Assembly: GCA_027012955.1 (NCBI GenBank)
Contig: JALUYL010000066.1
Location: 1 to 43,103, forward strand
Source of the DNA: Sulfurovum sp.
GTDB taxonomy: Bacteria > Campylobacterota > Campylobacteria > Campylobacterales > Sulfurovaceae
Length of the DNA: 43,103 nt
Direction of reading: 5' to 3'
The notes beneath the pieces were generated by a model. The model was given only the letters and a program-made list of their open reading frames with translations, was not told where the DNA came from and ran no database searches. The translations under genes were made by a program, and so were the position numbers. Shown piece by piece: positions 1-43,103 of this stretch. Position 1 is the stretch's first letter. Every line of letters starts with the position of its first letter.

Positions 1-140
1 ATTTTCTCCCAAAGTGACTCTTTAAAGACTTCTTTTTTGTAGCCATCATTGGTTTTTTTATGGACATTGGCAGACAAAACATGTTTGTCCAATTTATCAT
101 TGGCATGTTTTAAATGTACCGGTTCAAAATCACTTTGCAT
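1..140 (-). CDS. Partial unknown protein (N-terminus only)
   Basis: This reading frame is not in the ORF track. An ATG at 140-138 opens a frame that stays open to the window edge, giving about 46 residues that begin MQSDFEPVHLKHANDKL and are rich in Lys and Asp/Glu. The start lies 11 bases inside the end of the OmpA/MotB-like gene, in another frame, which is the tight overlap expected for translational coupling. The gene therefore belongs to the same operon as the two motor-type genes upstream. In Zorya defence operons the gene after ZorB is ZorC, but nothing in these 46 residues lets me identify it. The frame is fairly sure; the function is unknown. Confidence 0.55.
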   Translation of the reverse strand, partial: MQSDFEPVHLKHANDKLDKHVLSANVHKKTNDGYKKEVFKESLWEK

Positions 141-1284
141 CAAGTACCTTTTCTATCTCATTCATAGCATCTTCATTTTTAAGTCTAAACTTAATCTCGA
201 TACGTCTTGAAGCTTCTTTGTCTTCTACACCGTTTTTAACGATATGGTCAAGATACGCACGTCCTGATGCTGTCATAAGTGGCCTAATGTTATATTTTTG
301 CGTAAAGTCAAGTGTGAGTAGGTACTCCATCACAGCCAAAGCACGTTTTTGTGAAAGATTAAGGTTATAAATGTACGAGCCAACACTGTCTGTATGACCC
401 TCTATAATAATCTTATCTAAATGTGGTCTGATTTCTTTGTTTCGTACCAATGTTCCGATGTAGTCTTCAAATGCCTTTTTTAGCTCTACTTTCGCTTCTG
501 GCTTCAAAGTAGACTCACCACTCCCAAAAAGAATGTTCGATGCAAGACGTAAAGAACCTGTCTTTTTGTCTATATCGATATTATTTCCCAGTGCTTCTTT
601 AAGTGCCGCTACAACTTTTAGCTTGATACCTGTTAAAGATTTTATCTTTGCTTTTTGTGCTTGAAGATTGGCTAGAAGTTCATCATATTTGGTCTTTTTT
701 TCATCCATAGCATTGAGCACTGCCAAGAGTTTTTCATCTTTAATCTTGACTGCATCTTTCGCAGTAGACAACTGATTTGAAAGTACTAATACTTTCCCTT
801 CATAGTCTTTAAGCGTCTTTTTCTCTTTTTTAAGTGACTCTTTGGTTTTAGAAAGTACCGTTTGGACAATGACTATTTTATCGCTTAGTTTTGCTTCACT
901 ATTTTTAGAGTCAAGCAACATTTTGTTGAGTTTGGCTATCTCATCTATCTTGAGCTTAAGTAAACGTTCGTCTTTTGTAATACGTTGGCTCTTTTTTTCT
1001 AAAAGTGTTTTGTTTTGAGAAAGGTAAGAGTCTTTTTCTCCTACTAAGGCTCTACTTTTTGCCAAAGTATCACGTACCTCGTTAAGTCTTGTCTCTTTGT
1101 CTTTGAGGTTCTTAGAGATACTTGCAAGCCTTGCTTCTTTGTTATGCAAGTCAGACTTCAAGATAATAGACTTAGAGATAATCGCCCCAATCAACAATAT
1201 AAAAACAAAAAGTAACCCTGCCATAAGGTCCGCATAGGATATCCAGAAATTACTGTCTTCGCTTGCATTCTCTTTTCTAAACAT
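130..1284 (-). CDS. OmpA/MotB-like inner-membrane protein with long coiled coil (ZorB/MotB type)
   Basis: The protein has one N-terminal membrane helix (about residues 17-38) led by the motif FWISYADLMAGL, whose Asp matches the proton-accepting Asp of MotB, TolR and ZorB stators. Then comes a Lys/Glu-rich coiled coil from about 45 to 225, and an OmpA peptidoglycan-binding domain from about 245 to 375 with EGHTDSVG and LSQKRA. Known relatives sit in the inner membrane, pair with a MotA/ExbB-type channel and anchor to peptidoglycan. The MotA-like gene ends only 5 bases upstream, so the two form a stator-like pair. The very long periplasmic coiled coil is unusual for MotB. It could serve a Zorya-like defence motor or an uncharacterised cell-envelope motor; I cannot tell which. 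Confidence 0.8.
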   Translation of the reverse strand: MFRKENASEDSNFWISYADLMAGLLFVFILLIGAIISKSIILKSDLHNKEARLASISKNLKDKETRLNEVRDTLAKSRALVGEKDSYLSQNKTLLEKKSQRITKDERLLKLKIDEIAKLNKMLLDSKNSEAKLSDKIVIVQTVLSKTKESLKKEKKTLKDYEGKVLVLSNQLSTAKDAVKIKDEKLLAVLNAMDEKKTKYDELLANLQAQKAKIKSLTGIKLKVVAALKEALGNNIDIDKKTGSLRLASNILFGSGESTLKPEAKVELKKAFEDYIGTLVRNKEIRPHLDKIIIEGHTDSVGSYIYNLNLSQKRALAVMEYLLTLDFTQKYNIRPLMTASGRAYLDHIVKNGVEDKEASRRIEIKFRLKNEDAMNEIEKVLDAK

Positions 1285-1289
1285 CTAGA

Positions 1290-2396
1290 TTACTTTTCTT
1301 GCTGTTTTAATGTAGCCATGTTTTTCAAAATCAATTGATTTTGTTCAGAAACAATACGTGCAAAGGTTGCTAGTTTTTCAACTGCTTGGCCTAACTCTTC
1401 ATCTATCTTCACAAAGGTATGATCGACTGAACCATCGAAACGTTCCATGGATTTTTGCAAACTTTTTGCATTTTGGTTAAAGCCAGAAATATTCTCTTCC
1501 ATGGTTTTCACAGCAGTGGCTGTCTCTTTTCTACCATGAAGGTTTTCAAGTGTGTCTCGAAGTTCTGAAGAGGCTTCTTGCATATGCACAGTAAGTTTAG
1601 TGAAGCTGTTTGTTGTGTCATTGATAATCGTAGTAAAGTTTTTAAGATACTGGTCATTAAGCTCTTTAATGAAGTCCATGTTGAACGTTTCTTTAAGCGT
1701 TTGCACTATCTTTTGGTCTTTGAGTTCTGACTGCATGTGCTCATGCTTAATCAGTTCAGACTTTTTCCATACACGTTTACCATAAAGTTTTTCAAGGTCA
1801 TAAATCTGCTTATCTACCTTTGCCACACCTCTTTTTTCAAAGTATGTCCATACAAGTGAAAGTAAGATACCATAAATAGAAGCATAAAACGCCGTACCGA
1901 TACCAGAAAGAAGTACCGATATCTCACGGTCAAGTGAACCTAAATCTTTCACCGTAAAGTCAGGCATAGAGAGTGCAATAGCGATAAATGTACCCAAAAT
2001 ACCCATCATAGGGAATACTGATGTCGCAACACGTGCAAAGTTGTCGTTACGGATATCTTGATAATACTCAGCGATAAAATCTTTAACATTTAATGTAGAC
2101 TTTGTTTTTCCCATGATAGTGAGTGCATTGGCACGTAGTGCTGCTTGTAAGTCTTCTTCCATACGGAAAAAAGAACTTCTCATATGGCAAACAGCATAGT
2201 TGGCGTTGTGTTTCACAAAAAAAGCAAACACCACAAAGATAAATGCCACAATACCTAAAGTATGCACCTCAACATGAAGAGAGAATACCCCAATATATGC
2301 CATGACCAATCCCAATAAAAATAAAGCGGGAAGAAGGAGTATCGCTATAGAGTGCGAAGTACATGAACCACTATTTTGCTTGTCAAATGTTTCCAT
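1290..2396 (-). CDS. MotA/TolQ/ExbB-family proton-channel protein with long C-terminal tail
   Basis: Four hydrophobic segments are visible at about residues 17-38, 43-62, 122-145 and 160-187; the last two, with FPMMGILGTFIAIAL and GIGTAFYASIYG, are the conserved MotA/TolQ/ExbB channel helices. After them comes a hydrophilic, helical tail of about 180 residues (190-368) that predicts as coiled coil. ExbB and TolQ lack such a tail, whereas ZorA of Zorya systems has one, usually longer. The protein should form the ion-conducting ring around the plug helices of the OmpA/MotB-like partner encoded 5 bases downstream. The gene has its own -10-like sequence (TATAAT at 2434-2429) and so is probably the first gene of the motor operon. 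Confidence 0.8.
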   Translation of the reverse strand: METFDKQNSGSCTSHSIAILLLPALFLLGLVMAYIGVFSLHVEVHTLGIVAFIFVVFAFFVKHNANYAVCHMRSSFFRMEEDLQAALRANALTIMGKTKSTLNVKDFIAEYYQDIRNDNFARVATSVFPMMGILGTFIAIALSMPDFTVKDLGSLDREISVLLSGIGTAFYASIYGILLSLVWTYFEKRGVAKVDKQIYDLEKLYGKRVWKKSELIKHEHMQSELKDQKIVQTLKETFNMDFIKELNDQYLKNFTTIINDTTNSFTKLTVHMQEASSELRDTLENLHGRKETATAVKTMEENISGFNQNAKSLQKSMERFDGSVDHTFVKIDEELGQAVEKLATFARIVSEQNQLILKNMATLKQQEK

Positions 2397-2428
2397 TAAA
2401 TTTCCTATATATATGTTAAAGTTAGGTT

Positions 2429-2434
2429 ATTATA
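2429..2434 (-). promoter_or_regulatory. -10 box of motor-gene promoter
   Basis: Read on the minus strand this is TATAAT in the context GGCTATAATA, 33 bases before the start of the MotA/ExbB-like gene. The same ten-base context recurs upstream of the desulforubrerythrin gene. No clear -35 box is seen, which is common in Campylobacterota. Confidence 0.45.
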
Positions 2435-2442
2435 GCCAAAAT

Positions 2443-3639
2443 CTATAAATCAATCTCAACAACTTCGCCAAAAGGCACTTCTTTTGCTTCTGGCATTACC
2501 CAAAGTACATCATAAGAGACTTCCTCTTTCGGATATGCACCCTCTCCATCGGTAAAATAGATAAGCAGTGTCGGGTAGTCTATATGTCTATCTATATACT
2601 CAAAGACAGGACGAAAATCTGTACCCCCTCCCCCACCTAGTTCATACACCAAAGGTTCACCAGGTAAAAAGGTATGGACTGATTGCACTTTGGCATCTGC
2701 TGTGATAAGGTCTATCTCGTAGTTGGGGTACTGCTGCATCATGGAGCTTACTTCTCCTAAAAAGGTAGAAAGTAAGGCTTCATCTACTGAACCAGAAGTA
2801 TCGACAGCTACGATAATGCGTAACAAGTCAGAACTCATACTGGGTAGATAGATACCTCGGTAAAGAAACTTCATATTCGGAGGTGTAAATGTGTACGAAG
2901 TTTTGGCATGTGTGGCAATGTAGCCATACAAAAACTCACGCCAATCCACTTTATGGGAAAAATACTCAGGTACGACAAACTGTAAATCTTTAGGTAACTT
3001 CCCCTGACGTTTATGCTTTTGAAATATCTGTTCAAGATGTTCTTTTATCTCTTCGCTTAAGGTTTCAGGTTCAGAGGTAGAAGCCTCTTCCTCTTGGTCA
3101 TCCGCATTTTCTTCTTGCGTTTCCTCTGTATTGACATCTGGCATATGTTCTTTTTGCATGTGCAGATTTGGGGCATCGGTTTCATCGGAGTCTGTTATCT
3201 GCTCTGTCTCTTGCTCCATACTATGATCAGAGTTATCTCTCATCTCTGCACGGAGCATCTCATAGACTTCTTCTACATACATTCCGTCAAACTTCTCTTC
3301 AAAGTAAGCATACTCAGGCAGATGCATACCATTTTTAACCAACATAGCATTGACCACATAGTCAGTCGCAGTCTGCCAGAGCCATTTGGTGCGTCCATTC
3401 ACACGTTCATGATGCTTAAGTACGGTATGCATCGCCCCGTTTGCCATCACAAACTCAACCTCTTCAAGGCTCAGTCTATCGAGGTACTCAGAGTTATAGC
3501 GCATCTTTTCACCATCAGAGGTAAAGGTCAATATGTCATTATTTTTTTCTAGAGGAAGAGAAGATGCTATCGTACCAAAGTAAGGATGCTCAAGCATCAG
3601 TCTCGCTTTGGCTTTGGTAATTTTGTCTTTGTAGGTCAT
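2443..3639 (-). CDS. VWA-like / DUF2201 putative metallopeptidase-domain protein
   Basis: The N-terminal part (about 1-135) matches the DUF2201 metallopeptidase-like domain: a His-rich helix HTVLKHHERVNGR followed by WLWQTATDYVVNAML. A strongly acidic linker follows (about 138-215, rich in Glu, Asp, Gln and Thr). The C-terminal half is a von Willebrand A domain with an intact MIDAS: DTSGS near residue 275, then GGTDFRP and FTDGEG. Family members are usually encoded beside a MoxR-type AAA ATPase and are thought to act as ion-dependent adaptors or chaperones. No MoxR gene is visible here; the upstream neighbour, 16 bases away, is mnmA. The biochemical role is not established for the family. Confidence 0.82.
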   Translation of the reverse strand: MTYKDKITKAKARLMLEHPYFGTIASSLPLEKNNDILTFTSDGEKMRYNSEYLDRLSLEEVEFVMANGAMHTVLKHHERVNGRTKWLWQTATDYVVNAMLVKNGMHLPEYAYFEEKFDGMYVEEVYEMLRAEMRDNSDHSMEQETEQITDSDETDAPNLHMQKEHMPDVNTEETQEENADDQEEEASTSEPETLSEEIKEHLEQIFQKHKRQGKLPKDLQFVVPEYFSHKVDWREFLYGYIATHAKTSYTFTPPNMKFLYRGIYLPSMSSDLLRIIVAVDTSGSVDEALLSTFLGEVSSMMQQYPNYEIDLITADAKVQSVHTFLPGEPLVYELGGGGGTDFRPVFEYIDRHIDYPTLLIYFTDGEGAYPKEEVSYDVLWVMPEAKEVPFGEVVEIDL

Positions 3640-3655
3640 ACTAAAGGAAGCTTAC

Positions 3656-4681
3656 TCAACAGATAATACCACCACCGAGTAATTTGTCTTCTTCATAAAA
3701 AGCAGCCACCTGCCCTTTAGCGAGTCCAAATACTGGTTCATGAAGCGTTACATTTGCTCTACCATCTTTAATGACTACGTGACAAGGTACCGCGGTAGTT
3801 CTGTAGCGTACTTTCACCATACACTCAAACTCAGTGAGTTCTTTAAAGAGGTTGATGTGTTTTACTTCAAATGCATTCTCTTCAAGTTTTTCTTTGGTAC
3901 CTACGACTATCTGATTGCTCTCAGGTTTGATTTTAAGTACAAAGTGTGGGTCATGTGCACCATCTACGGTGAACCCTCTACGTTTTCCTATGGTGTAGTG
4001 CATGTAGCCTTTGTGTGTACCGACAACATTACCTTCCGTGTCTACTGTTTCACCAGGTATGTTGATGTCCATATGTTTAGCTAGTACTTCATCGTACGTG
4101 TTTTCAACAAAACAGATTTCCGAACTCTCTGCCTGTGTGGCAAAGTCTTTGAGTACTTCGATGTTGGCAGCATACGCCTTTACATCTGGTTTTACCCATG
4201 TACCCAAAGGAAAGATGAGTCTAGGTAAAACTTCTTTTTTCACTTCACATAGGAAATAACTCTGGTCTTTGTTTGCATCTTCTGCTGCATAAATGAACTC
4301 GCCATCACACTTAATGTAGTGTCCTGTAGCCACAAACTCAGCACCTACTTCATCGGCAAACTCTACCATCTTACCAAACTTGATGGTACGGTTACACATA
4401 ACACAAGGGTTAGGCGTAAGTCCCTCTTTGTAGCTCTCTACAAAGTAAGAGTATACTTCATCGTTAAATTCTTCACTGAGATCCAAGAAGTGTACTTTCA
4501 CACCCAAGTACTCTGCGACACGCTGTGCCTTAGTGAAGTTTGACTCATGGTAACCAGGTTTATGGTGTAACTTCATATACACACCTTCTACCTCATACCC
4601 CTCTTTTTGCAAAAGAATCGATGTTACCGTGGAGTCAACTCCACCACTCATACCTACTAAAACTTTACCTTTTTTAGCCAT
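3656..4681 (-). CDS. mnmA: tRNA-specific 2-thiouridylase MnmA
   Basis: MnmA thiolates U34 in tRNAs for Lys, Glu and Gln, using ATP to adenylate the uridine and sulfur carried as a cysteine persulfide. The PP-loop GMSGGVDST is at residues 10-18. The first catalytic Cys is C96 in NPCVMCN and the persulfide Cys is C190 in SSEICFVEN, matching C102 and C199 of E. coli MnmA. At 341 residues the length is slightly short but normal for Campylobacterota. The start overlaps the end of the upstream gene by 8 bases, so it is co-transcribed with the flhF block. Confidence 0.95.
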
Positions 4682-5153
4682 TTTTTTCTACCTTGTCTAC
4701 TTTCACAGCTATCTTCCCGTCAAGATTGACGAGTGATGCTGTGGCTATTTGTTTTTCTTTACGCATAAGGGAAACTGTTTCCAAATCCATCTGCGACACA
4801 TCTATCGTATGTCCTACTTCTACGATGCGACTCTGCACTGTACCAAACGAAAGTTTCAGAACTTCATGTTCTTTTCTTCGTGTTGTTGAAACTTGACGTT
4901 TGACAACGTTAAGTACTTCCATCATAACACTACGTTTTTTGCGTACTGGTATAACATGGGCATATACTATATCATTATTTAAAAGTATACACTCCAATGC
5001 TTCAAGTCCCATAAGTAGCACATCATCCACTTCTAAGTTGTCTAAACTTGAACTTCGCACCGTGACAAGGGGCAGTGTAAGTTCATAGCTAGGCAGACTC
5101 TTATGTTTTTGCATCAAAGACGCGAGACGATTTGCCTGAGTCTCTCCATGCAT
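4674..5153 (-). CDS. Unknown protein, possibly SpoA (FliM/FliN-like) fold
   Basis: I do not firmly recognise this 159-residue soluble protein. It has no signal peptide or membrane helix and begins 6 bases after flhF. Two stretches look like the beta-rich SpoA pattern of FliM/FliN: residues about 24-75 ([18 protein letters not shown], then short strands) and about 110-155 ([18 protein letters not shown], then [20 protein letters not shown]). SpoA domains build the flagellar C-ring and type III sorting platforms. Its place next to flhF makes a flagellar or polar role plausible, but no other flagellar gene is present in the window. The resemblance is by eye only and should be treated as weak. 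Confidence 0.5.
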
Positions 5154-5159
5154 GGCTAA

Positions 5160-6248
5160 TTATCCATCCAAATCACCTATAAAACGCTCTAACAAGTACT
5201 CTTTAGATGCTACAAGTAAGTCATCTGGAACTTCTTGCCCTATGGAAAAGTAACTCATCGGTACATCGTAGAGCAACATAAAGTTTAGTAACGTACCCAA
5301 GTGCTTTGTCTCATCAAACTTAGAGATAATCACCGAATGAAGATCTAAAAATGAAAAGTTAGTATAAATGTCATCCATATCTTCATACTTAACTGTAGCA
5401 GAAAGTAGTAAATTTACTTCTATTTTTCGAGGTATGTCTGACTGCACAAACTCTACAGTTTTGATGAACTTTTGTGTATCGTACGGAGACATACCCGCCG
5501 TATCTACAAGTATCACATCATAGTCATGTAAAGATTCAAGCCCTTTTATAAAGGTCTCTACAGAGTCCACAGTCACATGCTTTATCTGCATGATGTCTGC
5601 ATAGTGTCCCAATTGATCAAAGGCACCTACTTTATAGCTGTCTAAGTTGATAAACGCGACTTTATAAGGTTTGTCCATCATGTAGGCATAACGGGCAGCG
5701 AGTTTTGCGATGGTAGTCGTTTTACCCACACCTGTTGGACCTACAAGCATCATAATTTTTGGGCTATCAAAAGACTCTTCGACCACTTTTAAAGACTCAT
5801 CTATCTCTTCAAGGATATACGAAACCAAAAGGGTATCGTCATTTAAAATATGGTTACCCATGAGAGAGATAAGTACATCATCTAGCCACTGCTTTGCAAT
5901 GCCTTTTGAAACAAAGAGCTTCTTGACTTTTGCCAATACACTGTCATCTTCAACACCAAGTATCTCTTCTTTCATACTTGCTAACTGTTTTTTAAGTGTG
6001 GTTAACTCTTCAAGTAAAGCTGTTTCATCGCTTGATGGTGTCATGCTATGTTGCACAGAAGGTATGGCATCACAAGATTTAGCCAAAAAAACTTCTTCGG
6101 CGACTTCTATGGCGACTTCACAGCGTAACTGTCCATCTTCATACTTCACTTGCTTTGCAGAGAGAAGTTTTAGTCCTGCACCATATTTACCCACAGCTTC
6201 TTCATACGCGCTTTTTGGGTCATCTGCTACAAATGTTTCTTGTATCAC
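5160..6248 (-). CDS. flhF: FlhF, SRP-family GTPase
   Basis: FlhF is a membrane-targeted GTPase, related to Ffh and FtsY, that sets polar flagellum position and number. The typical N-terminus (MIQETFVADDPKSAYEEAV) is followed by a variable linker, an N-domain-like helical region, and a G domain with the P-loop GPTGVGKTT (170-178), INLDSYKVGAFDQL, DTAG (249-252) and SKFDET (309-314). The start is a GTG that overlaps the folK stop in the sequence GTGA. In C. jejuni the order is aroQ-folK-flhF-flhG followed by flagellar genes; here flhG is missing and a SpoA-like gene and mnmA follow instead. It may act without a flagellum in this organism. Confidence 0.9.
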   Translation of the reverse strand: MIQETFVADDPKSAYEEAVGKYGAGLKLLSAKQVKYEDGQLRCEVAIEVAEEVFLAKSCDAIPSVQHSMTPSSDETALLEELTTLKKQLASMKEEILGVEDDSVLAKVKKLFVSKGIAKQWLDDVLISLMGNHILNDDTLLVSYILEEIDESLKVVEESFDSPKIMMLVGPTGVGKTTTIAKLAARYAYMMDKPYKVAFINLDSYKVGAFDQLGHYADIMQIKHVTVDSVETFIKGLESLHDYDVILVDTAGMSPYDTQKFIKTVEFVQSDIPRKIEVNLLLSATVKYEDMDDIYTNFSFLDLHSVIISKFDETKHLGTLLNFMLLYDVPMSYFSIGQEVPDDLLVASKEYLLERFIGDLDG

Positions 6249-6733
6249 ACTACTGCCTTTTTCATCTGAGAAAGTGGTATCAGCACAGAAGCCCTTTGTT
6301 TCCAGCCTACATGAGGTAGGGTTAGTCTTGCACTATCCATTTTCACATTTTCGTAAAATATTATATCTATATCGAGTGTTCTTGGTCCATCTTTAAAAAG
6401 ACGCTTACGCCCAAACACTTTTTCTACTCTCAACACATAGTCTAACAATGCACGAGGGGTTAACTGAGTCTCTACCAAAAGTAGAGAGTTATAAAAATCC
6501 TCCTGCTCTGTATAACCAAAGGGAGGGTTTTTCAGCATCGGCGCTGTTTCTATCACACGGACAAAGCGGCTACGTTTTAGATACCAAAAGAGATGTTCAA
6601 AACGTCTTGGTACATCCCCTATATTACCACCAATACCTAAAAGTGCCCTATGCCCTCCTCTAGTCTGATAAGAAGAAGGATAGAGCTTTGTTTTTAATAA
6701 GGTGTGTTGACTATTTAGTTCTCTTTTTATCAT
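6245..6733 (-). CDS. folK: 6-hydroxymethyl-7,8-dihydropterin pyrophosphokinase (HPPK)
   Basis: HPPK transfers pyrophosphate from ATP to 6-hydroxymethyl-dihydropterin in folate synthesis. The family signature appears as GIGGNIGD (33-40), NPPFGYTEQEDFYNS (69-83), and GPRTLDIDII (116-125) with the two metal-binding Asp residues D121 and D123. The first 28 residues are a short extension before the catalytic core. The gene lies between the M24 peptidase and flhF, as folK does beside flhF in other Campylobacterota, and shares a GTGA overlap with flhF, which indicates coupled translation. Confidence 0.93.
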   Translation of the reverse strand: MIKRELNSQHTLLKTKLYPSSYQTRGGHRALLGIGGNIGDVPRRFEHLFWYLKRSRFVRVIETAPMLKNPPFGYTEQEDFYNSLLLVETQLTPRALLDYVLRVEKVFGRKRLFKDGPRTLDIDIIFYENVKMDSARLTLPHVGWKQRASVLIPLSQMKKAVV

Positions 6734-6744
6734 GCTTATATTTT

Positions 6745-6766
6745 GGTGTTGTAAGGGTACAACACC
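6745..6766. repeat. Perfect palindrome after the M24 peptidase gene
   Basis: Two perfect 9-base arms (GGTGTTGTA and TACAACACC) are separated by a 4-base loop and begin directly after the TAG stop of the peptidase gene. On the minus strand the sequence reads GTAGGGTGTTG, similar to the opening of widespread GTAGGGTG-type repetitive palindromes. There is no T-run, so it is either a weak terminator or a REP-like repeat. Confidence 0.5.
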
Positions 6767-7786
6767 CTACAGTACCTTTGCCTTACCATCTACCATAGCT
6801 ACCATATCTTCTATGCGTATGCCAAACTCATTGGGTATGTAGATACCTGGCTCTATAGTATAGACCATCCCATCTTCTATGATAGTATCTGATTTGCTAG
6901 AGATGTAAGGCATCTCATGAATATCAAGTCCAACCCCATGTCCGGTTGAGTGTACATAGTACTTCCCATACCCAGCTTTTTCGATGATATCACGTGTAAG
7001 CGCATCCACCTTTTTAGCCTTCATGCCAGAACGTGCTTTGGCTATAGCATTGTCATGTGCTTTGAGTACGGTATCATACGCTTTTTGTATCTTCTTTCGT
7101 TTATAGCTTTGGTTGGTATCGAACATCAGGTACTTGTCTGCCTGCACTGTACGTGTGCGGTCCGAGCAGTAACGCTTATACTTGAGTCCAGCATCTACCA
7201 AAAGTAGGTCATTTTTCTCTAGAACTGTTTCTGTTGGCAATGCATGAGGCTTTGCTGCATTTTTGTTGATAGCGACAATAGGGTCAAAGCTCAACGCATA
7301 CTTACCAAAGTCACCCAAAATACCTTTTGCCTCGTGGGTTAAAGTATATTCATCTTTCCCAAAACCATTTTTTCTAAACTCTTTAGCTAAGTGTTTAAAT
7401 GCCTTAGCCCCAAGTTTCGCAGCTTTGGCGATGATTTTCAACTCTTCATCAGACTTGATGATGCGCTTTTTATGAGAAAAATCTACCTGTGGTTTAAAGT
7501 CTACTTTCACATGAGAACGTACACGTTCAAACCCATCTACCGTCCACTCTTTAGGATCAAAAATCACTTTTTTGACTTTTGCTTTTTTAAGCAAAGTGAC
7601 TGCCTCACCATAAAGATCACCATTTATAATGACTATTGCATCTACCACATGTTCATTGGCATCAAGCGTATAACGGCTGTCCGTAATGAAAAATGCCTCT
7701 TTCCCTAAACGTAGGTAAAGTGCATTGTCACAGCTATAGCCACATTCATAATAGATGGCATTTTCGTCTTTGAGCATGTAGTTCAT
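6767..7786 (-). CDS. pepQ: M24 family metallopeptidase (Xaa-Pro aminopeptidase/dipeptidase type)
   Basis: This is a creatinase-fold peptidase that cleaves Xaa-Pro bonds with two metal ions. It has a creatinase N-terminal domain (about 1-105) and a catalytic pita-bread domain (about 110-339). All five metal ligands are present: D198 (VDAG), D209 (SDRTRTV), H283 (STGHGVGLDIHE), E312 (TIEPG) and E326 (IRIED). Length of 339 residues is normal for the short bacterial type. Whether it is an aminopeptidase P or a prolidase cannot be decided by eye, so the symbol is tentative. It is the first gene of the minus-strand run down to mnmA. Confidence 0.88.
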   Translation of the reverse strand: MNYMLKDENAIYYECGYSCDNALYLRLGKEAFFITDSRYTLDANEHVVDAIVIINGDLYGEAVTLLKKAKVKKVIFDPKEWTVDGFERVRSHVKVDFKPQVDFSHKKRIIKSDEELKIIAKAAKLGAKAFKHLAKEFRKNGFGKDEYTLTHEAKGILGDFGKYALSFDPIVAINKNAAKPHALPTETVLEKNDLLLVDAGLKYKRYCSDRTRTVQADKYLMFDTNQSYKRKKIQKAYDTVLKAHDNAIAKARSGMKAKKVDALTRDIIEKAGYGKYYVHSTGHGVGLDIHEMPYISSKSDTIIEDGMVYTIEPGIYIPNEFGIRIEDMVAMVDGKAKVL

Positions 7787-7810
7787 AGATGACCTTTAGT
7801 GAGTTAGATA

Positions 7811-8080
7811 AAGGGCACCTCCAATAATAGGTAATACCCACAATGGGTTTTGCAAATGTGAGATTGTACAAGAGATTTATGAGTCCTAGCCATAGCTAAG
7901 ACGAAGTAAATATCTTGTGCAAGATTACGTTTGCAAAGCCCACCCAAGGGGCATCACTAGCTTTCGCCTATGCGTTGTTACTCTTTTTTACCTTAGCTAC
8001 GGCTAGGGTTTCAAAAGAGTGCCTAGCCTAGACAAAAGCTAGTGATGTTGTGAGTATCACCTATTATTGGAGGTGCCCTT
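7811..8080. mobile_element. MITE-like element with 33-bp terminal inverted repeats
   Basis: This fills most of the 335-base gap between pepQ and aroQ. The ends (7811-7843 and 8048-8080) are inverted copies of a 33-base sequence that starts AAGGGCACCTCCAATAATAG, with only two mismatches. Between them are two further hairpin lobes: an imperfect stem of 36-base arms (7844-7879 with 7907-7942) and a lobe closed by a perfect 13-base stem (7952-7964 with 8035-8047) that contains a smaller hairpin. No ORF of useful size lies inside. The structure fits a non-autonomous insertion element or a large structured repeat. No clear target-site duplication is seen at the edges, and no matching transposase is in the window. 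Confidence 0.75.
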
Positions 8081-8092
8081 AAGTATAACCCT

Positions 8093-8108
8093 CCTCTCGG
8101 AGGAGAGG
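8093..8108 (-). terminator. Possible hairpin terminator after aroQ
   Basis: Perfect 6-base arms (CCTCTC and GAGAGG) with a 4-base loop lie 14 bases beyond the aroQ stop on the minus strand. The stem is GC-rich against an AT-rich background, but no T-run follows, so termination is only a guess. Confidence 0.3.
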
Positions 8109-8121
8109 AAGGAGTATAAAA

Positions 8122-8598
8122 CTATTTTTGTTGTGCTTTGGCTTGTTGTTCTTTCATCATCTTCACTTCGTTAAGTATCTGAGTCATACCTACCATCGCC
8201 AAGTGGTAACCAAATGGTCCCATACCTGTGATTTGACCTGCACATACTGGCGCAGTCAATGAAGTGTGTCTAAACTCTTCTCTTTGATAGATGTTTGAAA
8301 GGTGTACTTCAAGCGTAGGTATCTGCACCGCAGCGATAGCATCACGAATAGCGATAGACGTATGTGTATATGCCGCGGGGTTGATGATAATACCATTCGC
8401 ATCACCGATACACTCTTGAATTCTATCGACTATCTCACCCTCTAGGTTGGACTGAAAAAATTCGATTTCAACTTTGTTTTGCTCTGCAAATGCTTTCATC
8501 TGACCATGAATATCTTCTAATTTCATAGGACCATAAATATTTTGCTCTCTCATACCAAGCATATTGAGGTTTGGACCTTGGATTACTACTATTTTCAT
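8122..8598 (-). CDS. aroQ: 3-dehydroquinate dehydratase, type II
   Basis: AroQ removes water from 3-dehydroquinate in the third step of the shikimate pathway. The signature [15 protein letters not shown] gives the catalytic Arg R17 and Tyr Y22; N73 (NPAAYTH), E97 and H99 (EVHLSNI) and R106 (REEFRH) match the M. tuberculosis residues N75, E99, H101 and R108. The last 12 residues are a Gln/Ala/Lys tail. The length of 158 residues is normal. In relatives aroQ sits directly beside the peptidase and folK genes; here the inverted-repeat element separates them. Confidence 0.95.
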
Positions 8599-8734
8599 AT
8601 TTGTACCTTGTGTGTTATATTTGGCTATTATTTTAGCGAAATAGGTTTAATCTGACCATAAATATGTTTAGACTGAGTATTTTTTAGATCCCTTGAATAA
8701 CAAAAAGAATTCAGATTCTATATTTTTACATAAC

Positions 8735-8857
8735 TTAACTTTCACACCTAAACCCAAGCATTTTCTGAGTAACATCCTGAAATACAGCGATGATACTCAC
8801 TAAATCCTCATTTCTCTTTACAATATCTTCAATTTTAACTATCTCATCTAGGTAAAC
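8735..8857 (-). pseudogene. Possible gene remnant (40 codons, no start)
   Basis: Within the 264-base gap between aroQ and the next plus-strand gene, one minus-strand frame is open between two TAA stops and has no ATG at its head. It reads YLDEIVKIEDIVKRNED and then SIIAVFQDVTQKM. The last piece resembles the end of a PAS/PAC sensory domain. The rest of the gap is AT-rich and shows nothing else. The coding look may be chance. Confidence 0.25.
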
Positions 8858-8862
8858 TTACA

Positions 8863-9060
8863 ATGAAACTAAAGCGTAAAATTTCACTTTTTATTACACT
8901 GACAGCAATGATAGATTATTATGCTTATGATACAATTAGCCCATGGGTATTTATCGTTATAAGTACGATAGGTGCATTATGGGCTACATTAGCACATGCA
9001 AAAAGTCATCAGAAGACAAAAGCCGATGAATTGGCACACGATATTGAAGAAATACTATAA
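8863..9060 (+). CDS. Small membrane protein, unknown
   Basis: The 65-residue product has a basic N-terminus (MKLKRK), a hydrophobic stretch at about 7-40 that can make one or two membrane helices, and a charged, acidic C-terminus (KADELAHDIEEIL). I do not recognise a family. It is followed after 13 bases by another small protein and then by an APC permease, so it probably belongs to the transport of that operon. AGGTAA 10 bases before the ATG can serve as ribosome binding site. Confidence 0.6.
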   Translation: MKLKRKISLFITLTAMIDYYAYDTISPWVFIVISTIGALWATLAHAKSHQKTKADELAHDIEEIL

Positions 9061-9073
9061 TTAAGGAAAATAA

Positions 9074-9310
9074 ATGGTTGAATTTATAAAAAAAGCAATG
9101 GATTGGGTACTTGAAAAAGAAGCAGAAGCAGCAAAAGATTGTCATGCTGATCCAGAAGATATAGAAAAACAAATTAAAGCACTTGAAGAGAAACGTGCAA
9201 AACTCAAAAAGAAGTTTGAAGAAGAAGATGCTGAATTTGGACATATTTTAGACAAACTACATTTTATTAAAGCGGCTTCACTTAAATGCCATACAAATAA
9301 AAAGTCATAA
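9074..9310 (+). CDS. Small helical protein, paralogue of the 27542-27781 gene
   Basis: The 78-residue product is soluble, highly charged and probably a helical hairpin. Its start (FIKKAMDWVLEKEAEAAKDC) closely matches that of the 79-residue protein at 27542-27781 (VMKKIADWVVENEKKAATDC): an amphipathic helix with DWV, then EKEAEAAKDC/ENEKKAATDC, then a charged helix. Both also have a late Cys before a Lys-rich or His-containing end. A good AAGGAA ribosome site precedes the ATG. It lies 3 bases before an APC permease gene, and the paralogue lies beside a TauE/SafE exporter, so both may be small partners of membrane transporters. Function is unknown. Confidence 0.7.
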   Translation: MVEFIKKAMDWVLEKEAEAAKDCHADPEDIEKQIKALEEKRAKLKKKFEEEDAEFGHILDKLHFIKAASLKCHTNKKS

Positions 9311-9313
9311 TTC

Positions 9314-10630
9314 GTGCCTAAACAACCCACAATCAAAAATCTTGGACTTAAAGAGCTTATCGCTATCGCTGTAGGTGGTATGGTAGGGGGAGGTATCTTT
9401 ACGATACTCGGTATTTCTGTTTCTATGGTAGGGTTTCTAGCTCCTTTTGCCATAGCTCTAGGAGGTGTCATAGCACTTTTTGCCGCCTACTCTTATGTCA
9501 AGTTAGGTGTATACTATAAAGATGAAGGTGCCACCTATGCCTTTTTTAAACGTACCTACCCTAACTCACATATGGCTGCTTCTTTCATAGGTTGGTATAC
9601 CATTTTTGGCTACATTTCCACCCTCGCACTATACGCCTATACTTTTTCTTCTTATGGCATCAGTGGTTCAGAGTATGCACATAATGAATGGGTACGTAAA
9701 GGCATTGCTATTTTAATCATTTGGATCTTTGCGGCTATCAATCTTTGGAGTGTGAAAGGTATGGGGAAATTAGAAGACCTTATGGTTTACATTAAATTGC
9801 TTATCTTATTTATTATATCTATGATGCTTATCTATTATGGTGAGACTGATTTTAAAACATTTTCAGATACTTTAATACAGGATATTGAACACGCAAAAAC
9901 TCTCAATATTTTAATAGTAGCCTCTGTAACATTTGTAGCCTATGAAGGCTTTCAACTCGTCATCAATGCAGTCAACGAAATGGACAATCCAGATAAAAAT
10001 ATACCAAGAGCTATTTACAGTGCTTTAATACTGGTAGCATTGATTTATTTTATCATTTCTTTGGCTTCAGTAGTGGCTATCCCCGTGCATGATCTTATAC
10101 AAAATCAAGAGTATGCTTTAGCATCTGGCGCTGCAGATATCATGGGGAATTGGGGTCGGAACTTGGTCATCACTGGTGCTGTACTTGCTACATCATCTGC
10201 TATTAGCGGTACGATGTTTGGTTCTTCACGTCAAATGGCACGTATTGCAGATGACCATTACCTTCCTAAGATTTTAAGTAAACGTAAAAATATGATTCCT
10301 TCTTATGCCATTATGGCAATGGCTGCTACTGCATCTATGCTCATCTTGGTGGGAGGATTGAGACTTATTTTAGAATTTGGAAGTATTACTTTTTTACTTG
10401 TATCTCTGCTCATGGCTATCGCCAACTTCAAAATACGGCACGCCACAAATTCTTCCACACTCTTTACGAGTATTGCCATACTAGGACTCAGTATAGGGTC
10501 TATCCTTATTTTATGGTATGAATATAAGACCAAACCTGAACAGATGCTTTTTATTCTTATACTTTATGCACTACTTACTTTAGGGGCATGGGGATATGCT
10601 AAACTTGCTAAAAAAACTTTAAAACATTAA
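9314..10630 (+). CDS. APC-superfamily amino acid/polyamine permease
   Basis: The 438-residue protein shows about twelve membrane helices and the APC opening LKELIAIAVGGMVGGGIFTILG, where the unwound first helix binds the substrate backbone. A second conserved stretch is FVAYEGFQLVINAVNEMDNP, typical of the APC family. It imports or exchanges amino acids or polyamines at the inner membrane; the substrate cannot be read from sequence. The start is a GTG at 9314 with only a weak ribosome site, 3 bases after the small upstream gene, which suggests coupled translation. A second APC permease lies at 19533-20882 on the other strand. Confidence 0.87.
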   Translation: MPKQPTIKNLGLKELIAIAVGGMVGGGIFTILGISVSMVGFLAPFAIALGGVIALFAAYSYVKLGVYYKDEGATYAFFKRTYPNSHMAASFIGWYTIFGYISTLALYAYTFSSYGISGSEYAHNEWVRKGIAILIIWIFAAINLWSVKGMGKLEDLMVYIKLLILFIISMMLIYYGETDFKTFSDTLIQDIEHAKTLNILIVASVTFVAYEGFQLVINAVNEMDNPDKNIPRAIYSALILVALIYFIISLASVVAIPVHDLIQNQEYALASGAADIMGNWGRNLVITGAVLATSSAISGTMFGSSRQMARIADDHYLPKILSKRKNMIPSYAIMAMAATASMLILVGGLRLILEFGSITFLLVSLLMAIANFKIRHATNSSTLFTSIAILGLSIGSILILWYEYKTKPEQMLFILILYALLTLGAWGYAKLAKKTLKH

Positions 10631-10684
10631 CTCTAAATTAACACTTTTGATGTAAACTATACTAATAAATAACAAGGAAAATCA

Positions 10685-10894
10685 ATGACACCACAAGAAC
10701 AAGAAATAGACAAAATGAAATCAGAAATTAAAAAAGAGGTACGCCTTGCTTTTAAAGCCAATATGAAGATATTTGACTGGGATATTCCAGAGAATGATGA
10801 CAGAAAATCTGCTGAACTTATCATCTCGGTCATGCAAGAGGCAATGGACGAACTTAAACAAGAGATCGCCAATGGCGAATTTAACCAATATTAG
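10685..10894 (+). CDS. Small acidic helical protein, unknown
   Basis: A 69-residue soluble protein, all helical by composition, with WDIPENDDRKSAELIISVM in the middle. No family recognised. A clear AAGGAA ribosome site stands 8 bases before the ATG, and the upstream 54 bases hold a possible promoter (TATACT). The next small gene follows after 9 bases, so the two are probably made together, ahead of the stress protein and phosphate transporter. Confidence 0.6.
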   Translation: MTPQEQEIDKMKSEIKKEVRLAFKANMKIFDWDIPENDDRKSAELIISVMQEAMDELKQEIANGEFNQY

Positions 10895-10903
10895 GAGAAA
10901 GCT

Positions 10904-11110
10904 ATGAGTCAAAGTAATTTAAAACATTTAGAAACAATAAAAGAGAATATAGATAAAACAGATGCACTAAGCCAAGAAGAGAAAAGTGATTCGTTCAAAC
11001 GTATAGAAGAGTGGTTTAATGAAGATAAAGCATGGGAATCACTCATGGCAGAGCTAAGTGAAATTTCACCAAAAGTCAAAGCTTTTCTTGCAGAGTTAGG
11101 GCTTATCTAA
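10904..11110 (+). CDS. Small acidic helical protein, unknown
   Basis: A 68-residue soluble protein that predicts as three helices (HLETIKENIDK, then EEKSDSFKRIEEWF, then AWESLMAELSEISPKVKAFL). No family recognised and no Cys or His cluster. GGAG stands 8 bases before the ATG. It lies between another small gene and a universal stress protein gene, in the same direction with short gaps. Confidence 0.6.
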   Translation: MSQSNLKHLETIKENIDKTDALSQEEKSDSFKRIEEWFNEDKAWESLMAELSEISPKVKAFLAELGLI

Positions 11111-11128
11111 TTTATTAAAGGATGTCAT

Positions 11129-11929
11129 ATGCAATCTGTTAAAAAAATAATTGCTGTACTCAATGATTTCACTATGATTGATGAAGTACTTGCTAAAACA
11201 TTTGCTTTTGCCAAAAAGTACCATGCCATCGTAGAAATACTTTATGTCCATGAAAGACCACTTTTTGAGATTCCTGATTTTTTTCGTTCAGGCGAGAAAG
11301 AGTTACCTCTAGACAAAGAAAAAATCAAAGCATCTATTCTTGAAAAAGTCAATACCTTTGACTTTGAAAAGACCCCTGTTGTATTTGTCAAGATAGACGA
11401 TACTGCAGATAGAGTTTGGGCATTGATACGTGAAGATAAAGAGACCTTTGTGATTACAGGGTATCATAAAGATATTACACAAAAACTTGTGAGTAAAATA
11501 ACCCAACCCATACTTGTACTTAAAAGTAAAACACAAACATACCAAAAAATGGCACTTATTGTTGATGCAGGAAGTCCTTCGGCGCAATGTATAGAAAAAG
11601 CAAAAAATTATTTTCCACAAAGTGATATTGAGCTTTTTTATGACTATCGATATATTGTTGATCCAAGTATGGAAGCTGATTTACAAAACATACAGATTAT
11701 AGAAGAGGCACAAAAAGAGGCATTTGAAGCACTGAAAGAAGAAAGTGGGCTAGAAGGTAAATTCTTTATAGATGGAGACTTTTTAGGTACACAAATGAGT
11801 GACTATCTGCAAGAAAAAGATTTTGATATTCTCTATGTATGTTCACATGGAGATGATTTTTTTGTTGCAGACAATTTATCAGTAGCACTTTTAGAGGATG
11901 TAGCCTGTGATATGTTGGTTGCAAACTAA
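11129..11929 (+). CDS. Universal stress protein, tandem UspA domains
   Basis: Residues about 1-135 start with KKIIAVLNDFTMIDEVLAKTFAFA and contain EILYVHERP, the first strand-helix-strand of a Usp fold, and end VSKITQPILVLKS, the usual last strand. Residues about 140-266 repeat the fold (MALIVDAGSPSAQCIEKA through VALLEDVACDMLVAN). The G-x2-G-x9-G ATP-binding motif is not evident in either half, so it may not bind ATP. Tandem Usp proteins often accompany transporters, and a Pit phosphate transporter follows after 40 bases. Cytoplasmic regulatory role inferred from the family. Confidence 0.82.
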   Translation: MQSVKKIIAVLNDFTMIDEVLAKTFAFAKKYHAIVEILYVHERPLFEIPDFFRSGEKELPLDKEKIKASILEKVNTFDFEKTPVVFVKIDDTADRVWALIREDKETFVITGYHKDITQKLVSKITQPILVLKSKTQTYQKMALIVDAGSPSAQCIEKAKNYFPQSDIELFYDYRYIVDPSMEADLQNIQIIEEAQKEAFEALKEESGLEGKFFIDGDFLGTQMSDYLQEKDFDILYVCSHGDDFFVADNLSVALLEDVACDMLVAN

Positions 11930-11969
11930 AAGTCTATCTTCCAGACTAGGTAAAAGTTTGGTCATTTAG

Positions 11970-13013
11970 ATGGATATTACTACCTTTCTGCTAGGTATCA
12001 CCGTTGTTACTGTCTTTATCTTTGACTTTACCAATGGTTTTCATGACTCTGCAGATATGGTAGCCACAGCCATAGCATCAAGAGCTATGAAAACATGGAT
12101 AGCTATTGCCATAGTCAGTATTTTTACTTTCCTTGGACCACTGGTTGTAGGTTTAGCTGTGGCAGATACCATCGGTACCTTTGTCGATATGAAACAGGCA
12201 AAACTTATCGATGCACAGGCACTTGTCATTGCAGCGCTATTGGCTGCAGTGACGTATAACCTTATCACATGGTGGTTTGGTCTCCCCTCCTCTTCATCCA
12301 ATTCACTTGCGGGTGGATTGGTAGGAGCGGGACTCTATGTTGTAGGTACAGAACAGATTAACTGGGGATTAGATGCACTCTATCAAGGTCAACTCACAGG
12401 TGTGATGAAAGTCATTGCTGGTCTGTTTGTCTCCCCATTTTTCGGTTTTATCGTTGGTTTTTTCATCATGAAGCTCATCTTCTTTCTCTTTAAACGCTTC
12501 AGCATTAAAATTCGTTCATTTTTTGTCATTTCACAATACTTTTCTGTAGCATGGCTAGGTTTTTCACATGGTGCCAATGATGCACAAAAAGGTATGGCAA
12601 TCATAGGGATGATGCTTTTGGCTTCCCACCATACACAAACTTTTACCATCCCCTTATGGGTCATTATCATGTGTACTTCTGCCATCACGTTAGGTACGAT
12701 GTTTGGAGGGTGGAGTATCATCAAAACTTTAGGCTTTGAACTCTACCATGTCAAACTCATACATTCCGTTGCCAATCAACTAGGCGCTGCACTCATCAAT
12801 ACACTTGCAACTACCATTGGTGCCCCTACTTCAACCACACAAGTCGTAACAGCCACCCTACTGGGAAACGGTGCGGCAGAAAAACCTTCTCATGTTGCAT
12901 GGGGACGTGCAGGACAAATTATAGTGGGCTGGTTGGTGAATGTACCAGTATCCATATGTTTCGGTGCGCTGTATGCATATTTACTTATTAAACTATTAGG
13001 AGCTATTTCATGA
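11970..13013 (+). CDS. pit: PiT-family inorganic phosphate transporter
   Basis: PiT proteins carry phosphate (often with a divalent metal) through the inner membrane, driven by protons or sodium. Both copies of the family signature are present: FTNGFHDSADMVATAIASRA near residue 20 and FSHGANDAQKGMAIIGMM near residue 196. About ten membrane helices are visible over 347 residues. The stop overlaps the ATG of the DUF47 gene in the sequence ATGA, and the Pit plus DUF47 pairing is standard. That partner is frameshifted here, which may affect regulation of the transporter. Confidence 0.92.
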   Translation: MDITTFLLGITVVTVFIFDFTNGFHDSADMVATAIASRAMKTWIAIAIVSIFTFLGPLVVGLAVADTIGTFVDMKQAKLIDAQALVIAALLAAVTYNLITWWFGLPSSSSNSLAGGLVGAGLYVVGTEQINWGLDALYQGQLTGVMKVIAGLFVSPFFGFIVGFFIMKLIFFLFKRFSIKIRSFFVISQYFSVAWLGFSHGANDAQKGMAIIGMMLLASHHTQTFTIPLWVIIMCTSAITLGTMFGGWSIIKTLGFELYHVKLIHSVANQLGAALINTLATTIGAPTSTTQVVTATLLGNGAAEKPSHVAWGRAGQIIVGWLVNVPVSICFGALYAYLLIKLLGAIS

Positions 13014-13637
13014 TTGTATCACTCATTAAAAAATATATTTTGCCCAAAGAGATAGACTTTCTCGCTGCACTGGACGAGCATGCTATGATTATTAAACAGA
13101 TTACAGATGATTTACAAAAATGTTTTATAGAAGCCAATGAAAAGAGCTGTCAAGCCATCTTGCAGGATCAACATCAAGCCCAAGCCATCAGAGACAAGAA
13201 CATGAAAAACCTTTTAAATGTTTTTATCACCCCCCATAGACAGGGAGTCTATTTATCGTGTCATTACAGAACTTGACTGGATTGCTATCAGTATCAGACA
13301 TTTTCTCATTGAAGCAAAGTCATACCAAATACATAAAGAGAATGACGTCTATAATGCCCTGATAAAAAAGATACAACTTCAAGCTGAACTATTAACCGCA
13401 GGGTTTAAAACACTCAAAAGCAACCGTGAAAAAACAGCACAAAGTGCCAAAAGAGTACGAGACACCTATGATACACTGATGGATATCTACGTAGAAGAAG
13501 TGTCTAGTCTTGTTGAGTCAAAAGATATGGAAAAAATATTCATCCATAAAGAATTACTCTCTCAACTCAAAGAGATAAGTAAACGTATGAGAATGGCGGC
13601 GAACTCATTAGAAGATATTATTATGAAAATGAGTTGA
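13010..13637 (+). pseudogene. DUF47 / PhoU-like Pit accessory protein, frameshifted
   Basis: DUF47 proteins are PhoU-like helical bundles that go with PiT transporters and are thought to control them. Here the gene is in two frames. The first part (from the ATG at 13010) runs through MKNLLNVFITP. The family continuation PIDRESIYRVITELDWIAISI is in another frame. The switch falls at a run of six C (13230-13235); with five C the two parts would join as one protein of about 208 residues, the normal DUF47 length. As given, translation of the first frame ends at 13276. This may be a true mutation or a homopolymer sequence error; the reading of the rest of the gene is intact. Confidence 0.8.
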
Positions 13638-13638
13638 A

Positions 13639-14961
13639 TTACAAAACAGTATCTTCTTCTACCTGTTGACTCGCCTCTTTAGGTGTCTCAACGCTCTTTC
13701 GCTTTCTCTCAATTCTTGTAACATTGCGTCTTTGGATGGTAAAGTAGATTTGTGAGAAGTACTCCACCAAGACCACACTCACACCTGTACCAATGACCAC
13801 ATTGTAGTCAAAGGTTGTCTCTAGTGCCAGAACCGCAGCTGTCAAAGGCAGTTTCATAATAACCCCCATAAACACCGAAGCACCCACAGCTGCAAAATAA
13901 AAAGGTTCAATATCTAATCCAGCATACGCTATCATCAGTTCAGCATAACCATACCCAACCAAGGCACCAATACTCATAAGAGGTAAAAATATCCCTCCTA
14001 CAGCATTGGCATAGATGGCAACCGTTGTACCTATAATACGTAAAATAAGGATGGTAAATATCATTGAAAGAGGGATTGTTGTTTCAGAGTTAATCAGACT
14101 TAGTACCAAAGCATGACCAGAAAAGGCTGCTTCTGGTTGAAGTAGTAAAATTGTACCAATCACCCCTCCCCCTATCAGTGCAAAAATATAATTACGATAA
14201 ACAGAAAGGTTGTTAAATATTTCCAAATCAATAAAACTCAATACCCTCTTTTTTAAAAAGAGATAGAGATACACAAAAGAGGTAATAAAAGGTAAAAACA
14301 AAATATGAGAAAATAAATGATTAAAATTAAAAGAACGCCCTTGAGAATGTAAAAAAACGATAGGTTCTAAAAAGTATATACCCACAGAAAAGGCTACAAA
14401 AGAAGCCAATATCAAGTAGCCAATATACTGCTTTATAAACTGATAGGCGATAATCTCCACAGCAAAGGCTATGCCTGTTACAGGCGTAACAAAAATAGCC
14501 GCAATACCAGAACTTGCCCCAACACTCAACATCATTTTAACAAGCATTTTAGGGAGCTTGAACCATTTATGCACATGATAGGCTATCATCGCCCCAATAC
14601 TTGCACTAGGTCCCTCAGTTCCCACAGTAAAACCACTAGCCAACGAGAGTGCAGATGCGAAAACTTTGAGAAACAATGTCTTCAAAGAGAGTGTCATCTT
14701 GTTTTCTACAATAGAGTCAGCAACTTCATTCAGTCCATACTCTTTTACATTTCCGTCATGCGAAACGATAAAATTGACAACCAAAATAGCCATCGTAGGT
14801 AAAGCATACAAGTACCAAGTAGGTAATGTAGGTATGGTTTTCATGGGATCACCCATAAAAAAAAGATGGGTCATAAGGTTAATAAGAAAACTATAAAAAG
14901 CAATAAAAAGTCCACTGAGAAGTCCTGTAAGTATAGAGGCAGTAAGTAGTTTAGCAATCAT
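13639..14961 (-). CDS. ClC-family chloride channel/transporter
   Basis: The 440-residue membrane protein carries the ClC anion-pathway motifs GFTVGTEGPSASIG (with the gating Glu in GxEGP), GIAAIFVTPVTGIAFAVE, and GGIFLPLMSIGALVGYG. The position of the inner proton glutamate of E. coli ClcA (FIIEEM, second Glu) is occupied by Ile (FAVEI), which in known ClC proteins goes with loss of proton coupling or with other routes, so it may be a channel. The usual GSGIP loop reads EYGLNEV. The gene converges on the broken DUF47 gene with one base between the stops. Confidence 0.85.
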   Translation of the reverse strand: MIAKLLTASILTGLLSGLFIAFYSFLINLMTHLFFMGDPMKTIPTLPTWYLYALPTMAILVVNFIVSHDGNVKEYGLNEVADSIVENKMTLSLKTLFLKVFASALSLASGFTVGTEGPSASIGAMIAYHVHKWFKLPKMLVKMMLSVGASSGIAAIFVTPVTGIAFAVEIIAYQFIKQYIGYLILASFVAFSVGIYFLEPIVFLHSQGRSFNFNHLFSHILFLPFITSFVYLYLFLKKRVLSFIDLEIFNNLSVYRNYIFALIGGGVIGTILLLQPEAAFSGHALVLSLINSETTIPLSMIFTILILRIIGTTVAIYANAVGGIFLPLMSIGALVGYGYAELMIAYAGLDIEPFYFAAVGASVFMGVIMKLPLTAAVLALETTFDYNVVIGTGVSVVLVEYFSQIYFTIQRRNVTRIERKRKSVETPKEASQQVEEDTVL

Positions 14962-15091
14962 AGTGATACTTTTAATAATGGAATAGAATTATTGTAACGC
15001 ATAATGATTTAAAACATTGTTGTAAAAACAAAAGTTTATTCATTTTTTAGTTTTTCGTTACATAAACTTATTATCATTAAGTAGCATGGAG

Positions 15092-15097
15092 TATAAT
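15092..15097 (+). promoter_or_regulatory. -10 box upstream of the SCO gene
   Basis: TATAAT in the context GGAGTATAATACTTC lies 28 bases before the ATG of the SCO gene, in the 163-base divergent gap between it and the ClC gene. The upstream bases are strongly AT-rich with no clear -35 box, as is usual in this phylum. Confidence 0.5.
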
Positions 15098-15124
15098 ACT
15101 TCATCTTAAAACAAAGTACAACAT

Positions 15125-15889
15125 ATGAAAAAATACCTTATTTTACTCTTGCTCACATTGCCTCTCTTTTCTAACCAAACTTTAGGTGTGGCAGAAAAAC
15201 TCGGGACTATGGTGCCTTTAGACCTCACGTTTATAGATGAAGATGGTGCATCCGTAACACTTAAAAAACTCATGGATGGGAAACCCACACTTCTCACACT
15301 CAACTATTACAAGTGTGCAGGTATTTGTGGTCCACAACTTAACAAAATGGCTGATGCTTTAAGTAAAGTAAAACTGGCTGAGAATACAGACTATAAAGTG
15401 ATTACGGTGAGTTTTGCCGAGACAGAAAAACCTTCTCTGGCACTGACAAAGAAAAAAAATACGCTTCACATGATGAAACGAAATTATGTTCAAGATACTT
15501 GGCACTTTGTCATTGGAGAAAATAACAGTTCAGGAGAACTTGCCAATCGTGTTGGTTTTAAATACGAAGCTGTAAAGATAAAAAGTGGAGATATTGGCTA
15601 TATTCATCCAGCTATGACTGTTGTGCTCTCACCAAAAGGAAAGATTACAGGTTATTTACTAGGTGTCAACCAACTTCCTGCCGATTTAACTATGGCAATT
15701 AATGAAGCTAAAATAGGACGTACAAGAGACCCTATTTTAAGAAATGATGCCCCTTTTTGTTTTACTAAGACACCTGCATTTGACAGAGCCGTCAATAAAA
15801 TGACGCGTATTTTGGGTGTATTAAGCGTACTTCTATTTTTAGGATTTATCTTTTTTGTACTTCGTAAAAAAACTAAAAAAGAGGATTAA
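15125..15889 (+). CDS. SCO1/SenC family copper-binding/thiol protein
   Basis: SCO proteins bind copper and help assemble the Cu-A site of cytochrome c oxidase, or act as periplasmic thiol reductases. The protein has a signal peptide (1-17), a thioredoxin-like fold with the metal-binding CxxxC as C64-C68 (KCAGICGPQ), and the conserved His H161 (GYIHPA). A C-terminal membrane helix at about 228-247 (LGVLSVLLFLGFIFFVL) anchors it; this tail, in addition to the signal peptide, is a variation seen in some bacterial SCO proteins. No oxidase gene is nearby. The stop codon lies inside a palindromic terminator shared with the converging ClC gene. Confidence 0.85.
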   Translation: MKKYLILLLLTLPLFSNQTLGVAEKLGTMVPLDLTFIDEDGASVTLKKLMDGKPTLLTLNYYKCAGICGPQLNKMADALSKVKLAENTDYKVITVSFAETEKPSLALTKKKNTLHMMKRNYVQDTWHFVIGENNSSGELANRVGFKYEAVKIKSGDIGYIHPAMTVVLSPKGKITGYLLGVNQLPADLTMAINEAKIGRTRDPILRNDAPFCFTKTPAFDRAVNKMTRILGVLSVLLFLGFIFFVLRKKTKKED

Positions 15890-15900
15890 TCCTCTTTTTT
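15875..15900. terminator. Bidirectional terminator over two stop codons
   Basis: A perfect 26-base palindrome: AAAAAAGAGG, six central bases ATTAAT, CCTCTTTTTT. It gives a short stem with a T-run in both directions. The TAA stops of the SCO gene and of the converging ClC gene both fall within its centre and overlap by four bases, so one structure serves both genes. Confidence 0.75.
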
Positions 15901-17298
15901 ATTACGCTTACGGTTCTTTAATATTTCACGTTTTATATGCAGTCTATCTTTAATATCATCTATTTTTTTCTTTTCTTTGTCTTCTAAACTAGTATGAATA
16001 TTTTCTATCTCTTCTCCAATTTTTACCGAAAGCATTTCTGACTTTTTCATGGCAAGTATTTGAGAGGAGAAAATACTTCTATGTCCTGAAAGCAAAAAGC
16101 TAATGACTGCCCCAAGTGCCGCATAATGTGCAATATCAATACCAAAAAGTTCTACTGCCATAATAGTTGATGCTATGGGGGTATTGGTAGTTGCGGAGAG
16201 TACACTCACAAACCCAAGTGCTGAAAAAAGTACCAAATGCTCAGGTGAAACCAAAGTCGCAAAGGCATGTCCACTGGTTGCCCCAATATAAAATATAGGT
16301 GTAATAATCCCACCACTACCTCCTGAGCCCAACGAAATGGAGGTAAAAAAGGTTTTTAAGATAAACGTGTACCAATGAATATTTTCTGCTTGTGCAGAAT
16401 CGAGTATATGTGGGGTAAGTGCATTTCCAATCGTATCTAATCCAAGACCAATGTATTGTTCTCCAAATATGAGTGTAAGAACAACAATGACCACCCCTCC
16501 CAAAAATGCTTTTAGATATCTATTTAATTTAATATGTTTAATAAATTTTTCTGTCCCAGAAACAGTTGTAATCACCATATCTGAAACAATACCAAAAAAT
16601 ATCGCTGCCAATACTACTTTCGCAATGAGTGATAAATCTAGTGTAATATCTTGATAAAAATGAAGGTCATAGTAGGTGTACTTAATACCTAAAAGTTGAG
16701 CAGTAGTAAAAGCAGCAAAACCTGCGATAAAAGAAGGAAGGAGGACATCATATAGTATGACTCCTATAATCAATACTTCTACCCCAAAAATAGCGCCCGC
16801 GATAGGTGTACCAAAAACAGTTGCAAATCCTGCGCTTATTCCACAAATAACAAGTTTCTTACGGTCATGTTTGTTAAATTTGAAAAGTCCTGAAAGTGCA
16901 GAAGCAATCCCTGCACCAATCTGTGCCCCTGGTCCCTCTTTACCCACAGAAGCACCAGAGAAAATACTCACTACCGTAGCAAAAAGTTTAACAGGAATTA
17001 CGGAGATATCAATTTTAGCATCCTCTCTATGTACTGCAGAAATGACTTTCTCTGTACCATGTCCTTCAGCCGTAGGTGCAAATGTTTTTACAAGCCATAC
17101 GGTAAGCACAAGTGCAAAAGGAAGTGTATAATAATAGTGGAAAGGCAAGAGTGAACGTGAGCTTTCAGAATACTCTAAAATATTAAGAAACAATGTAACA
17201 GCGGTACCAATAATAATACCAATAACAGAAGATAAAAATACCCATTTTGTTACACTGAAAAAGATAGCTGTTTGTTCTGTGAAATGTTCTTGTATCAT
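15886..17298 (-). CDS. ClC-family chloride channel/transporter (second copy)
   Basis: The ORF track starts at 17358, but I prefer the ATG at 17298 (MIQEHFTEQ), preceded by GGA at proper distance; the extra 20 residues are poor in family resemblance. The 470-residue protein has SGASVGKEGPGAQIG (gating Glu present), FGTPIAGAIFGVEVL, and GSGGSGGIITPIFYIGA. The inner proton glutamate position is Val (FGVEV), as in many eukaryotic ClC channels. The loop equal to GSGIP reads GHGTEKV. A basic, charged tail of about 60 residues ends the protein; no CBS domains. It is clearly diverged from the other ClC gene 900 bases away, so not a recent duplicate. Confidence 0.83.
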   Translation of the reverse strand: MIQEHFTEQTAIFFSVTKWVFLSSVIGIIIGTAVTLFLNILEYSESSRSLLPFHYYYTLPFALVLTVWLVKTFAPTAEGHGTEKVISAVHREDAKIDISVIPVKLFATVVSIFSGASVGKEGPGAQIGAGIASALSGLFKFNKHDRKKLVICGISAGFATVFGTPIAGAIFGVEVLIIGVILYDVLLPSFIAGFAAFTTAQLLGIKYTYYDLHFYQDITLDLSLIAKVVLAAIFFGIVSDMVITTVSGTEKFIKHIKLNRYLKAFLGGVVIVVLTLIFGEQYIGLGLDTIGNALTPHILDSAQAENIHWYTFILKTFFTSISLGSGGSGGIITPIFYIGATSGHAFATLVSPEHLVLFSALGFVSVLSATTNTPIASTIMAVELFGIDIAHYAALGAVISFLLSGHRSIFSSQILAMKKSEMLSVKIGEEIENIHTSLEDKEKKKIDDIKDRLHIKREILKNRKRNKKED

Positions 17299-17474
17299 AA
17301 TATATCCAAAGTATAGAAGTGACTTATAATTATTATGCCATAAATATATATATAACAAGTACGAGTAACAGGTAAAATGCTACAAAATTTTCAATATATG
17401 GCTCATACTTAAAGTTATTAACATACTTACAAGAAGCAATACACCAATAAAAGAGATAAAACAAAATATTTATC

Positions 17475-17490
17475 TGTTAGAAAACTAACA
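17475..17490. repeat. Short palindrome in the gap before the second ClC gene
   Basis: TGTTAG and CTAACA form perfect 6-base arms around AAAA in the intergenic gap between the MtfA-like gene and the ClC gene. It could be an operator; nothing else supports a role. Confidence 0.25.
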
Positions 17491-17515
17491 TTAGATAGAT
17501 TCAAAAAGGAATTTT

Positions 17516-17596
17516 ATGTTAAAAGAACTTTTTCAGACTACTTTATCAACTAATTTGACACCAAAGAAAGTGTATCCATGTTATAGAAATCTTTGA
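17516..17596 (+). other. Mini-ORF with good ribosome site
   Basis: An ATG preceded by AAGGA at the right spacing opens 26 codons (MLKELFQTTLSTNLTPKK and on to CYRNL) on the plus strand, overlapping the end of the MtfA-like gene on the other strand. It is too short for the ORF track. It may be a remnant of a gene cut off by rearrangement, a leader peptide, or chance. Confidence 0.2.
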
Positions 17597-18359
17597 GCTC
17601 TTTATAGAGTTCGGGGAAATGACTGTTTAGACTATGGGGTGATTCGAAAAATCGCTCTGTAACTACCGCAAAAAATTCTGCTTCATTTGTAGCAGCGTAG
17701 CTCCCAAGCAGTTTATATTTTCCCCATTCTCTATCTTTTATGGCTATATTATTGAGTTTTTGATACTCTTCAAATAAGACTGAAGTCCATTCATTATACT
17801 TAGAGTTTTCAAGTGGTGGTACACCGTCTATTTCGCCATCCATGAAGTCTATCTCGTGTGCAAACTCATGCACTATGACATTGTCATGTCGTAGATGATA
17901 GGCTTCAAACTTTGCATCATGCCAGACAAGTATCACCGTATCATTTGCAGACTGACCATCAATGACAAAATCTTCTTTGGTATAAATGCCACCATTTTCT
18001 CTAACATCTTTCAATACCACAGGAGTGGGGTAAATAATGATTGTATGAAGGTTGTTGTAGCAATTGTCTGTCTCTATATGTAAGAGAAGTAAACAGGCAT
18101 AAAAAGAAATAACGATTTTCATCTCATCTGTTACTTCCATCTTCACACCGATAAACTCTTTTGTATAGACAAAACGTATGATGGATTTTTCTATCTTTTG
18201 CTTGTCTGCATCTGAGAGGTTTTTATAGTGTGGTAACTTTGAGAGTAATTTTCTATGTACGTCTTTAAAAGGTATCTTTTCTATATCTTTTAACCTTTGC
18301 TTTTTTCTATAGCCTATATAGAGATAGGTAGCAACTAAGGTCATACCTCCAAAGAGCAT
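17550..18359 (-). CDS. MtfA-like zinc-dependent peptidase (M90)
   Basis: MtfA-family proteins are gluzincin-type metallopeptidases; E. coli MtfA is an aminopeptidase that binds the repressor Mlc. The catalytic motif HEFAHEIDFMDGEIDG (HExxH) is near residue 165 and the downstream Glu helix is NEAEFFAVVTERFFE. Unlike cytosolic MtfA, the N-terminus is hydrophobic (MLFGGMTLVATYLYIGYRKK), so it is probably membrane-anchored facing the cytoplasm. The ATG at 18359 has no ribosome site. An in-frame ATA at 18392-18390 overlaps the upstream stop as ATAG and has AGGA 7 bases before it, so the natural start may lie 11 codons upstream. Confidence 0.82.
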   Translation of the reverse strand: MLFGGMTLVATYLYIGYRKKQRLKDIEKIPFKDVHRKLLSKLPHYKNLSDADKQKIEKSIIRFVYTKEFIGVKMEVTDEMKIVISFYACLLLLHIETDNCYNNLHTIIIYPTPVVLKDVRENGGIYTKEDFVIDGQSANDTVILVWHDAKFEAYHLRHDNVIVHEFAHEIDFMDGEIDGVPPLENSKYNEWTSVLFEEYQKLNNIAIKDREWGKYKLLGSYAATNEAEFFAVVTERFFESPHSLNSHFPELYKELKDFYNMDTLSLVSN

Positions 18360-18388
18360 AAAATAAATAAGTTTGAGATAATAAGCTT

Positions 18389-19339
18389 CTATGGAAATTT
18401 CCTTTTGTGATAGATTTCTTTTTCATTTTTTTCTAAGCTCTTAAAATAGTGAAACATTGTAATCTCTCCAAAGAAAGGTCCAAAAAGGTTCAAGATAGGA
18501 ATAAAGTTAAACAACACTGTCACAAAACCAATAAACCATACCGCTACGCGATGTTCTTTAAGTTGCTCTTTTTCTACTTTATTCGAAACCAATGCAAGTG
18601 CATCATACCCTACTGTATCTTTTACAAGCCAAGTCCATAGACCTATCTGCACAAACATGTTTACGACAGGGATAAAAAGCAAAGGAAAAGCTAAGAGAGA
18701 CACCAACAAGAAGATAAAACTGTCTTTAATCGTATAGCCTACAGAAGAGAAAATGTTGTCTCTCAATACATCCTCACCATCAAAATGTCTTTTCTCAACC
18801 GAAGCAATTAACGGTTCACTAAACACACTGGCGACAAAAAGCATCGTTACGATAATCGCATTATAAATAATATAAAAGCCTATCAAAAATGCAATACCTT
18901 TTTCTATCGTTTCAAAAGGAAGCCAAGTGAGAAGTTGTAAAAACTGTGCATAAATGTAGTCCCCTTTAAAATACCAAATGATAGACCAAAAAAGTGCACT
19001 TCCCATGGCTACCAACAAAGAGAAAGAAGTATATTTTTCTTCAGAGACAGACCTTAGAATAAAATTTCCAAAAAAAGCAAAGATGAGTGCAAAGGTCAAT
19101 AAGATAAGCTGTAACCAAACAAAAGCAGAAAGCATCCATGCACCGTTAGAACGCATCATAGAAAATGGTACCCAACCTAAAACATGACTGCTTAAATCGA
19201 CAATACTATCCCATAACACGATGCCAATACCTATCCACAAAGCAGTCACAATGATACCTATTGCAAGTGCATATTTCATTGTATGCCATGTAAGGATTTC
19301 TCTAAATCCAAAAAAGATTGCCTGCATCGTATTTTTCAT
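18389..19339 (-). CDS. EI24-domain (CysZ-like) membrane protein
   Basis: The 316-residue protein has several membrane helices and the pattern of EI24/CysZ proteins: an N-terminal helix pair, a long central helix-rich stretch, SVFSEPLIASVEKRHF, then FLLVSLLAFPLLFIPVVNMFVQIGLWTWLVKD and a GFVTVLFNFIPILNLFGPFFGEITMFHYF ending. CysZ carries sulfate in E. coli, but the EI24 family also has other, undefined members and this protein is longer. It sits in an operon with the MtfA-like peptidase (overlapping stop/start) and a small membrane protein upstream. A GAAGGA ribosome site supports the ATG at 19339. Confidence 0.75.
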   Translation of the reverse strand: MKNTMQAIFFGFREILTWHTMKYALAIGIIVTALWIGIGIVLWDSIVDLSSHVLGWVPFSMMRSNGAWMLSAFVWLQLILLTFALIFAFFGNFILRSVSEEKYTSFSLLVAMGSALFWSIIWYFKGDYIYAQFLQLLTWLPFETIEKGIAFLIGFYIIYNAIIVTMLFVASVFSEPLIASVEKRHFDGEDVLRDNIFSSVGYTIKDSFIFLLVSLLAFPLLFIPVVNMFVQIGLWTWLVKDTVGYDALALVSNKVEKEQLKEHRVAVWFIGFVTVLFNFIPILNLFGPFFGEITMFHYFKSLEKNEKEIYHKRKFP

Positions 19340-19350
19340 CTATTTTCCTT

Positions 19351-19533
19351 CTACATTCTAAACATAAACATATTGAACACACCACCAAAAAGTGTCGATA
19401 AAAGTCCTAGTGCCGTAAATATAATAATCATTGCAGGAATTGCTGCAAATGCTAGTTTTACCAATAATACCACTAAATCCATAAAAGGTATATCAATACC
19501 TCTTATAATGATTCCTTTTTCTTCATTTTCCAT
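19351..19533 (-). CDS. Small membrane protein, unknown
   Basis: The 60-residue product is a charged N-terminus (MENEEKGI) followed by a hydrophobic stretch from about 16 to 57 that can make one long or two short helices. GGAG at good distance supports the start. The ATG touches the stop of the APC permease gene upstream, and the EI24 gene follows after 11 bases, so it is an operon member. Function unknown; small partners of transporters are frequent in this window. Confidence 0.65.
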   Translation of the reverse strand: MENEEKGIIIRGIDIPFMDLVVLLVKLAFAAIPAMIIIFTALGLLSTLFGGVFNMFMFRM

Positions 19534-20882
19534 TATTTTTCTCCTATAAATTCTTTTATTTCATCTTCTATATTTTCAAATACACTATGAGAAGTCTGTG
19601 GACTAATCACTCTTTTTGTCATTAAACGAAGCCCTATTTCTATGACAAATGCTAATACAAACCCACCCGCAATAAAATACCCCACATCAGGAATATGTTT
19701 AGAGGTATAGTTGAGTGCCAAGACTATAGCCACCGCAATAGTTACAATGGCTAAAATAACCAAAAACTTTGAAGCTTTGGTATCTTTTATTTTAAGTAGA
19801 TGTCCTATATGCACTAACGCATGTATGAAAAGGATAGAGATAGACCCAATAGCTGCAATTTCTGTAAGGTCAAAAAAGAGTACAAATGCGATTAAGATAA
19901 TAGTACTCACAATAAGTCCTTCACTACTGTGCCAAACATTACGTTTGTAGACTTTAGGAAGTTCTCCGTTTTTTGCCATCTGGTAGGTGACATTGGTCAC
20001 GGCATAAAGATTGGCATTGATAGACGATGCCGTTGAGATAAGGGCAGCTACTGCCATGATGGTAAAGCCTATGTGTCCAAAGGCTGGTTTTGCTGCTTCT
20101 GCCAAGGCATAGTCTTGTGCTTTGATAATTTCAGCTAAGGGTAAGTTTCCAAACACTGCAAACGTCACGGCAACATATAAAACCATGACAAAGACTATCG
20201 CTACAGTCATTGCTTTAAGCATCGTTTTTCCTGGGTTATCCATATCTTCTGCTGTGTTGGTAATAACCCTAAATCCTTCAAAAGCAAAAAAAGTCAGTGC
20301 CACAGAAGAAAATACATTCATTACAGGAGGAGCATCTTTTAAAGATAGCAGTGCAGGATCAATGTAAAAAAAGACTACTACTGTAAAAAGCACAATAATA
20401 CTAAGTTTTATAAGTACTATAACTGTTTCACTTTTAGCAATAAGCGCACTTCCTGCAAGATTTATAAACATAAAAATAAGGAGGATTACTATGGCAAAAC
20501 CATTTGACCAGATAGGAATATTGGCGCCTACACTCATCATCGCTGCGTAGGTACCAAAAGTTTTTGCCACCATGGCTATGGCAACCATAGCAGAGAGATA
20601 AAAAAGTACGGAGAGTGAGCCAGAAAAGACACCCTCACCATAACACTGCACCAAATACTCGACGATACCTCCACGACTCGGATATGCAGTAGCAAGTTTA
20701 GCTAATGAATACCCACTAAGCAGTGCAATAATACCGCCTAAAATAAATGATATCCATACCAAGTTACCAGCAATAGCACCTGCTTCACCTAAAAGTACAA
20801 AAATACCTGCTCCAACCATGGAGCCTATGCCTAAAAAGACTGCGCTCCATAGTCCGAAGGCTTTTTGTTTAGTTATCATCAT
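19533..20882 (-). CDS. APC-superfamily amino acid permease (second copy)
   Basis: The 449-residue protein has about twelve membrane helices. The first helix carries GLWSAVFLGIGSMVGAGIFVLLGE, the APC substrate-binding signature, and the sixth carries FSSVALTFFAFEGFRVITNTAEDMDNPGKT. This region is like FAYEGF...EMDNPDKN in the plus-strand permease at 9314, but the two differ widely elsewhere. A soluble acidic tail ends the protein (HSVFENIEDEIKEFIGE). The start overlaps the HdeD-like gene by 14 bases, which points to coupled translation. Substrate unknown. Confidence 0.87.
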   Translation of the reverse strand: MMITKQKAFGLWSAVFLGIGSMVGAGIFVLLGEAGAIAGNLVWISFILGGIIALLSGYSLAKLATAYPSRGGIVEYLVQCYGEGVFSGSLSVLFYLSAMVAIAMVAKTFGTYAAMMSVGANIPIWSNGFAIVILLIFMFINLAGSALIAKSETVIVLIKLSIIVLFTVVVFFYIDPALLSLKDAPPVMNVFSSVALTFFAFEGFRVITNTAEDMDNPGKTMLKAMTVAIVFVMVLYVAVTFAVFGNLPLAEIIKAQDYALAEAAKPAFGHIGFTIMAVAALISTASSINANLYAVTNVTYQMAKNGELPKVYKRNVWHSSEGLIVSTIILIAFVLFFDLTEIAAIGSISILFIHALVHIGHLLKIKDTKASKFLVILAIVTIAVAIVLALNYTSKHIPDVGYFIAGGFVLAFVIEIGLRLMTKRVISPQTSHSVFENIEDEIKEFIGEK

Positions 20883-21420
20883 TCATTTTTTTCATAGCAT
20901 TGGCACCCATAAGTAGCGCCAAACCATCAAAAAAGAGGCTAAATCCTACCAATAGACCTATCAGATACATAGAAGTAAATGGCCAACCTATCACAAATAC
21001 CATTGCCATCACCAAGGACAATATAGCATTGAGAAACCATACCCACCAATGATTATTTGGATAATTTGAAGATGCCATCATGAAGCCACTAAAAGCATCC
21101 ATAAAAAAGTAAATAGAAAAGAGCAGCCCTAAGGTTGCTATACCACCTAACGGTGAAAACAGCATATAGAGAGCAACACCAACCAAGACAAAACTTTTTA
21201 ACCATCCTGCCCAATCATCTTTGTTTGTAATCCATGTAAAGTAACCTGCCATAAATCCAGTGAGTAACATAAGCCAAGAAACAAAAAGGACTGTAGCATA
21301 CGTTCCAAATACGGGGAATAATGCACTAATCGCCCCTAAAACCATAAAAAGTATACCTGCTATTTTTGCATACTTTCCAAACTTATCCATACCTATTATT
21401 TCTTCTGGCGCTTTCCACAT
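20869..21420 (-). CDS. HdeD-like (DUF308) membrane protein
   Basis: The 183-residue protein has six short hydrophobic segments arranged in pairs, with GILFMVLGAISALFPVFGTYATVLFVSWLMLLTGF at the start, typical of HdeD/DUF308. In E. coli HdeD lies in the acid-fitness island and gives acid resistance at high cell density by an unknown mechanism. AAAGGAT precedes the ATG. It leads the operon APC permease, small protein, EI24 protein, MtfA-like peptidase. The pairing with an amino acid permease recalls acid-resistance gene groups, but no decarboxylase is present. Confidence 0.78.
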   Translation of the reverse strand: MWKAPEEIIGMDKFGKYAKIAGILFMVLGAISALFPVFGTYATVLFVSWLMLLTGFMAGYFTWITNKDDWAGWLKSFVLVGVALYMLFSPLGGIATLGLLFSIYFFMDAFSGFMMASSNYPNNHWWVWFLNAILSLVMAMVFVIGWPFTSMYLIGLLVGFSLFFDGLALLMGANAMKKMNDDN

Positions 21421-21451
21421 TTTTAATCCTTTAATAAAAGTTAAGTATCTA

Positions 21452-21472
21452 ACATGAAATTAATTTTCATGT
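21452..21472. promoter_or_regulatory. Palindrome upstream of the HdeD operon
   Basis: Perfect 8-base arms (ACATGAAA and TTTCATGT) with a 5-base spacer lie 32 bases before the ATG of the HdeD-like gene on the minus strand. Position and symmetry suit an operator for a dimeric regulator of this operon. Confidence 0.4.
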
Positions 21473-21487
21473 ATGTTCATGAGTAAT

Positions 21488-21516
21488 ATTACATCCTTTA
21501 TGTATTAGGATGTAAT
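21488..21516 (-). terminator. Hairpin over the stop of the 97-residue membrane protein
   Basis: Perfect 10-base arms (ATTACATCCT and AGGATGTAAT) with a 9-base loop; the loop contains the TAA stop of the small gene. No T-run follows on the minus strand, so it may end transcription only weakly, or protect the 3' end. Confidence 0.4.
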
Positions 21517-21791
21517 TTCTTTGCTACTTCTTCTACTTCTTCAATAATTTCATCTTCTATATGGGTAATATCAGCATCTATCGCAGCATCCATATCTGTT
21601 TGTTCTTTATACTTTCCATGATAAACCCCTAAAACAAGTGCCACTATAGCTGACGAAATGAGTAAAAATTTGTATTCCAACATTTGAGAGTCAGACATAT
21701 AGAACATAGCCAATATTCCCGCAAAGATAGTAAAGTAACCTAAAGAGGAGCCTATAAATCGTTTAATTGAAAAAGATGTTTTTTCATTCAT
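21498..21791 (-). CDS. Small membrane protein, unknown
   Basis: A 97-residue protein with two membrane helices at about 14-30 and 40-57, and an acidic C-terminal segment of about 35 residues (DADITHIEDEIIEEVEEVA). No family recognised. It stands alone between the MacB-like operon and the HdeD operon, with a hairpin across its stop codon. Confidence 0.6.
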   Translation of the reverse strand: MNEKTSFSIKRFIGSSLGYFTIFAGILAMFYMSDSQMLEYKFLLISSAIVALVLGVYHGKYKEQTDMDAAIDADITHIEDEIIEEVEEVAKKLHPNT

Positions 21792-21910
21792 TTTTTATTC
21801 CTTATGTAGTATTACATTAATTATAGCACTTTTTATACAATATATTTGTTTACCAACGAACATATCTTTTATTTTTCACGAATACTAAAGACCTTAACCA
21901 GTGAATAAAA

Positions 21911-22627
21911 CTAAATCATTCCACCATTTTCAGATACAACTTCTGAAACTACTTTTTTATCTTCTATTTTGAGTATGCGGTCACATAATGGGAGCATTGC
22001 TTCATCGTGTGTTACCATGATGATGGCAACATTTTGATCGAGTGCAATTTTTTTAAGCATCTGTACTACAGAAACAGAACGTTTATTATCCAAAGCTGCT
22101 GTTGGTTCATCTGCCAAAATAATCTCTGGTTTGTTTGCCAATGCTCTGGCAATGGCAACACGTTGGTTCTGCCCTCCTGAGAGTTCAGAAGACATATTGT
22201 GTGCCTTGTCAGCGATGTCAAAATACTCTAAAAGTTCCATAGCAAAACTTTCTGCTTCTTTTTGTGGCACACCATTGGTCTGAGGTACCAGCGTTACATT
22301 GTCTATGACATTCAAAAAAGGTATCAGGTAGTGTGCCTGAAAAATAAACCCTATCTTCTCTCGACGTATTTTTCGGGTTTCTTTGGTAAGCCATTTGTTC
22401 TCATAGACTTTCTCATTCCCTAGCCAGATGGTGCCGCTGCTTGGGTCTTCTACACATCCTATCATCATCAGGAGTGTTGTCTTACCTGCACCACTGGGTG
22501 CAACCAATGCAACAAGCTCCCCTTTTTCAATACTGAAATCTGCACCGTCTATCACTTCGACTAAAGTATCATCTTTACCAAAGTGTTTGACAAGGTTCTC
22601 TACTTTAATGGCATAATTTTTTTCCAT
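21911..22627 (-). CDS. ABC transporter ATP-binding protein (MacB/LolD type)
   Basis: The 238-residue ATPase has Walker A PSGAGKT (44-50), the signature LSGGQNQR near 145, Walker B IILADEPTAALD near 165, and the switch His in VTHDEA. It belongs to the LolD/MacB group, where ATP use drives mechanical movement of periplasmic parts rather than passage through the membrane. It ends the operon TolC, HlyD, FtsX-type permease, ATPase, so it should power a MacAB-TolC-like tripartite pump. In MacB the ATPase and permease are fused; here they are separate genes one base apart. Confidence 0.9.
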   Translation of the reverse strand: MEKNYAIKVENLVKHFGKDDTLVEVIDGADFSIEKGELVALVAPSGAGKTTLLMMIGCVEDPSSGTIWLGNEKVYENKWLTKETRKIRREKIGFIFQAHYLIPFLNVIDNVTLVPQTNGVPQKEAESFAMELLEYFDIADKAHNMSSELSGGQNQRVAIARALANKPEIILADEPTAALDNKRSVSVVQMLKKIALDQNVAIIMVTHDEAMLPLCDRILKIEDKKVVSEVVSENGGMI

Positions 22628-22628
22628 T

Positions 22629-23774
22629 TTAACCTCCTATGGCTTCTGCAGGATTTGCTTTCATCACCTTATGCACTGCCACAAAAGAAGCCAAGATAGA
22701 AGCCAATATCACAACTACGAACAAGACCAAGGCATCAGGAGTTTCCAAAACAACCCTTTTGGGAAACTTAGAATAGATAAGATGCGCAAAAATATTGGCA
22801 AACATAAATGCCAACACTCCCATAAGCAGTGTCTCCTGTACAATCATTTTGATAATCATACTGTTAGGCAAGCCTATCAATTTCATAATAGATATCTCTT
22901 TCATCTTTTCCAGTGTCATCGTATAAATAATAAGCGCGATGATAATAGTCGAGACTACGACCAAAATTACCGTAAACATTCCTATCTGCTTGGAAGCCAT
23001 CTTAATGAGATTTTTGGTTAAAAGTGTCTTCTCTTCTGTGGCGGTATAGACACTGTTATGTTTCCATGTTCGTATCGTATCTGCGACTTCATCGACACTG
23101 TAGCCCTCTTTGACGGTGGCGACTACTGCGTTAATCATATGAGAGTTCAGTGCATTGATGCCTCGTTCTCTGTCATTTCTTGTACGTGCATTAGAGTAGA
23201 GAAATTGCAATGCCTGTGCATCTTTCAAGCTCACATACACCAGTGGGTCACCCCCAGAAGATACCGTGCCATGTGTCACCCCCACAACGCTATAGACATC
23301 TCTGCCTAACGGCACTTTGTCACCTACTTTAAATCCCGTCTTGTCTGTCACAACCATCTCATAATGGTCACGCTCCAAGCCTCTACCTGCAACGATTTTT
23401 GTGCTATCTATAGGACTGATATCTCCAAAGGGGTCAAACCCTACTGCAAATACACGCACTTCATTTCCCTCTAGGGGGAGTTGGAGGTTTTGAAAGGTAA
23501 GCCCTTCAGATTTTGCAACACCCTCTGTGACTTTTATGGTATTTTTCATATCTTCATGCAAGCGTGAAGGTTCGGCAAAGGGTCCGAGTGTATTTTCCTG
23601 AACCACCCACAGGTCAATCTTCAAATCATTTAAAAGTACCTGTGCATCGATAATCATACCCCTGTACACACCAATCATAATAAGCACAATCCCAAGCAAC
23701 ATCCCTACACCCATGGATGTAACGATGAACTTTCCTAAAGTATGGGCAATGTCTTTTTTCGCAAGATTTATCAT
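22629..23774 (-). CDS. FtsX/MacB-type ABC permease
   Basis: The 381-residue protein has one N-terminal membrane helix (about 13-36), a periplasmic MacB-core-like domain of some 220 residues, and three C-terminal helices (about 265-290, 310-335, 345-368), the MacB/FtsX layout. The KEISIMKLIGLPNSMIIKMIVQETLLMG segment is the conserved coupling region. The start overlaps the adaptor stop as TAATG. With its partner ATPase it should work with the HlyD adaptor and TolC to move a substrate from the periplasm out of the cell. Confidence 0.88.
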   Translation of the reverse strand: MINLAKKDIAHTLGKFIVTSMGVGMLLGIVLIMIGVYRGMIIDAQVLLNDLKIDLWVVQENTLGPFAEPSRLHEDMKNTIKVTEGVAKSEGLTFQNLQLPLEGNEVRVFAVGFDPFGDISPIDSTKIVAGRGLERDHYEMVVTDKTGFKVGDKVPLGRDVYSVVGVTHGTVSSGGDPLVYVSLKDAQALQFLYSNARTRNDRERGINALNSHMINAVVATVKEGYSVDEVADTIRTWKHNSVYTATEEKTLLTKNLIKMASKQIGMFTVILVVVSTIIIALIIYTMTLEKMKEISIMKLIGLPNSMIIKMIVQETLLMGVLAFMFANIFAHLIYSKFPKRVVLETPDALVLFVVVILASILASFVAVHKVMKANPAEAIGG

Positions 23775-24913
23775 TAGTGTATGCTCATGCCCTCTGAGAG
23801 AGGTTTTTTCTTTCCTGAGTCTATCAGTATTTCTGTATCTGTCTTCAATCCTGTTACTGCAGCTTCACTGTGACCTCGTGCCAAAACTTTGAGCACAACA
23901 AAATGTGCTTTGCCTGAATGCTCTGTCCAAACACCTCTCTTTTCTTTATAATAGCTCAACGCTTTTAACGGCACCTTCACCACATCTGTATAGGTCTTAG
24001 ATGCAATGCGAACTTCTGCCTGTTCATTGATGTAAAAAGGCTCAGGCAGACTATCGAAAGCCACATCTACCTCTCGTTCCTGTGTCACAGCATCACTTTG
24101 TGCAACGATTCTCTTTACACTGCCACTGAAACGTTTTTCATATTGAGAACGCAACGTTATCTCAGCTTTTTGTCCCACTTTCACCGCACCACTAATCTTC
24201 TCATCTATGTAGGCTCGAATCCATACATCTTTAGGATTGACTATCTTTAAAATGGATTGTGCCGGCAGTACACTCTGTGCTACTTCTGCCGTACGTGCGA
24301 TGACGTAGCCATCTACAGGTGCATAGACCTTATATCTGGCAAGTTTCTCCTTGAGTGCCTCTACAGACTTTTGTGCACGTTCTTCTTCCATTTGAGCAGA
24401 CACAATATGCGCCTGCGTCGCTGCAATCTGTGCAGCAATAACATCTAGGTCTGCTTTTGCTTTGTCATACTCTGCTTTAGAGGCAAACGACTCTTTTTTG
24501 AGTTTCTCATAACGTGCATAGGTTATCTGCGCCAATCGTTTCTGTGCAAAGAGACTCTCTAACTCTTTTTTCGTAGCAAGTAGTTCTGAGCCTGCCTTGT
24601 CGGCTAAAAGTTTTGACTCATCAAGAAGCTGAGGAACATCTACACTGTCCATCGTAATCAACAAGTCCCCTTTTTTAACCCATTTACCTTCATCTGTAAG
24701 AATAGAAAGAATCCTCCCTCCAGTCTGTGCAGTGATACTATAGGTATACTTCGCCCCCACATTCCCAATGCCAAATACCTCAACAGAAAGATTTCCTTTT
24801 GTGGAAGTCACGGTATCATAGGTTGTTTTAGGGATATAGACTTTTTTATAAAACACTATACCTCCCAAGAGAAGTAACACTATGACTGCAATGTATTGAA
24901 ATAATTTTTTCAT
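23774..24913 (-). CDS. HlyD/MacA-type periplasmic adaptor
   Basis: A membrane fusion protein of 379 residues with an N-terminal membrane anchor (about 5-23), barrel-sandwich halves (GGRILSILTDEGKWVKKGDLL near 68 and KVYAPVDGYVIARTAEVAQS near 195), an alpha-helical hairpin of about 100 residues between them that should dock with TolC, and beta-barrel domains after that. Its start and stop each share one base with the neighbouring genes (TAATG). It connects the FtsX-type permease to TolC across the periplasm. Confidence 0.9.
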   Translation of the reverse strand: MKKLFQYIAVIVLLLLGGIVFYKKVYIPKTTYDTVTSTKGNLSVEVFGIGNVGAKYTYSITAQTGGRILSILTDEGKWVKKGDLLITMDSVDVPQLLDESKLLADKAGSELLATKKELESLFAQKRLAQITYARYEKLKKESFASKAEYDKAKADLDVIAAQIAATQAHIVSAQMEEERAQKSVEALKEKLARYKVYAPVDGYVIARTAEVAQSVLPAQSILKIVNPKDVWIRAYIDEKISGAVKVGQKAEITLRSQYEKRFSGSVKRIVAQSDAVTQEREVDVAFDSLPEPFYINEQAEVRIASKTYTDVVKVPLKALSYYKEKRGVWTEHSGKAHFVVLKVLARGHSEAAVTGLKTDTEILIDSGKKKPLSEGMSIH

Positions 24914-26163
24914 TAGATTTTTCCTTTTAGGTATTCAATCCTGTATAAAGCAAGACTACGAGAGTAATAGGCTTCGAGTACACCCAGTTCTGCATTCAGA
25001 GCAAGGGCAATACTATCGAGTACTTCAATATAGGTCGAAAGTCCCTCTTTATACCGTGCATTCAACTCTTTTTGTGTACTTTGTGCAGAAGTGAGTTGTG
25101 CCTTTTTAGCTTGTATCGTCTTTCCATAACGCTTAATATCTATCAACAAAGCACGAAATTCATCTTGCAGAGCAAGGGCATCTGAAGCTTCCTGCTCTTG
25201 TGCAATCATCGTCCCTATACGAGCTTTCTGCTCTAAGGCACTTAATCTTCCTCCAGAGTAAAGAGGTACGTTATAGCTCACTCCCACATAGTCAGAGTTA
25301 TACTTGTTTAACGTATCAAATCGGTCATACGAAGCAACCAAATCAACAGAGCCAAAATGTGCCGACTTGGCAGACTGGTGCAGTAAACGGTTTTTGTCAA
25401 TGTTCAAGCGATCCATCTTCACTTTGTAGTTGTCTTCCAGCATAGCAACTTCGTTTTGTCTGCTTAGATTATATGTTTTCTTTAACGCAGCACTTTGCAG
25501 TTTTACACTGCTGTCAAGCTTTTTTCCCATATAGAGAGAAAGAGAAGTCTTTGCTTTTTCAAAAGAAGCCTTGGCAATGGCAAGCGCATCTTCTGCCACA
25601 TAAACAGAAGAGAGGAAACGGTTGCTGTCGGCATGGGTTTTAAGCCCTTGTTTTACCAATGCCTGAGACTGTGCATAGAGTGCTTTTTTTGACTCCAGGT
25701 CTTTACGTCTCACACGTACTGCTTCACGCTGCACAAGTAGAAGTGCATAGAGTGATTTCACTTTATATGCCAGGAGTGCTTTGACCTCACCCAGTGAAAG
25801 TTTGGCGATCTCTTCATCCACCTTTGTTGCATCAACTATCGAAGAGGTCTTGGCAAAGTCCCAAACTTTTTGATGCAATGTCACACCTGCACTCCAACCA
25901 TCTTTTTCGATAGTATTGAACATACCATTTACAGGAAGTACATAGGTTTTGGTAGGATTGTACACAGCAGAGAGATCGAGCTGAGGAAGATAGTCAGCAT
26001 ACGCAACATTATACCCCTGCTCTGCCTGTTGTATGCGTAACATAAAAGTTTTTACATCAGGGTGATGCGCCAAGGTACTCTCTATAGCTGTTTTCAATGT
26101 CAAGCTTTGGGCAAACAAGCTTTGTAGTGTTAACAAAGCCCATATCCATACTATCTGTTTCAT
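24913..26163 (-). CDS. TolC-family outer-membrane efflux protein
   Basis: The track begins at 26190, but the signal peptide MKQIVWIWALLTLQSLFA starts at the ATG at 26163, preceded by AAAGGAT, so I use that start (416 residues). The body shows the two repeated TolC halves: LKTAIESTLAHHPDVKTFMLRIQQAE at the start of the first and a YKEGLSTYIEVLDSIALALNAELG helix near the end of the second, with YNVPLYSGGRLSALEQKAR between. It forms the outer-membrane channel of the tripartite pump and is the first gene of that four-gene operon. Confidence 0.9.
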   Translation of the reverse strand: MKQIVWIWALLTLQSLFAQSLTLKTAIESTLAHHPDVKTFMLRIQQAEQGYNVAYADYLPQLDLSAVYNPTKTYVLPVNGMFNTIEKDGWSAGVTLHQKVWDFAKTSSIVDATKVDEEIAKLSLGEVKALLAYKVKSLYALLLVQREAVRVRRKDLESKKALYAQSQALVKQGLKTHADSNRFLSSVYVAEDALAIAKASFEKAKTSLSLYMGKKLDSSVKLQSAALKKTYNLSRQNEVAMLEDNYKVKMDRLNIDKNRLLHQSAKSAHFGSVDLVASYDRFDTLNKYNSDYVGVSYNVPLYSGGRLSALEQKARIGTMIAQEQEASDALALQDEFRALLIDIKRYGKTIQAKKAQLTSAQSTQKELNARYKEGLSTYIEVLDSIALALNAELGVLEAYYSRSLALYRIEYLKGKI

Positions 26164-26266
26164 CTGGATCCTTTCATATGCGAGGTACACTAAATTTTAA
26201 AAATTCTATCATTGTGATGTGAACTATTTATGAATTGCCCACAAATAAGGCATCAATATTGGTAAT

Positions 26267-26860
26267 TTACGATAACTTTGGACTTAACCCTTTGTTTTGA
26301 TGTGCATAAATCACAATAGCAACAAAAACACCACCCTGCACCACACCCAAAATAACTTCAGAAATAACCGCAATCATCGCCGGAAGTGTTTGGGGTATCC
26401 AGTCTCCTGAACCCAGTGTGGTAAAGGTCACAGTTGAGATATACATAGAAGTTACAAAACCATGTGCATGAATGGCAGTAAGGTTTTCTGTGCTAAACTG
26501 CGCACTCAAATGAAAAAGAGAAAAAACATCAAATATGTTAAATACTGCCGCATAATAGACGATAGTAATAATCGTCACTTCCAGATAAAGCAGTACAATT
26601 TGTACCAATGCAAGGTGTACATGACTCTTAGTACGACTGAAAATATAGACTGCCGTGTCAAGCATAGCAAAACGTGCAATGACAATATAAAGAATATTGG
26701 CGATAAGTATCTGTGCACGATGTAACGCAAACCATTCAGGTTTAATGCTATGTAGTGCCAGTTCCAGAAGTAGTGGTATCAACACCATAGGCAAGAGTAG
26801 AAAAGCCATCTTCTCACTGTGTATAAAACGGTTCTCTCTTTGCATAAATCTTGATAACAT
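26267..26860 (-). CDS. Two-pore-helix type ion channel (K+ channel-like)
   Basis: The 197-residue protein has about five hydrophobic segments and, near the end, a pore-loop module: TTLGSGD (147-153) as selectivity filter, flanked by helices at about 95-112 and 161-185. The filter differs from the canonical TVGYGD in having Leu and Ser, so ion choice may be less strict than in K+ channels. No cytoplasmic RCK or cyclic-nucleotide domain is present. A GGAG site supports the start. Three small genes of the same direction lie just upstream and may be linked to the channel. Confidence 0.75.
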   Translation of the reverse strand: MLSRFMQRENRFIHSEKMAFLLLPMVLIPLLLELALHSIKPEWFALHRAQILIANILYIVIARFAMLDTAVYIFSRTKSHVHLALVQIVLLYLEVTIITIVYYAAVFNIFDVFSLFHLSAQFSTENLTAIHAHGFVTSMYISTVTFTTLGSGDWIPQTLPAMIAVISEVILGVVQGGVFVAIVIYAHQNKGLSPKLS

Positions 26861-26861
26861 A

Positions 26862-27182
26862 CTACTCCTTCTCTACAAGCACTCTTTCAAATGCTTTTGT
26901 TATTGTTTCAGCCTGTACAAGCCCTTCGAGAAATATCTCTCCATCCAATGTGAGTGTTGGATCTTGTACTATACCTTCTTCAACTGCTTTGAGTGTGTCG
27001 TACTCAAAAGTAAACTTGACACGTAAAGGCAGATGCTTAATCGCACAGCTCAGACGTTTGGAAAACTTTTCTGTACTTACTTTGTCTCCATATAAAATAG
27101 CATGGAAGAGCGGATATTCTGTTTTATCGGCATTGAGTATCTCACCCTCATGCATCGTATGGCATGCTTCACCCATTTGCAT
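26862..27182 (-). CDS. Small protein with thioredoxin-like C-terminus, no CXXC
   Basis: A 106-residue soluble protein. The C-terminal stretch VQDPTLTLDGEIFLEGLVQAETITKAFERVL resembles the end of glutaredoxin/thioredoxin-3 folds (a cis-Pro-like TP/DP strand, GxI, then a helix), as in the CXXC proteins at 35046 and 35309. No CXXC is present; Cys residues are at 7 and about 46. It begins with GGAG and ends two bases before the channel gene. Function is unknown. Confidence 0.55.
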   Translation of the reverse strand: MQMGEACHTMHEGEILNADKTEYPLFHAILYGDKVSTEKFSKRLSCAIKHLPLRVKFTFEYDTLKAVEEGIVQDPTLTLDGEIFLEGLVQAETITKAFERVLVEKE

Positions 27183-27199
27183 AAAATACTCCTTTTTCT

Positions 27200-27523
27200 C
27201 TATTTTATCTGATTGGCGATTTGATACAAATAATCATGCATGTCAAAATAGCCAATCATCGCTTCAAACATCATACGCCAACACAGTTCCATACACAAAA
27301 ACATGGTGACGAACATCATCCAAAAGATGATTTTTCCATTGGAAGAGAAAGAAGCATAAAACGTATGCAGTGTGTCATTGATCTTTTTTACAAAAAAGAG
27401 ATGTGCTATCAGGTAATCTTTGAACACATACAAGACAACAGGCATAAGCACCGCACCTATATAATAAAAAAATATCAATATATCCTGTGTGATAAATGTA
27501 TTGAAAGTAAGTATATCCTGCAT
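27200..27523 (-). CDS. Two-helix membrane protein, DUF4282-like
   Basis: A 107-residue protein with membrane helices at about 13-35 and 65-85 and the ending LCWRMMFEAMIGYFDMHDYLYQI. The order of two helices followed by an Arg and Glu-containing helix resembles DUF4282 proteins, but I see this by eye only. It lies between two other small genes in the operon upstream of the channel. Confidence 0.5.
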   Translation of the reverse strand: MQDILTFNTFITQDILIFFYYIGAVLMPVVLYVFKDYLIAHLFFVKKINDTLHTFYASFSSNGKIIFWMMFVTMFLCMELCWRMMFEAMIGYFDMHDYLYQIANQIK

Positions 27524-27541
27524 AAAATCCCTTTTTCATTT

Positions 27542-27781
27542 TTAATCTATATGACATTTCTTTTTGCGTATCGCTTCTATCTCTTTGACCTTTTCATCCA
27601 AATCTGTGAGCATTTCATACTGCTCACTTTTTAACATGCCATTTTGTTGCATGCGTTTTTTACGATCTTCTATGGTCTTAAGCCACTCATCTATAATTTC
27701 ATCAGAAATTGAACAATCTGTTGCCGCTTTTTTTTCATTTTCAACAACCCAATCCGCAATTTTTTTCATTACATGTATCAT
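27542..27781 (-). CDS. Small helical protein, paralogue of the 9074-9310 gene
   Basis: A 79-residue charged protein with the start VMKKIADWVVENEKKAATDC, matching the 78-residue protein at 9074 in length and first 25 residues. The rest is a charged helix (EWLKTIEDRKKRMQQ, then DLDEKVKEIEAIRKKKC) ending in Cys-His. GGAG precedes the ATG. It touches the TauE/SafE gene upstream (one base between). Function unknown; association with transporters at both loci is the main clue. Confidence 0.7.
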   Translation of the reverse strand: MIHVMKKIADWVVENEKKAATDCSISDEIIDEWLKTIEDRKKRMQQNGMLKSEQYEMLTDLDEKVKEIEAIRKKKCHID

Positions 27782-27782
27782 C

Positions 27783-28535
27783 TTACACTCCTAACAATTT
27801 ATAAATCATTTTAGCCGCGAGCAACAATAACACTACGGCAATAAGTTTTTTAACCTGTGCAGGCGTCAAACGGTAATGCATAATAAAGTCACCCACATAG
27901 CCACCGATGATTGCCGCCACTGTTACCACACCAAGAAGCACCCAGTCCATATCTACAAATGAGAGATAAGTCGCAAATGCACCCAATGTTGAAAACGGAA
28001 TCACAAAGCTGATGGCATAAGCCGCCTTTTTCGCATCAAAACCGAGTAGAATGAGCAATGGCATAATAAGTGAACCGCCCCCTACTCCAATAGTTCCCGA
28101 GATAAGTCCAACCACCGCACCAATCACATACAGCACCCATGCTTTATCATAAACCACTTTTTGTTCCCGATTGCTAAAGAGCAACAGCAGCGCACTGACA
28201 AGTAAAAATGCTACCAATATCCACTCAACAACCTCTTTTTGCACATATTGACTTAACCATGCACCAATAGGTGTCGTAATCATAATGGAAATAATAAGTG
28301 GAATAGCAAATTTTATATCTAAAACCCCGCGAAAGAAGTTCATAAATGAAGCTGTCATAGTAGAAGCGGAGTTTATGAAAAGCCCAATGGCTTTGGCTAA
28401 ATTTATAGGCATTCCCATCATAGAAAAAATGGGCACAAGCCCGATAGCCGAACCGACTCCACCCATAGAAAAGAGTGTAGAGAGCCCAAGCGTTAAAAAA
28501 AAGTAGATAGCATAGTGAATAAGTTCAGGATTCAT
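27783..28535 (-). CDS. TauE/SafE-family anion exporter
   Basis: The 250-residue membrane protein shows about eight helices in two repeats, with FSMGGVGSAIGLVPIFSMMGMPINLAKAIG and GLISGTIGVGGGSLIMPLLILLGFDAKKAAYAISF, the duplicated TauE/SafE motif. The family exports sulfite, sulfoacetate or related sulfur anions, or takes up some of them. Two rhodanese genes lie just upstream in the same direction, so a role in sulfur-compound transport beside sulfane sulfur transfer is likely. Confidence 0.88.
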   Translation of the reverse strand: MNPELIHYAIYFFLTLGLSTLFSMGGVGSAIGLVPIFSMMGMPINLAKAIGLFINSASTMTASFMNFFRGVLDIKFAIPLIISIMITTPIGAWLSQYVQKEVVEWILVAFLLVSALLLLFSNREQKVVYDKAWVLYVIGAVVGLISGTIGVGGGSLIMPLLILLGFDAKKAAYAISFVIPFSTLGAFATYLSFVDMDWVLLGVVTVAAIIGGYVGDFIMHYRLTPAQVKKLIAVVLLLLAAKMIYKLLGV

Positions 28536-28545
28536 TAGTCATCCT

Positions 28546-28908
28546 TTAAATTTTTATTTTTTTTGCCAAGCCACCTTTGAGACTGTCCATAAGCCCTAAA
28601 AGCCCACCACTGAGGTATTTTACTTCAAATCCCTGTATTGCCAGCCAGGATCGTGCCATATTGGAGCGATCCGCTTTTGGACAGGCAACGACTATGAGTT
28701 TGTCTTTTGGTAGTTCACCCAGTCTATCAGGCAACTCATTCGCAGGAATTTGCAAACCAAAATTCACCTGCCATACCTTTGTTTCCATTGGTACTCTGAT
28801 ATCAACGAATTCACACTCTTTTTTATTGTATAACTCAATAAATTCATCAATTTCTATACGCATATTGTTCATTGCACTTGGAACAATTTCTCTTGCTAAC
28901 TCATCCAT
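28546..28908 (-). CDS. Rhodanese-like sulfurtransferase domain protein
   Basis: A single rhodanese domain of 120 residues without signal peptide, with the active-site Cys C76 in VACPKADRSNMA (C77 when the track's GTG is used as start) and the usual CEFVDIRVPMET and GGLLGLMDSLKGG stretches. Such domains carry sulfur as a persulfide. I chose the ATG at 28908 over the GTG one codon before it, since both fit the GGAT ribosome site. Its neighbour upstream is a second rhodanese of the same form, with which it shares the YLTNGLLG/YLSGGLLG ending, so the pair arose by duplication. Confidence 0.82.
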   Translation of the reverse strand: MDELAREIVPSAMNNMRIEIDEFIELYNKKECEFVDIRVPMETKVWQVNFGLQIPANELPDRLGELPKDKLIVVACPKADRSNMARSWLAIQGFEVKYLSGGLLGLMDSLKGGLAKKIKI

Positions 28909-28911
28909 CAC

Positions 28912-29310
28912 TTATCCTTTAATCTTTTGTATATAATCTCTGGCTTTGTCGCCACGTAAGCCTTCCACAACACCAAGCAAACCATTTGTCAAATAGCGTG
29001 CATTAAAACCGTTCAACTTCAAATAAAGCCGTGCTATTTCCGCTCGGTCATAATGCGGACACATCGTTACAATCGTTTTACTTTTATCTATCTCAGAGAG
29101 TCGCTCAGGCAATTCATTCAGCGGAATGTGGTCTCCAAAACCGATGTGCCATGCCTCATACTCTTCATTAAAACGAATATCAATTAATTGTGCTTCACCT
29201 TTAGCGTAGAGTTCAAAAAACTCCGGCAACTGTATTTTCATATCTTTGCGTTCTTGATAATCAAAATCTTTTAAATACTTATCAAAACTTATACTATAAT
29301 CTTTCATCAT
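28912..29310 (-). CDS. Rhodanese-like sulfurtransferase domain protein (tandem copy)
   Basis: A 132-residue single rhodanese domain: QLIDIRFNEEYEAWHIG, active Cys C84 in VTMCPHYDRAEIA, and YLTNGLLGVVEGLRG at the end. The active loop CPHYDR differs from CPKADR of the downstream copy, so the two probably have different partners or substrates. It has no signal peptide and is likely cytoplasmic. The desulforubrerythrin gene lies 9 bases upstream, so all belong to one transcription unit ending in TauE/SafE. Confidence 0.82.
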   Translation of the reverse strand: MMKDYSISFDKYLKDFDYQERKDMKIQLPEFFELYAKGEAQLIDIRFNEEYEAWHIGFGDHIPLNELPERLSEIDKSKTIVTMCPHYDRAEIARLYLKLNGFNARYLTNGLLGVVEGLRGDKARDYIQKIKG

Positions 29311-29319
29311 TTACCTTTC

Positions 29320-29976
29320 TTACTTTGTTTCAACTTTACGTGAAAAGTACTCTTGTGGATGCCCACAGACAGGACATTTACCTGGTGCTTTTTTACCATA
29401 ATGTACATGTCCACACACTTCACATATCCATACCTCTTCATCATCACTTTCAAACTCATGCCCTTCACTCAGACGAGCAAGCAACTCTTTATACATCTTC
29501 TCATGTTCCACTTCTACTTGACCAATGTTCTTAAAAAGACGTGCTGCTTCACTGTGTCCTTCTTCTTTGGCTATGGCTGCAAAGTCAGGGTACATGGTCA
29601 AGTTCTCATAACTCTCTCCATTGATAGCATCTTGCAGATTGGCAAGGGTATCACCCCATGAATCTTCACTGGCATTTTGCATACGGTTATGTAGTGCCAG
29701 TTCAAGTTTTGCATGTTCTTTTTCATTGTTTGCCGCACGTTGAAAATGTGCTGCGATGTCACGATAGCCTTCTTTTTGCGCTACTTTGGCATAGTATTCA
29801 TATTTGTTACGTGCCTGAGACTCACCCGCAAAAGCTTTAAGCAAGTTCACCAAAGTAAGATCAACAGTTATCATATTCATAGCCTGTCCGCAACAGTGTA
29901 ACTCACCACCACCAACTTCCTGTACTTCTACCACATTCCCACACAACTCACATCTGTAACTTTCATGTTTTCTCAT
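29320..29976 (-). CDS. Desulforubrerythrin (desulforedoxin-rubrerythrin-rubredoxin)
   Basis: This 218-residue protein joins three iron modules: a desulforedoxin-like N-terminus with C9, C12, C28 and C29 (YRCELCG, LHCCGQAM); a ferritin-like diiron domain (about 45-165) with ESQARNKYEYYA and NNEKEHAKLEL; and a rubredoxin-like end (WICEVCGHVHYG, KCPVCGHP). C. jejuni desulforubrerythrin (Cj0012c) has the same layout and reduces hydrogen peroxide. It should protect this microaerophile from peroxide, with electrons from NADH through a reductase encoded elsewhere. A TATAAT box in the same GGCTATAATA context as the motor genes lies upstream. Confidence 0.92.
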   Translation of the reverse strand: MRKHESYRCELCGNVVEVQEVGGGELHCCGQAMNMITVDLTLVNLLKAFAGESQARNKYEYYAKVAQKEGYRDIAAHFQRAANNEKEHAKLELALHNRMQNASEDSWGDTLANLQDAINGESYENLTMYPDFAAIAKEEGHSEAARLFKNIGQVEVEHEKMYKELLARLSEGHEFESDDEEVWICEVCGHVHYGKKAPGKCPVCGHPQEYFSRKVETK

Positions 29977-30005
29977 TTTTTATCCTTTTATATTTTTATT
30001 TAACT

Positions 30006-30011
30006 ATTATA
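30006..30011 (-). promoter_or_regulatory. -10 box of the desulforubrerythrin promoter
   Basis: TATAAT on the minus strand, in the context GGCTATAATA, 30 bases before the ATG; AAGGAT follows as ribosome site. The VIT1 gene ends just upstream, so this likely starts the unit that runs through the rhodaneses. Confidence 0.45.
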
Positions 30012-30024
30012 GCCAATGTATATA

Positions 30025-30708
30025 CTAAACAGATACACCAAACATCTGTCCTACTCCTGCTGTTAGTGCCATGGCAAGTGCACCCCAGAAAGTTACTCTG
30101 AAGGCTCCTTTAAAAATGGATGCACCGCCGGCATATGCTGCCACTCCTCCAAGGAATGCCAAAAAGAAAAGAGATGCTATGGACACAGCCCATATCAGAC
30201 TATTTAAAGGCATAAACCATGCCACAAGTACAGGAAGTGCCGCTCCTACAGTAAATGTCAGTGCAGATGAAAAGGCGGCTTGCAAAGGATTTGCATTATT
30301 CACTTCAGAGATACCTATCTCATCTCTTGCATGTGCACCCAGTGCGTCATGTGCCATCAGCTGCTCGGCAACTTTATCGGCAAGCTCCGGATCCACACCT
30401 CTGGACTCATAAATATCTGCCAATTCTTTTTTCTCTGCTTCAGGTTCATTTTGTAAAGCCGCCTTTTCAAGTGCAAGGTCTGCATTCTCTGTATCTGCCT
30501 GAGAACTTACAGAAACATACTCACCTGCAGCCATAGACATAGCTCCTGCTACCAAACCTGCTACACCAGCAAGAATGACTCCCTCTTTTGTTGTATCTGC
30601 AGCAGCAATACCTACTATCAAACTTGCAGTTGATACAATCCCGTCGTTCGCACCAAGTACCGCTGCACGCAACCAACCTGTTCTATGTGATTTATGTAAT
30701 TCAGCCAT
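30025..30708 (-). CDS. VIT1/CCC1-family iron/manganese transporter
   Basis: The 227-residue protein matches the VIT/CCC1 family: GWLRAAVLGANDGIVSTASLIVG in the first helix, AGAMSMAAGEYVSVSSQADTE with the metal-binding Met and Glu residues, an acidic cytoplasmic helical hairpin (about 75-125, rich in Glu), and SALTFTVGAALPVLVAW. Members carry Fe2+ or Mn2+ out of the cytoplasm. Beside the peroxide-reducing desulforubrerythrin it would help keep free iron low. TATAAT and AAGGAA precede the gene. Confidence 0.88.
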   Translation of the reverse strand: MAELHKSHRTGWLRAAVLGANDGIVSTASLIVGIAAADTTKEGVILAGVAGLVAGAMSMAAGEYVSVSSQADTENADLALEKAALQNEPEAEKKELADIYESRGVDPELADKVAEQLMAHDALGAHARDEIGISEVNNANPLQAAFSSALTFTVGAALPVLVAWFMPLNSLIWAVSIASLFFLAFLGGVAAYAGGASIFKGAFRVTFWGALAMALTAGVGQMFGVSV

Positions 30709-30741
30709 TTTATTCCTTTGTTAAATAACTATTTATTTCTC

Positions 30742-30747
30742 ATTATA
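30742..30747 (-). promoter_or_regulatory. -10 box upstream of the VIT1 gene
   Basis: TATAAT on the minus strand, 33 bases before the ATG, in the short gap after the Tat-signal gene. AAGGAA follows 6-10 bases before the ATG. No -35 is evident. Confidence 0.4.
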
Positions 30748-30752
30748 TTAAA

Positions 30753-31718
30753 TTAAACATGATTATTCAAAATAATAGTTTCATAAAACGGTTCTACAGG
30801 ACCTTCAACGATGTATGGGAAAATTTTCATCACATCGGCTCTAAAACGAGGGTCAGTGTGAGAATTTTCATGATCATACACACTTTCCCAAACTCCATGG
30901 AAAAGGTAATGTGTTTTGTCATTTCCATCAGAAAAAGCACTCTGTAAAATTTCTGTAGCAATGGCTTTCCTGTAATGTAAGTTTTGATAAGAGCCTGGAA
31001 TTCCTACTGGAAATTTCGGATTATAATCATAATCCCCTTTTGCAGGGCGGAAAGTATTTTGTGCCACTTTTAGCAATGATGTACTTTTTTTGTTAAATAT
31101 AGCTGCATCTTTTGTAAAAATACCAACATGATTATTTACTGTTAAGTATCTGTTTGTAGGTTTGTCTTTTTGATTTTTTAAGAACTTTTGTATCTCTGAT
31201 TGTGAAATATAAATATGTTCTCTATCGCCAGCTGCAACAGTTTTATAGACACCCTCATGATAGTTTTTGCTGAGTGTTCCATATTTTGCAATAACTTTTG
31301 CAAACCATTGTGTTGTTTTCGATGCCATCAAATCTTGATAATTCTCAAAACGAATAAAAAGTGAATAAAACAGAGGCATACTCCCCTCTTTACTTGCATC
31401 AAAATAGGCAGAGCTTAAGACACCTTTTAAGGCTGTAGGGTAATTGTGTACCATTGTAGAATCACCCACCATATTTTTAAGACTTAATGATAAGAAGCCT
31501 TTTGTATGATGAAGTTTTTTCCCATACTCGGCTACATGAGCCAACATGTCATCTTTAAATTTATCTATGATACGGAATTCAAAGTATAAAGTCACTGCAC
31601 CAGAAGGCAACTTTTCACCTTTTGTAGGTTTCATCATACTTGCATTTGCCATTGCTGGCATCATAGCCATAGAACCCGCTGCCAAAGCAGCACCTTTTAA
31701 AAAATTACGTCTTTGCAT
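30753..31718 (-). CDS. Tat-exported protein, ABM-like fold, unknown function
   Basis: The 321-residue protein starts with a twin-arginine signal (RRNFLKGAALAAGSMAMMPAMANA), so it is exported folded to the periplasm. The body shows two stretches like dimeric alpha-beta barrel (ABM/EthD-type) half-folds: YFEFRIIDKFKDDMLAHVAEYG with TKGFLSLSL (about 47-90), and a later GVWESVYDHENSHTDPRFRADVMKIFP with FYETIIL (about 275-317). No metal-binding Cys cluster is evident. Tat export suggests a cofactor or a folded complex, such as haem. No redox partner is next to it. Function is not known to me. Confidence 0.6.
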   Translation of the reverse strand: MQRRNFLKGAALAAGSMAMMPAMANASMMKPTKGEKLPSGAVTLYFEFRIIDKFKDDMLAHVAEYGKKLHHTKGFLSLSLKNMVGDSTMVHNYPTALKGVLSSAYFDASKEGSMPLFYSLFIRFENYQDLMASKTTQWFAKVIAKYGTLSKNYHEGVYKTVAAGDREHIYISQSEIQKFLKNQKDKPTNRYLTVNNHVGIFTKDAAIFNKKSTSLLKVAQNTFRPAKGDYDYNPKFPVGIPGSYQNLHYRKAIATEILQSAFSDGNDKTHYLFHGVWESVYDHENSHTDPRFRADVMKIFPYIVEGPVEPFYETIILNNHV

Positions 31719-31764
31719 TTTAAATCCTTTTTATTTAGTATATAAGAAGAAGGTCAATCATCAA

Positions 31765-31784
31765 TTAACCAACTGGTTAGTTAA
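31765..31784. promoter_or_regulatory. Operator-like palindrome upstream of the Tat-signal gene
   Basis: A 20-base imperfect inverted repeat, TTAACCAAC, TG, GTTAGTTAA, with eight of nine arm positions paired, 46 bases before the ATG of the Tat-exported gene. The length and symmetry resemble sites for TetR-type repressors. No regulator gene is adjacent. Confidence 0.4.
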
Positions 31785-31896
31785 CTATATGCCTATTCTC
31801 TTTAAACTTTTCTGAAAGAGGTATAAATTGTGATATAAAATCAATAAAAAATTAAAAAAATAGTTCTACTCTTCAATATCACAGCGTATACATTTG

Positions 31897-32787
31897 TTAA
31901 TTTACAATCTCTTTATTGTCATCTCTCTCATATTCACACTGAAAGGTTGTATGTTCTATATCAAAACTATCATGTAGTTTTTTCTCTAATCTATCCATCA
32001 CCCTATTTGATACAGAAAGCACTACATCATCAAGGAAATCCAAATGTGCTTCAAGGTGAATATGGTTGTCATCAAGTTTCCATACATGCAGGTGATGTGC
32101 ATTTTTAATTTCTGGCTCTTCTTCTATAGATGAAACAATTGAATCGAGTTCTATCCCTTTTGGAGTAAACTGCATGAGTATGGCGCTACTTTCTCATACC
32201 AAACCAAAAGATGCCCATATAAGATATACAGCGACACATGCAGAAATCACAGGATCTATCCAGAAGAGTCCAAAATAGTACATCAATACGCCACCAAACA
32301 CAACAGCCACAGAAGTCATGACATCGGTTAAAAGATGCAGATAGGCTGCTTTAATGTTCATATTGTCATGGGCATCCTCTTTCACAAGTAAGACACTTGC
32401 CGCATTGAGCACAATACTTAGTGTACCCAGTCCAATCACCCATATTGAGTTAATGGCTTCAGGATGGTAAAATTTATGGAACGCTTCAATAATAAGAAAA
32501 ATTGCAATCCCTATAAGTACAGAAACATTAAAAAGTGCTGCTAAAATCTCAGCACGTTTATAGCCAAATGTTTTCGTTGCATTGTTTGGACGTGCAGCCA
32601 AACGGTTTGCAAAATAGGCGATAAAGAGTGCCAAGACATCACTAAAGTTATGCATAGCATCACTCAAGAGTGCAAGAGAACCTGACAATATACCTCCCAC
32701 AATTTGTGAGAGTGTAATAATAATATTTAAAACAATGGTAATAAAAAGATTTTTACCACTGACGTTATGATGGTGGTGTTCGCTCAT
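31897..32787 (-). pseudogene. CDF-family divalent cation exporter, broken by in-frame TGA
   Basis: The track lists two pieces that are one reading frame split by a single TGA at 32196-32194. The first part (32787 down) has the membrane domain with metal site D43, H46 and D50 (SDAMHNFSD) and HLLTDVM, and ends WASFGLV. After the TGA the frame continues ESSAILMQFTPKGIELDS and the soluble domain HAHHLHVW-type (NAHHLHVWKLDDNHIHLEAH). Family sequences have Arg, Lys or similar at the TGA position, so CGA to TGA is the simplest change. If real, the exporter lacks its regulatory C-terminus or is dead. The gene overlaps the thioredoxin gene upstream by 4 bases. Confidence 0.85.
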
Positions 32788-33197
32788 AGTTTTTCCTCTT
32801 TTTTATAATTATCCACCGCTTCTTTTAAAATATCTACAAAATATTTTCCTGTTTTACCACCTAGAAGTGTTTCTCTGAGTTTTTTTCCTTTAGCATCTAT
32901 AAATTGGAAAGTAGGTGTCGCATACGTTTCTAAATCTTTAGGCACCTTATAGGTATTGATATTCACCTTTACAGGAATAAAGGCATCATTGATATACGCA
33001 TAGACCATTTTATCAGTAAAGACTTCTTCCTCCATAAATTCACATGCACCGCATCCTGGTTTATAGATAAACAGTAATATGGGTTTATGCTCTTTTTGCG
33101 CAGCATCTATACCCTGTTTGTATGTTTTTAACCATGTGATTTCACCGGCAAAGACGACATATGTCATTAGCATAAGTAACCATAGGTATTTTTTCAT
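32784..33197 (-). CDS. Periplasmic thioredoxin-fold protein (CGAC)
   Basis: The 137-residue product has a signal peptide (1-17, MKKYLWLLMLMTYVVFA) and a thioredoxin domain with C49-G-A-C52 in LFIYKPGCGACEFMEEEVF. The cis-Pro loop is in TYATPTFQFID. SoxW-like and DsbD-gamma-like thioredoxins look like this and reduce periplasmic disulfides or cytochrome c haem-binding Cys. It lies in one run with another exported thioredoxin and CcdA, which would feed it electrons. Next gene downstream is the broken CDF exporter. Confidence 0.87.
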   Translation of the reverse strand: MKKYLWLLMLMTYVVFAGEITWLKTYKQGIDAAQKEHKPILLFIYKPGCGACEFMEEEVFTDKMVYAYINDAFIPVKVNINTYKVPKDLETYATPTFQFIDAKGKKLRETLLGGKTGKYFVDILKEAVDNYKKEEKL

Positions 33198-33218
33198 TTT
33201 TTATCCTTCATACACTCA

Positions 33219-33620
33219 TTAAAATCCATACTTCTCTAAAAGTCCATTCAATTCATCATCTTCCAAAACACCTACATGTCTATAGACCTCTTTGCCACTG
33301 GCATCGAAGATGATCTGTGTAGGTATCATCATAATTTTCATCTCTATGGCTGCTTCACGCTCTTCTTTTACATTGATAAACTTGATAACATAATCAGGAT
33401 GTGCCTCTGTAAGTGTATAGAGTTTTTTACCCATCTTACGACAGCTTCTACAGGTGTCTGAACCTACTTCAAAAAAGACAGGTTTTCCTTTACCCAAAAG
33501 TGTTTTGGCTTGTGCATAAGGTGTTTGGGCGAGCATAGGACGACCGTGCATTTCTCCTGCATCTAGCCCCAAAGTAAGCGACAATGTAAGCAATAGTGCT
33601 AATATCATATTTTTTTTCAT
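33219..33620 (-). CDS. Periplasmic thioredoxin-fold protein (CRSC)
   Basis: The 133-residue product has a signal peptide (1-21) and a thioredoxin fold with C57-R-S-C60 in FFEVGSDTCRSCRKMGKKLY and the cis-Pro in MMIPTQIIFD. The CRSC active site differs from CGAC of its neighbour, so the two are likely to have different partners. It begins 9 bases after the CcdA gene stop and should receive electrons from it. AGGAGAAAC precedes the ATG. Confidence 0.87.
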   Translation of the reverse strand: MKKNMILALLLTLSLTLGLDAGEMHGRPMLAQTPYAQAKTLLGKGKPVFFEVGSDTCRSCRKMGKKLYTLTEAHPDYVIKFINVKEEREAAIEMKIMMIPTQIIFDASGKEVYRHVGVLEDDELNGLLEKYGF

Positions 33621-33629
33621 TTGTTTCTC

Positions 33630-34331
33630 CTAAAGTTGTAAATATGCTTCATAATAAAAGTAGATACCAAATCCTACCAAAATCAGAGCAAAGCCTTTAT
33701 TGAGTGCATTAGAGAGTTTTGATACCATACTACTAGAAGTAATACTCTGTGCAAATCCAACGGATACTCCTGCTACAAGCAGTAACAAAGAGTGTCCCAG
33801 TGCAAATAGCAGTATGAGTACATATGCATAAACGTACCCACTGCTACTTGCCAATGACATAATGGCAAACAGAGGTGCAGAAGCACAAGGAGTGCTCACC
33901 ACACCAAAAATAAGCCCTATCAAAAACCCACCAAAAAGTCTGTAAGGTATCAGCTTTCTAATGAGTGCAGATTTATCTACCTCTCCTAAGAAGCCAAGTG
34001 CATACAAGGCAATGAGCATACTTGCACTTCCTGCCACAAGATATGCCCATAACGGTGCCACCGAAAAAAAGCCTCCAAATTTTGCCACAATGAATCCAAG
34101 TATGGAGAAACTCACTGCTACACCCAAAGCAAACAGTGCTGTAAATGCATACGTATAGAGTGCTTTTTTTCTTCCCTTTAAGTCTTTATTGAAAGCAACT
34201 GCACTACCTACAAGTAGAGGCACTGCCACGAGTGAACAAGGAGCTGCCGCAGTTATGCCTCCAGAGAAGAAAGCACCTGCAAAAACAAGCCAACTATCAG
34301 ACTGCATAAGGTGGGTAATAAAAGCTTCCAT
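33630..34331 (-). CDS. ccdA: CcdA-like thiol-electron carrier
   Basis: The 233-residue protein has six membrane helices with the two conserved redox Cys: C32 in ITAAAPCSLVAVPLLVG and C149 in GVVSTPCASAPLF. CcdA (the short form of DsbD) moves electrons from cytoplasmic thioredoxin to periplasmic thiol proteins. The two periplasmic thioredoxins just downstream are natural acceptors, and the FmdE-domain protein upstream is a possible client. The surrounding redox genes make this a dedicated pathway rather than the general cytochrome c one. Confidence 0.88.
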   Translation of the reverse strand: MEAFITHLMQSDSWLVFAGAFFSGGITAAAPCSLVAVPLLVGSAVAFNKDLKGRKKALYTYAFTALFALGVAVSFSILGFIVAKFGGFFSVAPLWAYLVAGSASMLIALYALGFLGEVDKSALIRKLIPYRLFGGFLIGLIFGVVSTPCASAPLFAIMSLASSSGYVYAYVLILLFALGHSLLLLVAGVSVGFAQSITSSSMVSKLSNALNKGFALILVGFGIYFYYEAYLQL

Positions 34332-34336
34332 CTTAG

Positions 34337-35053
34337 TTATCGCTCAACATTTTTGTTTTTTACATCACTACGTGAGCCAATACCATCGATATTGAAATGA
34401 TACTGATAGCCTTTGAGTTCCGTAACTTTCAAGAGTTTCTTTGGATTTGTCTGTAACATATAACGCATCGCTTCAAATGCCAACGCTTCTACTTCGTCAA
34501 TCTCTTTTGCTGTTACTTTTTGATGTTGTTTCTGTTTTGTTTTAATCACTGCTTCTTTGCTTTTGAGTGCTTTTAAGAAGCTTTTATCTGCAAGTGAGAC
34601 TTTGTAGGTTTGACCTGTAGAGATACGCTGTACTATAAAACTCCCACCCAAAGTGTTATCTAGAGAGAGTGTTTGATGGTTGATGCGTGCACCACTCATG
34701 AGTGCCGAAGTATCGACCAGACATGGACTGTTTTTAGCAACAACACGAATGTCGGTTCTGTCAATGACACCATCGCTAAAAAGTTTGGGTAGTGTATGGG
34801 AGAGTTCCACATAGGCAAGTACAAGCCCATCACACAAATGCCCATGTGCGCGGGCAAGTGTTTTTATATCTAGCTTTTTAGGGTAGAGATTGTATCTGCC
34901 AAGGGCACTGTCTGTGTCGCGTACCCATACCGCTTTTGCATTGGGTGCCTCTTTGACACTTTTTTCATAAAAGCGGTCATCTATGTTGCTGTCTATTTGG
35001 CTTGCCCAGAGGCTGACACCCATGAGCATCAAAAGTGAAACGGTTCTAAGCAT
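34337..35053 (-). CDS. Exported FmdE-domain protein
   Basis: The 238-residue protein has a signal peptide (1-17) and an FmdE domain: HGHLCDG (70-76) in place of the usual HGHLCPG, then NSPCLVDTSALMSGARI (C111) and the GGSFIVQRIS strand. FmdE domains bind metal through His and Cys; the domain is named for a subunit found beside formylmethanofuran dehydrogenase, but many bacterial members are not part of it. The C-terminal zinc ribbon of the archaeal protein is absent. The signal peptide and the CcdA/thioredoxin neighbours suggest a periplasmic metal-thiol protein kept reduced by this pathway. Overlaps the CXXC gene upstream by 8 bases. Confidence 0.78.
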   Translation of the reverse strand: MLRTVSLLMLMGVSLWASQIDSNIDDRFYEKSVKEAPNAKAVWVRDTDSALGRYNLYPKKLDIKTLARAHGHLCDGLVLAYVELSHTLPKLFSDGVIDRTDIRVVAKNSPCLVDTSALMSGARINHQTLSLDNTLGGSFIVQRISTGQTYKVSLADKSFLKALKSKEAVIKTKQKQHQKVTAKEIDEVEALAFEAMRYMLQTNPKKLLKVTELKGYQYHFNIDGIGSRSDVKNKNVER

Positions 35054-35294
35054 TTTCTTCTGCCTCTTTTATGTGTTGGCGAATCTCAGTGGCACTCAGT
35101 ACTTTTCCTGTCGAAATGAGCTTTCCATTGATGACAAATCCTGGCATACTCAGTATGTTATACTTCATAATTTCCATAATATCATCTACCTTAACCACTT
35201 CATAATCACCATCAAGTTGGCTAACGACCTCTCTTACGATTTTTTCCAGCGTGATACATTTTGCACAGCCCGTACCTAAAATTTCTATTTGCAT
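35046..35294 (-). CDS. Small CXXC thioredoxin-fold protein (redox-active disulfide protein 2 type)
   Basis: The 82-residue protein is a whole mini-thioredoxin: strand MQIEILGTGCAKC with C10 and C13, helix, VVKVDD strand, LSMPGFVING and ATEIRQHI helix. It has no signal peptide, so it acts in the cytoplasm. The sequence is close to the C-terminal half of the next protein (IEILGTGC, EVIKVEDIQEI), so the two are duplicates. This family is often found beside ArsP-type permeases, as here. Confidence 0.88.
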   Translation of the reverse strand: MQIEILGTGCAKCITLEKIVREVVSQLDGDYEVVKVDDIMEIMKYNILSMPGFVINGKLISTGKVLSATEIRQHIKEAEENA

Positions 35295-35308
35295 GCTATT
35301 TCCTTATT

Positions 35309-35863
35309 TTATGAAAGGATTTCTTTTATCTCATCCACACTGAGGAGTCTTCCTTTGCTTTTTACTACGCCATCGATTACAAGTGCAGGAGTAGATGTCA
35401 CACCATAATTGGCTATCTCTTGAATATCCTCAACCTTAATGACTTCATAGTCAGCATCTAAGGATGTAACCGCCTCTTTTGCAGCCATCTCAAGCTCTTT
35501 ACATTTTTTACACCCTGTACCTAAAATCTCTATAGTACCTTTTTTACTTGCTGAAAAAGAGAGATTGCTTGCATCTTTTGCTACTGTAGATTGTGCAGAA
35601 GCAGGTGTAGAACAACAAGCACTTTCATTCTTTTTTGGTGCAGCTGGTGTACAACAAGCGCTTGCATTTTCTGCCGATGCAGGTGTCGCACAACATCCCG
35701 ATGCAGGATCACACGTTCCCATCTTCATCTCAAGTGGACACCAGTTGATAATACCAGTAAATAAAGGCATAACCCCTAGATAAAACCACGCGTTACCACT
35801 ATATAAACCATAAGCAATTAATGCCAAACCTACTACTATTCTTACTATTCTATTTGTACTCAT
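35309..35863 (-). CDS. DUF2892 membrane anchor fused to CXXC mini-thioredoxin by Cys-rich linker
   Basis: The 184-residue protein has three parts. Residues 1-48 are a DUF2892/YgaP-type two-helix anchor (RIVRIVVGLALIAYGLYSG, GVMPLFTGIINWCPL). Residues 49-105 are a low-complexity linker rich in Ala, Ser and Pro, with CC pairs at 57-58, 70-71 and 83-84 in near repeats (GCCATPAS, ACCTPAAP, ACCSTPAS) and C51. Residues 109-184 are a mini-thioredoxin with C118 and C121 (GTGCKKC). The paired Cys residues look able to bind soft metals or As(III). The fusion tethers the redox domain to the membrane, beside the ArsP-like permease upstream. Confidence 0.85.
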   Translation of the reverse strand: MSTNRIVRIVVGLALIAYGLYSGNAWFYLGVMPLFTGIINWCPLEMKMGTCDPASGCCATPASAENASACCTPAAPKKNESACCSTPASAQSTVAKDASNLSFSASKKGTIEILGTGCKKCKELEMAAKEAVTSLDADYEVIKVEDIQEIANYGVTSTPALVIDGVVKSKGRLLSVDEIKEILS

Positions 35864-35878
35864 TTTTATTCCTTTGTT

Positions 35879-36826
35879 TTATTTTAAAATATAATTAAAG
35901 AGATACCCTATACAGATAATCCCAAAGCCTACAATACCAAAAAAGATACCTATAAGTCTAATATGCAATATCTTTTTCAATATCATCGCTTCTGGCAAAC
36001 TCAAAGCCGTAATCGCCATCATAAAGCTAAGAGCAGTTCCCAAAAGCATCCCTTTTTGTGTCAGCACTTCAACTAGAGGCATAACACCTGCTGCATTGGA
36101 GTACATCGGTATACCCATGACTACAGCTAGAGGTACACCATACCAGTTGTCTCCACCTGCATATTTGGTGATGAAGTCTGCTGGAACATAGCCGTGTATA
36201 AACGCCCCTACCCCTACTCCTATGAGTACATAAAGCCAAATTTGTTTGACGATATCCAAGGTATATTCCCACGCTTCGTTTATGCGCATTTTTTGAGTAA
36301 GGTCTATCTTTACCTCTTCTAGTTCACCCTCCATAGGCTTGACATCAAGAAGTATATATTTCTCTAGCCCCATTTTCCCAATAACAAAACCACCTACAAT
36401 AGCCACAAGCAACCCAAACCCAATATAAATAGCAGTAATTTTCCAACCAAAAAGTCCAAAAAGTAGTGCAATGGCTATTTCATTGTTCATAGGAGAGCTA
36501 ATAAGAAAGGAGAAGGTCACCCCAAGAGGGATACGTGCCTGAATAAACCCTAGAAAAAGAGGAATAGCAGAACAGGAACAAAACGGCGTGATAATCCCAA
36601 AGAGAGCTGCTAGTACATTACCATAGAGTTCGGATTTACCCTGTAGGTGTGCCCTAACATACTCCGTGTTAAAATGTGTTCTCAGGTAAGAGACCACAAA
36701 AATGATAGTGACAAGTAAAAAAAGTATTTTAATACTGTCATAGATGAAAAAATTTACCGTTTCATTTACACGTCCAGTAAGTCCGAGTAAATCCACAGTA
36801 AAATAATCGACTGATTCTTTCCACAT
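35879..36826 (-). CDS. ArsP/DUF318-family permease
   Basis: The 315-residue membrane protein has about eight helices and the family motif GIITPFCSCSAIPLFLGF with Cys C83 and C85, plus FLISSPMNNEIAIALLFGLFGWK. C. jejuni ArsP, of the same length, exports trivalent organoarsenicals. The two CXXC proteins downstream and the operator-like repeat upstream make an arsenic or soft-metal role likely, but DUF318 permeases also have other, undefined substrates. It leads the thiol-redox gene run. Confidence 0.8.
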   Translation of the reverse strand: MWKESVDYFTVDLLGLTGRVNETVNFFIYDSIKILFLLVTIIFVVSYLRTHFNTEYVRAHLQGKSELYGNVLAALFGIITPFCSCSAIPLFLGFIQARIPLGVTFSFLISSPMNNEIAIALLFGLFGWKITAIYIGFGLLVAIVGGFVIGKMGLEKYILLDVKPMEGELEEVKIDLTQKMRINEAWEYTLDIVKQIWLYVLIGVGVGAFIHGYVPADFITKYAGGDNWYGVPLAVVMGIPMYSNAAGVMPLVEVLTQKGMLLGTALSFMMAITALSLPEAMILKKILHIRLIGIFFGIVGFGIICIGYLFNYILK

Positions 36827-36846
36827 TGATAATCCTTTATTAAGTT

Positions 36847-36870
36847 ATATATCAATATATCTTGATATAT
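36847..36870. promoter_or_regulatory. Inverted repeat upstream of ArsP-like gene
   Basis: Perfect 9-base arms ATATATCAA and TTGATATAT with a 6-base spacer, 21 bases before the ATG of the permease gene on the minus strand. ArsR-type repressors bind AT-rich repeats of this form near their promoters. No arsR gene is in the window, so the regulator would be elsewhere. Confidence 0.5.
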
Positions 36871-36894
36871 CATAAAGTTGGCTTAAAATATTTA

Positions 36895-36910
36895 TTATCT
36901 TTTAAGATAA
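36895..36910. promoter_or_regulatory. Second AT-rich palindrome in the divergent gap
   Basis: TTATCTT, two bases, AAGATAA, perfect 7-base arms, 68 bases before the ATG of the antitoxin gene. May be a second operator or a short hairpin; could also be an antitoxin binding site, since RHH antitoxins often bind near their own promoters. Confidence 0.3.
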
Positions 36911-36977
36911 TATCCTATATGGTTAATATAGACATCTTAACCCCAAAACAATTTTTACAACAAAGAGGAGCACTAAA

Positions 36978-37205
36978 ATGAATTTTGCACTACGTATTCC
37001 TGACTATTACAAAGCAGAGATAGAAGAGCTAAAAGGCAATGTTTCGATGAATCAATTTATAGTCAATACCCTATCTGAAAAGATAGCGACACTCAGAACA
37101 GTGGACTATCTAGAAGAAAGAGCCCGTAGAGGTTCTGTGGAGCATGCATTAAAACTGTTGAACAATGCACCTGACGTTGAACCTGATGAGCGTGATAAGC
37201 TTTAG
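36978..37205 (+). CDS. Ribbon-helix-helix antitoxin-like protein, HicB/CopG type
   Basis: The 75-residue protein begins MNFALRIPDYYKAEIEELK and continues NVSMNQFIVNTLSEKI, the strand-helix-helix of an RHH repressor or antitoxin that binds DNA as dimer. The C-terminal part (YLEERARRG, PDVEPDERD) is typical of the antitoxin arm that holds a toxin. A strong GAGGAG precedes the ATG. No toxin gene follows: the next 167 bases contain no gene and then the R-M operon ends from the other side. So it is an orphan antitoxin, or a toxin was lost. Confidence 0.75.
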   Translation: MNFALRIPDYYKAEIEELKGNVSMNQFIVNTLSEKIATLRTVDYLEERARRGSVEHALKLLNNAPDVEPDERDKL

Positions 37206-37372
37206 GGTTCAATAACGGCTGTTACATATGTGCAAAGTAGCCTTTTCTTCATACGAGTAGCTGGAAATTCAAAAAGTGCACTTTCAACGCCTGCCTCCAA
37301 CGATTCTCATGAGCGATAATTTTCCTTTAGGTAAATTATTCGTTCCTCATCCTTATTAATATGGCTTATTAT

Positions 37373-38335
37373 CTACGTTGTAATAATATCCATTAGTGAA
37401 TTGCTTACATGCCACATGAGAACTGGTGGCACAGCATTTCCTATTGCACGATATTGTCTATTTTCTGAAACAGATTCTAAGTGAAAATCATCTGGAAAAG
37501 ATTGTATATTTGCTGCTTCTCTTGGAGTAAATCGTCTGTATTTTCCATCTTCTAATAATACAGGGTCAGTGCTATTCAAGCTAACTTTTGAAAGGTGGGC
37601 GCTTATTGTATTGCATGGTAATTCTATGTTTTGGGATCGCCCTTTATTCATCTTATGTTGAACACGCTTCATTCCTTCTACCGCTCTATCACTAAAATAG
37701 TATTTTTCTATAATATTATCTTGAAGAACAGTTTTTAAAGGAACATGATTTTCTTTTGTAATGGCTTCTGGGAATGAAAATTTTTGGTAATCTTTTTCAT
37801 TTTTAAACCCTAAAATAAATACTCTTTCTCTTTTTTGAGGTACTCCAAAATCTGCTGAATTAAGTAATTTCCATTTGACAAAATAACCACTTTCTTCAAA
37901 ATGTTTAATAATTAAAGGAAAAGCTTTTTTCTTATTCGCAGATAATAGTCCTTTGACATTTTCAGCAATGAAAAATCTTGGTTTTTTCGTTTGCAATATT
38001 CTACACATTTCGAAAAAAAGCTGACCTTTTTCATCTTTAATTCCCAAACGAGGTGGATTCTGTGCGACAATTGAAAATGACTGACAAGGAAACCCTCCAA
38101 GCAATATATCATGTGCAGGTATATCTTTATCTGAAACTTTTCGAACATCTTTTGTTTCACATTTGTGTGAAAAATTATTATTATAAATTGTTGTTGCATA
38201 AGAATCAAAATCAGCAGCGTATACAATTTTTGTAGGATGCTTTTTATAAAAATTTTTTAAATAATTAAAGTTTCCTTGTATACCTAAATCCATACCTCCA
38301 CATCCACAGAAAAATGATGTAACATTTAATGTCAT
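37373..38335 (-). CDS. DNA (cytosine-5) methyltransferase
   Basis: The track starts at a TTG, but the ATG at 38335 shares an ATGA overlap with the end of the nuclease gene and gives the motif I start MTLNVTSFFCGCGGMDLG, so I use it (320 residues). Motif IV GGFPCQSFS has the catalytic Cys C84, motif VI is FIAENVKGLL, motif VIII is QKRERVFILG, and motif X is AIGNAVPPVL. It transfers methyl to C5 of cytosine in its recognition site and should protect host DNA from the adjacent nuclease. It differs from the second methyltransferase in length and in its target domain. Confidence 0.9.
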   Translation of the reverse strand: MTLNVTSFFCGCGGMDLGIQGNFNYLKNFYKKHPTKIVYAADFDSYATTIYNNNFSHKCETKDVRKVSDKDIPAHDILLGGFPCQSFSIVAQNPPRLGIKDEKGQLFFEMCRILQTKKPRFFIAENVKGLLSANKKKAFPLIIKHFEESGYFVKWKLLNSADFGVPQKRERVFILGFKNEKDYQKFSFPEAITKENHVPLKTVLQDNIIEKYYFSDRAVEGMKRVQHKMNKGRSQNIELPCNTISAHLSKVSLNSTDPVLLEDGKYRRFTPREAANIQSFPDDFHLESVSENRQYRAIGNAVPPVLMWHVSNSLMDIITT

Positions 38336-39765
38336 ATTTCCAATAACCTTTGCCAATTTCCATTTGAGTTAGAAAAGTTCACTACTAAATACTTGTCAAT
38401 TTTCAACTCTCCCTCGTTATATTTTTTAACTGGGTCCTGAATTGTAAATATTTTTTTCTCTGTGTCATTAATAACTAAATAATAAATAAAGTAACGGTCA
38501 CCCATAGTTTCAGCTGTATCCCATTCATTTGGAGTTAGTTTAAATCTATTAATTGAACTCGCTTTTTTTGATTTAGTTGATTTGACTTCTATATATCTTT
38601 TGTTCTTTTCAACTTCTATACTTTGAATATCATATCCAACACCTAAATGTGTTGGGATTTTATTAATGATATGTTGTCTCTTGGATTTATCTTTAGTTCT
38701 TAAATATTCATGTGCTAAAATTAAACTTTCACCATAGTCACCAATAATTTTAGTCGGGACACTTTTGCCACCTTTTAATTGAGAATGATATTCTTGTATA
38801 AGTTTTGAAAGGTTCTCTGATTGCTTAGAATTAAGCTGAGGAGAGAAAACTTCTATAGAATCAAAATCATTTACATAATTAAACCATACTTCTTCTGCAT
38901 TAGATATATCTGATGTTTCTATTTCAGGCTTATTATAGAATTCATCATAAGAGTTAAACCAAGTTGTTTGAGTTAGGTGATAATTAATGGTATTTTCATT
39001 TTCATCATTTAAATAATAATAGAAAGATGTTCCCTTATCATGTAGTAAGTTAGCTAGTACCATATAGTCTAATATATCACCCGCATATCTGTATACATCA
39101 CCACTTGAAGGAAATGTACCTGTTTTTTCATTTTTTAATTGTTCATACTTATAATCGTACTTAACTTTATTTTTTCTATTTTCTAAAACTAGTTTTGCGA
39201 CTTCTTTAGGAGAACGGCCATCTCTAGTTACTCTTAAATCATAATACGCACACTGGGTCAATTCTTCTGCTGTGATTGAAAATGGTTTCTTTAAAAGTTT
39301 TTCCCCTTCAGCTAAAATATTTAATATATACGTACATGGTTTAAATTTTATACCTGCATGGATTTGTGATTTAATATAATCAGGTCTTGTATGTCCTCCT
39401 GGATATTGAAAGGTATATAAAAAATAATTAAAAAACTCATCTAGATATTGATTTCTAGAAAGCCTTTTGGCCATCTTACTTGGATGCAGTTTTTTCTCAC
39501 TTTTTTGAATAAATGCAAATAGAGCAGATATTTCTGTTCTCCAATTATTTATAGTTTTATCTGATGAACTTCTATTTTTTTTAAATTGTTTGATTACTTG
39601 ATTCAACTCTTTATCAGATTCTTTTTTTGGTAAAACATTCATTTCTGATATTGAAGTTGCAACATATAATAGAACTTCTTCAATATCAGTTTTAAAACGA
39701 GGTCGTACATGGTGTAACCTGAAAAAGTATTCATCAGGTATTTTATACTTGATTGGAGTAATCAT
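38332..39765 (-). CDS. Type II restriction endonuclease, DUF3883-type PD-(D/E)XK
   Basis: The 477-residue protein is placed between two m5C methyltransferases with ATGA overlaps on both sides, the sign of a tight R-M operon. The C-terminal third is a DUF3883-like nuclease domain: E346 in YGESLILAHEYL, D379 in GYDIQSIEV, and E393-K395 in YIEVKSTKS form the E/D...EXK active site, followed by FKLTPNEWDTA. The N-terminal two thirds are helical and unknown, presumably for DNA recognition. The target sequence cannot be read from the sequence. Codon use is more AT-rich than in the neighbouring genes, which suggests horizontal acquisition. Confidence 0.8.
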   Translation of the reverse strand: MITPIKYKIPDEYFFRLHHVRPRFKTDIEEVLLYVATSISEMNVLPKKESDKELNQVIKQFKKNRSSSDKTINNWRTEISALFAFIQKSEKKLHPSKMAKRLSRNQYLDEFFNYFLYTFQYPGGHTRPDYIKSQIHAGIKFKPCTYILNILAEGEKLLKKPFSITAEELTQCAYYDLRVTRDGRSPKEVAKLVLENRKNKVKYDYKYEQLKNEKTGTFPSSGDVYRYAGDILDYMVLANLLHDKGTSFYYYLNDENENTINYHLTQTTWFNSYDEFYNKPEIETSDISNAEEVWFNYVNDFDSIEVFSPQLNSKQSENLSKLIQEYHSQLKGGKSVPTKIIGDYGESLILAHEYLRTKDKSKRQHIINKIPTHLGVGYDIQSIEVEKNKRYIEVKSTKSKKASSINRFKLTPNEWDTAETMGDRYFIYYLVINDTEKKIFTIQDPVKKYNEGELKIDKYLVVNFSNSNGNWQRLLEI

Positions 39766-40802
39766 AATAAATACTTTTTGATAGATTGAGCTAATACTTC
39801 AGCTAGCATAGGAGGAACAGCATTCCCCACCTGCTTTTCTTGAGCAGTTTTAGAACCATAAAATATAAAATTATCAGGGAAAGATTGGATTCTAGCTGCT
39901 TCACGAACAGTCGGTATTCTATTAAATTTATAATGAAAGTGATGTCTATGTCCAGTGTCAATAGTAAAACTTGGTTTTTTACTATTAAGCCTTGTCCACG
40001 CAATATTTACTTTTCTTATTTCCTGTAATTCTTTTGGCAAGCTCTTATAATTTCCTCCATCAGGAACAAGAGCAATTGTTTCTTTCGTTGTTTCTGTATG
40101 TTTTGTTATTTGGTGATTATATATTCCTTCAGAATTCTGACGTATTAGTTTTTGATAGTCACTTTGATGTTTAGCATTATATGCTGAACCATTTTCAAGT
40201 TCATCTTCAGGTAAATCACTAATAGCTTGACCTGAAGTTACTTTACTTTCGGAGTGTGTTGTTAATGGGAATAAAAAGTCATCTTTACTATTTAATAAAC
40301 CTATGAAAAAAACACGTTTTCTATTCTGAGGAACACCATAGTCAGATGCCAGCAAAATTTTATAAGTAACCGTATAACCAATATCCTCAAATTCTTTTAT
40401 TATTTCATCTTTCACTAAGCCTTTATTCATTGAAACTAAGTTAGGAACATTTTCCATGACAAAAACTTTAGGCTTAAAATATTCAACATATGATACAAAA
40501 GATTGATACAGTTTGTTTCGGGGGTCATTTACATCTCTTTTTCCAGAGATTGAAAATCCTTGGCAAGGTGGCCCACCTATTATTACATCGACTCCATCTT
40601 CTAAATATTCATTTTTTATAGTGGATGGAAGAATCTCACTTATGTCTCCACAAATAGTTTTAGAGTTACTATGATTCTTTTCGAATGTTACTAAAGCTGG
40701 TTCCCATACATCTATGCCTAATTTAATATCAAAATCTGCTTTTTCAAAACCTAGAGAGATACCACCACAACCACAAAATAAATCTAATACTTTTCTTTTC
40801 AT
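39762..40802 (-). CDS. DNA (cytosine-5) methyltransferase (second)
   Basis: The 346-residue enzyme has motif I LDLFCGCGGISLGFE, motif IV GGPPCQGFS with catalytic Cys C80, motif VI VFVMENVPNL, motif VIII QNRKRVFFIGL and motif X QVGNAVPPML. It is the first gene of the R-M operon and its stop overlaps the nuclease start in ATGA. Two different m5C enzymes around one nuclease suggest an asymmetric target, one enzyme for each strand. The start at 40802 is preceded by GGA and by an AT-rich promoter-like run. Confidence 0.92.
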   Translation of the reverse strand: MKRKVLDLFCGCGGISLGFEKADFDIKLGIDVWEPALVTFEKNHSNSKTICGDISEILPSTIKNEYLEDGVDVIIGGPPCQGFSISGKRDVNDPRNKLYQSFVSYVEYFKPKVFVMENVPNLVSMNKGLVKDEIIKEFEDIGYTVTYKILLASDYGVPQNRKRVFFIGLLNSKDDFLFPLTTHSESKVTSGQAISDLPEDELENGSAYNAKHQSDYQKLIRQNSEGIYNHQITKHTETTKETIALVPDGGNYKSLPKELQEIRKVNIAWTRLNSKKPSFTIDTGHRHHFHYKFNRIPTVREAARIQSFPDNFIFYGSKTAQEKQVGNAVPPMLAEVLAQSIKKYLL

Positions 40803-41156
40803 TTTATTCCAAATATATATATATTGAATTTTAACATACCTATAAAAAAAAGTGGTTTATATTGTAATGTATTTGATTATTTTTTTATACAGGCACTTTG
40901 GATGGGTGACTCTTAACGTAACATAATATCCTGCTATTACGATATTTCCATATTAAGAGTATATCAAATATGTCTTTATATTGATGAAAACAAAGTAGAT
41001 TTGCAGATTTGACAATATTTCACGTTTTGATAACTAGTCCTAATGTTCTTTTATTAACCCTTACGGCAAAACATTGACCTTATACACATTTTCCTGCATG
41101 GTGGGTGCAACCCACCCGACGCTTACTTCAATCCAATATATAAACTCAAATCATAT
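40803..41156. other. 354-base intergenic stretch between R-M operon and DUF4395 gene
   Basis: This stretch contains no credible gene. It is very AT-rich near the R-M operon and holds the presumed R-M promoter (ATATATATATA about 10-20 bases before the ATG). Near its other end is a GC-rich palindrome (41100-41116). The change of composition marks the likely boundary of the acquired R-M block. Confidence 0.5.
41100..41116. repeat. REP-like palindrome GGTGGGT-GCA-ACCCACC
   Basis: Perfect 7-base arms around a 3-base loop, GC-rich in an AT-rich gap, 40 bases beyond the stop of the DUF4395 gene. On the minus strand it reads GGGTGGGTTGCACCCACC. Similar GGGTGGGT-type palindromes are repeated in many genomes. 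It may also act as terminator for the DUF4395 operon. Confidence 0.5.
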
Positions 41157-41891
41157 TTAAAAATCATCGTCGTCGTTAAAAAAGGCATCTTCTTCCGCCT
41201 GTTCTTTGGCTTTTTGTATGGCTGAAAGTTCAGCTTTACTTTTTAGCATATTTTTCATATGTTTTACAAAGATAGTTCTATCTGGCAACTTGGTAAAATA
41301 AGCATACGTTCCATACCCTAGTGCAAACACTGTCATAAGTAAAATAATCTTTTGTGCCATATTAAACTTTTGTACAGGGTCTTTCGTCTGTATCTCGCAT
41401 ACACCACCTGGGCAATACATAGGGTCTTTTCTTTTGATCCATCCATAAATTTTACATCCAAGACAGATGGAAAAGGCAGACTCAAAGAAAAGCAGTGTCA
41501 TACAAATGAGACAGACCAATACCTTTATTGGGTTAGGCTCAAAGTGTATCACCAAATAATAAAACATCGGCCATGCCAAAACAAATCCTAATGCCCATGC
41601 AAAACGCTTCTGTGCTGCACCTACATACTCAGGTGTTTGATTGCGTACAAAAAAACGCCCTAACATCAAGCTGGGTGAATAGCGTGGCTGTATGATACGC
41701 ATCGTAAAATCTATCGCAAAAAAGGTAACAAAATATTTTGAGAATATAGCAGTATGGAGCATCACTCCATTCATCAGTCCTAAAAACGCGCCCACAAACA
41801 AAATAGCCGCCGCTGCACGTGCTTCTCTCTCGTTAAGGACTCGAACCTCATAACCTAAAACTTTTTCTCCATATGCTAAAAACTCTTTCAT
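41157..41891 (-). CDS. DUF4395 membrane protein
   Basis: The 244-residue protein starts with VLNEREARAAAAILFVGAFLGLMNG, the DUF4395 pattern, has about four membrane helices, and contains the conserved Cys pair CLGCKIYGW near residue 145, as well as Cys in YCPGGVC. An acidic tail ends it (EEDAFFNDDDDF). DUF4395 proteins are of unknown role, often near thiol-redox or sulfur genes. The ATG overlaps the stop of the AhpD-like gene upstream by 4 bases. Confidence 0.82.
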   Translation of the reverse strand: MKEFLAYGEKVLGYEVRVLNEREARAAAAILFVGAFLGLMNGVMLHTAIFSKYFVTFFAIDFTMRIIQPRYSPSLMLGRFFVRNQTPEYVGAAQKRFAWALGFVLAWPMFYYLVIHFEPNPIKVLVCLICMTLLFFESAFSICLGCKIYGWIKRKDPMYCPGGVCEIQTKDPVQKFNMAQKIILLMTVFALGYGTYAYFTKLPDRTIFVKHMKNMLKSKAELSAIQKAKEQAEEDAFFNDDDDF

Positions 41892-42253
41892 ATTAGGCTC
41901 TCAAAAGTATCAAATGCTGCTTTGGCATTACCCATCACTGCACTACCCTGTGCATGTTTCACAATCTTGACAAGATATGCCAGTTCTTCTTTGGTAATGC
42001 CCATCTTTTTAAGCATTCTTGTCTGTTGCATCACACATTCGTTACTTCCTAATGCAATAGATGCAGAGAGTGCCAGCATCATAGATGTTTTAGGGTCAAA
42101 CGGATTTTTCTCATCTTGCATACTAAACTTAGAACTCATCGCCTGCTCTACTAAAAATCTAGGGTCAATCGCTTTTGCACTGTTCAAACTTTGTGGCAAA
42201 GCCCCCATTTTCTCTATCATCATTGCTTCTACTTGTTCTGGTGTTGGTGTCAT
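41888..42253 (-). CDS. Carboxymuconolactone decarboxylase/AhpD-like protein
   Basis: The track starts at 42295, but the ATG at 42253 (MTPTPEQVEAMM) has GGAT at proper distance and fits better, giving 121 residues. The helical domain with MLALSASIALGSNECVMQQTRMLKKMGITKEELAYLVKIV resembles AhpD/CMD proteins. The first Cys of the usual CxxC is present (NEC) but the second position is Gln, so the AhpD-type peroxidase relay may not work. Its overlap with the DUF4395 gene shows an operon. The RND pump gene ends 75 bases upstream. Confidence 0.7.
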   Translation of the reverse strand: MTPTPEQVEAMMIEKMGALPQSLNSAKAIDPRFLVEQAMSSKFSMQDEKNPFDPKTSMMLALSASIALGSNECVMQQTRMLKKMGITKEELAYLVKIVKHAQGSAVMGNAKAAFDTFESLI

Positions 42254-42328
42254 GTTTAATCCTTTAAAATAATTTAGATGAAATATCATCTTCAAAGCAC
42301 TCTACAAAAGAGTGCTTCAAAGATACTA

Positions 42329-43103
42329 CTATGACAATACCTCATTAATAGGATTTGTCTTTTTATTGTCTTTGTCAAAAATATAGGCATACATCGGGAT
42401 ATACACCAATGTCAACAACGTTCCTACCAATAATCCACCAATAGCCACATCTGCCAATGGTGAAAGACGTTCAAGTCCTACTGCTTGCTCTAATGCAATA
42501 GGAATCATCCCTGCGATGGTACCAAAGGCAGTCATCATCACCGGACGGAAACGTACACGTACTGCCTCTTGAGCACTTTGGAAAGGTGTTTCGCCTTTAC
42601 CTCTGTAGTCTTGATAGAAATCTATCAACAAGACGGCATTTTTGATAATGATACCAAAAAGTAGCAAAATTCCTAACAGACTTGGCATACAGCTAGGCTT
42701 GTCAAAGAGTAACATACCCCATGCAGCCCCTATAAGCGAAAGTGGCAATACCATAATCATAATAAATGCCATTCTGACTGATTTGTAAATCGCAATCAGT
42801 GTCATGATAAGCACAATCACCCCCAACCCTATGGCTTTTGCCATACGTTTGAAACTGTCGTTTATCTGAGCAATGTCACCTGTCTGGTCTATCTGTATAT
42901 CTGTCACATTTGCATCTTTTAATGCTGCTACGGTATCGTCTGTCAAGTGTGTCACAGGACGTTTTGCACGGTATCCGTTCACATCAACACTATAGAGCAT
43001 CTTGTCACGCTCTATTTTGGCAAAGGTGAGGTGCCGTTTGAGTGTAGCCACTTGACTTAGCGGTATCTCACCTTGTGGGGTAGAGATAGGCAAGAGTCTT
43101 AAC
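42329..43103 (-). CDS. RND-family efflux transporter, partial (C-terminal part)
   Basis: The frame runs through the window edge, so the listed TTG start at 43093 is not a true start. The visible part (about 258 residues) has PISTPQGEIPLSQVATLKR from the periplasmic region, then the six-helix end of an RND pump: LGVIVLIMTLIAIYKSVRMAFIMIMVLPLSLIGAAWGM, IIIKNAVLLIDFY, FRPVMMTAFGTIAGMIPIALE, and VGTLLTLVYIPMYAYIFD. RND pumps use the proton gradient to expel drugs, metals or lipids with an adaptor and TolC. The substrate class cannot be read here; a heavy-metal type (CusA-like) or a hydrophobe type both remain possible. Confidence 0.9.
   Translation of the reverse strand, partial: LRLLPISTPQGEIPLSQVATLKRHLTFAKIERDKMLYSVDVNGYRAKRPVTHLTDDTVAALKDANVTDIQIDQTGDIAQINDSFKRMAKAIGLGVIVLIMTLIAIYKSVRMAFIMIMVLPLSLIGAAWGMLLFDKPSCMPSLLGILLLFGIIIKNAVLLIDFYQDYRGKGETPFQSAQEAVRVRFRPVMMTAFGTIAGMIPIALEQAVGLERLSPLADVAIGGLLVGTLLTLVYIPMYAYIFDKDNKKTNPINEVLS

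Follow-up and report, generated by a model that had tools for sequence, protein, structure and literature searches.

A horizontally acquired three-gene operon of the BpuJI family of Type IIS restriction-modification systems in a Sulfurovum genome

The window analysed here, a stretch of 43,103 nucleotides from a Sulfurovum genome, carries a three-gene operon that belongs to a known family of Type IIS restriction-modification (R-M) systems, is well formed and was acquired horizontally. Domain identities, intact catalytic motifs, a conserved operon layout and an empty insertion site were observed, and on this basis it can be held with high confidence that the operon is a complete and probably functional system of the BpuJI family that was gained by horizontal transfer. 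In such a system, the restriction endonuclease (R) would read a short asymmetric site through its N-terminal double winged-helix domain and cut nearby DNA through its C-terminal PD-(D/E)XK domain, while each of the two m5C methyltransferases (Mup and Mdown) would protect one strand, because the site would be asymmetric.

Operon layout and methyltransferases

The operon spans 37373–40802 on the minus strand and is transcribed in the order Mup, R, Mdown. The first gene, Mup (39762–40802, minus strand), encodes an m5C DNA methyltransferase of 346 aa (PF00145, E = 1.1e-82), followed by a Type IIS-like restriction endonuclease of 477 aa (R, 38332–39765, minus strand) and, as the third gene, by a further m5C DNA methyltransferase of 320 aa (Mdown, 37373–38335, minus strand; PF00145, E = 1.3e-77); the start of Mdown was taken at the ATG, and the mechanical list of open reading frames (ORFs) began at an upstream TTG. 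ATGA overlaps join Mup to R and R to Mdown, with the local sequences TTATGATT and ATATGACA; hence the ORFs and the joint sequences bear out a preliminary description of the locus, which had given the order as methyltransferase, nuclease, methyltransferase with ATGA at both joints.

That description had also spoken of two different m5C enzymes. Both proteins match PF00145 and share only about 28% identity, and therefore represent distinct enzymes with no recent duplication behind them. In an alignment that included the target-recognition region, the motifs of Mup (DLFCGCGG, PPCQ, ENV, QNRKR and GNAVPP) and those of Mdown (FFCGCGG, PCQS, ENV, QKRER and GNAVPP) are all intact. The genome of the window holds nine C5 methyltransferase genes, with Mup and Mdown counted. 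The earlier step from two m5C enzymes with one nuclease to an asymmetric site gains support by analogy, as the BpuJI family is Type IIS.

Domains, fold and catalytic site of the nuclease

On sequence and model evidence, R is assigned to the BpuJI family of nucleases, its N-terminal two thirds being identified as the BpuJI DNA-recognition domain. Residues 7–295 match the Pfam family BpuJI_N (PF11564) with E = 1.1e-107 and 359.9 bits against a cut-off of 25, and residues 352–441 match NOV_C/DUF3883 (PF13020) with E = 8.4e-15. Among solved structures, R.BpuJI was matched by phmmer with the single protein as query (8.3e-11) and by a 22-row profile of R (E = 3.2e-56), and the sequence search of solved structures returned nothing convincing besides it. 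Similarly, the predicted fold of R matches the BpuJI structures 5hnh, 2vla and 5hlt in Foldseek with a TM score of 0.78–0.80, normalised to the target over the solved domain. The full-length AlphaFold model is of modest to low confidence (pLDDT 62), for which reason a separate model of the catalytic domain was built (pLDDT 67.5); its top fold match is D212, a PD-(D/E)XK nuclease (E = 3.4e-4), and Hjc Holliday-junction resolvases are among its weak fold matches. The catalytic domain of BpuJI resembles archaeal Holliday-junction resolvases.

The DUF3883-like catalytic end that had been proposed for R stands, with the NOV_C match and with E346, D379, E393 and K395 at the positions originally given and invariant across 22 aligned sequences. 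As for profiles of whole proteins, the PADLOC REase_II model PDLC03432 spans residues 12–457 of R and nearly the whole of the BpuJI-type protein of genome G011, from the same genus (456 bits), and no NCBIfam model matching R was found. A homologous plasmid gene carries the annotation "DUF3883 domain-containing protein". In view of the BpuJI_N match, the reading of R as a nuclease family of its own was rejected. By the same token, the suggestion that recognition and cutting might be new is not supported, given that the N-terminal two thirds correspond to a recognition domain with a solved DNA complex; the identity of this region is the sole thing that the preliminary description missed, its observation being otherwise confirmed. 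BpuJI is a Type IIS enzyme with a DNA-bound double helix-turn-helix (HTH) recognition domain, the paired HTH arrangement of which is shared by BrxA of BREX and by FokI (PMC9240713). The likeness to BrxA and FokI is one of structure only, as the window holds a three-gene R-M operon and not a BREX locus.

Horizontal acquisition and neighbouring elements

The nearest relative with the same neighbouring genes, genome G021, has an empty operon site in the comparison with related genomes proposed at the outset. In blastn of the sister locus (L037), a block of about 4.27 kb (36885–41155) is absent from G021 between the genes for an arsP-like permease and a DUF4395 protein, which lie about 60 bp apart in G021 and whose flanking products are 93–97% identical to those of the window; the junction TTAAAA(A)T is common to both genomes. 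Genomes G041 and G052 are also without the block at the same place. The GC content of the operon is 30.1% vs 37.9% in the part of the window on its left side, and third-position GC is 0.17–0.18 in all three operon genes vs 0.35 in both flanking genes, in line with the AT-richer codons from which transfer had been suspected. Because the site is empty in the sister genome and third-position GC is lower in the operon than in its neighbours, horizontal transfer into the lineage of the window is well supported as the simplest reading. No convincing terminal repeats were found at the bounds of the block, and no recombinase gene was found within it in the ORF list.

Several further elements lie in or beside the block. 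The intergenic part upstream of the operon (40803–41155) includes a repeat of about 140 bp dispersed through the genus (40913–41053, and 41053–41121), of which the same genome holds an 86% copy at G000:C80:8501–8640; mostly partial copies of the flank with this repeat occur elsewhere in the genus, where 32 of 78 genomes show some match, and the repeat gave no Rfam match and no significant fold. At the other end of the block, and convergent to the operon, an orphan antitoxin-like ORF of 75 aa (36978–37205, plus strand) has a weak VapB match below the cut-off and no adjoining toxin gene; its homologue in L051 is paired with a PIN_3 toxin gene, the two overlapping by 4 nt. A short imperfect palindrome at 37299–37348 (TGAGCGATAATTT...AAATTATTCGTTCCTCA) is REP-like and is also seen in five further genomes of the genus. 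Another palindrome, TATCAATATATCTTGATA at 36847–36870, lies upstream of the arsP-like permease gene, is near-identical over 20–24 bp in relatives within the genus, and looks like a putative metalloregulator (ArsR-type) operator.

Predicted recognition site

BpuJI, from Bacillus pumilus, reportedly recognises CCCGT. The enzyme of the window resembles it in the BpuJI_N recognition domain and in full-length similarity to the REase_II profile, and differs from it in that the recognition domain is about 20% identical and the D2 recognition helix is changed, reading QHIREQ in BpuJI vs RYAGDI in R, such that Q208 of BpuJI aligns with R226 in the window-type subfamily and in viral-contig relatives. 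By contrast with this change, N67 of BpuJI has its conserved counterpart in N74 of R, and two arginines in the N-terminal arm of R, R16 and R21, are invariant; the substitutions N67A and Q208A each abolish DNA binding by BpuJI (PMC9240713). Overall, R is only 20–26% identical to BpuJI or to its ortholog in G011, and the Mdown of the window is 47% identical to the BpuJI-type Mdown. Judged from its sequence, the window enzyme falls in a separate subfamily from BpuJI, one whose second recognition helix differs, from which a different base in the site would probably follow.

A true BpuJI ortholog occurs in the same genus in G011 (277 bits to 2VLA, Gln retained), with REase_II as its best profile and with an operon (L045, 4655–8080) that likewise comprises Mup, R and Mdown with two m5C methyltransferases. 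This operon is chimeric, its Mup being of the window-type lineage: between G011 and Sulfurimonas L018, whose Mup is of the window type, identity reaches 80% for Mup, compared with 26% for R and 54% for Mdown, and the G011 Mup nests with those of L018 and L002 in the Mup tree (support 100/99). Most simply, this pattern reflects an exchange of Mup between operons of the BpuJI type and of the window type, and the Mup target should therefore be common to both sites. Taken together, the conserved N74, the change at R226 and the G011 Mup suggest that the site of the window most likely shares most of CCCGT. The replacement of Gln by Arg would fit a shift from a contact with A to a contact with G, that is, from CCCGT to CCCGC, and CCCGC is the leading candidate, though as apt to be right as wrong. 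FauI and SmuI, Type IIS enzymes whose site CCCGC is one base from CCCGT, come from Flavobacterium (F. aquatile) and Sphingobacterium (S. multivorum), respectively (PMC4309577). Window-type operons are present in these two source genera, with a nuclease 68–71% identical to R, and FauI and SmuI are thus linked to the window-type subfamily by source genus alone, with the hypothesis that they may be members of it. For its part, FauI is accompanied by two m5C methyltransferases; its cut is fixed and that of BpuJI variable.

If the changed D2 helix had re-targeted R more widely, the site could lie wholly outside the CCCG family, and the low identity of the recognition domain to that of BpuJI, together with methyltransferase specificities that are not readable from sequence, fits such a change; nevertheless, it appears unlikely, as the apparent exchange of Mup should fail between sites that had nothing in common. 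Alternatively, the same system could retain CCCGT, the site of BpuJI itself, in keeping with the shared family and layout and with the retention of residues in the N-terminal arm and the D1 helix (R16, R21, K70, T71 and N74); against this, the divergence of R, its altered D2 helix and an Mdown far from the BpuJI type make an unchanged site distinctly improbable. Site avoidance was also assessed from 5-mer statistics covering 261 kb of the window genome and 250 kb from G021, where neither CCCGC (ratio 1.04, rank 283 of 512) nor CCCGT (ratio 0.92, rank 157 of 512) is depleted, so that these counts neither support nor exclude a site; avoidance of a Type IIS site may well be slight, and the sister genome lacks the block.

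With a site that shares most of CCCGT as the preferred reading, a wider scheme may tentatively be drawn, although it is somewhat more doubtful than CCCGC itself. The two operon types would record a change of Type IIS site in which the nuclease and Mdown change together, Mup reads the shared core and is exchangeable between CCCGT-type and window-type operons (as in G011), and the D2 replacement of Gln by Arg switches the final T:A to C:G.

Relatives and conservation of the layout

Scanning a single genome for each species yielded 30 loci, in which the relatives of R are mostly 61–72% identical and belong to Bacteroidota, Campylobacterota and Gammaproteobacteria, besides lone contigs assigned to other groups. 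Cultured carriers of a window-type operon include Sphingobacterium corticibacterium, Maribacter thermophilus and Saonia flava. Mup, R and Mdown lie on one strand, usually overlapping, in all loci long enough to tell, and gene order and close packing are kept among about 30 relatives whose nuclease is complete and which span several phyla; for instance, the operons L002 and L005–L029 from the three named groups have the same genes, order and near-zero spacing, with a nuclease 61–72% identical. The overlap of R and Mdown is 4 nt in the window and several Campylobacterota, and in Bacteroidota it is conserved at 31 nt, from an upstream start. Searches of plasmids, phages and viral contigs for R gave only distant relatives, among which the Acinetobacter plasmid pANC7914.1 (L035; nuclease 35% identical) and three IMG/VR contigs (37–45%) have the same layout. 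The three-gene arrangement is thus the normal form of the family and not a novelty, as it recurs in relatives of several phyla, which also speaks against new recognition and cutting in R. Within the phylum the family is rare, occurring in 4 of 200 relatives, with the window genome counted, and in 2 of 397 genomes of a phylum-wide sample with a member over the cut-off.

Some loci depart from this form. An IMG/VR contig (L104) has a third C5 methyltransferase-like stretch (5089–5982) right after the usual three genes, and the Photobacterium plasmid L036 encodes a BpuJI_N-only protein of 306 aa (2989–3909), in which no catalytic domain was found, divergent from two adjacent m5C methyltransferase genes on the other strand. 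In L031, L032 and L033, two methyltransferase genes flank a nuclease gene that is broken, being frameshifted or truncated; this reflects either modification kept after loss of restriction or assembly errors. Although these intact methyltransferase genes beside broken nucleases offer a precedent for a modification-only or decaying system with an inactive nuclease and orphan methyltransferases, such a state is very improbable for the window, where the nuclease ORF is full-length and every catalytic residue is kept.

Significance

The novelty of the operon is low, because the domain that had gone unrecognised has a solved homologue, and its value is mostly one of annotation, in that a "DUF3883 domain-containing protein" becomes nameable as a BpuJI-family restriction enzyme. 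In addition, the apparently exchanged Mup offers a testable route to the study of one-base divergence between asymmetric restriction sites, and natural variants for the engineering of Type IIS specificity are available within the family.
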